Part shown: in pieces, positions 1 to 64,000 of the stretch
How the letters are laid out: each line of letters opens with the position of its first letter
Position numbering within the stretch: position 1 is the stretch's first letter
DNA from: Entamoeba invadens IP1
Taxonomy: Eukaryota > Evosea > Mastigamoebida > Endamoebidae
Assembly (NCBI RefSeq): GCF_000330505.1
Contig: NW_004443578.1
Span: 1 to 64,000 of the forward strand
Reading direction: 5' to 3'
DNA length: 64,000 bases
Notes under the pieces: generated by a model
The model's database searches: none
Seen by the model: only the letters and a program-made list of their open reading frames with translations
What the model was told of the DNA's origin: nothing
Program-made: the position numbers and the translations under genes

Positions 1-88
1 TTCTATTTTTAGAACATGTATATATTACAATATGTTATATAACCCATGCAAAAGACGCGCTTTTTGAGCTTTTTATTATTTTATTAAA

Positions 89-143
89 ATGATATGAACA
101 TGAGTTGTTATGTATTGAGATTATTATACGATGTTCATATCAT
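89..143. repeat. 13-bp perfect inverted repeat in each 5S spacer
   Basis: The arms 89-101 (ATGATATGAACAT) and 131-143 (ATGTTCATATCAT) are perfect reverse complements with a 29-nt loop. The pair recurs in every unit about 160 bp upstream of the 5S gene. Copy 3 has one extra G directly after the right arm. The role is unknown. Confidence 0.85.
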
Positions 144-301
144 GCCAACATATTTATAATATACAATTCAGAATGAACATTGATATATAATATTATGATA
201 GTCATAACTGTTTTATTATCACTCGTTATTCATTTCATTCATATATTCGATTTTTTATGCTTTTCTTTTCAGATAGTCTATCTTCTCATGTTTCTACTTT
301 C

Positions 302-417
302 GGTAGGTTCATATCAAGTAGGATACACCCGTTCCCATCTGAACACGGAAGTAAAGATGCTTAGAGCCTGTTTAGTACCATTATGTTCACACAGATGGGA
401 ACGTCAGGTAATCTACC
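302..417 (+). rRNA. 5S ribosomal RNA, copy 1
   Basis: The segment holds the conserved 5S loop sequence CCCATCTGAACACGGAAGT. The first eight bases (GGTAGGTT) pair with the last eight (AATCTACC) as helix I, which fixes both ends at a length of 116 nt. A run of five T follows at once (418-422), as expected for an RNA polymerase III terminator. Confidence 0.93.
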
Positions 418-735
418 TTTTTAAGTTTTAGTTGTTCTATTTTTAGAACATGTATATATTACAATATGTTATATAACCCATGCAAAAGACGCGCTTTTTG
501 AGCTTTTTATTATTTTATTAAAATGATATGAACATGAGTTGTTATGTATTGAGATTATTATACGATGTTCATATCATGCCAACATATTTATAATATACAA
601 TTCAGAATGAACATTGATATATAATATTATGATAGTCATAACTGTTTTATTATCACTCGTTATTCATTTCATTCATATATTCGATTTTTTATGCTTTTCT
701 TTTCAGATAGTCTATCTTCTCATGTTTCTACTTTC

Positions 736-851
736 GGTAGGTTCATATCAAGTAGGATACACCCGTTCCCATCTGAACACGGAAGTAAAGATGCTTAGAG
801 CCTGTTTAGTACCATTATGTTCACACAGATGGGAACGTCAGGTAATCTACC
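736..851 (+). rRNA. 5S ribosomal RNA, copy 2
   Basis: Identical to copy 1, with the same helix I ends and T5 terminator. Confidence 0.93.
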
Positions 852-1170
852 TTTTTAAGTTTTAGTTGTTCTATTTTTAGAACATGTATATATTACAATA
901 TGTTATATAACCCATGCAAAAGACGCGCTTTTTGAGCTTTTTATTATTTTATTAAAATGATATGAACATGAGTTGTTATGTATTGAGATTATTATACGAT
1001 GTTCATATCATGGCCAACATATTTATAATATACAATTCAGAATGAACATTGATATATAATATTATGATAGTCATAACTGGTTTATTATCACTCGTTATTC
1101 ATTTCATTCATATATTCGATTTTTTATGCTTTTCTTTTCAGATAGTCTATCTTCTCATGTTTCTACTTTC

Positions 1171-1286
1171 GGTAGGTTCATATCAAGTAGGATACACCCG
1201 TTCCCATCTGAACACGGAAGTAAAGATGCTTAGAGCCTGTTTAGTACCATTATGTTCACACAGATGGGAACGTCAGGTAATCTACC
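1171..1286 (+). rRNA. 5S ribosomal RNA, copy 3
   Basis: Identical to copy 1. The spacing is 435 bp because of one extra G in the upstream spacer. Confidence 0.93.
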
Positions 1287-1604
1287 TTTTTAAGTTTTAG
1301 TTGTTCTATTTTTAGAACATGTATATATTACAATATGTTATATAACCCATGCAAAAGACGCGCTTTTTGAGCTTTTTATTATTTTATTAAAATGATATGA
1401 ACATGAGTTGTTATGTATTGAGATTATTATACGATGTTCATATCATGCCAACATATTTATAATATACAATTCAGAATGAACATTGATATATAATATTATG
1501 ATAGTCATAACTGTTTTATTATCACTCGTTATTCATTTCATTCATATATTCGATTTTTTATGCTTTTCTTTTCAGATAGTCTATCTTCTCATGTTTCTAC
1601 TTTC

Positions 1605-1720
1605 GGTAGGTTCATATCAAGTAGGATACACCCGTTCCCATCTGAACACGGAAGTAAAGATGCTTAGAGCCTGTTTAGTACCATTATGTTCACACAGATG
1701 GGAACGTCAGGTAATCTACC
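1605..1720 (+). rRNA. 5S ribosomal RNA, copy 4
   Basis: Identical to copy 1, with the same helix I ends and T5 terminator. Confidence 0.93.
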
Positions 1721-2038
1721 TTTTTAAGTTTTAGTTGTTCTATTTTTAGAACATGTATATATTACAATATGTTATATAACCCATGCAAAAGACGCGCTTT
1801 TTGAGCTTTTTATTATTTTATTAAAATGATATGAACATGAGTTGTTATGTATTGAGATTATTATACGATGTTCATATCATGCCAACATATTTATAATATA
1901 CAATTCAGAATGAACATTGATATATAATATTATGATAGTCATAACTGTTTTATTATCACTCGTTATTCATTTCATTCATGTATTCGATTTTTTATGCTTT
2001 TCTTTTCAGATAGTCTATCTTCTCACGTTTCTACTTTC

Positions 2039-2154
2039 GGTAGGTTCATATCAAGTAGGATACACCCGTTCCCATCTGAACACGGAAGTAAAGATGCTTA
2101 GAGCCTGTTTAGTACCATTATGTTCACACAGATGGGAACGTCAGGTAATCTACC
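2039..2154 (+). rRNA. 5S ribosomal RNA, copy 5
   Basis: The RNA segment is identical to copy 1. The 5' spacer carries two substitutions not seen in the other units. Confidence 0.93.
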
Positions 2155-2472
2155 TTTTTAAGTTTTAGTTGTTCTATTTTTAGAACATGTATATATTACA
2201 ATATGTTATATAACCCATGCAAAAGACGCGCTTTTTGAGCTTTTTATTATTTTATTAAAATGATATGAACATGAGTTGTTATGTATTGAGATTATTATAC
2301 GATGTTCATATCATGCCAACATATTTATAATATACAATTCAGAATGAACATTGATATATAATATTATGATAGTCATAACTGTTTTATTATCACTCGTTAT
2401 TCATTTCATTCATATATTCGATTTTTTATGCTTTTCTTTTCAGATAGTCTATCTTCTCATGTTTCTACTTTC

Positions 2473-2588
2473 GGTAGGTTCATATCAAGTAGGATACACC
2501 CGTTCCCATCTGAACACGGAAGTAAAGATGCTTAGAGCCTGTTTAGTACCATTATGTTCACACAGATGGGAACGTCAGGTAATCTACC
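2473..2588 (+). rRNA. 5S ribosomal RNA, copy 6
   Basis: Identical to copy 1. This is the last complete copy of the array. Confidence 0.93.
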
Positions 2589-2906
2589 TTTTTAAGTTTT
2601 AGTTGTTCTATTTTTAGAACATGTATATATTACAATATGTTATATAACCCATGCAAAAGACGCGCTTTTTGAGCTTTTTATTATTTTATTAAAATGATAT
2701 GAACATGAGTTGTTATGTATTGAGATTATTATACGATGTTCATATCATGCCAACATATTTATAATATACAATTCAGAATGAACATTGATATATAATATTA
2801 TGATAGTCATAACTGTTTTATTATCACTCGTTATTCATTTCATTCATATATTCGATTTTTTATGCTTTTCTTTTCAGATAGTCTATCTTCTCATGTTTCT
2901 ACTTTC

Positions 2907-2958
2907 GGTAGGTTCATATCAAGTAGGATACACCCGTTCCCATCTGAACACGGAAGTA
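2907..2958 (+). pseudogene. Truncated 5S rRNA (first 52 nt)
   Basis: The seventh copy matches the others up to GGAAGTA and then turns abruptly into unrelated AT-rich sequence. It lacks the 3' half, helix I partner and terminator, so it cannot make 5S rRNA. It marks the edge of the array. Confidence 0.93.
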
Positions 2959-3242
2959 TACTTTATTAATTTAAACCTTTGTGAGTTAAAAATCCAAATC
3001 AAAACAAACTCGACTCACTTTGTTCGTCTTCGTTTCTTTAACAATTTGTATTTTTAACTCACTGTTTAAATTTTTGCAAAATTTTTTTTATTTATTATTA
3101 TTTATATTTATTTTTCATTAATTTTTTTTTACTTTTTTTTAATTTTTTTTTACTTTTTCAAATTATTAAATATTTTTTTTATTATATATTTTTTAATATT
3201 TTGACAACTTTCATTATTTTAATTTTAATTGAACTGTAAATA
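2959..3242. other. AT-rich spacer with T runs
   Basis: Beyond the array the sequence is low-complexity T/A DNA with long T runs. I see no gene. Confidence 0.8.
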
Positions 3243-3252
3243 CAATTATTTT

Positions 3253-3689
3253 GGGACCTACATTGACCACCACCACCTCTTAAAATAGATTTATTTTTTC
3301 TATTTCGAATCATATTCAAATTAAAATTATAGTAAATAGGAAACTGGGATAATATTAGGTCTGGTTCCCGAATTCAAAAAATGCCGATAATTCACCTTGA
3401 TTTAGTGGAAACCGAGTAAGACGGAGCATTGAAAAGAAGGCTCTGAAGACACACTCAAACAGTCTGTTTGTGCACCGTTTCACCCACTTTCCAAGTCCTC
3501 CCTTGGCGCGGATCCCCCTGACCCCCCGCAAGCGGGGGGGAACCACATCCGCGTCCACACAGTACGGACAAGGAAAGTGGGCGATATGGGGACGCACAAA
3601 CAGTGGCTGAAAAGTGGACTTCCTTCAAAAAACACTTGCGGCAAATATTTTTTTTGGTAAAGGTGGTGGTGGTGGTCAATGTAGGTCCC
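3253..3689. mobile_element. GC-rich Mutator-like MITE, copy 1
   Basis: This non-autonomous element of 437 bp begins GGGACCTACATTGACCACCA and ends with its reverse complement (TGGTCAATGTAGGTCCC preceded by GGT repeats). A perfect 10-bp target duplication, CAATTATTTT, flanks it at 3243-3252 and 3690-3699. A 9-11 bp duplication points to the Mutator (MULE) type; that assignment is inference. The core is unusually GC-rich for this genome and holds a hairpin of CCCCCCGC, AA, GCGGGGGG at 3522-3539. A second copy lies at 58974-59411. The short open frames inside are not credible genes. Confidence 0.88.
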
Positions 3690-3699
3690 CAATTATTTT

Positions 3700-4780
3700 A
3701 CGACTTAATTTTTATTTTTATTTTTAATATATTAATTTAATTTGTATTTAAATCAAACGAATATAAAGCTTAGATGTTATAATTAATTTGTTTTTATGTT
3801 TTAGATATTTTTTGATAGTTCAAATTTGTTGTTATAAATTAATATCTCAAATATTTTATTTATGGTTTATTATTTAGAATTGTGTTGTATCTTTTTTAAA
3901 AGTGACTTTATAATTTATTAGAATATCTGTTATTTTTAGATCATTATTTAAATCATCATTTTAATTTGAACAAACATTGAATTATTTCAATTGATTTGTA
4001 TTTTGTTAACACAACTAAAACAACGAAATTTTTTATATATTAAAACAGTTAATTTTATTAAATTTATTTAAAAAATTTAATCAAAAGTCTAATTAATTTT
4101 TCATTGTTTGGATTTGGCGTTTTGAGCTTTCCTAACAATGCTCTCTATATTTTGATTTATACAAACCCAAGGCAAATTTTCTACATTGATAAAATCTGGT
4201 AATTATACCTAATATCATCTTAATTTCCTACATACTACAATTCTAATTTACATATTATATTTTATAAAAATTGTTTATTCATTTTTTATTTTTTACAAAA
4301 AAATGGAAATTGGGCTTATCATGTAGAAAGTCAACCTTATAAACACACCAAAATAAAACTTGTTCATTTCAACACAAATATTGGAAATATTAGGTCCACA
4401 CTTTATAAATGCCGTCAGTAAGCGACTCAAAATGTCCAATGAAAAAAAAAACAAATTAATTTATTTTTTGGATATTCAAACCATTAATTTTTAACAAAAT
4501 TACTTATTGTATGGTGTTTATTTACTAATCCATTTTGAAAATGATTATTTCTTTAAATAATAAAAACATGGTAAAATTATTGTACTTTGTATAGTTTTTG
4601 GAATCCCAAAAACACAAAAATAACAGAAAGTGTTTTTTCATTCACAGAAAAAACACCAAAAATAGTGGGAAGACATCCCGAATCCACAAAGTATTTCTTT
4701 AACAAATCTCGCCAGTCTTTCGTGCACTTATTCGTTCTTTCTCTTAAAAATAGTAAAATATATAAACAAAAATTTATCAT
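3700..4780. other. AT-rich region without a recognised gene
   Basis: About 1.1 kb of A/T-rich sequence. The only open frames are about 65 residues and lie on both strands of the same segment, so I do not call them. Confidence 0.6.
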
Positions 4781-5806
4781 TTAAATTTCTCCCTCTTTAA
4801 TTTCCTCCAAATTCATCAATTTCAACATTCTGTTGATCCTCTCAATAAGCCACTTTTTGTTATCAAATGCAATCCAGTCTTTGGGGAACATATCTAAATT
4901 GCCAATGTAAGCACCCAACACTGCTCCAACAACTGCTTTATTGGTGTCTGCATCTCCCGCTTCATAGGTCACAGCCATCAACACACTCTCAAATATTTCC
5001 TTGTTACTTTTCCCATTATTTTTCAATTTCTCTGCCTCTTTAACCCCCCACATTGCACATCCAACTGGCTTATACGTGTACCCAATCGAATTATTTAAAT
5101 CAAGTTGTTCCAAACTCTTCGGATTTGTGAATTTCTCAAAATCGGAATAAAACTCCTTGTTACCTTCTATGTACTTTCTACCTCTTTCTCGTGCAAATTC
5201 AATCGCTTTTTGACAATCACACTCGCCTCGTAGGAACTCCCAAATCGAATAAACTTTTATAGAAACAGAGGCCTGGCACCGTGAGTCGAAGTGAGTCATT
5301 TTTTTAAATAGTGTTTGCCATTTTTCCCAACTTTTCGATGTTTTAAAAATAAGGAATAGCAGCCGTTGAAGTCCTCATGACACTCCCATTAGACGCACGC
5401 TTGTCTTCCCTCTTTTCCCAAATTTCCATTAATTTCAAATAGGTTTTTTAAATTGTTAGACGACAAAATCGCTTTAAAATTTGCTCCAACACCTAAGGCA
5501 CCCATATCGCCCACCTCTGAATATCCAAAATTGAACCAATAGAGATGTCGCGTTGCAAAGTCTTCTGTAACACAATTTCCATTGTTTGCTACTAAAGAGT
5601 CGAGTATTAATAACGACTGATCCGTGTCGTCAGTCCAGTCCAAACATTTCCAGTCAAAATTCATCCACCGAGAGAGGTGCTGGTCTATCAAATAACGCGA
5701 ATGATTGATTTTCTTGTGTTTATAAAACAACTCGGCTTGTTCCTTCGAGAAAAATTCAATCGAGAGACCAACAGTGTCGCCGACGGCTTGACCAAGAATT
5801 ATGGAA
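4781..5806 (-). pseudogene. ADP-ribosylglycohydrolase (DraG-like) relic
   Basis: Read on the minus strand, the pieces hold the ordered motifs of the ADP-ribosylglycohydrolase family, enzymes that remove ADP-ribose from proteins using two magnesium ions: GQAVGDTVGL near 5790-5760, WTDDTDQSLLILDSL in the 5389-5730 frame, NGSVMRTS near 5380-5355 in a different frame, THFDSRC at about 5299, and GDADTNKAVVGAVLGAY near 4930. These include the metal-binding Asp residues. At least three frame changes, two next to A or T runs, separate them, and no ATG precedes the first motif. Nothing in the gaps looks like a GTTTGT intron. I read it as a decayed gene; sequence errors in homopolymers are the alternative. 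Confidence 0.82.
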
Positions 5807-6222
5807 ATTATTTATAAACAAATGTTTGGGTATTCCTTTGGAAAAGTGAGAGGACTAAATTCCTTTGGCAATGGATTTGGATATTCTGTGAACGGGAGGT
5901 AACGATTCAGACATTCCATTTGTGCTTACTGTACAACAATGCCTGTTGTATACGAAAATGGACTTTTCTGATGGGTCAGCATGGACGTATTGTTCATTTC
6001 TTTGAGGTAAGTTGACATATCCATTTGTGGACTTTTCAATGTTAAAAATTTAATCGGTTTTATTATATTATAGAGTTTGTTTGTTCAAAAAATTCAATCG
6101 TTCACAAATATTAGTAAAATATAATATTTATTGCTATAATTTGAAAAACATTCAGTATTAAACCAAAAACAATAAATAAAATTTCAAAAAATTCAAAAAC
6201 AAACAATAAAATATTAATAATA
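5807..6222. other. Spacer between the glycohydrolase relic and pogo element
   Basis: Mixed-composition then AT-rich sequence with no recognisable gene. It ends at the TA target of the pogo element. Confidence 0.5.
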
Positions 6223-8072
6223 CAGTCAAACCTCTCAATTTTGACATTTTTAGAAATTGAAAACCTTTTGATTTTGACATTTCAAGATAACAGAACAACA
6301 AGAAAAAACGCAAAAAAGATTTTTAAAAACTTTAAACTTGATAAACAAACACATGAAAAGAATTAAAGATCACAAACCAGTTAAAAGAAAACTCACTTCT
6401 TTAACTGTTGATAAAAAAGCTGATATTATTAAAAAGAAACTAGTTTTGACTGATGAACGTGTTGCAGAATGGGCATACAGTACATACAGCTTATCCAAAA
6501 AACCTTCTCGGAGTTGGATCACCGGGCTTTCAATTGACAAACCACTTGTTGACAAAAGATTGCTAAGTAAAGTTAAATACCCACTTTTTGAACAAAATCT
6601 GATGCTTGCCATAAACATGCTATTGGAAAATAACACACCGATACATGACGATGTTATTATATACTTGGCCAACAGAACAAAGCTTAATATGAGTCAAGAC
6701 AGTTATTTGATCAATCTTACTTTATCAAACGGGTGGTTAGATTCTTTCAAAAACGACACTCTCTCAGTATACACAAGCAGTATGGAGAAGCTCCTGTTGT
6801 TGACTTATCAATATGTCGTGATTACATCGAAACAATTCGAGTTATTGTAAAACACTTCCTTGATACTTATGGCCAAGAATCAATCTTCAATGGAGATGAA
6901 ACTGGTCTTAACATACACTTTCTCGAACCATCATCGTTGAACATCAAAGAAGGAAAGGAAATTGGAATCGAGTGTGATAAAATACGGTTTACTGTATTTC
7001 TTGTTACAGATGTTACTGGTAAAAACCGAAGAAACCCAGTGGTAATTGGCAAGTCAGTAAAACCAAGAGGAATGACAAAGCAGATAGAACAGAAAAACCA
7101 CATCATTTATTTGGATCAACAAAATGCTTGGATGAGCACTGTAATTTTTCAAAGATACATACTGGATTGGGATGCCGAAATAACCAACTCTCCAAATCCA
7201 CACGAAATTATGTTCATCATTGACAACTGTTCAACACACAATTTGTTTATAAAAGTCGACACTGAAATCAAAGTTATGAAACTTAACTATATATTCGTGA
7301 TCTTTCTTCCGCCTAACGTAACTTCGGTTTATCAGCCTCTCGACATGGGTATCATATACACTTTCAAGAAAAATTACTGGAAGCTATTTCTGCGCAACTT
7401 GGTCAATGTCGTTGAACACAATGTTAAAAATGTCACTTCTGATTCAAAGAAAGAAACCAAAAAAGCTAAGAAGCTTCCTTTTGTAGAGTGTTTGCCTTTT
7501 ATTGACAGAGCTTGGTTGAGTGTAGAAAACAAAACAGTAACCAAATGTTGGTATAAAACCACACTGTTGGGAGAACCTCGAGAAAGTTACATTGATGAAA
7601 ACAACGAAAACGACATTGAAATACAACGTTCGATTGAAAAGCTAAGTAAAAGTGGTGTTTAATCGAAAAAAGTTCAGATGAAGAATTTGTAGATAGAATG
7701 GATGAAAAGATACCACCTTTTATAACAAATAATGAACTTGAAATATTGGATTTTTCGAAAGAGACAACACCATTGGGAAATGTAACTACATTTGAAGATG
7801 AATTGTATACAGATGCCGATTCGTTATTGAAAAGAGTTATGGATTCAGAAATGCCAGAAAAAGAGAAAATAACAATTCTTAATTTTATATCAAAAGTGTT
7901 TAAAACTGCTTCTGAATACGTTTAAATGGGTTTTACCATAATTTAGTTTTTGCCTTGTTTTATCTTTGCGACTTATTACTGGACCTTTGAATTTTGACAA
8001 TAGTATTTTTATTAATAATAAATAATTAAAAATGTCAGAATCAAAAGGTGTCAGAATTGAAAGGTTTGACTG
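6223..8072. mobile_element. pogo/Tigger-type transposon with terminal repeats
   Basis: The element starts CAGTCAAACCTCTCAATTTT and ends AAAATTGAGAGG-like in reverse (ATTGAAAGGTTTGACTG). The outer 24 bp match at 22 positions. TA dinucleotides flank both ends (6221-6222 and 8073-8074), as in the Tc1/mariner/pogo superfamily. The subterminal regions repeat the word TTGA(T/C)TTTGACA. The length is 1850 bp, a full-size element. The transposase inside is frameshifted, so this copy looks inactive on its own. Confidence 0.9.
6353..7925 (+). pseudogene. pogo-like transposase, frameshifted
   Basis: The protein begins at the ATG at 6353. Its first part has a CENP-B-like N-terminal helix-turn-helix (LTVDKKADIIKK) and runs to WLDSFK of a second DNA-binding helix. 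A one-base loss in an A run near 6750 moves the frame, and the downstream frame (to 7662) carries the DDE domain: NGDETGL at about 6890, IIDNCSTHN near 7220 and QPLDMG near 7340, with 39 residues between the second and third acidic positions. A second shift near 7655 separates an acidic C-terminal tail ending at 7925. These are the three catalytic Asp motifs of the family, so only the reading frame is broken. Confidence 0.87.
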
Positions 8073-8074
8073 TA

Positions 8075-8778
8075 ATAAGAAATAAATAATAAAAATTATA
8101 ACTAATTATATGGTTGAAAAATTGTAATTCACTTCAATAAAATTGACGTTTCGAATACAAAAACAACTTTTTGTTTAGTGCTTGTGTCAAACACTTTACA
8201 CGGTCAATTACAACTTAATGTTTTTTTGGAAATTGAAAATAAAGATTTGGCAAACACAAAAAAGAGTACAATTGAAAGTTATCAAAAATATTATTTAGTC
8301 AAATACACAGTCGATACAACACAATTCAACAATCGAGAACTTAAATGTGCGATGAAACGCAACATTTTATTTGACATTTAAAATATAACAACAAATTTGA
8401 ATTTAAAACATCGTCAAGTTAACCACAAAACGTTGTGAATGTTCAAAAATCTTGAACTCATACAATCTACCTTTGAATTGAATTAATTTCACGTGAAAGA
8501 GACAATGTTTAAAACTGACCGAAGTCGATTAACAACTTATAATTGTATTTGGTACAAATATGGATTCAATTCCAAATAAAGGTGTTTCGAAATATTAATC
8601 AATTTCTTTGGCTTGGTAATTATTATATAATAATAAATATAGAAATTAATAATAAGTAGTTGTTTTCAATAAAAGACGGTTAATCTTATTAAGCTGGAGT
8701 TTTTCCACTAACTCTACTTGTTAACGATAATTGTCTTTTCTAATATTACACAAACAAGAAAAATACCAAATATAAATT
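8075..8778. other. AT-rich spacer; possible orphan coding fragment 8178-8381
   Basis: The stretch has no recognised gene. An open + frame at 8178-8381 of 67 residues has protein-like composition (EIENKDLANTKKST, TQFNNRELKCAMKR) but no ATG start and no family I recognise. It may be a gene fragment. Confidence 0.35.
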
Positions 8779-9876
8779 TTAATGGAATAAACATCCTTCA
8801 AAACACTCTGCACCCAGTTTCACACTTTTTGAGATATTAAGATAACTCAAACAACGACAGTCTTTAAATGCAAATATTTTAATTTCCTTTAGTTTTTGGT
8901 TTAACGCCACATTACTTAACATTTTACACCCCATAAAAGTTGAATCTCCAATTTCTTCCAACTCTTCATTCATCACTATTTCACTCAATTTATAACAAAA
9001 CGAGAACGCGTAGTTTCCAAGATTTGTAATTCCACATGGAAGTTCGATATTTTCCAAATTGCTACAATTTTGAAACATTCGATTTTTAATAGTCACCAAT
9101 TTTGTCGTTTTAAACAAAACAATTTCGAGTTTGGAACAATCAGAAAATGCGCCTGAATCTATTTCCTCGACATTTTCTAATATTTCAATTTTGCGGAGTG
9201 AGCTACACCCAGAAAAACACGACTCCCCAATATTTATTAAATACTGTGGTAATTCAACTTCACTAAGTTTTGAACACCCACAAAATGTCGTGTTTTCTAG
9301 TTTTGTAATAAACTTGGGTAACACTATTTGTTCAAGTGAGGAACACCAATTGAATGCGTCTTTCCCGATGAAAATGACATTATGGGGTATAGAAATGTTC
9401 GAGATGTTACAACATCCATAAAAGCATGCGGCACCAAGACGAGTTACTGTTGAGCAAAGAGAAACAGATGAAAGAGCAAAACATCCACGAAAACACCCAT
9501 CACTAATTGAAGTCACTAGAGGTGGAATCGAGACAATTTCTTTGGAATAATAACCATTCACTACGTATTCAACAAATGAATATGTAACAGGTTCTGGTAA
9601 TGCGTTTGGGAGACTGGAATGTATAACTTTATAATGGACAATTTTTTGAAAGAAAGCTTTTTCTGGGAAAAAATCATCACAAGGAGAATATAAATGAATT
9701 GTTTCTACATTTGAAAATAACGCTAAATTATTTTCTGAAACAGAAATTGGGTTAAAATGGAAATTGTTTGTAAAGTTATAATACTTTTTACACACCATTT
9801 CCAAATTCAAAAAGTCGTTTGAAGTTTTAAAGTACTTCGCAACAATTAAAATATGAAAACATTCAATATGTATCAT
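8779..9876 (-). CDS. BspA-type leucine-rich-repeat protein
   Basis: An intact 365-residue protein from an ATG at 9876. The first 50 residues (FHILIVAKYFKTSNDFLNLEMVCKKYYN) form the F-box-like helical segment that commonly starts Entamoeba LRR_5 proteins. From about residue 115 onward come roughly ten 23-residue LRR_5 (BspA/TpLRR) repeats of the form CF..C..L..I.LP.....I. There is no signal peptide or membrane span. In Entamoeba this family is very large, and one member has been reported at the cell surface; the role here is unknown, but binding of partners through the LRR solenoid is likely. It is the only LRR gene in the window that reads through without repair. Confidence 0.92.
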   Translation of the reverse strand: MIHIECFHILIVAKYFKTSNDFLNLEMVCKKYYNFTNNFHFNPISVSENNLALFSNVETIHLYSPCDDFFPEKAFFQKIVHYKVIHSSLPNALPEPVTYSFVEYVVNGYYSKEIVSIPPLVTSISDGCFRGCFALSSVSLCSTVTRLGAACFYGCCNISNISIPHNVIFIGKDAFNWCSSLEQIVLPKFITKLENTTFCGCSKLSEVELPQYLINIGESCFSGCSSLRKIEILENVEEIDSGAFSDCSKLEIVLFKTTKLVTIKNRMFQNCSNLENIELPCGITNLGNYAFSFCYKLSEIVMNEELEEIGDSTFMGCKMLSNVALNQKLKEIKIFAFKDCRCLSYLNISKSVKLGAECFEGCLFH

Positions 9877-10428
9877 CGTTTGAAATGTGAGTTTGATTTT
9901 TTAAAAATACTGATTATAATTTATAATATTTTTAGATGAAAAAAGATTACAGATTTATTTTGAAACTTTGAAAAACTGGTCGAAAACTCAAGTTTAAATA
10001 TAAAAATAACACAAAAAAAACAACAAATGTATATACAGTAATAACATACCACTAAATTTGATTGGTTCGGATTGGACTTTTGAATGTTTCAATTTTGATG
10101 GTATTACAATACTATTCGGTGGTGCATCGATCTATGATCACTATTTTTGTATGTGTAAAAGCGTAATAATTCAATTCAATGTAAATCATTTTCTAGAGAT
10201 TGTTTTAAAAAATTAAAAATTGTAATATATTATTTAATTTAATGTAACATCAATAAATTGTTGATGTTTTTGTTGGCAGCATTCTGAGTTGTGTTTATTA
10301 TAATATCATTAAATGTTACATAATATTATAAAACGAAAAATTTCACATTATAGTTTATTAAAAATTTATTAAAATAATTTAATCCAAAATACAAAAAGAT
10401 TTCAAAAATAATATCTCTTAAATGCGTA
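9877..10428. other. AT-rich spacer
   Basis: No gene or element end recognised; it ends at a TA next to a MITE. Confidence 0.5.
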
Positions 10429-10656
10429 GAGTCAGTCTAACAACGTTGTCTGTTCCCCAAATGTTGTCTTTTTGACAAAAAATAATTGATTTTTGTTTCA
10501 AAAAAAACGGGAATTAAATAAAAAAGAAAAAAATTGTGAAAAATATTAAAACTACAATTTTGGGTTTTTCAAAAAATTTCCTAAAATATTCCATTTATAA
10601 TGGTCTAAAAATCGGCAGACAACTTTACAAACAAGACAACGTTTAGCAAATAACTC
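10429..10656. mobile_element. TA-flanked MITE (GAGT family), copy 1
   Basis: This 228-bp element has imperfect inverted ends. The right end, reversed, reads GAGTTATTTGCTAAACGTTG, and the left end reads GAGTCAGTCTAACAACGTTG. TA lies directly outside both ends (10427-10428, 10657-10658). It is in reverse orientation to the copy at 38374, which shares the core GCCGATTTTTAGACCATTAT. There is no coding capacity. TA flanks suggest mobilisation by a Tc1/mariner-like transposase, which is inference. Confidence 0.8.
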
Positions 10657-11657
10657 TAGATTATTTAAACTTAATTAATGATAAGGTTGAATTCGTTATA
10701 AAACAGTAATTATAATTAATTGGCTAAAATTGCCCAATAAAATATACAATAATTTGAAAAAAAACAGATAAAAAAATAAATAAAAATATAAAATTGAATT
10801 TTTAAACTCAATTGTTTATGTATTAAAAAAAATAAATAAAATATATTGATTTTTTGAATAAATTTTTAAAATATTAATAATATATTAAAATTAATATTGT
10901 TATAGATAAAATATTATATTTTAAAATTTATATTAATGTTAAAATTTTCATCTTTACTATTGCTGTGTTTGTATTTTTTTCTTACTTTTTACTCATATTT
11001 TCTCTTAAACATTAATTTTGATTGTTTTTTAATTGAATTCAATTTTTTTGTTGAATTTATTTTTATTATTCATTTTGTAATAAATATCAACTTTAAACAT
11101 ATCCTTTCGTCTTTGAGTTTCAATCCCGTTGACGATTACAATTCAAGTCTCCATTTTTGAATTTACATTCAAAATCGCAAATTTATTCAGAATGAATATT
11201 TTTTCTTTTTACAACATCATGCTGACTAATTTGTCATATTTGTTTTTTGAATTCTATTTTTATAAGTTTTTCATGATTATTTATCCAATTGTATTATTTC
11301 CTTACATATTTTATATATTATAGTTTATGATAAAAAGTGTAAATTCGATAATTTTTTGTTTCCTTTATTTCTTAATCTTTATTTCCATAACATTTTGTAT
11401 TTATTTAAATATATAATGTTTTAATGTTTTTTATACTTTAATTGTTTTAATTTTTTGAAGATTATAAAAATAAAATAATATTTAAAAATTATTTGTAATT
11501 TATTTCGAATAATTAGACAAATTTACAACTTAACTAAGGTAGAAAACAAAATGTTTAAAAGCATTAATTTACAAAAATCTTCTTAATTGTTTTAAAATAT
11601 ATACTTAATTCTAATTCATTTTAAAATACAAATAATGAGTTTTTACTTTAACATAAA
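10657..11657. other. AT-rich region, no credible gene
   Basis: Open frames at 10936-11160 and 11129-11323 are made of F, L, I, N and Y codons typical of random AT-rich DNA and lack motifs. Confidence 0.6.
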
Positions 11658-12740
11658 TTAATCAAATTGGTAATAATAATTTGATTCTTTGGTTAAAACG
11701 TCATCTCTTTTGTGAATTCCACAGAAACATCCCATCCACAGACAACAATCTGGACACAACAAAGGACATTTATTTCCATCTTTAATTCCATTAAAAAAAC
11801 TAGATAAATAAGTAAATACAACACCAACAACGAGTGGAATAAACGCCTTCATATAATCCATTTCCAAATTACCCTCATTATATTTCACAACATAACACAA
11901 ACGCAAAGTTGTCAATAAAAGTGCGAACGCAACAATTCCAGCAACCGACACATAAAATGATTCGAAACACCCCGGAATACCCTTTTCTTTGTAATTTTTC
12001 CCAAAAATAGTATCATTATTTTCGCCTCCATTGATTCGGAATATGAACATAATGAATATGGCCAACCAACAACATCCGATGATCAACTCTACAATTACAA
12101 TCAGGACAAATATTAAAGAAATGAAAACGATACCACTTGTGTACCCAAAGATATCAGGTCTTATCAGTTTCACAAATAAAAGAATAATTTAAATGATGAC
12201 ACCTGGACACATTAAAACGGACTTACACAACGAAAAACAATGAAAATAAATACGAACTTTTGTTGGTTTTGTTGTATTTTGTTTCGCATCAATGGGAAGA
12301 TATTCTTCGTCTTCTTTCTCACAAAAATTTACAAGAAACCCACACGAAAGAAAATTCACTACAAATTGTACTAAGAGTGGTAATAAAACATATGATATAG
12401 AAAATATGTCAAATGAGTATATAACAAACAAGACCGTTGTTATAAAAACAACGAATGGAAATAACCCAGTTGCTCCAATATGTGGAAAATTCACAAGGAC
12501 TGCAAGAAAGTATAAATAGAGTGGTGTCGGGTAAAATACAAGTTCAGTGGGTTGCTTTATATTGATATCGGTAACATGTATCATACAATTCAACCAATAT
12601 ACTCCGATAAAAACGTCAATTGAAAAAGGGAGTAATAACAAAGAGATATATCTAGTGTTAATATCAATAACACCATCAAGGGAAAGGGGGTATAACACAC
12701 TAAACGCTTATAAACATGAAAACGTGAATACATCTACTAT
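11658..12740 (-). pseudogene. TMEM185-like multi-pass membrane protein relic
   Basis: Two minus-strand frames (12698-12189 and 12173-11658) are in the same phase, separated only by an in-frame TAA at 12189-12191. A second in-frame TAA near 12710 interrupts an upstream continuation reading VFTFSCL, stop, AFSVLYPLSLDGVID. Together they give a protein of about 350 residues with seven or eight hydrophobic segments and a Cys-rich C-terminal stretch (CPLLCPDCCLWMGCFCG). The first segment, ending in SLDG, recalls the opening helix of the TMEM185 family; that match is tentative. With two stops and no intact start I call it a relic. Stop readthrough or sequence error is the alternative. Confidence 0.5.
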
Positions 12741-13045
12741 GTGATTTGTAAATATAAAAAATAAGAGTGCGTATAACTGCTTTTTAAAATGAATAGTCCA
12801 TTTTTTGCTTCTGCACACCGTGTTCGATATTTGAGCTGCATTATTGATGTTTTGAAGTGTATAAAAAGTAATAAATGAATTCTATCAAAAGCTTGTTTGA
12901 TGGAAAGAGTTTTATATATCATGTCATCGTTCTGTAATTGAGAGTATGTGGAACATGTTTCTGTTATATTGAGAAATAAACGAATATCACTACGAAGTGC
13001 TATTTCTTTCACAACTGAGAGAGGTAGTGTTATATGAGTCGACAT
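12737..13045 (-). CDS. Small hypothetical protein, F-box-like start
   Basis: An ATG at 13045 opens a 102-residue frame. The start LSVVKEIALRSDIRLFLNITETCSTYSQL resembles the F-box-like N-terminal segment of Entamoeba LRR proteins, but no LRRs follow. It could be a short gene or the surviving 5' end of a larger one. It ends directly upstream of the membrane-protein relic. No function can be assigned. Confidence 0.4.
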   Translation of the reverse strand: MSTHITLPLSVVKEIALRSDIRLFLNITETCSTYSQLQNDDMIYKTLSIKQAFDRIHLLLFIHFKTSIMQLKYRTRCAEAKNGLFILKSSYTHSYFLYLQIT

Positions 13046-13483
13046 CTTTGTTTTATTTCTTATTATTAGTTACTTAAAACGATTTTTATAGTAAATATAA
13101 TAATTTTATTTTGAAAAAAACTTGAAATACTTTTATACTATCTCTATACTATTATTATTAACATTTTTGTATAATTTCAAACGACTCAGATGTTAAAATA
13201 TATAGTTAAATTATAATATAATATAAAAAATATTATTTTATTAACATAATAGTATCTGAATTATGATATTTATGTAAATCAAAAAAATCATGTTTTTGTG
13301 TTTAACACTTTCAAAACCATTTAATAATTGGTTTTGATGAATGTTAAGATTATATTATATTATGTTATGTTCGTTAAAGTTGGTTTTTTAAAAAAATAAC
13401 TTACATAATTTATCGTTTTTATTGTATTTTAAACAACAACAAATACTAATAAATAAGTTTTTTGTAACTACAAAAAATAAAAA
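13046..13483. other. AT-rich spacer upstream of LRR gene
   Basis: No gene seen. It presumably holds the promoters of the divergent genes on each side. Confidence 0.5.
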
Positions 13484-14804
13484 ATGGTTATAAAAGACGG
13501 ATATCACATGATGATAGTTTCGAAATATTTTAAGACCATTAATGACTTCGTTTCACTTGAATTAGTGAATACCAAATACAGAGGAACCATGGAGAAGTTT
13601 CACTTCAACCCAATACCACTCGACACAACATCAATAAAGTATTTTGTGAACATTGAGACATTAAACATTTGGAATACAAAAGAAGAGACCTTTGGTAACG
13701 ATTTTCATAAATCAGTTGAAATTACTAGAAAATCTAAAAATCCAAATAAATACATATTTTTCAAAATAGTAGTGTGGTACAATGTCGATTATAACACTTT
13801 CGTGTTAAACAAAAATTCTAATTTCTTATTCAAAGATGTTACATTCACTAAGAATGACAGACTAAAATATGGATCAACAATTCCAAAAGAAGTTGCATCA
13901 CTTGGAGTTGATACTTTTCGGTCTTTAAATTCCATCGACTTTATAATTCTTCCCCAAAACGTCACACAAATTCATGAAAGGTGTTTCGAAGGTTGTTCAA
14001 CACTAACTTCTCTCAAAATCACAACAAATCTGATGAAAATAGAACCTGGAGCATTTTCAATGTGTCGAACTCTGAGAAGAGTATTTTTACCATTTCAAAC
14101 ACAATATCATTCCACAGCACAATCTGATAATATAAATGGTTTGTGTATAAACACTATATGTTTATAACAATTTAAATTATTATTAATAAATTAATTATAC
14201 TATAATACTATAATAAAACAACTCACGTGAAGTAAACATTAATAATTATAATCAACCAAAGAGTTACTTGGGTGGGTGTTGTTTCAATTGTTGTGAATCA
14301 CTTGTAGAAGTTGAGCTTCCTGATTTTTATGAGCATTATGGAAGTGATTGCTTCTCAAAATGCTCGAGTCTTCAAACTATTAAAATATCGGAGAGTGTCA
14401 CACATCTCAATGATTATTGTTTCAATCAATGCATTTCATTGAGTATAGTGGTGTTTAACAAAAACTTGCGATTTATTGGAAAAAGTTGTTTTGCGTACTG
14501 TTCTTCACTCTGTGAAATAAATCTCCCACCAACAGTAGAAAAGCTCGAAACACTTTCATTTATTGAATGTAAAAATTTGATGGTATTAAGTGTGCCTGAT
14601 AATACAACGTATATTGGTGAATACTCCTTTGACCACTGCAACAAACTTTCAAATATAACATTTAACACAAAACTCGTCGAAATTCGAAATAACTCTTTTT
14701 CTTATTGTGATTGTCTGACAAATGTATTTATACCAAAGAACATTAAGATTATTGAAAAATATGCGTTTCAAAAATGTACAAATTTGAATATTATTTTCAA
14801 ATAG
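13484..14804 (+). CDS. BspA-type LRR protein, probably with one intron
   Basis: The ATG at 13484 starts the usual F-box-like segment (YHMMIVSKYFKTINDFVSLELVNTKYRG). LRR_5 repeats follow, then a stop-containing stretch, then more LRR_5 repeats to a TAG at 14804. A GTTTGT at 14139 and an AAG ending at 14232 define a 94-nt intron. Removing it joins both halves in frame (exons 13484-14138 and 14233-14804) to give 408 residues. The alternative is a small insertion that disrupts the gene. The same AAG acceptor is needed at 60109, which makes splicing plausible. The joined region between the two LRR blocks is about 26 residues long and Asn-rich, longer than a normal repeat. Confidence 0.75.
14139..14232 (+). 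other. Putative intron, GTTTGT...GAAG
   Basis: This 94-nt AT-rich segment has the invariant Entamoeba donor GTTTGT and an AAG acceptor. It splits a codon after its first base, and the next frame stays open into the second LRR block. Confidence 0.6.
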
Positions 14805-15552
14805 AATAACGTAATTTACAATAAACAATGCTTTTAAACGTATTTAAAAATCATTTGAACGCATATAAAAGTTCATGTGTTGTTGTCTTTAAACAAATTT
14901 CTATGTTTAACTTTCGTTGTTATATTTAAAGATTTATATTTTATAATTATATTAAAATTACAAAAAGTTGAAAATAAATTTAAGCGGAATTAAAATCTCT
15001 TGTTTATTTAATAATTTATGTTTTTTAAGTTAATTAATAAAAAAATACACGAACCAAAAAAGAAAATACATCAAAACTTGAATTAATGAATTAATATATC
15101 AGTAAGAACTCGTAATTCGAAAAACTAAAGCATTATTTTAAGTTTTAAGTGTTAAATAAAACAAAAATATGTTATTTTGTAAACGTTTTAAACAACAGTT
15201 CAAAATTTATATTTTTGTGAAATTCATTATTAAAATATACCAAAATTGGTCTTATATCGTTATATGGTTGACAAGAAACGGCTTTTATTTTATATTAAAT
15301 CGGTCATTAGGTAAAAAGAGGAAAAACATTTAACAATACGATGGTTTTTAAAATATCTTTCCGAAATATAACGTTTATCATGGTCCAAATTGTACCAGAT
15401 TATGTTAGAGACAAGATAAGGTTTGTAGACTAACCGTACAATTAATTTTTATTTTTTGTGTGAAAACAAACAAAATTTATTGAATCTTGACATTTATATA
15501 AAACCATTTGATTAATTATAAATTGGCACAATAATTTAAAAAATTGTCACTA
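14805..15552. other. AT-rich spacer, possible decayed MITE
   Basis: No gene. The stretch around 15290-15440 loosely resembles the GAGT-family MITE core (TTTCCGAAATAT, ATGGTCCAAA) and may be an old copy, but I cannot define its ends. Confidence 0.35.
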
Positions 15553-15720
15553 GAATTAGTTGATTGTTGTCTCATTCACAAAAATAATTGATTTTTATTT
15601 TAAAAAACGAAAAACAGGAAAAATATTTAGACTACAATTTTGGGAGTTTTCGAAATAATTCCTGAAATATTTCGCTTATAACTGTCCAAAAATTTTCAGA
15701 CAACTTTTACCAAATCACTC
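15553..15720. mobile_element. TA-flanked MITE (GAGT family), copy 2
   Basis: This diverged 168-bp copy is in the same orientation as the one at 10429. Its left end is GAATTAGTTGATTGTTGTCT and its right end, reversed, is GAGTGATTTGGTAAAAGTTG. TA lies outside both ends (15551-15552 and 15721-15722). It shares AATAATTGATTTTTATTTTA and the TCCAAAAATTTTCAGACAAC block with the other copies. Confidence 0.7.
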
Positions 15721-15799
15721 TATAAAATAAAACCATAATTAAAGTCAAGACTCAAGCCGCAATTATTAAATAATTTTTTAAAACAACTTAAATAAACAA

Positions 15800-17623
15800 A
15801 TGGGAGTTGTACATCTCGAGCCAATCTACTTAGCAAATGTTGCGATATATATTGACAGGTTTTCTTCATTTGAAACATTTCAGTGTGTTTCAAAAAATTG
15901 TGTGACCGCACTTGAAATGCTTCACATAAATCCACCGAAGCTGTGTGTTGGGATGAAGTACCTTGTACGGGTACTCCCTCAACTTAATACAGTTTTCTTC
16001 TCTATGGAAAACGCCACAAATGAACTGAAAGGCGACTTAATTAACAAAGTTCGATGGATTGATTCGACAAAGGAAACAACACGATGTGAAAAAATTGCAC
16101 CACAGTTTGAAGACAAAATTCAAAAGTTGAGAATTTTCCCGTACGACATTAAAAATTTAGCAAAATACTTTTACCTTAACTATTTAATTATCGAGCAATT
16201 TAATACAATAGATTTGGATAAATTAAAAGATGTGTTGAGTTTCAAAAACATTACAAAAGTCATTGTATATATCATCAACGAAAATTTAGAGAAAAAAGAT
16301 ATAAATTTAATAAAAACAATTTCGAGCAATTCACAAGCATGTCATCTTACTGTAGTCGCCAAAGACACTCCAAATTATGAAGACAAAAATTTGAGAATTT
16401 TACAAATCGATGTCAACGCTTTAAGAACAAGAAAAATAGAAATTAATTTGAACTCCAGTAAAGAACAAAATACAGATGAACAATTTAATGAAGACAATTT
16501 AGAAGTACCATTTATGATACAAGAAGAAATGCACTTTTCTTTTAAAATGCAAAGAAATGATTATGATTATAAAATAACTCAAATTGAAAAAATAGATGTT
16601 TTAGAAAGCATTTTTCTATCTGGAAGTGTGTCTAAAATCAAAGTTAATGTCATCGGTGATGCTTTTGACTCTGAGAAATTTCTAAAGAACTTCCACCATT
16701 TTGCAAACGACTTTCAAACCATAATGAATGAACATAGTAAAAACTACTATGTCTCTGAGGATATTTTTAATATGATAGGGGCACCTGATCTATTCCAGAT
16801 TGACATCGACGCATTCATTGAAGGTAAAACTCTCATTTTTGACATCAATTTTATTGGGGATTTTAAAGAGAAAAAGTCGAAAAAATATGATGTTCAAGAT
16901 GATATTATTAAAACCGAACGAAATAACAAGAACATTGAAAAATTGATGGAGGGGTTTGTTCTTAAAAACGAGATTTATAAAGGAGAAATAACGCTATTTG
17001 TCGATCTCCATGTTGAAAATTGTAAAGCCGACTTGAGCCACAAAAATGTAACTTTCGAGCTCAAATTTGGGAATTTTGAAAAGGAAAAGCCGAAGTTTGT
17101 GTTGAGAAAGGGTGGTTTATTGACTTCAAATTTCTATATATCGAAGTTGAGTATCAATAATTTAGTATTTAAAAGGGTGGATATCCCAAGTGTAAACACT
17201 TACGTCTTTAAAGGTGTGAAATACGAAATAAACAATTTTGATAACAAAAAGGAGTGTTTTGTGACATGTTTGTCTGATTGTAATTACACAGAACGACTTA
17301 AAAAAATCGACATCAATAAAACAATTGTTTTCCCACAAAACAAGACAATAAAATTTGAACCCAAATATATTTGTGATACAGTATTATACACTATTGACTA
17401 TCGGGTTATGGGAAATATCCCAAAATTTGAGCTTGTTTTAACATTGATAAACAGAGATGATGAAAGTGTGAAACGGACATACTCTAAACAAAAAATAAAA
17501 GTTGAAAAAACCATAAAACAAGATGTTTCAGATGAAAGCGATGAAGAATATATTCAAAGTGAAGAAAGTGAAAATGAAAGTGTTGATGAAGCAGATAAAT
17601 GCTATTTATGGGGTGGTGATTGA
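15800..17623 (+). CDS. 607-residue protein with F-box-like N-terminus
   Basis: The frame runs from the ATG at 15800 to a TGA at 17623 without breaks. The first 50 residues (EPIYLANVAIYIDRFSSFETFQCVSKNCVTALEMLHINP) match the F-box-like segment that opens the LRR_5 proteins nearby. LRRs are absent, however: the rest is a mixed alpha/beta sequence with many charged residues and no motif I know. The last 35 residues are strongly acidic and Ser-rich (DESDEEYIQSEESENES). There is no signal peptide or membrane span. If the N-terminal segment acts like an F-box, it could be an adaptor for a cullin ligase; that is inference. Confidence 0.85.
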   Translation: MGVVHLEPIYLANVAIYIDRFSSFETFQCVSKNCVTALEMLHINPPKLCVGMKYLVRVLPQLNTVFFSMENATNELKGDLINKVRWIDSTKETTRCEKIAPQFEDKIQKLRIFPYDIKNLAKYFYLNYLIIEQFNTIDLDKLKDVLSFKNITKVIVYIINENLEKKDINLIKTISSNSQACHLTVVAKDTPNYEDKNLRILQIDVNALRTRKIEINLNSSKEQNTDEQFNEDNLEVPFMIQEEMHFSFKMQRNDYDYKITQIEKIDVLESIFLSGSVSKIKVNVIGDAFDSEKFLKNFHHFANDFQTIMNEHSKNYYVSEDIFNMIGAPDLFQIDIDAFIEGKTLIFDINFIGDFKEKKSKKYDVQDDIIKTERNNKNIEKLMEGFVLKNEIYKGEITLFVDLHVENCKADLSHKNVTFELKFGNFEKEKPKFVLRKGGLLTSNFYISKLSINNLVFKRVDIPSVNTYVFKGVKYEINNFDNKKECFVTCLSDCNYTERLKKIDINKTIVFPQNKTIKFEPKYICDTVLYTIDYRVMGNIPKFELVLTLINRDDESVKRTYSKQKIKVEKTIKQDVSDESDEEYIQSEESENESVDEADKCYLWGGD

Positions 17624-17814
17624 TAAGTAACAATATTATTGAATATTCTTTGTTTTTATTTTATTTACGTTTATACCATATACCCCAGTAATTGTTATTA
17701 AAAAAGATAATAATTGGTATTTTATTAATAATAAAACCTCAAAAATATAAACAAATAAAACAATAATTATATTTAAAAAAACATAAATAAAAATAAAACT
17801 ATTATTATCAAAAA

Positions 17815-17896
17815 CGACAACGGCAGGATTTGAACCTACGCCTCAAATGAGAAATGATTTCGAGTCATACGCCTTGGACCACTCGGCCACGTTGTC
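17815..17896 (-). tRNA. tRNA-Ser(CGA)
   Basis: On the minus strand the acceptor stem GACAACG pairs with CGTTGTC. The D arm is TGGCCGAGTGG, the anticodon loop reads CTCGAAA (anticodon CGA, Ser codon UCG), a long variable arm marks class II, and the T arm holds GGTTCAAATCC. Including the discriminator G it is 82 nt with no intron, and a T5 terminator follows (GTTTTTG on the minus strand). The first pair of the anticodon stem appears mismatched. It stands alone and not in a tandem array. Confidence 0.95.
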
Positions 17897-18037
17897 TTAA
17901 TTAATTTATAGATAGGTATATATATTTATTAACATTTAGAGAATAACAACAATCTAATTTTATTTTCATCATTTTTAATTACTTAAAAACTATTGTTTAT
18001 TAGTATAATACTATTACAAATAATACTTTAAAATCGC

Positions 18038-20700
18038 TCACTTAGAATCCCAGTCGTTTTTGTTCGTCAACTTATCTTCAATACTGTCTGATATCTTCGA
18101 TAATAAATCGTCGATTTCCGCTTGAGCAAATTTACTTTTAAATTTTCGATCCAATCCACCACCCACCGATTCTGGGAACAGTTTACCACCCAGCCATTCT
18201 TGTGCTCCAGAAGTAAGTCCCTCGAGCCCTCCTCCAATCAGTGAGTCACTTAATGTATCTTTGTTGATATCTCCCGTAGCCGCTGAGTATAATAAATTCT
18301 CGAGAGCTCCTGTGCCTCCAATCGCAAGTCCTGAGTATACTGTGCCAAGTCCACTTGTTGCAATTGCCCCTTTAATAGCACCAGCACCAGACTTAATAAG
18401 TACTGCAGTCCAATTGATGTCATCTCCATTTTTTAGTTGTTGATACACTTCCAACCCTCCTTCAAGCATTACACCAGCTCCAACAAGAACATAAGGCGCT
18501 GCTGGTGGGAAGAAGACTGAAATTCCAATTGATGCGATTGTGATACCTCCAATGATTGCAATTTCACCCCAATCTATTTTTTTAACTGACTATACCGAAA
18601 ATGTGGGTCTGGGCTTTCACAAGATTTGTACTCTGAAGAGGGAGCCATGCACTCAGTTCATGAAGAAAGCTGTTGTACTCTGATTGACAAAAAGCCATGT
18701 CTGAACACTTCTTAATGGAATTCTCAAGTCGACTGAAAAAAACGCTCCAAGCCGTTTGGACCATCTCCAAAGCGATGTCCTGGAACTTTTCTGGGTTTTG
18801 AATTTTCGAGAGTCGATTCACAAAGATATCTAAAACAATTGAGACCGTCACACCAAATGGAAACATGTTATCTCCCAAACCATATTTATCTTTTCCGTTA
18901 TAAATCCACTTGAAATTTGTTCTGAGGTATTCAGAGAAATACAATTCAAGTTTGGCCAAGTTGTCATTGCCAACTTCAAATTTAGGAATCTTGTAAAACA
19001 AATCTTTGTCCGTAAGGTATATGGTAACGGTTCCGGGCTGCCCTTGTCTTCCAGATCTCCCAGCAGCTTGTTCTAATGCTCTCTGGTTTGCCATTTGAAA
19101 AGGAATAATTACATGAAGACCGCCCGATGATAAAGACTGCTTTGAAAGTTGATGTCAACCCCTCTCCCGGCTGCAGAAGTTGCTATGGTGACTCTTTTTG
19201 ACTCTCCTTCTTGTGTTATAGATACTCTATCTGCTGGTGGATTCACTGCAGTTATTACACTTGATTCTTTGTATATTTTCTCTACAAACTCGTTAACTCT
19301 ATTAATAGAATCCATGATAACAAGTACTAATCTTCCTCGTCTTGTTTCATTTATAATTTCTTTGTATATCTTTACATAAATTTGTACAAGTGAATTTGGT
19401 AGTTGAACCATAATCACATTTTCTGTGAACAGAAGTGACGTGGTACTTTAAAGATATTGACACCATATTCTCGATTCAGCATTTGTTGTTCATCAGCACT
19501 ACCAATTTTTCCAGTCACTTTTCGATGTTGTGATACAAATTGAAATATCCATGTTGTGTAATTTGGCTTATAGAAACTGATGGACTTTTTGGAGTCAATC
19601 CTTCCTTTATCTCAATCATTTCATGGATGTAATTGTTTATCTGCTCCCCTTTCTCTTGAAGCCTGTGTTCGAGTAAATTATAACTATTTCTCCATCTTCT
19701 ATAATGTAATCTGTGTTCTTGATATTCATTTCAGCAGTCTTTGCGGCAAGTTTGAGTAGATCAACTTCATCATCATCGAAATTACCACACTTTGGGAAGT
19801 AGTATTTCAACACTTTAACTATTTCAGGAACTGGACAGTTGCGCAAGATAAACACTATCTTGAGTACATCACTTGAAAATGCCAATTTGATGTTTTTTGT
19901 GATAATTGCATGAGACATTGACTCATCAAGTAACATATTGTCAAATTCATCATCAACAACATCATAAGGACGATGTTTTAGAGATGTTGCTTTGAAATAT
20001 AAATGCAAATACACAAGTTCAAAATTGGAGTTTGTCGAGTATACAATGTTATAATCAAATGCTTGACAATTAAATGACTCGAGTGTGTCTTTGTTGTCTT
20101 CATTTTCAACAAAAGTGTTGTTTGTTATAAAATTCTTGTCACTTTTGTGTTGAAAAGTACTCCACTGCTCAACCCAAAAAGATCTAAGTACATTTTCTGT
20201 TCATCTTGGTCTCTTCTTGCCAACTCCAAATTAGATGTGACAATGTTTGCTTTACGTTTAAACTTCACCAAAACAATACTCGGTGTTGTAATGATAAATG
20301 ACTTTCCTTCACCTGTTTTGGTCTCACATTTTGCACCTTTGTGGTTCAATATTCAATCTGCACATATTAAAAAACATATTTAAATAAATAGTTTTTATTT
20401 ATTTAAACTAAAAACGAATAAAACCTGAACAGGATGTGGGACAATGTGTTATCCATTAATTAATGCAATTTTGTCTGAGAGATAAATGTGTCAACAAACA
20501 GCTCCACAGACCTTGGCAATTTCACTGACTGAACTTGTTAGAGGAGAGAATGTGCTATTTATTCCACAATTGACTCTAATGTGTTATAACAATCTGACCA
20601 ATTCTGCATATTTTGCGTTGCATCTATCATACCTAACCATATCATCCACACTTATTTCTCTTGTTTTTTGTGTCACATTAACATTCTGTGTTTCTTGAGT
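18038..20700 (-). pseudogene. SecA-like DEAD ATPase relic
   Basis: Minus-strand fragments in shifting frames carry the motifs of the SecA translocase motor in the correct order: KCETKTGEGKSFIITTPSIV (Walker A) near 20320, IVYSTNSNFEL near 20040, DVVDDEFDNMLLDES (Walker B) near 19950, VTGKIGSADEQQMLNREYGV near 19490, VTIATSAAGRGVDI near 19190 and LEQAAGRSGRQGQPG near 19070. Upstream, to about 20700, broken frames continue (ISVDDMVRYDRCNAKYAELV). Downstream, the 18038-18469 frame adds a Gly-rich hydrophobic tail (IKSGAGAIKGAIATSGLG) that may be the protein's C-terminus. At least five frame breaks make it a pseudogene. SecA is bacterial and plastidial, so the source may be lateral transfer. Confidence 0.82.
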
Positions 20701-22334
20701 ATTATTAATATTTTGAACACTTGCTTTCTTAACAAATTGGGGTTTTGGTTTGTCTTTTTATTTATTAATTGATCTCTCTAACAACTTTTAGAGTTCCAGT
20801 AGGTATGTACTCTCAATTTGATATTAAAAGGTTTTGAGGCAATTTTTCTTGTTCGAAGTTGTAATTGTATTGGATGTATCCTCTTTGTTTTGGGGTTTTT
20901 TATTCGTTTCTTGGTCTTTTGATAACAGATTACGGCAGGCAAAAGTATTACATCGTAATATTTTAAGTAACCCGCAACAGTCCAGAACAGTTGGATAAAT
21001 ACCAACGACGCTGTCTGGTAAAAAAGAGTATCTGTAAATTGTAAAACTGTTCAAATAAGTATCCACAATGTTGTGTGATATTACCAATGATAAAAAAATT
21101 TAACTTTGTAATTGGCAGTAGATTAAACCACTTATTTTCACATTTCAACTGTTTGAGAAACACACAATTATAAAAAAATAAATTAAATTATTAAAACAAA
21201 TATTTAAAATCAAAACATTTATTGTAAATCCAAACAACATAATTATTAAAAAAATGATTTTGTATGTTTTTTAGAATATGACTATGTTATTTATATATAT
21301 GAAATTAAATTATAATTTAATCAATATTTTCAAAACATAGTTATGTTATAATAAATAAAAATATATCTTGACAGTCTAAGTCACATTTGTAAATTAAAAT
21401 TTTAGATATTTTTTTATTTTTTTCCATAAATTTGTTCCTTTTTATTATTAATATTAATATTAATATTAATATTAATTATTTAAACACAATAATGCCAAGA
21501 TTATTAATTTGTTTATGATATTATTTAATTGTTTCAAAAAAGAAAAACATATAATTATTTTTAATTGAAATAGGTTAGTGTTTTTCAACTTTTTTTATCG
21601 ATCATCACTATTTAACCAACGCTAAATGATATTTTTATTTTTGTTTCCCAAATAAAAACCATTTTTAATAAACCATATAAAACACATTTTATGTTTTTTT
21701 CCTTATATCAAAATATGGAAAAAAAGATAATTTGTAACTTTTTTAAATAATATTTTTGAAATTAATTAAATCAATTGTCTATTTATACATATTTATTCAC
21801 AATCACTTTACAACCAATCATCTATTAATTAAGTTAGCAACATGAATATTTTTCTATAGATGTTGCTGACTTAAAATTAAAATGTTTATAATGTAATAAA
21901 ATTATTTGTTTTAAAATATTTGAATGGTTATCAATTCTTTTAAAAATTAACATAAAGAAGCAAAATGTGAAAAGAAACTAACAAATATTTTTATAGCAAC
22001 TTAAAAGAATTCAGTGATTATATATAATTTTTTAACTCGTGGGTAAATAAACAAATTAACTGGTTTTAAACAAGAAAAAATAAAAACTCGTTTAAATTAA
22101 GATAGAGAAGTGTTTAAAAACAAAATTATACTTCAAATGTCAAGTTTTATATTTCACTTTAGTTGTTAGAATTAATCGTTTGTAAAACTGAATGTTGTAT
22201 ATTTTTTGTATCATATATATTCTATAATTATTTTGTATATCATTGTGATTGTGAGAATACATCTAATTATTATAAAATTCTTTAATATTTTATTAAAAAA
22301 CAATAAAAACGTAATAATCACTTATTTTTTAAAA
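20701..22334. other. AT-rich region without genes
   Basis: About 1.6 kb with no credible gene. It includes a short ATTAAT hexamer repeat at 21446-21477. Overlapping frames near 20780-21160 are compositionally biased and carry no motif. Confidence 0.55.
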
Positions 22335-24957
22335 TCAGAAGACAACAAGACACATAACAGTTAAAAACTCCGCCAAGACACTATAAGCATTGTCTCGTTT
22401 ATTAATTCCGATAGTTTCATAAGGTATTTCCGCCCAACAATTATATTTGTAAATTTTTCCTTCTTTTCTCATTTTGAAATCGTTGTTATTAACATCACAA
22501 AACATCGGATCTTGACTTGAATTAGTGTTCATCTCCCACCTTTTCATATCCTTGTTACACTGATCCGCAAAAGCATAATCCTTTTTGTTAATATATAAAA
22601 TTGTTACGGTATATTTCAGTGTTCTTCATTAATAGCCAATGAATATTTTCTTCTTTCATCAACTCTTCCGACGTTTTTGGTAACAGTGCCCATTCAGGAA
22701 ATTGGTCTTTCCACGGAGACGTATATCTATCAACTCCATTGTTCACCATCGTGTCCAGTAAATTGTAGAACATGTTTGGAGTTGTGTGATACCTTCTTGG
22801 TCCTCTAGAATCTCCCGAATACCCACTATCACGATTATAAAATTTGTTTTTATAAATAATGTTAGACCTCCCAGAGCCCTGCACAAGACCATAACCAACA
22901 AAATTAGAAACGATGTTTTGGTAGATTCTTTGCTTTGAAAGGTTGTCGTCCAAGTAAATTCCCATAACAAAAGACAATCCGCCGGGCTGCCCAAATACTG
23001 TGGAGTCGTGAAATAGTTGCGCTTGATGACATTACCAGAATATACCCAATGTGTACCAGAATACAATGCACCACGGTCAGAAGCTCTTGTGCATGTGTTT
23101 TTAGCTTCATTATATGAAATCTCTAAATATGCTCCACTATGTGAATATCCAAAATGGGGATTGTTTTCCACAAAACTATGCTTCATGTAATTACCAACAA
23201 TGCCAATAGAAAACGCTGGTATAAAAGTGAATGATACTTGTGACGTCGTGTTGGCATAGTTATGAGTTAAATAGCACTCTCCTCGATATAATGAAGTAAC
23301 GTTTCCTTATTGTTATTTGAACTATATTTTATAGTAATATTAGTGTTTTAAAAAGAATAGTTTAAATCTATTATCTTGTTATATATTGTATTGTTATAGT
23401 TTAGCAATATCAAATAATATAAAGTATTGCTATAATAATATACTTGTAACAATACAATGTAAAACAAACCACATCTCATAACTACACCCTCTGCTCCCAT
23501 GTCGTAAAAATGTTATGAGTTATTGTCGAATAATTACCCGAAAAAGAAATACCCATTAACCCCGAGTGTCTAAAAGTGCAATTTTTGACGAGAATATTAT
23601 TTGATAAATAAAAGCTTATCATATTTTTTCGTGTATATTCAAATATGATATTTTGAATGGTCAAATTATTGAAAGTGTGTACATTAATAAATAATGAAGT
23701 GGTTTGTGATATCCACATTTTATTAACAGTAGCCGGCAAGTAGATATACAATTTCTTTATTTCATAAATAATAGAGTACTCACCCTCTTCATCCAATTCT
23801 TCTATCAAGTTGTATATATAGAATGGCATTCCACTTGTCATCCCTACGTAATCTGAACCACCCAAAGCTCTATCAATAGTTAATGTTCTTTTGTTTTTAT
23901 CGATCTTTCCCTTGACTGCTTGGTCCTGTGAAAAGATGAGCCAATACCCTCTCATCCACACAGAGTCATATTTTGCATATTCATCTAATTTGTCATTTGC
24001 ATAATAAAATGTTTTCCCCATCTTTTCTGGTGCATACGCAGTCCACATATTTCCTCTGTATATATAATTTGGCTGTTGAAGCATAGGATTGCCCTTTGCG
24101 CCAGACTCTTGAACAGCTTTGACTTCTCCAGCCATCACAGTTCGCTTGACCGTGAAATAAGCCCCATCATTTTGTGTCGGGACACCACAATCAAAGTGTG
24201 TTGATAGTGTCCAGTAATTGGAATCGTTCTTATAGAGATAATAGTACTTTCCATTCACACTCTGTTCACTTTTAAAAGTCGTCTCATTGCCACAAAGAAT
24301 TTCTTTTCTTAAGATATAATATCCAGTCACATTTGGTGTGAGTTGAACTAAGGTGTCAGTTGGTGGTAATATGTAAATTTGCTCGGTTTGATGTGAAGTG
24401 TCTGTGCATTCGTAATTTAAGTACCGAGCCACACAGAACCGTTTGTCGTCGACATAAATTTCAGCATTTGAATTTGCTTCAAAAATTCCTAAGTCAATTC
24501 GGTCATACAACTTATCCAAATCACACACTTTAATGTACTTTTTTGAACTCTGAATTTTTTCGTATTGTTCTTTATCGGTTTCCGAGTTTAGTGAACGAAA
24601 TGAAGATATCGGAATTTTGACTCCACCTGTTATAACTGGCGGGTCTTCATTGGGATATTTGGTCAATGTGAGTGGGCGTAATATTGTACTGTTTTTAAAT
24701 GTCCATTTTGTGATTTCAATTGAGTTGTTAATAAGTGGATAATACCCCGATTTTATATAAATGGTCACTGGTTTGATAACTTCACTGGAAATTATTGACA
24801 ACGTTGCCTTTTGTAAAGATTCAAAGGGATGAATTTTTGAATCTCCCGAGTTCAAATCACTACCCATTGTGTTGTCTAAATATATATCTCTTGAAAACAC
24901 TGTTGCTATCAAAAATACAAGTAATAGATTTTTTATTTTCATGATATTAAGTGACAT
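22335..24957 (-). pseudogene. Secreted right-handed beta-helix protein relic
   Basis: The ATG at 24957 starts a signal peptide (KIKNLLLVFLIATVFS) followed by DIYLDNTMGSDLNSGDSKIHPF, the usual N-terminal cap of pectin-lyase-fold proteins. Later parts read as beta-helix rungs (NCTFRHSGLMGISFSGNYST; GALYSGTHWVYSGNVIKRNY; NIVSNFVGYGLVQGSGRSNI). The frame from 24957 stops at 23482. Reading resumes after one base change plus a GTTTGT...AAG intron (23306-23469), shifts again near 22985 and near 22580, and ends at 22335. Repaired, it would be about 820 residues. Three one-base breaks suggest decay, or sequence error. Such proteins often bind or cleave polysaccharide; no catalytic residues can be named. 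Confidence 0.72.
23306..23469 (-). other. Putative intron, GTTTGT...TAAG
   Basis: On the minus strand a 164-nt AT-rich stretch starts GTTTGT and ends AATAAG. Its removal joins GVVMRCG to NVTSLYRGECYLTHNYAN in one frame, consistent with a continuous beta-helix domain. Confidence 0.55.
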
Positions 24958-25907
24958 TCTTGTTATTGATATGTTATTTTTGAGTCTAAATTCGTTATTT
25001 TGAATGAATATTTTCGTTACAGTTTAGTTAAAAAGTTCGAATCAAATTTTAACAGGAAGATATTTTAGAGATGGTGTTTTATTTAAGTTAAAAGAAACTA
25101 CAAATAATTATTATAATGATTGATAAATATTTTAAATTGTATTTTTCGCATTTTTCTTCGAAAATGAAACAAATTATTACTTTAAAAAGGTATTTTTTAT
25201 TAAAAAAAGAGACACAATAAATTGGTTATTTTTTTATTAAAATAAAATTTTAAAAGAACACCAATCATAAAAATAAATTACTTATGAATTTGCCATCAAA
25301 TGAAAAAGATACATTGTATCGATGTTTACATAGTCGACAATGTAGCAAAAAACCAGATTACTATTTTTATGACTATTTTAATGCGATTCTAATTATCAAT
25401 TTGCATTATTCGAAATATAGTCGACGTTTATTTTTTTCCAGACACTATTCACGAGCAAAAAAAACTTTTAACAACTGTGGCAACATTATATGGTAATGTG
25501 TTACACTGATTTGTGCAGTAGAGTGGTGTTGAAAACTCCAAAGAATTTTTTATTTGAATAAAATATTTTTAAACGTTTTATTTTAAAAACACAATAATTG
25601 AAATTCTAATTTTTATTGTTCATCATTTTTGCATTCCATCCTTTTTAATCAATTTACTCATTTTATAAAAATATTTATTATTAAAAGGGTCTGATCGTAT
25701 TACAAAATAATTGTTCTGCGTCGATTGTTAAAAAGTTATAACAAAAATCCAACATTTTTGTTTTTAACATATACTCAAAAATATTTATAATAATAATATT
25801 AAATTTATAAGACTTTTAAAAGTATAAACAAGTTAAACAACAAATTTATTGATACAAAAACAAACAAAATTTCAATGTAATTAAGTATGTATTAACGTCA
25901 ATTTAAA
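24958..25907. other. AT-rich spacer
   Basis: No credible gene. A 70-codon ATG frame at 25284-25496 has no motif and I do not call it. Confidence 0.5.
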
Positions 25908-28900
25908 TTAATCAATTGATGTATTATCAAAGCACCCCATCCCAATATCTGTTATGTGTTCCAAGTTAATTGTTTTGAGCGACACACAATTATCAAAACA
26001 GAATACAGAAAGCTTTGTTATTGATGGTGGCAATACAACTTTTTCAAGTTGTGTTGCACACGCAAAACAAAATTCTCCAATTTTTGTGATGTAATTAGGT
26101 ATCTCAATTTCAGTTATTGTCGTGTTGTTAAAAAACGCCCCTTCATCAATGGAATGAACTTTTTGATCTTTTAAAATATCAATTCCAAAAAATTTCAAAT
26201 CATTGAATTTTCTTTGACGTTGTTACATATTATTTGATTCTGTTCTAGTTGTTTATAAAAAGTATAACTAACTTCTCCATAATAATAGACTATTTTTTCT
26301 TCATTAAATAATATTGAACTCAGTGATGTGCACCCTTCAAATACATCACTTCCAAATGAAATTAAATTGTTTTTAAAATTAACACATTTGAGATTTGAGC
26401 AATTCTTAAAACACCCATCTTCCATTTTTTCAAGTGATTGCGGAAATGTGAGGCTTTCAAGTGTAAAACAATTTTTGAATGTAAATTTGCCTATTATTTT
26501 AAATGTCTCTGGTAAAACAATTTCTTTCAAGTTGTAACACTTCATAAACGTGCAATGAGGAATACATTCAACATCTCCAAAATTGTCAAATTTGACAAGA
26601 GAATTACAACACCAAAAGATTCCTCTTTTTAAATGTTCTATTTTTGGAACCATTTTTAAGTTGTAACAATTCATGAAACATTGTGAATCAAAAACAACTT
26701 CTTTTGACTCACAAAATACACTTTCGAGTGAATAACAATAAGCAAAACAATGTTTTCCAACTCTTTTCAAACTTTGAGGGAGTGTCACACTTTTCAATGA
26801 AAAACAGTTATAAAACACTTTTTCATTGATTATCTCTAAAGTATTTGAAAATGTGACTTTTTGAAGATAATAAGTGTTGTAGAAAGACATATTTTTAATT
26901 TCTTTTGTAACCAACGACGTGTCTACTACTTTCAAGTTATATATATTTATATTACATTTTTTGACTATTTCTATATGTTATGGTATCACTAATTTTTCAA
27001 TGAAAGTATCATTCAAGTGTGATTGTGGTTTCCAGTCACCGAAATTTTTGATTAACGTATTTTTGTCTTCGTAGTTAATACTTTTGATTACAGAAGTATC
27101 AACTTTATCACAAAATTCTTCCATATCTTTATAAGTTAAGTTGACATTATGGAATGTGAAGCCAAAAGCTTTCATTTGAAGATAAAACTCGTAACTCACA
27201 ACAAGTGTGTTAAAGAAAAAAGTTTTAAAAGTGTTGATTTTTTCGATGTAATTTTCCGAGTTGTTTAAAGTGTTGTTACACGCGGAAAATGTTATTTTCG
27301 TCAGTTTGTGACACTTATCAAAAATTGAGTCTCCGAATATTTTGATTGTTGTTGGAAGTACAATTTCACGCAAATATTTATTATTCTTGAAATAAAAACT
27401 ACTTATTTTTGTGACACTCGATGGTACTTCTATTTTTGTACTACCAAGATAATACTCGACGTTATAATTCAGTTTTGTAGTATTCAGTGTAACATTATGT
27501 GTAATATTTAAACTTTCAGTTTCTTCTTTGATATCAAAATGACGACCATTTTCAAATACAACATACTTTAAATTGGTGCACCCACGAACAAAATTGTTTC
27601 CAATTTTTGTGACACTTTTTGGGATGTATAGCGACGTCAAATTTTTTGAATTTAAAAACGCGTTCTTACCAATTTCACGTACACTTTGTGGCACAACAAA
27701 TTCTCTTAAAACTGAGTTTGAAAAGCAGTACTTTGGTATGACTGTGATAGTGTCTGGCAGTTGGACATATTTCGCGTTATTAATATAAAATTCTGATTCC
27801 GTCATCAAAAGTACATTTTCGGTGATGACAAATTTCTCAATGAAATTTCCAAAGTCATGAAGTCCAAAATTTGCATCAACAACAGTAGACGGAATATAAA
27901 CTCTTAAATATTCGCTTGTGTATTTAGCATTTGTGTTAAAAGTATCCAAATCAGCAAGATGCATAGAATCGGAATTAATAGTAACGTTATCTGTTATTTT
28001 ACTATAATTGTCATATTTAAACACTCTGTTATTGATTTCTTTGTTATTCATTCTATTCAAAACTTCGATTTTAAGTCTTTTGAATATTTCCTGTTCACTT
28101 TCAGTTGCGTTATACAAATGTTTCATAAAATCATTTGGAACATTCAAGTGAGTGAGAGAAACACACCTTTCGAAGCACCCACCCATTCCAAAAACAACAG
28201 TTTTTCTGAAAACAAGTTCTTTCAGTTGTACACAATTCTCAAATGCAAAACTCCCAACACATCGGACTTTTTGTGGAACTTCAAAGTTTTCAAGTTTTTG
28301 ACAATTAAAAAATGCGCGTTTACATATGATTTCCAAATTAGAAGATAATGTGATTTTTTTGAGTGAAATGCAATTAGAAAATGCAGACTTTGCGATGATT
28401 TCGACTGTGTTGTCCATCACAACTTCTTGCATATTTTGACAATAAGAACACGTCTTACACGGTATACACTTTTTGCCACAAAATGTGATCTTTGTGAGTG
28501 TGTTATGGACAAAAACTGATTCATCTATACACATATTTTTTTTTCAATTGTAAAATCATTAAAAGGACAATCACTAAAAGCCTTACTACTTATTGAAGTA
28601 ATATTTGTATTAGAAATATTAATAATAGACAACGATGTACACCCACTAAAACATGACTCCGGAATTACTTCAAGTAGTTTGGGCAATTCTATTGCTTTCA
28701 AAACGCTGCAATTGTTAAACGCATAACTGCCAAGGCGTGTTAATTTTGACGGAAGTTTAATTGATGAGAGGTAATAGCAGTCACTAAATGCGAAATTTGA
28801 AATTTCAATAACAGAAGGTAGAAATGCTAGAGATGTTATTTTTAGATGTGCAAAAGATTGTTCGCCTATATTTCTTACAAAGTCTGGGATGTTTCCATTC

Positions 28901-29229
28901 AAATAAATTTGGTCTTCTTGTGTATAAACCGAGAGGGGACACACGTTGAAATTATTTAATTCCAAAAGGCACTCTTTAACACATTTTGGAAAATTGAAGA
29001 AAAATTTTTCGGTGTTCAGTTTGATGTCAAAAGGTGAGAAAAATTGTTGTGTTTGTATGAACTTGAAGAGATTTTTTGTTTTTGAAGTAATTTGAATTGG
29101 ATTCATTCGAATGCGGTCAAGTACATGTTGATACTTCTTACACACTAAAATGATGTTCATGAAATCGTCATACTCCTTAAGGTATGTTACCACTATTTGA
29201 ATGGAATACACATCAACTTGTTTCGACAC
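25908..29229 (-). pseudogene. Large BspA-type LRR protein relic
   Basis: Four minus-strand pieces form one LRR_5 protein of about 1,100 residues: 29229-28525 (F-box-like start YLKEYDDFMNIILVCKKYQ, then LRRs), 28534-26978, 26935-26195 and 26198-25908. Pieces 1 and 2 are separated by a shift in an A9 run at about 28540. Pieces 2 and 3 are in the same phase with a single TAA at 26978. Pieces 3 and 4 are separated by a shift at about 26198. The expected start codon is GTG (29227-29229), not ATG. About 35 repeats of C..L..I.LP.....I can be counted loosely. The lost start and three breaks indicate a decayed gene rather than one bad read. Confidence 0.82.
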
Positions 29230-29462
29230 AATTGCTTTAAAAATTAGTTTTATTATTTTTTATTAATAAATTCTAGTTTTTGTTTATTTTTTGAGTTTTC
29301 ATTACCAAATATTATTTGTTCCAAAAGATTTTTTTTAAATAACATGAACTTCCCTTTTTTATTTTTTAATAATTAAATAAATATAAATCATGTTTTTATA
29401 GTTTATAATATATTATTTATAATTAATTGATTAATTGTAATAAGTTGTAGTTATTTCATTTA
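29230..29462. other. AT-rich spacer
   Basis: Short AT-rich stretch; nothing recognised. Confidence 0.5.
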
Positions 29463-29713
29463 CAGTCAAAGGCGTCTATTTGTAGTAAATCCAGCAGAAA
29501 AAAGTATCTTTTTGTCGTAAATGAGTGAATTTTGTAGAAAAATCTTTTAAATATTGAAATTTATATTTTTTGAAAAATTTAGTTTTTAATTCAACAAAAG
29601 TTACAGATTCGAGAACAAAATATTTAATTGTCGTACACCAAAATGATTAACCAGTTGTGCGACAAATAATCAAGTTCGACAATTATAATTTAGACAAATA
29701 AACGCCTTGACTG
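29463..29713. mobile_element. pogo-related MITE
   Basis: This 251-bp element has near-perfect terminal inverted repeats: CAGTCAAAGGCGTCTATTTG at the left and CAAATAAACGCCTTGACTG at the right. It shares the terminal CAGTCAAA with the full pogo element at 6223. The left flank is TA; the right flank is GA, so one target base may have mutated. There is no coding capacity. Confidence 0.8.
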
Positions 29714-29724
29714 GATATTTGGAT

Positions 29725-30722
29725 CAGGGTCGGCCAAACGATCATGTAATTGGAAAAAAACTTAAAAAACAATAAAATGGTAAATAACATTATCATTTTT
29801 GAAAAACAAAAAGAAAATGACAAAACACGATTATTTATACCAAAAGATAAAATGAAAAAATATAAAACGATAATTTATAGTAAACACAAAATTGTTTTCA
29901 AATTACTTAAAAATACAACAATAAATATATATATTTGTGTTGATATTAGTGTACATTAAACCTTTCAATTGTAAATTATACATGTAAATAAAACTTATTT
30001 AAAGTTGCTTTGATATTTGTTTTTAATTTGGGTGATAATTATTATTTTGACTGATTATTATTATAATTTGAATAATCGTTTTTATCAAGAAACCCAAACT
30101 AAAGATAAGTTTTACTGTTTTGAAAGTAATGTGGTTTACTCCATTCGAAAAATAATACATTGTCTGTTTTGTATTATTGAAAAGATTATAAAATTACTTC
30201 TATTTGATTGTTTAATTAATACTTTTATTTAAAAAGAAGATGAATATACTTTTCAAAACCTTTGTTAAAATGACAAATATAAAAATATATACATAATCAA
30301 TTAATAATAATATGTATGTTAAAAAAGTAAATTAATTGTTCAAATAATAGTTTTATGTTAAAATCACTAAAAATATTTCTAATATTTTTTATTGGTTGTT
30401 AGTATCTTCTGTATATACAACAATTATAAGGAGGAATATTGTTATTCAATTTTAAAAACTTTACATTTTACCATTTCATATGCTTTTTTACTGTTCAATT
30501 TTTGTTCTTTAAAACTAAAATTTAACACATTGTAATGATGATTTAAATAATATAAAAATTTTGTTTGAATCGTTAACTATAGTTTTAACATTTTTTAAAA
30601 ACGTTTTAACAATAAAAAACTTTTTGAATTTTTTGTTGACAATATGCTAAAACTTAAAATGAACTGACACGTATTAGAGATTGCCACGAAGTTGTTTAAA
30701 AACTGGATCTTGGCCGACCCTG
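29725..30722. mobile_element. hAT-like non-autonomous element
   Basis: This 998-bp AT-rich element is bounded by perfect 13-bp inverted repeats, CAGGGTCGGCCAA and TTGGCCGACCCTG. The direct repeat TTTGGAT lies at 29718-29724 and 30723-30729, a 7-bp match where hAT elements make 8-bp duplications. CAGGG ends are typical of hAT. I see no transposase; the 69-codon frame inside is not credible. Confidence 0.75.
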
Positions 30723-30771
30723 TTTGGATCCGACTTTTCCATTTTATTGACTTGTTTTGAAAGGAGCAAGC

Positions 30772-30822
30772 AAAAAAGTAATTTTATGTTTATCCCAACT
30801 TCAACAATAAAATTACTTTTTT
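30772..30822. repeat. 16-bp perfect inverted repeat
   Basis: AAAAAAGTAATTTTAT at 30772-30787 is the exact reverse complement of 30807-30822, with a 19-nt loop. It sits 50 bp beyond the hAT-like element. No gene is nearby on either strand, so a transcript role is unlikely. Confidence 0.7.
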
Positions 30823-31047
30823 ATTATAATTTATAACTATTTACAAATTGTTTTTACTAAAGTCGTAGTTTCAAAGTGTATTGTTTTTTAATAATAATTA
30901 CAAAATAATCACATTAAAATCAAAATTCACTAATAATTATAAATTTAACTGTTTTTTTATTCTTTTTTCATTTTTTTATAAACATTTATTTTTTTTGTGA
31001 AAATTTTGATTTTATCCGTTTTTTAAATAAAGTCATTCCGAATAAGT

Positions 31048-31556
31048 GTGCAACTTTATTTTTTCTTTGTTTTTTACTCACAACAAAGGGAAACTCTTTT
31101 TTTCAACAATAACAAAAACAATAACAAAAAGTAGAATTAGGTTATAAATCAACATAAAATATAACTCGATATTTAAATGATAAGTTCAAATGCTTGTTTA
31201 ATTAAAAAACATTAAAAATTTAGAATTCCAATTGTCATACAGAACGAATAAAACGGCGTTGTATATCGATTGTGGATGGAGCAAATGTTAAACATCTCTT
31301 TATAAAAGAAAATAATGAGACAAGCCAATTCGTGTGATTCAAAGACTCTTTTGCTGCAAAATTACTATAAACACGAGACTGTTGAATGATGTAACCCAAA
31401 AAACTAATTGAGAAAAATTGTGCAACTTTAGTTATAATTTAGTTATAGTATATTAATTAGAGTAATAGTTTTAAAGAAATTTGGTTGTGTTTTCTTGTTT
31501 TGTTTCTAAAAAACATATAATTTTTTTACTATAATTATACTATAAACAAAGTTGCA
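31048..31556. repeat. GTGCAACTTT repeats, possible MITE
   Basis: GTGCAACTTT occurs at 31048 and 31420, and its reverse complement AAAGTTGCAC ends at 31556. The pair 31420/31556 extends to about 30 imperfect bases (TTTAGTTATAGTA versus TTTATAGTATAATTATAGTA), framing a 137-bp hairpin-like segment. The outer pair frames 509 bp. Target duplications are not evident. Confidence 0.4.
31235..31357 (-). pseudogene. Orphan coding fragment
   Basis: On the minus strand this reads about 40 residues (AAKESLNHTNWLVSLFSFIK, then RCLTFAPSTIDIQRRFIRSV) and a stop. Its composition is clearly more protein-like than the surrounding AT-rich DNA. There is no start and I know no family. Confidence 0.35.
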
Positions 31557-31557
31557 C

Positions 31558-32292
31558 TGACACGTCAAAGTTACACGGTTTAAAGAAAGACTTTAATAAA
31601 TATTATTAATTATTAATTTAACTTGTTTTTACTTTTGTTGACATTTACAACTTTTATATGTCTGTTTTACACTTTTAATCTTTATTGACATTCACAATAA
31701 AACAAATGCAACTTATATCATCACCAACATAAACATTCGTTTTAAAGTTAGGGCTTTATAGTAACACATATATTAATATTCTTTTTATTATTCCCATTCT
31801 AGTCAACAACTAGCTTGTGCTTCACTGAAATTTAAAATTGAGGATATAAATAAAATTCATTATTATCTTTACCAGTCATTCATACAGCTCTCTTTTTTTT
31901 CTTCTTCACAACAATGAATCGCTCACTCTCCAATTTCATTTAAAACTTTTCTACTTGGTTTCTGCTTAGTACATTTTGGTTCTTTGTTTTCAATCAGTGT
32001 TTGTATTTCTTTTTATTATATTATTAATTGATTTGATACAATTTATAATATTGACTGATTATTAAAAATTTCAATATCATTCTTAAAAGATAAGAATGAA
32101 ATAAAAAATGTGAAAAAAACTGAAACGAATTTTTTGATAATTTATTGTGCACCGAACTCTTCCAATTTTTACAAAAAAAAGAGTTCGAAGTCTCAAGCAA
32201 TTTTAATAAATAAAATCTTTTCAAAAATTTATTTCTAAGTTTAGAATTCCCATAAGAAAAAATTTCTTTCAAAAAGGGAACTCCAATTCACA
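31558..32292. other. Intergenic stretch before glycosyltransferase-like gene
   Basis: AT-rich sequence with no credible gene. Confidence 0.5.
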
Positions 32293-33370
32293 ATGAAATA
32301 CTTTTATTTGCCCTTCTTTCTCTTCTTTTCAGCAATCATCACGTTCTTCTTTCTGTTTCGCACTTCGAACAACACACTGAAATACACTTCCAACATTGAG
32401 GCTCCCGTGCAACCGCGGACTTATTTCAAGAACTCGTTAATCGATTTTTCTCTTTTAAATTACAAAGGGGAGTGTGGGAAGGTCTTTAAATATCCACCAA
32501 ACAACAACCACGACGTAGTTATCACTTCATTTGAATTATCTGCTGGCAAATGCTTTCCTGGACAGATGTGGACGACCTTTGAGAGTGTCCGTTCAGCGTC
32601 CCCCAATGCTCGGTTTGTGTTCCTACTCTTCAACGACCCGACACACTGTCGCGGGTATAAGAAGCGACTGGACGATTTAAGGGTTGAACCCGTTTATGTT
32701 AAACCTACAAGCCGGGGGCATGCCGTTGTTTTGCGATACGTCGAGTACTACAAATACTTAGCAGAACACGTCTCAGAGTTTGATCGAGTAGTACTGATGG
32801 ACGCGCACGACGTCCTCTTTTTCGATGACTTCTTCGCGACGTTCTCAAAAGACGAAGCTCAGTGGCTGACGGAATGTTATGGAACAAACAAGAAGAGGTG
32901 TTTAACAGCTAAGAACTACAAGTTACATGGAAAGTGGTTACAAAGATATTTCTCTGAGGAGATGAGGAAACGATTTGAAGACAACGACTTGACAACTATT
33001 AATGGAGGATTCGGGTTTGGGGGGGCTAAGATATGGTCGAACGTGTAAAGTGTATGTCGATAATATGGACGAGANNNNNNNNNNNNNNNNNNNNNNNNNN
33101 NNNNNNNNNNNNNNNNNNNNNNNNNNNNNNNNNNNNNNNNNNNNNNNNNNNNNNNNNNNNNNNNNNNNNNNNNNTTTTAAACGTCTTATTTTATACCGGA
33201 AAGTTTAATGGGACAAAACTCAAAAGAGATTTTGTAATCAAAGAGTGTGTTATATCGGATTGGACGCGTATAATGTAAAAGACAAACAAATCTTGTTCGA
33301 CAAAACTAAGTGCTCCCCGGTAGCAACTCACAAATTCAAAACTAAAACAACTACATGGAGATTTATGTGA
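32293..33370 (+). CDS. Type II membrane glycosyltransferase-like protein, interrupted
   Basis: The ATG at 32293 is followed at once by one hydrophobic segment (FFLFFSAIITFFFLF), a signal anchor that would leave the bulk in the Golgi or ER lumen. The lumenal part has HDVVITSFELSAGKCFPGQM, then RVVLMDAHDVLFFDDF, a DxD-type sugar-nucleotide site like those in the glycosyltransferase domain of lysyl hydroxylases, and TINGGFGFGG. After a G7 run near 33020 the frame shifts by one (KVYVDNMDE continues), and 100 N follow at 33075. Beyond the gap one frame gives CYIGLDAYNVKDKQILFDKT and ends at TGA 33368-33370. The family call is moderate; the substrate is unknown. The G-run shift may be a base-calling error next to the gap. 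Confidence 0.7.
33075..33174. other. Assembly gap (100 N)
   Basis: A run of exactly 100 N is a placeholder of unknown true length. It falls within the glycosyltransferase-like gene. Confidence 0.99.
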
Positions 33371-33958
33371 TTTATATGGTTTTTGTTTAATTTAATTATA
33401 ATTTAATTATAATTTAATTATAATTTAATTATAATTTAATTATAATTTTAATTCAATTTGAAAAAGATTTGTAGTAAATTAGTTAATTTAATTAATAGTA
33501 TAATTTGGTAATTTTAAAGAAATTAAAATTTAATTAAATTGTAATTATTAAAATACTTTACATTTGGTAAAAACTAAAACTAGTGTTTATTAAGAAATAG
33601 TATTAATAAAATAACATATTCTACTAATTATAAAAACCACTTTAAATCACAATTTCTTGTTTTTTCAAACGAATACTTTTTTTCGAAATAATTTTAACGG
33701 AATTGAAATTAAAAAAAGAGAAAAAACTGTTGTATAATTCAACTATCGATTTTCTTTTTTCTTCCGTTTAATTTATTTCACATTTCGAATTGGAACAAAA
33801 GGCAAAAAATAAAACTAGAAACAACCGCAATAAAAACAGAATAACCGAATAGTAAAAGATATATAAAAAACAAACTATAATAAACCAACAAAGAAAAATG
33901 AGAAAACAAAATAGATTTAGTTGTTAGGTTTTCATACAACTCTAATTTAGAAATAGTA
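33371..33958. other. AT-rich spacer with 11-bp tandem repeat
   Basis: The stretch 33388-33448 repeats TTTAATTATAA about five times. No gene is seen. Confidence 0.7.
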
Positions 33959-35788
33959 ATGGATTACTTAGAATCCTTCATGGGGCAAGTCAGAGATTAT
34001 TTTGTAAGTCTGTTTGTGGGCGATAGTGTTACCAAACAAAACACATACAGCCGGATGTCAACAGTCCCCCTCGGACAATCCTCACAAAACATCTCAAACA
34101 TTCCAACTCAAGACACTGAAGTCCTCTTTGGTATCACTTTTAAAACAAGAGCAAACGCAATCACTAAAAGAGCACAACCAACTTCATTTAATGACCAAAA
34201 CAAACCTCAAATCAACTTAAATGCTCCACAAAAGTCATTTGAGGCACCCCAGAAAGTCGTTTCATTGAAGAGAAAGGCGACTGAAAATGAAGAGGGCGCC
34301 ACACAGACGATTGGGACGGCCAAAAATCCTATTGAAGTTGACAATAGGATTGTCGACGACGCACCGATGAAAGAAGCCGATGCCACGGAACCACAAGCAA
34401 ACACTGAAGAGAACAAAAGTAAAGTGAACGCCACAAATATGTCCGAGTTCGATAAGTACCTGGGAAATTTTAGTAGATCAATATTAACCGACGAGGTCAT
34501 TCAGAAAGAACTCGCTGAACGGAGCAAAACACAAATACAACGCCTTCATGAGAAGATCGAGGCAATGGCTAAGAACCCCGTCACAGAGAAGATCAAAGTC
34601 TTACGAAAGAGTCAAATCAAAAGGTCCGAACAGGCAAGGAGAGAGAAGTTCTTTGAAGAAAACAAAATCATTTCAATTGATGTCAAAGACTTCACCGAAG
34701 AGAAAGCTCAAGAGAAAATGAAACCAGTGGAAAAGCCTCAAAGTGAAGTTAAAGAAGTGCAAGAGACTCCATTGAATACTATTAATAGTATAAATACTAT
34801 TAATATAGTTAATACAGAAAAGCCTTCGTTTAGTCTCAGCACTGAGCCTTATGTTGTTGGAGCAATTGGTGTTGAGAAGAAGGAAGAGAAGAAAGAAGTT
34901 GCACCCCCATCATTCAATTTCTCTGGTGGGTTTCAAACGGAAGAAAAGAAAGAGGAAGTACCACCAGCGAGCAATCTGAGTGATATGTTTAAAACATTTA
35001 ATAAGAAGGAAGAAGAAAAGAAGGACATTCCACAAGCATTCAATTTCTCTAATGTGTTCCAAACAGGAGAGAAGAAAGAGGAAACACAACCGGCGAGTAA
35101 TCTGAATGATATGTTTAATGGATTTAATAAGAAGGAAGAGAAGAAAGAAGACGCGCCACAAGCATTCAATTTCTCTGGTGCATTCCAAACGGAAGAAAAG
35201 AAAGAAGATCCAAAACAAATTGAACAAAACATCACAAATTCCTTTTTTGTCCCACAGAACGTGATGGGAGAGATGAAATCAATTTTCATGGGAGCATTGC
35301 CGAATAATGAACAACAAAATACACAAAATAATCAAACACAACAAACGACTACAATGCTAAAGGATACAACTCAACAAACTAAGGAAACTCCTATTACTCT
35401 CGATTTCGGTGGGATGAAAGTAACCCCACCGGCTGGGTTCAAAATTTCTACTACGGCAAATGCTCCTCAAATTACAGTACCCCCACCAACGCCAGTCAAT
35501 ACACAACAAATAAATCCACCCCAAAATGAAACACAAGTCCCGACATTCACAAATAACTTTTTCTCAACACCTCAACCAGAAGCAACACAACAACAACAAC
35601 AAACTTTACCGACGTTTAATATTCAACAAAATCAACCAGAAAAGAACACTAAAAAAGTGGATGAGGCGAAAACAACTAATTGGTTTGAGGCTGGTGTCGA
35701 TTTCAACTCTATCGACTGGTCAAAATGCGGACCAAAGATTGAAATAGATCCTGCTCAGGCCGGCTTGTCATTTTTTGATAAAAACTGA
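33959..35788 (+). CDS. Nucleoporin-like protein with FxFS repeats
   Basis: An intact 609-residue protein from the ATG at 33959. Residues 1-23 (MDYLESFMGQVRDYFVSLFV) form an amphipathic helix like those that anchor nuclear-basket nucleoporins to the inner membrane. Basic KRKATE lies near 105, and a coiled, charged region spans about 160-260. From about 310 to 420 a roughly 33-residue motif occurs in tandem: PxxFNFSxxFQTxEKKEE then PASNLxDMFxxFNKKEE, with three FNFS cores. A Gln/Asn/Thr-rich disordered region follows (TQQTTTMLKD; EATQQQQQTLPTF) and then a conserved-looking tail WFEAGVDFNSIDWSKCGPKI. Composition and FxFS cores suggest an FG-type nucleoporin of the basket; classical FG, GLFG and FxFG cores are scarce, so the call is inference. 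Confidence 0.6.
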   Translation: MDYLESFMGQVRDYFVSLFVGDSVTKQNTYSRMSTVPLGQSSQNISNIPTQDTEVLFGITFKTRANAITKRAQPTSFNDQNKPQINLNAPQKSFEAPQKVVSLKRKATENEEGATQTIGTAKNPIEVDNRIVDDAPMKEADATEPQANTEENKSKVNATNMSEFDKYLGNFSRSILTDEVIQKELAERSKTQIQRLHEKIEAMAKNPVTEKIKVLRKSQIKRSEQARREKFFEENKIISIDVKDFTEEKAQEKMKPVEKPQSEVKEVQETPLNTINSINTINIVNTEKPSFSLSTEPYVVGAIGVEKKEEKKEVAPPSFNFSGGFQTEEKKEEVPPASNLSDMFKTFNKKEEEKKDIPQAFNFSNVFQTGEKKEETQPASNLNDMFNGFNKKEEKKEDAPQAFNFSGAFQTEEKKEDPKQIEQNITNSFFVPQNVMGEMKSIFMGALPNNEQQNTQNNQTQQTTTMLKDTTQQTKETPITLDFGGMKVTPPAGFKISTTANAPQITVPPPTPVNTQQINPPQNETQVPTFTNNFFSTPQPEATQQQQQTLPTFNIQQNQPEKNTKKVDEAKTTNWFEAGVDFNSIDWSKCGPKIEIDPAQAGLSFFDKN

Positions 35789-36124
35789 CCATTTTAAGTA
35801 AATGTTTCATTTGGTATTTACTAGTGAAGTTCTACTAATAGTAGTATTATAATTATAATAATATTATAGAATTATTTATTTATAGTTAAATACTAATAAT
35901 ATAATTTATATAGAATATTTATTAAATAATAGTATAATATTATATTAGTTATAATACTAGTAATAATGGTAATAATATAATAATAATAATAATAATATAA
36001 TATAATAGTATAGTATAAAACAGAATTATTAATAATGGTTTATATATAGTTATATATACTATATTTATTAGTAATAGATTAATAGTAACAAATCTATTTA
36101 AAATAGTAATCAAAGAGTCAACAG
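35789..36124. other. TA-rich microsatellite spacer
   Basis: Runs of TAA, TAT and ATA triplets fill the convergent spacer between the nucleoporin-like and aminotransferase genes. Confidence 0.7.
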
Positions 36125-37303
36125 TCAATTAGTTTGAAAAGCATCTCTGAGTAAGTTAAGTACGGATTGAATTTCAGTTTGGGGAGCAGCGATGTTAAAC
36201 CTTCTGAAATATTCGAAACCATTTCCAAATGACTTTCCTTGATTGAAAACTATTCCGCGGTCAGCAAGCCTTTTGTCGATTTCGTCGTTTTCTAAATTGA
36301 GGTTTGAGAAGTCAAGCCAGAGCAAAAATGTAGCGTTTGGAAGAGTCACATGGATGTTTGGGAGATATTGCTGTAAGTAGTGACGAACTAAGAGACCATT
36401 AGAATGAATGTAATTGACACAGGCGAGTCGCCAGTCCTCACACAAACCACTATAAGCAACAGTCATAGCTTCAAAGCCAAATAAGTTTCCAAAGGAGACG
36501 CCAAGACCACAGGCATACTCTGATACCTTTTTATAGAGAACGTTATTAGTACATAGCATGAAGGCTAAGTTCAATCCAGGGATGTTATAAGTCTTACTAG
36601 GAGCTAAGAAAGTGATTGTGATGTCTTCAGCAGTGTCTACAGTGGCCGTGTGAATATGTCGATGGTCGGGAAGAATTATGTCACAATGGATTTCATCAGA
36701 GATTATGACGACATGGTGCCTATGACAGATAGAAACGACCTTTTCGAGCTCTTTTTGTGTAAACACTTTACCCGTCGGGTTGTGTGGAGAACAGAAAATA
36801 TAGACTTTCACATCCTCCGAAACTATTTGCTTCTCTAACTCCTCAAAATCGATGTCCCAAGTGTCGCCGTTGTGGACCATTTTGTTCACGACTACCTTCC
36901 GGTGCGTTTCAGTCACGGACTCGAAGAAGTGCGGATACGACGGAGTGTTGAATAAGACGGCGTCGCCCTCTTTTGTGATCGCGTGAAGGACTAGACCTAT
37001 CCCGGAGACTACACCGGGCGAAAACATGAGACTTTGCTTTAAGCGATCTTCCGTAAAGTCCCAGCCATGTGTAGATAAGTACCGCGTTATGTTTCTATAT
37101 AACTCATTTGGTACACTGGAGTACCCAAAGATCCCCAATTTGCATAAATCAGTCAACGCTTCACGAATCGCAGGAGGGGCTTGGAAGTCCATATCAGCTA
37201 CCCAATGCGGGTGAATAGGAACGGTTTTGTTCACGGGGTATGGCGTGATATTGTATTTGAATGCGTTTGTACCTACACGAGTGGGTGGGTTATCAAAGGA
37301 CAT
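36125..37303 (-). CDS. MalY/PatB-type C-S lyase (PLP aminotransferase fold)
   Basis: A 392-residue PLP enzyme of aminotransferase class I/II, closest in layout to MalY/PatB cystathionine beta-lyases, which cleave cystathionine or cysteine conjugates. Motifs: PIHPHWVADMDFQAPPAIREAL at the start (typical of the MalY group), CSPHNPTGKVF (Asn about 175), ISDEIHCDI (Asp about 203, binds the pyridine ring nitrogen), APSKTYNIPGL (Lys about 237, Schiff base), and RRFNIAAP near the end (the Arg that binds the carboxylate). I start at the ATG at 37303; the codon before it is TTG. No targeting signal is seen, so it is probably cytosolic. In anaerobic protists such enzymes often derive from bacteria; that is likely but not tested here. 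Confidence 0.92.
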   Translation of the reverse strand: MSFDNPPTRVGTNAFKYNITPYPVNKTVPIHPHWVADMDFQAPPAIREALTDLCKLGIFGYSSVPNELYRNITRYLSTHGWDFTEDRLKQSLMFSPGVVSGIGLVLHAITKEGDAVLFNTPSYPHFFESVTETHRKVVVNKMVHNGDTWDIDFEELEKQIVSEDVKVYIFCSPHNPTGKVFTQKELEKVVSICHRHHVVIISDEIHCDIILPDHRHIHTATVDTAEDITITFLAPSKTYNIPGLNLAFMLCTNNVLYKKVSEYACGLGVSFGNLFGFEAMTVAYSGLCEDWRLACVNYIHSNGLLVRHYLQQYLPNIHVTLPNATFLLWLDFSNLNLENDEIDKRLADRGIVFNQGKSFGNGFEYFRRFNIAAPQTEIQSVLNLLRDAFQTN

Positions 37304-37651
37304 CAATTCTTTGTTATAAAAAGTCGGGGCCTATTTATATAGACATGGAATCAATTGAGTATTTTTTTGATGTTTTGCTTGATAAAAAACTGGTCTTTAT
37401 TTGAATTTCGATGGTCGTTTATTTATAGTTTCGTAATAACTCTTTATGGGAAAAGTGTGGCGAGCTTGGGCTTGTTTTCATTTTTCAAAATAAAAATATT
37501 ATTATTTATAATAGTATTATTATTTAAATACTATATTAAAACAGATGTTGGAGGAGGTGCACCAGAAAAAAAATTCTGAAACTTTTCAAGTATAGTATAT
37601 TTTATTAATATTGTGTATTATATAATATTAATAAAGTATTTTTTTATCAGT
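37304..37651. other. Spacer, no credible gene
   Basis: A hydrophobic + frame at 37355-37579 lacks an ATG and any motif. Confidence 0.5.
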
Positions 37652-38358
37652 TTAACACGTTGGGGTTTATTTTGTGTTTTTTTCCCAGAATTTTTTTTCA
37701 TTGAAACACAACACACTATTTTGCCGAACTACCAAAACAAAATTTTTTAAATAACAATTTCACTGAATAATCTCCAAAATTCAAAACGATAATATCTGAT
37801 CGAGTCCTTGATGGAAAAGACGCCTTTGAATATAAAAACTAAAGGTTTAAACAATCACAGTTCGTTTTTAAAATTTTTTATATCAATATCAAATTGAGTA
37901 ATAAGTTTAACGTTGAATATTATGATAAAGATACTTAATTTTAGGGACGGTTGTCGGAGTTAATCTTGTTAGAAAAAACAGACGTACTATTCTCTTCAAT
38001 TGAAAGCATGTATATTTATAATATAAACACTCTATGATTTCATGTGAATCAAGTCAATGAAATGTCACTACGAGTGGCAACAAAACGCTTATTACAAACG
38101 TTCTTCGTCTAAGCAAATTGCTATACGGAATGAAACACTCCAAGATAATCAATAATAACAATAATTCGAATATCTTAGTGATTTTTGTTATCATTTGAAT
38201 ATTGAATTTACTAAAATCACAAGGATAAAAATCCACAAAGGAGCTCAAACAGGTTTTTCCTCTTTTTTAATTTTTTTTACACTCGGCAAAAAAATAAAAC
38301 ATCAACCTTTTTATTTTTTTTCATATAAAACTGAAAAAAGGAAGCTCCAACGTGTTAA
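37652..38358. mobile_element. TTAA-flanked MITE, copy 1 (empty)
   Basis: A 707-bp segment bounded by TTAACACGTTGG and CCAACGTGTTAA. The second copy at 58354-59515 has different outer flanks but the same TTAA at each end. I therefore read TTAA as the target duplication and CACGTTGG/CCAACGTG as the terminal repeat, which is the piggyBac pattern. A minus-strand frame at 38054-38248 is shared with the other copy but has a stop where that copy reads on, so it is not clearly coding. This copy lacks the nested insertion found at 58974. Confidence 0.8.
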
Positions 38359-38573
38359 TATATTTTTAATATAGAGTCATTTGCTAAACGTTGTCTGGTC
38401 TGAAACGTTGTCTGCCGATTTTTAGACCATTATAAATGGAATATTTCGGGAATTTTTTTGAAACCCCCAAAATCATTGTTTCAATATTTTTCCCAGTTTT
38501 TTTTCATTTTTACCTAATTCCCGTTTTTTTAAAACAAAAGTCAATTATTTTTTGTCAAAAAGACAACGTTTAT

Positions 38574-41500
38574 CCCTTGTAAGCTTGGTATGCATGACTA
38601 AGTAATGCATTTTTTACAACACAAACGTGTAAATTTTAAATATAAATATGTGACAATTCAATTAATAATAACATTAAAAAATATTTGTTATGGTAAAAAT
38701 ATCATATTTTAATTAATATGTATTTGATTATTTTCCAAACAGAAATGCATTTTTAAGTAAAATAATATTTTTACATTTTAAAAACATAATTATTTTTAAT
38801 AACTATGTAAATTATACTTATCTTTTTAATTGTGGATATCATAAACATAAATTGCTGGTTACACGACAAAAATGAATATAAATTAGAATGTTTTTAGTAA
38901 TTAATCTAAAAACATCAGTTTTCAACTAAAAAACTTGACAATGAATTACGAGGGGATGACTGAAGAAACTATAAACAATTTTATTTCAAATCAAAGCGGT
39001 GATGGTTATTATTATGTTTCATCAGTCAATGCATTTCTTCTAAAGATGAACCATGGTGGACAAAATTTGACATCGATTATCAAAAATAATATTTTGAGTT
39101 TTAGGCTTACTTTTATTCCTATTTTACAATATACACATTTTGTTTTAGCTGTTGTTGACAGTCAAGAAAAAATAGGCATAATATTTAACCCATTGGAAAA
39201 TTATCACGACATTGATTATGTGTCATATTTAAAAGATATATTTAATACTCTCGGTTATAATGAATTTAATATTTACACTGCAACACGTTTTTGTAGACAG
39301 CCGACACAATCTCTTTTATGTGGTGTTTATGTTTGTTATTATGTCACAATGATGATTATGTTCAAAGATTGTAGATCTGTTTTAATGCACAATCCCGATA
39401 ATTTAGAAGTATTCATTAAAACGATTAATACGATTGCATACACAACTTTTATCAACAAAATTCACACAAAATTTAACGGAGAAAATGTTCTATTGGAAGA
39501 TGATAAACATCATAATATAAATACAATTAATTCAATACAACAGATACAATCAATTAATAAAACATGTCAAAGAAAAGGAAAAGGCTCAAATACTATTATT
39601 ACTAATGAGTATATTGAAAAAATGAATTTTCTTGTTGGTATAGAAACAAAATACAAATACAACAAAATTAGTTTAGGAAACGTGTTAAAATGTTATCAAG
39701 TTAGACCAACGAGAAGTGCAGAATATAGTGATAAGATTTTAAAAATGTCATTGGATGAACTTATTGATTTTATTTTTCCACCACGGTTTATTGAAACATT
39801 GTTAACATATACTAATATTCATGGTAAATTTTCCGTTTTTATTTATAACACAACACATTTAACAACGCGGAATTGGAAAGATCTCGACAGAGATGAAATG
39901 TTTGCATTCATTGGTATTTCACTATTGCAAGGTGTTTATAATGATACTAAATTAAGTCAAAGAAATAATTGGTTTGGAAAATTTGCAAGAATAGCATACA
40001 TGTCTGCAATGTCTCTTAGAAGATACAAACAGATTTTGAGAAATCTTCGCTTTGATAATTTATGTAAAAGAAAAGCAGAAGACTTACACGTTTCGCAATA
40101 TTTATTCGAAATGTTTGTAAATGAAAATTACACAAAAAGAAAATATTCAAAAAGTGAAATTGACGAAGAAAGTTTTTCTGATACAAGTTTAAGCACTCAT
40201 TCATCTTCAACTGATTCAACTGGTTCATCTGAAAATGATCAGTATTTATCTAGTGATGATTCAAGTGATTCATACGAAACTCAACATAATAAAACAACAT
40301 CAACAAATAAAAACATCTTAACCAATAATGATGAGTATTTAAGTTTAACGAGTCCAATATATACATATGGATATGATTGGGATAATTATTATAAAATATC
40401 ATTTATAATAGAAACATTTAATGACGTTTTTAAAGAAATGAGTGAACAAATTAAACCATCTTCTGTGTTGTGTGTTGATGAAGACTTATTCAGATATTTT
40501 GGCCATTACCAAAACAAAGTTACAATGCCTTCCAAGCCTTCTAAAAGTGGATTTAAAATATTCATGTTGGTCGATTCAGAAACAAATGCTGTTCTTAATA
40601 CCTTTCTATACAGAGGAAGTAACAACGGAGAAGTTGTCCACCGTTTGGGCGAACGCGTTGTAATTAAATTGATGGAGTCTTTTTGGGGAAGTGAATATAC
40701 TTTATTTACAGATCGTTATTTTACTTCACAAATATTATATGAATATTTGGCAAGCCGAGGCATAAATATAATAGGAACTTTGGATTCAAAAAGGAAGGAA
40801 GTACCAAATGAATTGAAAAGAAAAGGAAAGCGCACAGATGGGTCTTTAGTAACATATCATTGTTCAAATGGGAGTTACTTATCGAGTTTTATTGATAAGA
40901 AAACTAATGTACTATTACTGTCTAGCACTAAACCCAACGAAGTGGATGTAAATACAAGTGAAAAAGTATCAATAAAACCAAATATTAGATCGAAATATTC
41001 TACACAAAGATTACCAAATAGAACCACTGTTAATATAGATTATAACAAATTTATGGGAGGAGTTGATATAGTTGACTCACTTACCAAAAGAACCGATACA
41101 AAGAAAATAACAAGAAGGTGGACTTTAGCTTTGTTTTTCTGTATGTTAAATCTGGCATTTAACAACTTGTACGTTATCATGAAATCTCAAATTATACACA
41201 ACAAAAAACCATCACAAACAAAAATTAACAGAATTGAAATTATGGAAAATGTCGCGATACACTTAATTATTAACAATGTTAAAAAGAGGAAATTGAATCA
41301 TTTAAATCTACGATCCAGAAAAGCTGTTATTTATTTTTTGAAAACATTTACAAAGAATGACATTAAACAACCCATTTTTATTCAAAAAACCGCTTCTGAT
41401 TGTGCGATTTGTAAAGAAGAAATTAAAGGAAAACGAAATTCCGTTAAAAATATTTGTGTGTCATGTGGTAGACATGTTTGTTTTAAACACTCTATCCGAA

Positions 41501-41851
41501 TTTATAAATGTAAAGATTGTATCAATCAATTTGATTTCTAAAACAATCAAAATTGATATTTTTGTGGTAGTAATATATCGGGATATTTGCATCAACAATA
41601 AAAATAAATTTCCTGTTTATACAAATAGTTCTCACGTAGACCTCATTTGGTTATTGGCAAAAATGGCGACTTGTTTAATTTCCCCTATAAAGCCAATCAA
41701 AAATATCTATTTTAATTTGTTTTTATGATTTTTGTTTATAATTGTTATTATTGGTTGCATGGCTTTCTCATGCAGTGTGTTATTTTTTAAAATAATATTT
41801 ACACATTTTTTTCATAAAAAAAAACGTGTAAAACATGCGACCATTCGCGGG
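38574..41851. mobile_element. piggyBac-type transposon with TTAT target duplication
   Basis: The 3278-bp element starts CCCTTGTAAGCTTGGTATGC and ends CATTCGCGGG. The reversed right end, CCCGCGAATGGTCGCATG, matches the left end imperfectly (shared CCC, TGGT and GCATG). TTAT occurs at 38570-38573 and 41852-41855, a variant of the usual TTAA. The ends are fixed independently by the MITE it splits. Just inside each end lies a palindromic block (TTTACA...GTGTAAA). Its single gene is intact, so the copy may still be active. Confidence 0.82.
38941..41541 (+). CDS. Ulp1-like protease / piggyBac transposase fusion protein
   Basis: An uninterrupted 866-residue protein from the ATG at 38941 (a TTG lies two codons before). 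Residues 20-150 resemble a C48/adenain-type cysteine protease: His66 in QYTHFVLAVVDS, Asn83 in IFNPLEN, then CRQPTQSLLCGVYVCYYV with Gln120 and Cys127. Residues 250-410 and 480-760 are a piggyBac (DDE_Tnp_1_7) transposase: FIGISLLQGVYNDTKLSQR, Asp513 in CVDEDLFRYFG, Asp591 in FTDRYFTS, and Asp709 and Asp712 in MGGVDIVD. An acidic Ser-rich linker lies at about 415-460. Residues 821-861 are a Cys/His cross-brace domain (CAIC, CVSCGRHVC, CKDC) like that at the end of piggyBac proteins. The transposase excises and inserts the element; the protease role is unknown. Confidence 0.9.
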   Translation: MNYEGMTEETINNFISNQSGDGYYYVSSVNAFLLKMNHGGQNLTSIIKNNILSFRLTFIPILQYTHFVLAVVDSQEKIGIIFNPLENYHDIDYVSYLKDIFNTLGYNEFNIYTATRFCRQPTQSLLCGVYVCYYVTMMIMFKDCRSVLMHNPDNLEVFIKTINTIAYTTFINKIHTKFNGENVLLEDDKHHNINTINSIQQIQSINKTCQRKGKGSNTIITNEYIEKMNFLVGIETKYKYNKISLGNVLKCYQVRPTRSAEYSDKILKMSLDELIDFIFPPRFIETLLTYTNIHGKFSVFIYNTTHLTTRNWKDLDRDEMFAFIGISLLQGVYNDTKLSQRNNWFGKFARIAYMSAMSLRRYKQILRNLRFDNLCKRKAEDLHVSQYLFEMFVNENYTKRKYSKSEIDEESFSDTSLSTHSSSTDSTGSSENDQYLSSDDSSDSYETQHNKTTSTNKNILTNNDEYLSLTSPIYTYGYDWDNYYKISFIIETFNDVFKEMSEQIKPSSVLCVDEDLFRYFGHYQNKVTMPSKPSKSGFKIFMLVDSETNAVLNTFLYRGSNNGEVVHRLGERVVIKLMESFWGSEYTLFTDRYFTSQILYEYLASRGINIIGTLDSKRKEVPNELKRKGKRTDGSLVTYHCSNGSYLSSFIDKKTNVLLLSSTKPNEVDVNTSEKVSIKPNIRSKYSTQRLPNRTTVNIDYNKFMGGVDIVDSLTKRTDTKKITRRWTLALFFCMLNLAFNNLYVIMKSQIIHNKKPSQTKINRIEIMENVAIHLIINNVKKRKLNHLNLRSRKAVIYFLKTFTKNDIKQPIFIQKTASDCAICKEEIKGKRNSVKNICVSCGRHVCFKHSIRIYKCKDCINQFDF

Positions 41852-41867
41852 TTATCGACTGACTCTA

Positions 41868-42273
41868 GTGTAATATGTAATTAAAAACTCTATAAACATA
41901 TTATGAGATTTAAACATCAAACTCCAAAAATTTTTGGGCTAATTTTGGTATTAGTTCGAAATTATAATAAAAAACTAATAGTTATTGTAAAATCTATTAT
42001 TATAAAATTGGACAAAAATAACAAAATTATTTTGTTTTATAAACTCCATTTTGACAAATTCAAATATCATTATTTTTTTTAATTAAAAACAAAGTTATTT
42101 TTATACCATAATAATCATACAAAATAACGACAAAAACATATAAATTTAATTATTAAATAAAATGAAATGATAAAAAAATCTAAAAAATTAACTTATCAAA
42201 AAGATTATCGAGATTGCATCAACTCAAATTATTTGAAGATAGAAAGAATCTCAAATTTGACTAAACACATCAA
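41868..42273. other. AT-rich spacer
   Basis: No gene; presumably contains the promoter of the coiled-coil gene. Confidence 0.5.
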
Positions 42274-43329
42274 ATGTCAGATTCCGAAACGTTCAAACAT
42301 TTAAACGCAAAAGTTTACAAGGAACAAGCCATTTGGATGTTGAATGCTATGTGGCCTTCAACCAAATCGGCCAAAGCTGAAGAGATCTGGAAGTTTGTTC
42401 AGATCTTTTCCGATTTAGATCAAGAGAACCACGCTTCCGGGTGTTGTCTTGATGAGTTGAATATGCATCGAGTCTTTGAGAAATTGAATTCCCAAAAGAC
42501 GGTTCAAGAGATGCGAAGTCAAATGAAGAAGGCGGGGCTTGAGAATTTCAAGAAGTTTGGACTTCTTCACTTCTTAGTCTTTTACTACGACCAAGACTGG
42601 AAGAAGATTACCAACGCTCCACAAGGCGATAACTCCGAACAACTCGAAAACGCAAAGAAATTATTAGAGGCCGTCTCTAAGCAACTTGAAGAGTGTCAAA
42701 AGAAAGCCGAGGCGGCTAAAAAGTCTGCCGAGGAAGCCGATAAAAGACAAAAAGAAGCACAAAAGGCTGAAGACGAGGTGACTAAAGCACTCGATGAAGT
42801 CAAGTCACAAGAAGACGCAAAAAACAAGAAGCGCGAACAACTCCAGAAGAAGATCGAGACAGCGGGATTGGTAGCTAAGAATGCTGCTATTCAAGAATTG
42901 GCTAAATTGGACAACGAGGATGACCTCCCAATGAGAAGAGCCAAGACAACTTTAGAGGCGGCCCAGCGAAAGGCGGCAAAAGCTGGTTTGTTCTTATTTA
43001 ATTCTTTTTGAATAAATAAATAACTATAACTATACTATTATTAGATAGTACATTAGAACTATATTTAATAATTAATATTTATTATTATAATACACTGACA
43101 ATTAGTAAAAATAGCTACAGAAGCAAAAGAAAAGGCTGACAGCGATGCGGCTGAGGCAGACAAAGCTGTCGAAGAGACACAAAAGAAGGTCGAAGAGGCT
43201 GAAAAGTTCTTGAAAGAGCAACAAGAGTCTGCTGGTGGAAATGGACAGGGCACTATGTGGTGGATGCAGAGAGAGCTCGATGAGAAAAAGAAGTACATGC
43301 CAATGAGAAAGGGTGGTGTAGCGAAGTAA
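42274..43329 (+). CDS. Coiled-coil protein, two exons
   Basis: Exon 1 is 42274-42985 and exon 2 is 43106-43329, giving 311 residues. Residues 1-115 are a globular, helical domain (QAIWMLNAMWPSTKSAKAEE; SDLDQENHASGCCLDELNMH) that looks distantly EF-hand-like but lacks full loops. Residues 120-280 form a long Ala/Lys/Glu-rich coiled coil, and the C-terminus is GTMWWMQRELDEKKKYMPMR followed by KGGVAK. The donor GTTTGT at 42986 and acceptor TAG at 43105 join in frame. A second TAG at 43114 also keeps frame, removing three residues. Without splicing the frame ends falsely at 43011. It is probably a cytoskeletal or scaffold protein; I cannot name it. Confidence 0.82.
42986..43105 (+). other. Intron, GTTTGT...TAG, alternative acceptor 9 nt downstream
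   Basis: The intron is 120 nt and AT-rich. ATTAG at 43105 and AATAG at 43114 both leave the same reading frame, so two isoforms differing by three residues are possible. Confidence 0.85.
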
Positions 43330-43545
43330 CAAATTCACGTTAGGGTTATTTCAGGGTTTCATAAAATCAATTCTTTTAATATGGAAATTTTTATTGAGTG
43401 CAAAAAACGCCGAATAACATTTTATATGACATTTTTGAGTATTAAAGACGTTGAAAAATTGAAAACCTTTCAAAGAGAAAAGAAGTATTATTATTAATAA
43501 AGTTATAATTACAATATAGTAAAATAATACAAATCAAAAATTTTT

Positions 43546-43872
43546 TCAAAAGTTTTTGACGAGATTTTTGTAATTCAAAAGTTTCACACGAGCTTCTTTG
43601 AGCTTTCTTGAAAGTGTTCTTTTCTTGTTTCTGTTTTGTCGCTTTTCTGTGGAGGTTGCATTAGGGGCGTTGTTCTTGGCGTTCAGATTTTTGATCTTCT
43701 CTTTTGTTGTGTTTTCAAGCGTTTTCGTTTCGTTTTCGGCTTTGTGAAGCGCAGCAACGGCCTCTTCTTTCGTTTTGTAATTTATGTTGTCCCACCCAAG
43801 GACGTCTTCGTCTGAAAAAACTTCCCACGACCCATTTACCACAAAAACGATTGTGAGTAATGCTAAAATCAT
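43546..43872 (-). CDS. Small secreted basic protein
   Basis: 108 residues from the ATG at 43872 (a TTG precedes). Residues 1-15 (MILALLTIVFVVNGS) are a signal peptide. The mature part is Lys/Asn/Glu-rich with a predicted helix (KTKEEAVAALHKAENETKTL), two or three N-glycosylation sequons (NET, NTT, NAT) and a basic C-terminus (KRQNRNKKRTLSRKLKEARV). There are no cysteines. No family recognised; its place in the secretory pathway is the only inference. Confidence 0.65.
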   Translation of the reverse strand: MILALLTIVFVVNGSWEVFSDEDVLGWDNINYKTKEEAVAALHKAENETKTLENTTKEKIKNLNAKNNAPNATSTEKRQNRNKKRTLSRKLKEARVKLLNYKNLVKNF

Positions 43873-44096
43873 CAATAGTACACTAAGTAGTTCACTTTCT
43901 TTTCTTTTATGTTTTTAATACTATTTTAATAAATTTTTATAATACAGTTTTTTATAATAAAAATAAATTGTATTATATTTTATAATTTTTTAATTATTCT
44001 ATTCGTTATTAAAATAATTATTTATTTGATATTATTTAGTATATTTTAGAGAATAAACTAATTAATAAATTAATTAAATTTAAATTAAAAATAGAG
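43873..44096. other. AT-rich spacer
   Basis: Nothing recognised between the two secreted-protein genes. Confidence 0.5.
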
Positions 44097-45083
44097 TTAG
44101 ATGCTTTTTCTTCGAGCAGATTCTAACTCAGTGTGTGAGTTGTCGTAACTTGATGACCGTCTTGCTCGAAGGCTTTGTGAAGCTAAAACTGTCGGGTCAT
44201 TTCGCAATACCCCTCTTACCCATCGACTGATTCTAACAGGAGGTGTTTTTTTCATTCTCGTTTTAAAAGGTCTTAAAACAGCTTTCAATAACTCTTCCTC
44301 AGTAAATCCCAAATTCAATACAACGTTTTCATAATAAGTTAAAAACCTTGTGATTGTTTCTTGTGCTTTAATTATAAGTTGGTTGTTTTTCAATTCTGGC
44401 ATTTGTAATAAATTATTTAGAAGGTCTCGATGACTTCTGAAGTATTTGAGTTGAAGAGCAGATTGTAGTCTGTAATTCTTTCTTGAAACTTGTGGGATGT
44501 GGAGCGAAACTTTTAATTTGAAATTAATAAATGAAATTGAGTCGATGTATAATCTATATGGATTACTTAATTCATTGATGTTATAGGTGTTGATAAAGAA
44601 GTCTAAAAATGTCTTGAGTGTATCTTCTTTGATTCGTTGTTTGCCAACTATGTTATACGCAAATTCACTCATTTGCTCTTCTATTTGTTTAATTCTTTCA
44701 ATCAACACCCACTTGTCTAATCCATACACTATATAACGCCTCTTCATTCGATTCATTAAATTATGAAGCGAAGACACAAACAAATGTGATATCTTTTCTA
44801 AGTAAATAAAGTCCTCTAAAACAGCATATGTCATTACATACCCGTCTTCTGTACTTTCAAAAGAAGATGGTACTTGTAATTGTTTTCTACGTGGACTTGT
44901 TGTTGGAGTCTCAGCAAAACCTTCACTTTTCATTCTCTCTATTAGTTCTTTATCATCAACGACATCTTTATCTGTTGTACCTTTTGCACCTTCTTCATCT
45001 TTCGTAGACTTATCTCCTGGATTCATTCCTTTGACAACATCAAATGTAATTACAAACACAGTTATCAAAAAGAGTGCTGTCAT
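44097..45083 (-). CDS. Hypothetical secreted protein, 328 residues
   Basis: The ATG at 45083 opens a signal peptide (MTALFLITVFVITFDVVKG), followed by an acidic linker (GDKSTKDEEGAKGTTDKDVV). Residues 85-270 are helical and conserved-looking (EKISHLFVSSLHNLMNRMKR; YVLDKW-like GLDKWVLIERIKQIEEQM). The last 50 residues are basic and Ser/Arg-rich (SQSLRARRSSSYDNSHTELE). No other hydrophobic span or Cys pattern is present. It lies next to another small secreted protein on the same strand. I do not recognise the family. Confidence 0.75.
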   Translation of the reverse strand: MTALFLITVFVITFDVVKGMNPGDKSTKDEEGAKGTTDKDVVDDKELIERMKSEGFAETPTTSPRRKQLQVPSSFESTEDGYVMTYAVLEDFIYLEKISHLFVSSLHNLMNRMKRRYIVYGLDKWVLIERIKQIEEQMSEFAYNIVGKQRIKEDTLKTFLDFFINTYNINELSNPYRLYIDSISFINFKLKVSLHIPQVSRKNYRLQSALQLKYFRSHRDLLNNLLQMPELKNNQLIIKAQETITRFLTYYENVVLNLGFTEEELLKAVLRPFKTRMKKTPPVRISRWVRGVLRNDPTVLASQSLRARRSSSYDNSHTELESARRKSI

Positions 45084-45665
45084 TATTTATATCGACTTAC
45101 ACTTTTGGAGTTATCTATTCATTAAAATGTCAATGGTTAGAGTGTAAAAAAGGTTCATCAAATTAAAAATAGAAATAGATCAAATAAAATATAATATATA
45201 AACTATATTTTTTTTAAAGTTATTATAATCAATCAACTTTGGAAAATGTTCCTTGAAAACAAATTCATGGAGAAGTAGCTCATCCTAAACCAATATCGAT
45301 ATCATTTAATTAAAATTAACTCTGCTTTAATAATAAAATGTTTGGAACAGTAGGTAAAAATAATTGATTATAATTTAAAACTTAAAGTTCTATTAATATT
45401 TAAGATCGTCCCAATTATCCAACACTTTCACCACGTCTTTTTCAATTACATTCACTTGCAAATTACTTGCAAATTACTTGTGTTGTAACAACTGGAAAGA
45501 CATTTATGTCGAATTTTGATAACTTCCATTTGATAATCAATAAGTAAATTATAAACCACCTAAATAGACAACAAAATCAAGTTCTTGAGGTTATTATATA
45601 CACGTAGTTTTCTATAAATAGTTTAGACTCTATTAAATGGAATACAAATAAACAACTCAAATCAC
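45084..45665. other. Spacer without recognised gene
   Basis: AT-rich with a short direct repeat (ACTTGCAAATT at about 45450-45475). No gene. Confidence 0.5.
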
Positions 45666-46670
45666 TTAAAATCGCTTTCTTCGTCTCTCTCGACTTCTCG
45701 ACCTTCTTTCTCGCTCCGACTCTCTTCTCTCATATCTATCGTGTGTTCCCCTATTCCGATAAGTCTCATATGACTCCCTTCTTCTTTCTCTACTTCTCCC
45801 ATCACTTCTACTTCTTGTTCTACTATGACTTCGGCTTCGACTTGACCTTCTTTCACTCGACCTTCTCTGGTTCTTTTCTTTAGTACTTTTACTATAACTT
45901 TTACTCTCTTCTTCCATTGGAGTTACTTCGGGCTTCTTGGGCTTCTCCTCTTCCATCACCTTTTTCTCCAACATCCCGAGAATGTCATTTGCCATTCTCG
46001 ACTCATTCCGACTCACCGTCGTTTCCTTTTCAACCGGTCGAATCGTTTTATTCGAAACGGAGACGCGGACGACTCGCCCCGCAAGATTGGCGCCGTCCAG
46101 TTGTAACGCCCGCAACGCACTTTCTTCCGTCTCGAACTCGATGAAGACTTGTCTCGCGACCACCTCCGGTGCACTGCTCTCTAGAAGTCGGATGTTCCCA
46201 CATTTCTCAAAAAATTGGATCAGCTTTTGTTCATCTAAGTTGCCGATGTTGCGGACACACACCGTCTTCCGAAGCTTCCCTGACACTTTCTGGTCGGATG
46301 GACAATTCGGTTGAGACACATTGGATACCTCCTCCATAAATGTCTCTGACACTTTCTGGATATTAGAAGGGTCTGAGAGGAGGTATACTACTATATCTAA
46401 TCCACAGATCTCAGAATTGTTGATGTATTGAGTCGTATTAGCAGAGTCAGATGTCTCATATATAATTAGAAAATAAGCAGAAACTTGGGGGTGAACCACC
46501 GTCTTGATTTGCTTGATATCAACTATCTCCCCAAAATTCTCAAATATCCCGTAAAGGTCTTCTATCGTCACTTTCGGCGACACGTTGCCTACTATCACTG
46601 ACAAATTGAGTTCCGCTGCATCGTTCATGAAATTTGAAAGAAAACGGGGGACTCCACTCTTGGTACTCAT
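45666..46670 (-). CDS. SR protein with two RRM domains
   Basis: 334 residues from the ATG at 46670. RRM1 at about 23-100 (LSVIVGNVSPKVTIEDLYGI, RNP2-like VIVGNV) and RRM2 at about 135-210 (KTVCVRNIGNLDEQKLIQFF; RNP1-like RQVFIEFETEESAL) are followed by an acidic linker and a C-terminal RS domain from about 265 (RRSSERRSSRSRSHSRTRSR). The layout is that of SR-type splicing regulators such as SREK1-like proteins. It would act in the nucleus in splice-site choice, and the RS tail would be a target for SR kinases. RRM1 has degenerate RNP1 aromatics, so RRM2 is more likely to bind RNA. Confidence 0.88.
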   Translation of the reverse strand: MSTKSGVPRFLSNFMNDAAELNLSVIVGNVSPKVTIEDLYGIFENFGEIVDIKQIKTVVHPQVSAYFLIIYETSDSANTTQYINNSEICGLDIVVYLLSDPSNIQKVSETFMEEVSNVSQPNCPSDQKVSGKLRKTVCVRNIGNLDEQKLIQFFEKCGNIRLLESSAPEVVARQVFIEFETEESALRALQLDGANLAGRVVRVSVSNKTIRPVEKETTVSRNESRMANDILGMLEKKVMEEEKPKKPEVTPMEEESKSYSKSTKEKNQRRSSERRSSRSRSHSRTRSRSDGRSRERRRESYETYRNRGTHDRYERRESERERRSRSRERRRKRF

Positions 46671-46834
46671 CTATCTATTATTTAAATTAAGTTAAATTAA
46701 ATTATATTATATTATTATATTATTAATATTAATATTATTTTATATTATTATATTAGTATATTATTAATATTATTATTAATATTATTACTAGTATTAGTAT
46801 AATTAAACCATAAAAAAGAAAACATTTAAGTAAG

Positions 46835-47788
46835 TTATTCCTTCGAATGGAATTTTGCAGTTTCACATTTTTCGACATCGACGACGGTGACTTCTTGGTC
46901 TCCGCTTTGTACAAAAGTGACGTTGATATGATCAATAAGTACGCCATACCTTTTAACTGTATGTTTCTGTTGCATATGTATAGTTCGAATATCGAGAGCT
47001 AAGACTTCTTCAACGACATCGACGAAGTCGTTAAGAGTTGAATAGAAAGGAGTAGGTACCAACTGTTTTAGTTTAGGGAAGACACTTTCATCGAATTTGA
47101 CGATTGACTTTATCGATGACGAGTTATTTAACCAGTCAGGGACTTGTAAAGTGTCTGCTTGAATAGAATCTGCATAAGTGTATGGTTTGATATCAACTAT
47201 AGGCGTCCCGTCGACCAAATCTATTCCCCCCAAATATAACTCGTCCTTCCCCACTCGGATGATCTTTGCGACAGTCATTCCTATGTTATTTGGCCGGTGC
47301 GGACTTCGTGTAGCAAAGACGGAAGTCTTCTCGCCGCGTTTAGGAGGGACGACGAGGGGGTGATAGACGGTGTTCGTGTTCAAGTGGAATTTGAAGTAGA
47401 CGAGGCAATGGGAGAATTCAGACAGTTCTTTGAGTGCCACTTCGGGGACTACCCATTTCAAAAATGTGATTTTGCACCGCGTCAATGGGGCCATAGACCC
47501 TTGTCGTGGTGTTCCATTCGGTTCTGTGAAGATTGAAGAAACTGTGCCAATCACTTTGTATGTGATATATTCCTCTTTGATCATCTTTTGAAGAATTTCA
47601 ACTTTCTTTAAGGGTTGTGGGGGAATTAGGTGTGGAGACTCTTTCAATACCTTCTTAACAAAATTCTCAGTAACTCGGAGAACAGCTTCTACCTTATCAG
47701 GTTGCTCCTCTAATATTGGTATTGTCGTTGGTAGCTCTAAACTTTCTAATAGAAAGAGGTAACTGCTATATAATCTTTCTTCCGCCAT
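46835..47788 (-). CDS. TrmO-type tRNA (t6A37) methyltransferase
   Basis: 317 residues from the ATG at 47788. The TrmO/TSAA (UPF0066) domain covers about 75-215: YKVIGTVSSIFTEPNGTPRQ, the family signature ATRSPHRPNNIGMTV, and LYLGGIDLVDGTPIVDIKPY. The enzyme uses S-adenosylmethionine to N6-methylate threonylcarbamoyl-adenosine-37 of tRNA-Thr. An N-terminal helical extension of about 70 residues and a C-terminal part from 240 are beyond the core; the latter ends in RYGVLIDHINVTFVQSGDQE, consistent with the C-terminal beta domain. No transit signal. Confidence 0.9.
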   Translation of the reverse strand: MAEERLYSSYLFLLESLELPTTIPILEEQPDKVEAVLRVTENFVKKVLKESPHLIPPQPLKKVEILQKMIKEEYITYKVIGTVSSIFTEPNGTPRQGSMAPLTRCKITFLKWVVPEVALKELSEFSHCLVYFKFHLNTNTVYHPLVVPPKRGEKTSVFATRSPHRPNNIGMTVAKIIRVGKDELYLGGIDLVDGTPIVDIKPYTYADSIQADTLQVPDWLNNSSSIKSIVKFDESVFPKLKQLVPTPFYSTLNDFVDVVEEVLALDIRTIHMQQKHTVKRYGVLIDHINVTFVQSGDQEVTVVDVEKCETAKFHSKE

Positions 47789-48187
47789 CTATTGATATGA
47801 TTCCTATACTTTATTAAGTACTGTCTATATTTAGTATTCTAATATAGTTCTTTCTAATTATATTTATTTTACTATATATTATAGTATAATAAACTATATT
47901 TGTTAATTTAAAAGTTGTTTCAGTAAATGACTAGACTCTCTTAATTTATAAACCAACCATTTTTATAATTATTATTAGTATTAGTATTATTATTATAGTA
48001 CAGAAATGATAACTCTCCATACAACAGTTCATTCTTCCCGCCATGTTTTCATTTGAAGAAATTACCATCATACTCTTATGAACTCATAAACTATACAATA
48101 ATAATATTAAATCTATTATTTATTACAAAACACTTGGTGTTATATTTACCAGTAATTTAATTATAAATAAACTATAAAAAAATCGGC
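47789..48187. other. AT-rich spacer
   Basis: Nothing recognised beyond simple AT-rich sequence. Confidence 0.5.
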
Positions 48188-49351
48188 TTACCACTCGACG
48201 GAGGCGAGTATTTTTCCATCCTTTCCCCTGATCATATCCTTATAGACACCCTGGAGTGCGTAGTTTGGGTTATGAGCTGGGGGTTGAGTGAGTATATTCA
48301 AATGGTGGTGAGAGTCTATTCTTTCTAATTTGAAGTAAGGCTTTTGAGTGAGAGGGAGGAGAGTACAGACGGATGTGAAAGCGTAGTTTTGCTTTGTGAG
48401 TTTTCCTAAGATCTTACTGAAGAGGGATTGTTCTGTGGAACGATGAGTAACGACACAAATGCGGTTATACCTCTTCGATAATTCATATAAAGTGGTTGTC
48501 ACTCGTTCCGCCATTCCTTCCCAGGTCTCGAGCGACATTTCCTTCTCGACGGGAACGTAATTTCTATCGTAAAACTCGTCTAAGCACCGCGCGGGATCAA
48601 ACTCGGGGAGCTTCACCCGATTGCGCACAGAAATGAACTCCGCGACGCCGTTCTCGATCCCAAACGGTTGCTTTTGTTCCGCCGCAATATATCGCGCGGT
48701 CTCCGTCGCGCGGAAAAACGGCGACGAAATGATCAAGTCGAACTTCTCGTGGCGCAGACGATGCGAGACGTCGCGCGATTGCGCAACGCCATCTGCGTGA
48801 AGGGGAGGGTCGTGTTCATATTTAGCATTAGGGACCCACGTTAAGTCCATGTAATCGACTCGAATAGCGTGGCGGACTAAAAATATTCTTGGGATTGAAG
48901 TATGAGTGGTATGGAGTGTTTTGAGTGAAGTAATGAAAGACTCATACAATTCATCCATTTCTGTTCGAATCACTTTTGTTTCAAATTCGTCTTGAGTAAA
49001 AATGTACTTGGGAGTCCCTTCTGCAACATTTTCAAGTGTGACCCACTCGGGAATGACACAGGGTGACGGGGATGTCAGTTCAGTGCAATAAAATTTGAGG
49101 CGAAGAGTGTTGAATGGGCGAGTAAAAAAGAGGCCTTTGTTGGCATTTAAAATGTCAACAAATTCATAGAGCATTTCGTAGAAGAAATAATCACCTGTTG
49201 GAGACTTAATAAAATTGTTGAGGGTTTCATTGGTTAAAGGAGACCCTATTTGAAGAGAAAATAAAGATGGTGATGTTGATGATGTCGATATGAATGAGAC
49301 GGAAAGCTCACGAAGACTTTTTTGGACACCTTGTTGTGAAGAGACTGACAT
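48188..49351 (-). CDS. Histidine phosphatase superfamily protein
   Basis: 387 residues from the ATG at 49351. The C-terminal half is a phosphoglycerate-mutase-like domain: FLVRHAIRVDY with catalytic His161, DLIISSPFFRATETARYIAA, and ICVVTHRSTEQ with the second catalytic His303. The insert WVPNAKYEHDPPLHADGVAQ after the first motif is typical of the UBASH3/TULA-like eukaryotic group. The N-terminal 140 residues show no recognised domain (no SH3 or UBA). It is probably a cytosolic phosphatase; the substrate cannot be told. Confidence 0.88.
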   Translation of the reverse strand: MSVSSQQGVQKSLRELSVSFISTSSTSPSLFSLQIGSPLTNETLNNFIKSPTGDYFFYEMLYEFVDILNANKGLFFTRPFNTLRLKFYCTELTSPSPCVIPEWVTLENVAEGTPKYIFTQDEFETKVIRTEMDELYESFITSLKTLHTTHTSIPRIFLVRHAIRVDYMDLTWVPNAKYEHDPPLHADGVAQSRDVSHRLRHEKFDLIISSPFFRATETARYIAAEQKQPFGIENGVAEFISVRNRVKLPEFDPARCLDEFYDRNYVPVEKEMSLETWEGMAERVTTTLYELSKRYNRICVVTHRSTEQSLFSKILGKLTKQNYAFTSVCTLLPLTQKPYFKLERIDSHHHLNILTQPPAHNPNYALQGVYKDMIRGKDGKILASVEW

Positions 49352-49691
49352 AATCTATTGATTATCTTATTTCGAGTTAACTTAAAAATTCAGAGGAAGT
49401 GATGATATTGGAGTTAATTGATGTGAAATTGGCAAAGAAAAATAACTATTTGGAAATAATAATCAAATTACTTTTAGTTTTAATTAATATAATAATTAAT
49501 TATCTTTAATAGTAATAATATTAATAAAATATTAAAAATATAGTAAGTAAATGATAACTATAATATATTAACTAGAATAATATTACCATTTTAATAAAAT
49601 TATAAAAATATTAATAATATAATAATAATTAAATGAGAATTATTAAATAATTATTAAATAGTAATTAAGTAACTATTCGGAATAAAGTGAG
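49352..49691. other. AT-rich spacer
   Basis: TA-rich; nothing recognised. Confidence 0.5.
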
Positions 49692-52600
49692 TTAGATGAA
49701 AGTCTTAAGGACAGCACCGAGTTTGAGGGAGTTAAGGATGTCTTGGTAAAGCTTTTCAAATGCCGACGAGACAAAAGCGAGAGGATTTGAAGCGACGTTA
49801 GCGACAAATCTGCAGACAGCCTTTGATATTTCTTGTTGTTTAGGAGTGTCTTGGTCTTTATTTTTCTCGTCGAGAGATGAGCTGATGAGTTTACGGAGGT
49901 CTGGGATGATTTCATCGATATTTTCGATGAGTTCGTCTGAGTTGTTGTTAGCCATTTTGAGTAACAAATTGAAGCAGAGTAATTTGACGTCGTGGTCATT
50001 GTTTTGTTCTCCGATAGATTTTACGATAGCGCAGATGATATTTTTAAAGTTAAGTTCAGTGATGTAGTTATCGATAAGGACGGAGAGGCATTCCATGACT
50101 GCTTTACGAGCTTCGAGTCCCAAATCGGTGATGTGGACGACGATAGAGAATTTTGCGACGGAGACGTAGTTTTTGTCGACGGACATTTGTGGGACGAGTT
50201 GTTTTTGAATAGTTTGTAAGTAAGGGAAGATTTCCTTTTGAGCGTGAATGAGGAGATATGAAATGACTGTGAAGAGTGCGCCTTTGACTGCGGGGATTTT
50301 GTCACCGAGACGTGAGACGATGATTGGGATGAGTGGGATGAACATTTTCGGGTCACAGTTGGCCATACAATTTTTGATTGAGCCGATAAGTGCGCCGTTG
50401 CCGTTCTTGTCCATCAACGCGGGAATGTAAAACGCTTTGATGTATTTCTCCAAGTCGAAAGCAAGTAATTTTCCATAACACTCACTCATGACATTCGTTG
50501 AGACTTCGTCGACTTTGATTTTGACAAGACGTTTCATGATGTCTTCGACGGTGTTTGCGTTGATATATTTGAGTGCCTCTTTCAGTGCGTTCAACAACGA
50601 GAATGTTGTTTTCTTCTCGATGCGTGTGAGTAAGAGTGGAATGATGTCTGGAATACTTCCAAGTGCAAGTGCAGCGGCTTGTCTGACAGCGTCACTCTCG
50701 ATTTCAGTTGCATCAAAGAGAATATCTCTGACTTTGTCACCGTTGATCTTTTGTTGTGTCAATAAAGCGCTCGATGCGTAGATAAGAACAATTGCTTTGT
50801 AGTAGTCTGCAGATGGTTCGACTGATTTCTTGAGTTTGTTGACTGCCGTGTTGACTGCATTAACAACGACATCTGCGTCCGGCGATGTTGCTGCATACAA
50901 CATTCCAACCAAATAAAGATTTGCGCGTGAATAGACGTGGTTTTGGATGTCAAGAATTGCAGCGGAGATCTCCTTCTTGTCATAGACCGCAAGTGCCGAT
51001 GCAAGTTCCATGAAACATGGTGCCATTGCTTCACGTGCGTTGTTCCCCTTTGCAATGTCAACGACTTTTCTAAAGACGTTCTGTGTGATGTTCTTGTACA
51101 TTTCTTTATATTGTGCATAAGCTGCGATGATATGAACTGCGTCTTCTATTATAGTGATGTCGTTGTCATAAATGAAGTTTGAGATTGGTGTCAGTGTTGT
51201 TTCCATAGTAGCTTTCGACAAGACAAGTTTAGCGTCCAATATTGATTTGCAGACTTTGAGTGCTGTTGATTTGACTTGTCGTGTAGCCTGTTGTGTTTGT
51301 TTAGTTGTTTCAACAAAAAGGGTGTCCCAGTTCTTCAAGCGTTCAAGTACTTCTGCTGTTGCAACGTCAAGAATAACTACAAGTGCTGTTGCATTTAAGA
51401 ATGTGTTGCTGTACAATGCAGTCACTTCGCCAAGAGTCTCACGCAATTCATTGTCACTCATCGCTTTATTAAATACTTTCAACAATGATCCAAGACAGAA
51501 CACGGCTTCTTCTTTGACTTCATGGTCTTTCTCACTCTTAATTAGTGACACAAGTGCGGCCTTGACACTCCCAACATTCAAAGTGGTGTACATCTCAGCA
51601 CTCTTCGCATAACGAAGAAGAACACTTTCTGTCTTCAACACTTCAATTTCAACACGGAAGTTCTTTGAATCAAACAGTGAGACGAGAACGGGTGATATAG
51701 CTGCACTGAATGAATCAACGCCATTGATCTTGACGATGTTGCGAAGACACTCACACATCGTACTTAACAATTCAACATGACTGTTTGCACTGTTCAAGAG
51801 TGTTACAATCACACCTTCAAGTGTATTAACATGTGGGACAAGTGCGGCACCATCAAAGACAGCGATCTCTTTCACTATGTTGAAACACTCCATCTTGCTC
51901 TTCTCAGTCGACTTCTTTCCTTTCAAAATGCTCTCAATCTGTGGAATTGCACCACTCACACTTTCTCTAACTTTCTCAACACACTGACACACACCACTGT
52001 TGACCGTTTTTAACACAAGACTGTACACCCCAAGCACTATGTTCAACACAATCTCAACGGATTCTTTGAAGCGCTTTAACACAACACTCAGTGCTTCACT
52101 CACTACTTCACAAAACATGTCACTTCGTTCTTTCACAAGACTAACAAGACAATCACCTGATAGTTTTCTCAATTTCCATGTGATGTCGTCTTCATCTTCA
52201 AACACTTCCTCGTCGTCTTCTTCCTCTTCCATTGCATTGGCGTCGTCTTCTTCTTCATCATCATCAAATCNNNNNNNNNNNNNNNNNNNNNNNNNNNNNN
52301 NNNNNNNNNNNNNNNNNNNNNNNNNNNNNNNNNNNNNNNNNNNNNNNNNNNNNNNNNNNNNNNNNNNNNNTCTAAAGCAACATCTCTGTTCACATCCAAC
52401 GCCTTCTTCGCATCTAACAGCATCGTCTTTAACTTCTCGACTAAACTCTTCACAGCACTCACTGATGTCACAAATGGCATAAAAGAACTCAAACACTTGA
52501 TCGTGATGTCTTTCACGTCATTCGCTTCATCAGTCAATAACGTCAACAAGCCACTCATGATTTCTCGTTGCTCGTTATCTATAAACTTCTTCCCTTTCAT

Positions 52601-52714
52601 CTTCCCAAGACTGACATTCAAATCGGAAGTCGCCATGTACCGAAGATCAGGGTCTGGGTTCTTCATCTTCTCAAAGGTCTGACTCAAGTCTAATGCCTCA
52701 CTACGCGAACTCAT
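49692..52714 (-). CDS. CAND1: CAND1 (cullin-associated NEDD8-dissociated protein), gapped
   Basis: A HEAT-repeat protein starting at the ATG at 52714 (an upstream in-frame ATG at 52762 adds 16 residues). The start SQTFEKMKNPDPDLRYMATSDL matches CAND1 repeat 1. After a 100-N gap comes the acidic DDDEEEDDANAMEEEEDDEE with EDDITWKLRKLSGDCL, a CAND1 hallmark, then HEAT repeats and a TIP120-like C-terminus. CAND1 wraps unneddylated cullin-RBX1 and exchanges substrate receptors of SCF-type ligases. In the family about 200 residues lie between the two flanks of the gap, so the gap is too short by some 500 bases. Both sides are otherwise open, giving about 970 residues visible of about 1,200. The F-box-like proteins in this window could be clients. 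Confidence 0.9.
52271..52370. other. Assembly gap (100 N) inside CAND1
   Basis: Exactly 100 N, a placeholder. Comparison with CAND1 layout suggests about 600 missing bases. Confidence 0.97.
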
Positions 52715-52762
52715 CTTTTTCTGAATTTTAAAGTTCGTTGTCCTCTTACCTAAGCCTCTCAT

Positions 52763-53175
52763 ACCTCAATCTCGTTACAATCTCATATCATCTCTCTATC
52801 GCATTTTTTAATCTTCTTTTTTTATTTCTATTTTATTATTTAATACATCGGGAATGTTTGAATCATTTTTCTTTTAATTCAATTAACTTTGTGTTTTATT
52901 GTTTTTTATTTGGATTTTTTTTGTGTTATAAAGATATTGTTTATTATTGGTTTATTTTTGTGGTTTTTTGTTAATATAAACGGGTAAATTTGCTACTTTT
53001 TTTCTTTTGATATGCTACCATCTCGTTTATTCATTTTGTACTTGGTTAATTTATATTTAATTAATCGGGTCATTTTATTGATTTTATTTTGCTATTTAAA
53101 TAGATTATATATTATATATTTATAGTTTTTTTAATTGAATTAATTTATAATTTAATATTAATTAAATATTAAAAG
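52763..53175. other. AT-rich spacer
   Basis: T-rich low-complexity sequence; no gene. Confidence 0.5.
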
Positions 53176-56100
53176 TTACTTATCTTCTTCATCAAGTAGT
53201 TCGCGCATCTTACTCATCCTCTTGTTGATGAGTCCCTCCGTCTTTTCAATAAACGTGTTGTTGTTATCTAACTCACAGTGGTTACAACAATCCTCATCTG
53301 TGACAATCACCATTTTAGTGATTTGATCGAACCCTGGTCTTTTTGTTGGGTCATGTTGCCAGCAACTGTTTATTATTTCTCGGTACAACCGTGGCATTTT
53401 TTCATCTATTTTAAGTCTTCTTCCTGCGATGACGTGGTTTTTGATTTCGAAAATAGACATGAATTCCTTATAAGGTTCTTTTTGATAGAATATCTCCCAA
53501 GCTGTTATTGCAAAAGAGTAGACATCTCCCGCAAAAGTGTATTCATCTTTGAACGATTCTGGTGCGGCATATATTGGTGTTCCCAATCCTTTATCTTCAC
53601 CGCTTTTTATGGACTTCTTTGTAAATCTAGATGTACCAAAGTCTGTGATTTTGATAGAACAAGCACTGTTGGGATCCAATGAATTGACCAGTAAATTGTC
53701 TGGCTTTAAATCCAAGTGCATAATCCGATTTTCATGTAAAAATTGCATTCCACGTGAAGTATCAAACAACATCCTCACTTTCAATTTATATGGAAATTCA
53801 ACATAAAAATCCTTTTCACTTCTTAAATATTCAGCGAGAGAACCTAAGACAAAGAATTGAATGACCATTGAGACTTGTGGAATGTATGTGACAGAACCCA
53901 TGTAATTCGCAATGAACGGATTACGAAGTTTACTCATCATCTCACATTCTTGGATCACATTCTTCTTCAAATAGAGCATTTCTTCTTCATTCAAATTTTC
54001 CCACCTAAACTGTTTTATTGCAACTGGGACACTCCGGTAACTCCCTATATATACTTTACCCATTGCACCTTCTGCAATTGGGTTTTCGGACATATTAAGT
54101 TCATCCAAGTCGATATGAGTCGATGATGCGGAGTCTGTTTTAATCATTAAATTGTAATGCATGTGCATTTTCACCCCTTTCAGTAAATTTGTCATTTTCT
54201 TTTCATCGTCATTGGTCCAATTTTCAAATGATTTGTCTTTTAAAGTCATTGCAATATCATTCAATGTGTATTTCGATGAAGAAGTCCACACAGTATATGG
54301 CAATTTCATATCTCGAATTTTTGTTGTACAAAAGATTGTCATATAAACAGTAACTATTTTAACTTTCGAATGTGGAGTTAAATGTAACACCTGTGGTTCA
54401 AAATGGAATATAAACTTCTTTGAATTTGTAGTGTGAAAGATGATCATCATGTGTTTCTTACTAAAATTGTGTACTTCTATCTGTTGGAATCTTGTATCTT
54501 GTATTTCTGTAGCTTTAGTTTCATTACCAAAATCCAAGTCAATTGGGTCCATCTTATATTTTGAACTTTTCCCTGGCGAAGCACGGATAGATCCAGAGAT
54601 GTATAAATGATATGTAGGTTGTTGTTGTTTAAAAATGTTGATATCTATTTTCTCGTATCTTAATAAGAATGTTAATACAAAGATTAAAATAGCAAGAATA
54701 ACAATAAAAACTACAACCGCGCCAACTACTATACTAACTATGACACCAATGCCAATTTCCTTCTTTATACAAGATTTGGGATCTTTTGGATCAGTAATAT
54801 ATCCAGTAAGACATCGACAATATTTGTTACAATTTGTACCATTATCACACTGGATTATAAGTTTTTATATTAAACATACAATTATTATTACATGATAATA
54901 CACAAACCTCTTCTCGTCTCATAAAGACATTACTCGAATCGTATAAATCATCAATTCTACTATTTCCACATAATTTGGATTTGCACAACTTTTCATATGT
55001 GGGAACAAACCCCCCTTTCACCAGACATTGACAATTTTCAAGACACGCTTCGGTCCCTGCAATGCATTCATCTTTGGGTCCTGGTTTACCAGCAAGACAT
55101 TGTGGTGTGATACAATAGTGATTTTTTTCAATATAACCTTCATTACAGTGGCAATATTGATCACATCCAGGAGCCCCAAAATAACACAAGTTCGTATTGT
55201 CTACGAGCCACTTTCTGTCATAGTAACACACTTTGTGACAATCATCTCTATTGATGAGATATATCTTACGTTGGTATTCCATTTATAATATGTATTTATA
55301 GTTATATATATTATATGTATCACATGTAAGAATAAAACAAACCCACCATAACTTGGATTGCAAACACATCTTCTTTCACTTGGTAAACATCTTCCTCTGT
55401 TTTCATACGAACCACAGTCATCAGGACAAATTGCTGATAAATCAATTTCTATGTCATAGTCTTGATCTTTTGAAAAGAATGAAAATGTTTTATGTTCTCC
55501 AGATTGCCCTTCAACTCTCACTAAAATACCTTCTTTTTGTTTTTCAGCTAAAGCACCAAACCTCTCACCCACCCAAACATCAACGCATGTCGCCCGTTCA
55601 ATGCCTTGATCATCTTTCTCTATTAAGATCTGTTGGAAGAACTGCATTCTGTTATTTTTTCGTCCATCAAACAACAAGGAATAATTCCCCGTAAATTCAA
55701 CTTCAACAAATAAAGTCTTATACACATCATTTCCAATACAAGCAGGGTATCCAAAAAAGCCTTCATTTTGCATGGGAAAATAAACAGATAAAGGTACTCC
55801 AATGTGTGCAAATAAGTCATCAGCATATTTCTGATCAATAGTAAGAAATGGTCGAAAGATTTTTCCATTAGCAGAGTCTACACTTATTTGGAGTTTAACA
55901 TCACAGAAGTTTGTTACTGAAATAAAAAGGTAATAATTGAATTGTCGATCTGGTTCATTTGGATATGGAGACTTTTTTGGAACTCGAATATTTCTTTGGG
56001 TATACGAAGAATTCATTACAGAGTGGGATAAACATTTAATAGCAGGAAATTCTCGTTGTTCACTTGTAATATCAATGTTCACATCGTTTTGACATTCAGA

Positions 56101-56565
56101 GAGCTTTTTTATTGAAAATATCACTTGTTCTGAATCAAGATTTGTCATATCAAAAGAAAACCATTTGCCATATTTAAACTTTTGTCGACTTATACAAAAA
56201 GAAATATCAACAACACTTTGTTCATTAATTACAAAATCATATGTCGAATTAAAAGAAAGTTGGGTTATAAACTCATCATTTGGTATACCTTTTCCTAATT
56301 TGACCCGATTTGTGGATTTCATACATGTTCTGTCATTATTAATAAATACTGGACCACTAATATCCATAAAATCAGTAAGTTCACAATTTCTACATGTATG
56401 ATCTTGATCATAATTTTCAAAGCAAGGACTGTCACATGTGTAATCTGATATACAGTTTCCACTACATCCAATTGCACATGTAACATTTTGTGCATTTGAT
56501 GTACAACTTAATAATATACCAGTAACAATAAATAGTATGTTGTTCAAATAACTTGCATTGATCAT
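53176..56565 (-). CDS. Transmembrane receptor-like kinase (TMK family)
   Basis: Three exons (56565-55343, 55247-54908, 54849-53176) give 1,078 residues. Order: signal peptide (1-25, NILFIVTGILLSCTSNA); Cys-containing start (CAIGCSGNCISDYTCDSPCF); a beta-rich ectodomain; EGF/furin-like Cys repeats from about 385 (CPDDCGSYENRGRCLPSERR to CNKYCRCLTGYI); one membrane helix (IGVIVSIVVGAVVVFIVILA) near residue 555; a juxtamembrane segment; and a TKL-type kinase domain with AEGAMGKVYIG, VAIKQF, HLDLKPDNLL, ITDFGTSRF and APESF. All catalytic residues are present, so the kinase should be active. Entamoeba has a large family of such receptors, used in surface sensing and phagocytosis. The ligand is unknown. 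Confidence 0.92.
54850..54907 (-). other. Intron, GTTTGT...CAG
   Basis: A 58-nt intron on the minus strand at phase 0. It joins FMRREE to CDNGTNCNKYCRC and keeps the Cys spacing of the repeat. Confidence 0.85.
55248..55342 (-). other. Intron, GTTTGT...TAG
   Basis: A 95-nt intron on the minus strand. It joins CNPSYGG to DDCHKVCYYD in phase, completing an EGF-like repeat. Confidence 0.88.
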
Positions 56566-58353
56566 CTTTAGACTATTGTCTTATTGAATTAAAAGATAAT
56601 ATTGTGTCTTGAAGAAGTGGAATTTATTTTTTTTTCAAATCACAACAACACCTATTCAAAACGCCATTATTGTCAACTCAAATTTCACATCAAGGCTCCA
56701 TGTTAGTTGTCCATTCTTATTTTCAAAAAACGAAACCATCCATTTTAACCAAATTATCAACTTAAGTGTTCTTGAAATGATTAACGACTTTCTTACTTTC
56801 CATTTTCATTCATGAAACATGATGGTCAATTCTCTGAAGTAATTATAATAACAAATTTTATTTTATAATTAAAATAATAATATTAATTTACAATATTTAA
56901 AACCGACATTATCAAATCGCAGACTCAGTTACCAGTATAGAAAAAACACAAATAAAACTGTATTTTTCACTTAATTGAATAATGATAAAATTAAGAATAC
57001 TTATTTTTAATTCTATAAAAATTGTTTCAATAGTTTTCCTTTCACAATGGAACCCTATTATTGTTTTGCCGTTTTATCATAGAAAATAAGACTAAATTAT
57101 TTCAGATGAATAACTATTGATAATAAACAAGTTGATGTGATTTCCGTTCTTCATATATAAAACATTATTTTTTGATTTTCTTGTGTTTCGTTTTTAAATA
57201 ATCCAAAAACATTGATAAATATAATTTAAAGTCTAATAAAATTTGTGTGTTATTTGAATATATAAACTTACAAGGATTTCTTTTTAAATAGATGAGAAAG
57301 AAAATATAAAAACACTTGCCAACTGTTAACAACTCTATTTATTTCTCAATCAAAAAATGACGAGTTTTGAAAATCTGTAAACATTGGGTTATTTTTTAAT
57401 ACTTCGATATGCCCTTTTTAAAGGTATAATTTTTTATTTATATTAAAAGTTTTGAATATAACAGCCAATGATTATTTAAATTGTTAATTAAAAAACGGAA
57501 ACAACTTATCTATGGAAATTTAATTGTTTTAAACCCGAAATGAATGTCGTTTTATGTATCCTGACTTTGTTCATCCTTAAAAAAACTTTTCACTGCTTGA
57601 AGTAAAACGGTCATTTTTGGACACAACTATATTTTACAACAATATTTCAATAGAAGAAATTAACATATTATATGCATTGAAATATATAATTCGTGTTACC
57701 TACTCAAATAAATTTCAACTTGTTATTAGCCAACGTTTCTCAAAGTGTTGAGATAAATGATTTGCTTCTTGTTTTTTATAATTAAAAATTAAACAACTTT
57801 TTAAACAATAAACCAAATAAAAAAAACATTGATGATAAGAAAATTAAAACATCGAATTGTGCACTTCCAAAGTCTGGAGCAATTATTTGATTCACAATAA
57901 GACTTAACCTAAAAATAAATAAAAAAATAGTTTTAAAACCATTTAATTTATAATCTATAAATCAGTTATTAATAAATTTATAAAATAGTTTCATTAATTG
58001 TGCTATTTATTTTTTGTGTTCTATATTTAATAGTTTTATTTTCAAATAAATAATTGTTGGAAAGTTATTCAATTATTTATATATTATTAAATAGTTAATT
58101 ATAATAATTAAAAATGGACAGAGTAATCAAATTGATCTTTATTTTTTAATTGGGTTGTTATAATTATTTCTCATTAAATGATTGAAAAGTATAAATTTAG
58201 AAAAAACTTTTGAAATCTTCAAAATGTTATTGCAAATGAAGACAAAAACAATGTTTTTAAAAAAACTAGTATTTTAATCATTAAAATAATAATTATTAAA
58301 AAAACTAAAAAACTTCAATTTTTTTTCAAATTTAAAAAAAATTAAAAAAAACA
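56566..58353. other. AT-rich intergenic region
   Basis: About 1.8 kb without a credible gene. A 68-codon frame at 56609-56815 has no motif. Confidence 0.55.
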
Positions 58354-59515
58354 TTAACACGTTGGGGTTTAAAGTGTGTTTTTTTCCCAGAAATTTTTTC
58401 CTATAAAACACAACATACTATTTTGCCGAAATAGTAAAACAAAAATATTTTTAAATAACATTTTTACTAAATAATCTAAAATTCAAAACGATAATATCTG
58501 ATTGGGTCTTTGATGAAAAAGACGCCATTGATCATAAAAAAACAAAAGTTCAAAGAATAACAGTTTGTGTTGTTTTTTAGTAATTTTTAAGTCGATATCA
58601 AATTGAGTAATAAGTTTAACGTTGAATATTAAAATTAAAATTATTACTTAATTTTAGGGACGGTTGTCGGAGTTAATCTTGTTAATAAAAACAGACGTAC
58701 TATTCTCTTCAATTGAAAGCATGTATATTTATAATATAAACACTCTATGATTTCATGTGAATCAAGTCGATGAAATGTCACTACGAGTGGCAACAAAACG
58801 CTTATTACAAACGTTCTTCGTCTAAGCAAATTGCTATACGGAATGAAACACTCCAAGATAATCAATAATAACAATAATTCGAATATCTTAGTAATTTTTG
58901 TTATCATTTGAATATTGAATTTACTAAAATCACAAGGATAAAAATCCATAAAAAAGCTCAAACAGGTTTTTCCGGGACCTACATTGACCACCACCACCTC
59001 TTAAAATAGATTTATTTTTTTTATTTCGAATCATATTCAAATTAAAATTATAGTAAATAGGAAACTGGGATAATATTAGGTCTGGTTCCCGAATTCAAGA
59101 AATGCCGAAAATTCACCTCGAGTCAGTGGAAACCAAGTGAGACGGAGCATTGAAAAGAAGGCTCTGAAGACACACTCAAACAGTCTGTTTGTGCACCGTT
59201 TCACCCACTTTCCAAGTCCTCCCTTGGCGCGGATCCCCCCTGACCCCCCCGCAAGCGGGGGGAACCACATCCGCGTCCACACAGTACGGACAATGAAAGT
59301 GGGTGACATGGGGACGCACAAACAGTGGCTGAAAAATGGACTTCCTTCAAAAAACACTCACGGCAAATATTATTTTTTGGTAAAGGTGGTGGTGGTGGTC
59401 AATGTAGGTCCAGGTTTTTTCTCTTTTTTATAAATTTTACATACGGAAAAAAATAAAACATCAATTTTTTTATTTTTTCATATAAAACTGAAAAAAGGAA
59501 GCTCCAACGTGTTAA
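58354..59515. mobile_element. TTAA-flanked MITE, copy 2, with nested MITE
   Basis: Bounded by TTAACACGTTGG and CCAACGTGTTAA like copy 1 at 37652, with unrelated outer flanks. It is 1162 bp long because a 438-bp Mutator-like MITE sits at 58974-59411. Without that insert and its target duplication it would be about 714 bp. The remaining sequence is closely similar to copy 1 across its length, with small indels. Confidence 0.85.
58974..59411. mobile_element. GC-rich Mutator-like MITE, copy 2 (nested)
   Basis: Nearly identical to 3253-3689, including the C7-GC-AA-GC-G6 hairpin at 59244-59262. Target duplication: AGGTTTTTCC at 58964-58973 and AGGTTTTTTC at 59412-59421 (9 of 10). The empty site is visible in the host MITE at about 38250-38262 as a single AGGTTTTTCC. 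The last C of the 3' end is missing relative to copy 1. Confidence 0.88.
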
Positions 59516-59740
59516 TAACCAAAAGTTTTTTAGTTTATAATAAAACTTAAAAACTCGTAAATAATATTTAGATTTGACGAAATCTCAAAGTAAAGAGTGG
59601 AACGAACAGGCATTTCTGCGGATATTTTCGAGTGAAAAACATATTCTTTTTGTACTTCTTTCTTTTAAATAAGCTGTTATTTTTCCTCTTCACCTTAAAA
59701 AAAAGAAGAACAAAAAGAATATGATAAGATGATTAACGAA

Positions 59741-60558
59741 TCAATTAGTGACAACTTCAAGGTCAAATTTGCCTTCGTCGCCCCATCTGTACTGTGCAAT
59801 TTCTCCATTCTTCCACTTCACTTCGACCCATCCGTCGTCAGCCACATCAATGACAATGCCAGTATTTCCTTCTCCTCCATCTTGGTTCTCCCATTTCCAG
59901 TCACGTCCCCTCTTAACCACTTTGCCAACAGTCCATGACGCTTCCTTTTTTGTCTGTTGTTCCATGGTCAACATTTCACCTGATTCTGTGGTGTCTACAA
60001 GTCTTAAGTCGTACATTCCATCAACACCCCACCTATATCTATTTGGCTGACCGTCTGGATTCCACAAAACTTTGACCCAACCATTTCCTTTCACCGACAC
60101 AACTTTTCCTTGCAATCAGTCTTCAATGGCTGTAAATCAAAAGAACTATAAAAAGTTATAATTGATTTATAAACAATTGATTTAACACATTAAAACAAAC
60201 CGACGTGCCCTTTACCACCATCCTGCTCGTCCCATTTCCAATCACGGCCTCGTGAAACCCTTTTACCAATTATCTCGTTGATTGGTGGGAACTTCTCCTC
60301 TTGCTGTTTGGGAATTTTTTCATCTGTAAGTTTGAGGCAATCGAACAACTGATTTGAAACATCTTTTGTCTTATCAAGACGATCTCTAAGCGCTTTTTCT
60401 GATGCGGCAAGATACGACGCTGCGGAATGAACAGTGAGTGGGAGAACTTGAATAAATGTTCTCTCAGCGGAAAGGGAAACTGACTTGGAAAATGAGAGAA
60501 CAAGATTTACAAATTGAGACTCAAATTCGTTTTGCTGAGCTGGAGTCAATGTTGTCAT
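59741..60558 (-). CDS. Double MIB/HERC2-domain protein, two exons
   Basis: Exons 60558-60201 and 60108-59741 give 241 residues. Residues 1-90 are helical (FESQFVNLVLSFSKSVSLSA). Two MIB/HERC2 domains follow: IGKRVSRGRDWKWDEQDGGK with GWVKVLWNPDGQPNRYRWGV, and VGKVVKRGRDWKWENQDGGE with GWVEVKWKNGEIAQYRWGDE. The donor is GTTTGT at 60200. Only an AAG acceptor at 60109 restores the domain exactly (GHVG joined to KVVSVKGNGW, matching GNTG-IVIDVADDGW of domain 2). The MIB/HERC2 fold binds peptides in E3 ligases, but no RING or HECT is present here, so it may be an adaptor. Confidence 0.88.
60109..60200 (-). other. Intron, GTTTGT...CAAG
   Basis: A 92-nt intron. Its AAG acceptor is set by alignment of the two internal domain copies. 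The upstream TTTACAG acceptor would leave an in-frame TGA. Confidence 0.85.
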
Positions 60559-61030
60559 TTTTTGATATTTTAGATTGAAGGTGCAATTTTTGAGGTTTGT
60601 TATTCTAGTTTATAAATTATAAACTTGTAGTTTTTTTTTCTACCTGTTTATTTTATTATTAGTTTTATAAACTATATTTGAATAATAAAAAAAAATGGTT
60701 CATTTATAATATATTTAGTAAATTTTTTACTATTATTATTATTGGTTTATTTATTGTTTTAATTGCTATTTATTAAATTCTATAACTTGATTGTTATTTA
60801 ATTTATATTAAATAGTTATAATACAAAATAAAAAATTTATAATATTTTTTTTATTTAATTTTAAAAAACTCACCAAAATAATATAATACTTTTTTAGTAT
60901 TCTAATAGTTCAAATTTTGTTTTTAAATTAAACATTTAATAAACATATAATAATAACTATAACTATAATAATACAATTTGTTAAAATTTAACACAAAACA
61001 TCTAGAACTTTGACAACTCACAACAACAAA
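60559..61030. other. Divergent promoter spacer
   Basis: AT-rich 470 bp between divergent genes. No specific motif is called. Confidence 0.5.
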
Positions 61031-62689
61031 ATGCCTCCTCTTTCGACAACCGAAAAATTTCTTTTTTATCAACAGATGGCGATGGACTCCCTCCATTCCT
61101 ACCAACTTCTCGATCTCAAAAATGACAACAATTTTTTACGAGAAAATGCACATGTAATAATGGCGTACATCAAGCATCTCCACAGAGGATTTTATAAAAC
61201 TGAACTTTTTGAATCTTTTTTGACGTTAGTTCAACACAACCAATTTTTTGCGCTCCGTGTTGTCACGCTTCACCGGGCACAAAATATCTGTTTATGTTCC
61301 GACTCAGATTTTCAAAAACATTATAATTACTCATATCACCCGAACAAGTGCGGAATATTGGAGGTATTAAAGTCTCGATTAGAACATGAAGACCCACTCA
61401 TCACTCCTCTCACATTTCAATCTTTATCAGATACGGAACGGTCGATTGATGAACTCATCTGTTGGCTGAACGAGAAGTACGCAGACGGGGACAGCATAGA
61501 GGGACAGACTTTACTCTTCGACAGTGGGTTTTTGGGGCCCGAGATTGTGTCTCAGGACGTGCAAAGTTTGAAAGAGAAAAAACAAAAACTCATTAAATGG
61601 CCGATCCACGTTGACCCCTTTTTTTCAAACAAAAATGTGATGTGTTTACGAATGCTCAAAAAATTCAAATCAACGAACGGACCGATTGAGATTCAAGTCA
61701 CGGTTATCGACAATGTCGGGGTGGATGTCTACTCAATTTTATATAAAAAGGGCGACGATATTAGGCGGGAGTTGGCCGCAGAGACGTGCATTGGAATATT
61801 TAATGTCTTTTTCAGTTCCTTTTCAAATAGAAATTCGCACACAAAAAATGAGAAGAAAACTCAAGAAACTACTCAATCTCGTTCCGACAAATCATCTCAA
61901 TCCGAAACGCAGAGTGATCAAGACAAAGAAACAGTAAATGGTACTATAAAAGAAATCATTGATTCAATCACACCATATGGCAAAACGTACAGAGTATTAC
62001 CACTTTTGTCTGGTGGGGTAATAGAAATGGTCGGGTGTACACCTCCAAAACAACTGTGTCGACAACACGCAGAGATGACGTGTTGCGTCGACTTTTTCGA
62101 GTATGAGGCTTTACTTGCCCAAAACTGCCCGAAATGCGCCGCAGCTCTCTCAATCTCGAGATTGAGTGAGGCGGAAGGACAGCGATTGATAAGGAGCTTG
62201 GCTGGAGGATTTATCAGTGGGTATGTCCTTGGAGTGCACGACAGACATCTCGAGAACATGAAGTTCGACCTTTGCACGTGGGAATTCTTTCACATCGATT
62301 TTGGATACCTGTTCAATTCACGGCCAAACTTCGACGCAAACCTTTTTGCAGTGCCTGTCTCTATCAGAAAACAACTTGGTGAAATTAATATGAACTTAAA
62401 GAGCGAAGTGATGAATGGGTGGGACTTGTTCTTGAAGACATCTGCCGACGGGTTTATTGTGATGAGGAGAAACGCAGGCGTTTTGGTTTGTTTGGTCGCG
62501 CTCTGCTTTTTTTTCGACGATAAAATTGATAAGAAATTTGTTGAGGAATGGGTAAATAATATTTTGTTTATCGGACAAAACGAAAGCGATGCAGTTGAAC
62601 TTGTCATTAAAGATTTGCAAAAATTTTCTGTCGAAAAGATGATCAAAGATTCACAACATGAGGTACTTAGGTGGCTCAGAGGAATATAA
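61031..62689 (+). CDS. PI3/PI4-kinase catalytic domain protein
   Basis: 552 residues from the ATG at 61031 (upstream in-frame TTG at 61010). The C-terminal half is a phosphatidylinositol 3-/4-kinase domain: LYKKGDDIRRELAAETCIGIF, LPLLSGGVIEMVGC, catalytic loop VLGVHDRHLENMKF (Asp about 404), and activation segment FFHIDFGYLF (Asp about 423), then a helical C-lobe to the end. A Ser/Gln-rich insert (TQETTQSRSDKSSQSETQSD) splits the N-lobe near 280-300. No C2, Ras-binding or full helical domain is seen, so it is short for a class I-III PI3K and may be a lone catalytic form. The lipid specificity cannot be read. Confidence 0.88.
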   Translation: MPPLSTTEKFLFYQQMAMDSLHSYQLLDLKNDNNFLRENAHVIMAYIKHLHRGFYKTELFESFLTLVQHNQFFALRVVTLHRAQNICLCSDSDFQKHYNYSYHPNKCGILEVLKSRLEHEDPLITPLTFQSLSDTERSIDELICWLNEKYADGDSIEGQTLLFDSGFLGPEIVSQDVQSLKEKKQKLIKWPIHVDPFFSNKNVMCLRMLKKFKSTNGPIEIQVTVIDNVGVDVYSILYKKGDDIRRELAAETCIGIFNVFFSSFSNRNSHTKNEKKTQETTQSRSDKSSQSETQSDQDKETVNGTIKEIIDSITPYGKTYRVLPLLSGGVIEMVGCTPPKQLCRQHAEMTCCVDFFEYEALLAQNCPKCAAALSISRLSEAEGQRLIRSLAGGFISGYVLGVHDRHLENMKFDLCTWEFFHIDFGYLFNSRPNFDANLFAVPVSIRKQLGEINMNLKSEVMNGWDLFLKTSADGFIVMRRNAGVLVCLVALCFFFDDKIDKKFVEEWVNNILFIGQNESDAVELVIKDLQKFSVEKMIKDSQHEVLRWLRGI

Positions 62690-63588
62690 TTTAGTTCACA
62701 TTGTTTGTTTTATATATTTTATTATATATTTTATTATATATTTTATTATATATTTTATTATATATTTTATTATATATTTTATCAATTTGAATAAAATTGT
62801 TTTTAAATTTGTTTTTTTTAAATAATATCATAATTGATGTTATTTAAATGTTATTGTTTTGGTTTTCATTTTTGTTTGGACATAATTTTATTACTGTCTT
62901 GAATCATTAAAAACAGACAAATAAATTCATTAAATATATAAAAATGGTAAAATCAAAACAAAAATGCAAAACACTTTGTTAACTTAAAAGGAATTTATTT
63001 ACCAAAAATAAATTAAACTATAGAATCATAATTTTAAAGTATAAATGATACTACATATTAAAAGTAACTTAATAATAAATATTAATATTTAAACTAATAA
63101 AGTTTTAGTTTGGTTTTGTTAAGAATAATTGTTACCAAATTTAAACTAATAAATTATAATATTTAAACAATACAATATAGTTAAATAATAAACAACTCAA
63201 AACCCCATGACTCAAAACATGTTTGTTTCTGATTATTTCTGATTATTCCATACTATTATATGAATAAAAATAACTATCAAACAACCAATAAGCACTAGTT
63301 TTCATGATTTACAAACCAAACAAATGCCCAAATTTAACTTATAAAAACAAAGTTAAATTTCACAAATAAAATAACATCAATAATACAATAAAAAATTGCT
63401 AAAAATATTAAAAAACTGCGTACATGATTAATCATAATTACCAAAACGATAATAAAAATCAAGTTAAGAGTTTATACTAATACTCCCGTTTTTATAGATA
63501 TTTAAATCGTCATATAAAAACCCCAAATGTCAATTTTAAAAAAACAAAATTTAAACCACTCGAAATTTCTGTGATCGAAAACAGCAGA
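62690..63588. other. Spacer with 12-bp tandem repeat
   Basis: 62711-62782 repeats TATATATTTTAT about six times. The rest is AT-rich with no gene. Confidence 0.75.
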
Positions 63589-64000
63589 ATGCGCGAGAAT
63601 GAACTAGAATTTCTACTACGGATGGAAGGGCGATGTCTCACTGAAATGATTGATACGTTAGACGAAACGAGTGGAGAGATAGGTGGTGTGCCATCTCCAA
63701 AAGTCACAAATGGAGTTGTAGTGCCTCTTGAAGGTTTGGCAGTGGCATCGGATGTCATTTCTGATGCCACTGCTGAGCATCTTCACAATTGTGCACCGTT
63801 TATAGCGAAGTTATATAGTTTAGTGAACACAATAGAATATAAAGATATGATAGGTTGGTCTAATACGTTCAAAGGGTATTCCATTTGTGTGAAAGACCCC
63901 GTCCAATTTGCTAAAGAAGTCTTACCAAAGAACTTTAAACATTCAAATATGGCTTCCTTCGTACGACAATTAAACATCTACGGGTTCCATAAGCTCGAGA
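63589..64000 (+). CDS. Heat-shock transcription factor, 5' part
   Basis: The first ATG in the open frame is at 63589; the frame is open upstream to 63481, so an upstream exon is possible. About 137 codons are present before the window ends. From residue about 70 (HLHNCAPFIAKLYSLVNTIE) to the edge is the HSF DNA-binding domain, with the recognition-helix signature HSNMASFVRQLNIYGFHKLE. HSFs bind nGAAn heat-shock elements as trimers and drive chaperone genes in the nucleus. The coiled-coil trimer domain is beyond the window. Frames on the other strand are shadows. Confidence 0.93.
   Translation, partial: MRENELEFLLRMEGRCLTEMIDTLDETSGEIGGVPSPKVTNGVVVPLEGLAVASDVISDATAEHLHNCAPFIAKLYSLVNTIEYKDMIGWSNTFKGYSICVKDPVQFAKEVLPKNFKHSNMASFVRQLNIYGFHKLE

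Follow-up and report, generated by a model that had tools for sequence, protein, structure and literature searches.

A piggyBac transposon of Entamoeba invadens encodes a transposase with a CE-clan (Ulp1/C48-like) cysteine protease domain at its N-terminus

Introduction

piggyBac transposases are among the best studied of the eukaryotic transposases. Within Entamoeba invadens the closest described element is leapFrog, a member of the piggyBac superfamily (PMC2657916, where Pritham 2005 is cited for Entamoeba DNA transposons). Judged by that description, leapFrog and the element reported here are both piggyBac elements of an Entamoeba genome, and a closer likeness is presumed; however, the words "protease" and "Ulp1" have no occurrences in the main text of PMC2657916, whereas the element here has a protease.

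Transposons of other families are described as carrying such proteases. In Ginger1 elements the transposase itself includes a Ulp1 (PF02902) or OTU domain, and it was proposed that the ubiquitin pathway takes part in transposition; some Mutator elements also carry Ulp1 (PMC2836005), and C48 domains are reported from CryptonF and CryptonS (PMC3212892). Ginger1 shares with our element the pairing of a Ulp1-type domain and a transposase, but it belongs to a Gypsy-integrase-like family and its protease is C-terminal (PMC2836005). Mutator and Crypton elements have in common with it that they are DNA transposons with a C48 domain, while their recombinases differ (PMC2836005, PMC3212892), and some CryptonS elements have their C48 domain on an additional protein, unlike the fused domain here (PMC3212892). 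Polintons have a Ulp1-like protease and Teratorn a piggyBac transposase, yet the protease of Polintons and their virus relatives is described as their own and is unfused to a piggyBac transposase (PMC10175614, PMC5601938). In ciliates, domesticated piggyBac transposases cut the DNA during its elimination, a process that a review connects with SUMOylation (PMC12203969). Ulp1-type domains in several transposon families have been noted for more than a decade, and the role proposed for them is still unproven in the account of PMC2836005.

No piggyBac-Ulp1/C48 fusion was found in the literature searched (titles, beginnings of abstracts and passages, with few subscription journals and without Repbase), in agreement with the original prediction, to which no such fusion was known. 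Compared with known transposon-borne C48 domains, the piggyBac transposase family, the N-terminal position and a parallel fusion in the same genome are what is notable in the present case.

Results

The element and its insertion site

The window, a stretch of 64,000 bases (C43:1-64000), belongs to a 35-Mb genome of 233 contigs (C numbers are contig labels). The span originally predicted for the transposon is exactly that of the element, with TTAT directly outside either end (Table 1). A DNA search with positions 38380-41900 found part or the whole of the element at 94-100% identity on C152, C39, C130, C103, C171, C136 and C225, together with lone left ends at C136:17140 and C130:66318. Wherever copy ends were readable, similarity ended at about 38571 and 41854; this was observed at the readable end or ends of eight copies (C225, C152, C171, C39, C130, C103, C136 and C136:17140), all breaking within a few bases of the ends of the window element. 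The arms of the possible subterminal inverted repeat pair at 18 of 23 positions and are AT-rich; their pairing may be due to chance.

Table 1. Coordinates of the transposon, its reading frame and its flanks in the window
Feature	Position	Strand	Evidence
Left target-site duplication, TTAT	38570..38573	+	Abuts left end; empty site TTTATCGACTGACTC in paralogous repeats
Whole piggyBac element, 3,278 bp, termini CCCTTG...CGCGGG	38574..41851	+	Similarity limits among copies and flanking duplications
Possible subterminal inverted repeat, left arm	38610..38632	+	Local alignment of both ends
Single ORF, 866 aa, protease-transposase fusion	38941..41541	+	ATG at 38941, stop ending at 41541, stop-free
Cysteine protease domain of the CE clan (Ulp1/C48-like), N-terminal, residues ~1-165	38941..39435	+	Pfam profile, profile-to-PDB, structure model, hhalign, shuffles
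Protease catalytic residues	His66 39136-39138; Asn83 39187-39189; Gln120 39298-39300; Cys127 39319-39321	+	
Linker, residues ~166-217, poorly conserved	39436..39591	+	Alignment of protease copies
piggyBac transposase domain DDE_Tnp_1_7	39772..41166	+	Two matched stretches, 39772-40128 and 40381-41166
Transposase acidic residues	Asp513 40477-40479; Asp591 40711-40713; Asp709 41065-41067; Asp712 41074-41076	+	
C-terminal Cys/His tail, CxxC-x14-CxxC-x4-C-x2-H-x6-CxxC	41398..41523	+	Residue pattern, residues 821-860
Possible subterminal inverted repeat, right arm	41799..41821	-	Local alignment of both ends
Right target-site duplication, TTAT	41852..41855	+	Abuts right end

Target sites were surveyed at 20 ends from 10 loci, with an end taken as readable when it gave a good match to the terminal 26 bases (14 of 20). 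Seven of the 14 readable ends were flanked by TTAN, including three by TTAA, and 13 had a central TA. In four copies both ends could be read; the duplications match in two of them and are mismatched in C152 and C39. TTAG lies on either side of the C225 copy. The 4-mers at C130 and at the lone left end C130:66318, which may be the halves of a single split copy, differ. The string sought in eight fetched paralogues of the host repeat was found in seven, and all seven read ...TTTATCGA..., which is the empty site. From the duplications, the TTAN and TA flanks and the empty sites we conclude that this is a cut-and-paste element whose target site is piggyBac-like but relaxed, without strict use of TTAA. 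On their left side the empty-site paralogues have some 18 bases that the window copy lacks, which form a short internal repeat. The host sequence (38380-38571), at the right side of which the element inserted, belongs to a dispersed repeat, about 192 bases long, that has at least 30 further matches at 88-98% identity and carries an internal GACAACGTTT direct repeat.

One reading frame joins a protease and a transposase

The predicted 866-residue open frame was found with H66, N83, Q120, C127, D513, D591, D709 and D712 all at the positions claimed, and it opens 12 codons 5' of the ATG and no earlier. Its identity as a piggyBac transposase was borne out by PF13843 (DDE_Tnp_1_7; 170.6 bits, 7.7e-50), the 78-residue step from D513 to D591 and the final D709/D712 pair. 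The predicted Cys/His tail is likewise present as a sequence pattern (C821-x2-C824-x14-C839-x2-C842-x4-C847-x2-H850-x6-C857-x2-C860). A 123-aa frame (41357-41728, plus strand), read in a different phase, runs across the 3' end of the transposase ORF and gave no sign of being a gene.

Residues 1-209 scored 20.0 bits against PF02902 (Peptidase_C48; 6.5e-4), just below the curated cut-off of 20.7; the family was unlisted when all 866 residues were scanned, and the window copy was absent from the 23 matches (E <= 1) of the six-frame genome search with PF02902. With an HMM built from seven further C48 domains found in this genome, the N-terminal 209 residues scored 25.5 bits, a value reached by none of 5,000 composition shuffles (4,966 scored, best 11.8), and three transposase segments used as controls scored below zero. 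The residues H66/N83/Q120/C127 aligned by hhalign with H/D/Q/C of those seven domains. A structure model of the domain had low confidence (mean pLDDT 60; about 67-81 in the core), and among the 50 structural matches listed none was from outside the CE clan; bacterial and cellular proteins ranked best. A profile from the protease alignment, compared with PDB, reached SENPs first. The structural match to a cysteine protease that the original prediction had set as a test for residues ~1-200 was thus obtained, within the CE clan, from both the model and the profile-to-PDB comparison: the N-terminal domain has the CE-clan fold, with His, Asn, Gln and Cys in order.

The likeness to adenain-type proteases suggested earlier held for the spacings themselves (17 residues from His to Asn, 7 from Gln to Cys) but not as anything specific to adenain, because in the profile-to-PDB alignment the ungapped His-to-Asp step of SENP1 is also 17 and the Gln-to-Cys step is 6 in the divergent relative C206 as against 7 here. 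PF00770 (adenain, C5) had no match in the genome, and likewise none in 14 control genomes, so that these controls are silent. Fructose-bisphosphatase, all that phmmer with the single sequence matched in PDB (E 0.44 or worse), was taken as noise. Two weak matches of unknown function were found in PHROGs, phages gave no match, and none of 79 pattern matches in viral contigs was confirmed as a relative. Searches of 5.8 billion proteins gave no match to residues 1-215 and 225-866 (at E <= 1 and E <= 0.001) or to the C206 protease (at E <= 1). This result is mute on other protists, since even the transposase part finds no relative there and eukaryotic piggyBacs seem few or absent within its reach.

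Relatives with the same domain order

Searching the genome with residues 1-209 gave 11 matches at nine loci (the window, C171, C152, C225, C103, C39, C130 and the divergent C206 and C90), and the transposase part was matched at all nine. The predicted two-domain order therefore recurs in the same genome, at six other close loci and in two divergent relatives. The transposases of C206 and C90 are 42-45% identical to that of the window, and all four catalytic residues are kept. C206 aligned with the window protein over residues 9-862 at 33% identity; its 524-aa frame has the protease first (H61, N78, Q114, C120), then the transposase (PF13843, 6.7e-9), with the remainder in other frames, and it too has a similar Cys/His tail. 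The first 213 residues of C206 matched PF02902 (9.4e-4) and PF22102 (ElaD/SseL-like, 3.6e-3), both below cut-offs, the PF02902 score being 19.5 by hmmscan versus 21.6 in the genome search, with neighbors in the frame. C90 keeps H, N, Q and C, with N lying in a second frame, and its main piece had no Pfam family match.

The fold, the profile, the catalytic residues, the single ORF and retention in divergent relatives together establish the predicted fusion of a piggyBac transposase to a C48-type (CE-clan) protease as real. An accident of read-through was rejected on the same arrangement in the divergent relatives.

A tree of 17 piggyBac loci (403 columns) split the window, C206, C90 and C227 from the other 13 with a support of 99. 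No protease was found in the fetched 5' sequence of C227, the sister of C90, which may be truncated. The nearest other loci include C201 (a 579-aa frame without protease), C23, C12, C76 and C231. When 19 piggyBac loci were scanned with the protease profile, two matched, C206 and C90; two of the scanned loci (L006 and L008) each contain more than 1,100 N. C58, outside the tree, had no protease match in its fetched sequence. Read most simply, the tree and these scans suggest that the protease was probably gained once by a piggyBac transposase. Genome-wide, PF13843 has at least 153 matches in 35 Mb, with fragments of a single copy counted apart, and several families are without protease.

A third piggyBac-C48 lineage was considered at C158 and ruled out by the gap and the intervening layout, as the C48 frames there (683-1337 of L073) stop 465 bases short of the next same-strand frame and about 665 short of the first piggyBac match. 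That locus (L073, C158:108800-112400) has its degenerate C48 frames right after an unassigned frame at 404-682 and several hundred bases 5' of a broken piggyBac.

A second transposase-C48 fusion in the genome

The PF02902 search also led to proteins with a DDE_Tnp_4 transposase, which we take to be PIF/Harbinger-like. On C186 (L082, C186:465700-467800) an 879-aa frame has DDE_Tnp_4 (1.2e-13) and C48 (9.6e-7) in one polypeptide (660 aa fetched). On C114 (L083, C114:328950-331900) a 918-aa frame has DDE_Tnp_4 (1.5e-6) and a C48 match of 24.6 bits in the genome search, the latter absent at E <= 1 from a scan of the full-length protein. The two proteins are 29% identical over residues 69-885, and several further copies exist. 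As in the window protein, a transposase and C48 share one frame, but the transposase is unrelated and the order reversed; the protease is at the C-terminus, unlike that of the piggyBac fusion, and the fusion event is therefore taken as a separate one. A broken relative (L072, on C152) has a DDE_Tnp_4 frame at 388-849 and a C48 frame at 1000-1959 on one strand.

Recent movement and integrity of copies

Two copies are nearly identical to that of the window (C136, 1,068 of 1,068 aligned bases; C225, 1,544 of 1,546) and sit in flanks other than the window's, from which we conclude that the family moved recently. A run of 100 N interrupts C225, and C136 reads as N in its 5' portion. A complete open ORF was observed in the window copy only, the others having stops, gaps or contig ends. 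Among copies dN/dS ranged from 0.24 to 1.04 for the protease (below 1 in 10 of 11 pairs, which are non-independent and have few changes and shared ancestry) and from 0.39 to 1.10 for the transposase (11 non-independent pairs). Such values are weak evidence on selection, because copies decay after insertion.

Discussion

We consider it somewhat probable that the protease acquired by this piggyBac cut-and-paste transposon, of the Ulp1/SENP/NEDP1 kind, is a deconjugase of ubiquitin-like modifiers carried to the sites of transposition. The N-terminal domain would be active through a Cys-His-Asn triad, and the transposase would bring it to the transposon ends and the target site. There it may strip SUMO- or ubiquitin-like tags, either those on its own transposase or those on proteins of chromatin, silencing or repair, and removal of these tags would ease transposition. 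Possible targets exist, since Rad60-SLD (SUMO/ubiquitin-like) matches were observed at 21 places in the genome. If one polypeptide has both activities, the part that such domains play in transposition becomes testable through a single cysteine. A broader and more tentative suggestion is that two unrelated transposase families (piggyBac and DDE_Tnp_4) each fused a protease deconjugating ubiquitin-like modifiers and, with Ginger1, Mutator and Crypton, represent a recurrent device for countering silencing or steering repair, by which a transposon brings its own deSUMOylase to the cut site.

The CE-clan fold may instead be non-cutting or too weak, serving to bind ubiquitin-like proteins or partners in place of the disordered N-terminal region of piggyBac. 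This we regard as unlikely, if a serious alternative. In its favor, the acid position is Asn rather than Asp, dN/dS is not clearly low, and the ordinary N-terminus of piggyBac is disordered, its deletion impairing transposition in the work reported in PMC9499001. Against it, His, Asn, Gln and Cys are all retained in three divergent lineages, and ASFV pS273R is described as having a catalytic triad of Cys, His and Asn. Self-processing, in which the protease frees itself from the transposase or matures it, would suit a single chain whose two parts are joined by a linker of low conservation, and viral CE-clan proteases mature polyproteins. We hold it to be improbable: the linker of the window protein contains no GG, [MILV]xGG or [MILV]xGxG, which leaves the original suggestion that the protease processes its transposase unsupported by any diglycine or adenain-like site, the Gln-to-Cys spacing varies from the adenain value, and the DDE_Tnp_4 fusions of the same genome have the protease at the opposite end.

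Very improbable, and the least likely reading of all, is that the protease has no function in the transposon, being a passenger without use or the product of chance read-through between neighboring genes. Many copies are indeed broken, and other C48 frames occur near transposases by chance or nesting, as on C158; however, both parts are present in the window copy, at six other close loci and in two divergent relatives, with domain order and catalytic residues kept at about 30% identity, and piggyBac relatives without protease in the genome indicate that loss was possible. Two fusions of opposite domain order within one genome also make a passenger less likely. A separate matter, compatible with the preferred reading of a carried deconjugase, is whether the protease came from a Polinton, an adenovirus-like or a large DNA virus rather than from a cellular Ulp/SENP. 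Such an origin is doubtful, as the structure search ranked bacterial and cellular proteins first and the profile SENPs first (scores that cannot settle descent), no viral-contig relative was confirmed, and the genome, like the control genomes, has no match to PF00770.

Neighboring genes in the window

Upstream of the element, positions 36125-37306 (minus strand) encode a cysteine-S-conjugate beta-lyase/aminotransferase of the MalY/PatB type (best PDB match 6.3e-77), a bacterial-looking gene for which lateral transfer is possible. Three other neighbors are in keeping with an amoeba such as Entamoeba: an F-actin bundling C-terminal domain is encoded at 42274-43011 (plus strand), and the window also contains BspA-type leucine-rich repeats (8779-9876, minus strand) and a CAND1-like protein (49692-52496, minus strand).
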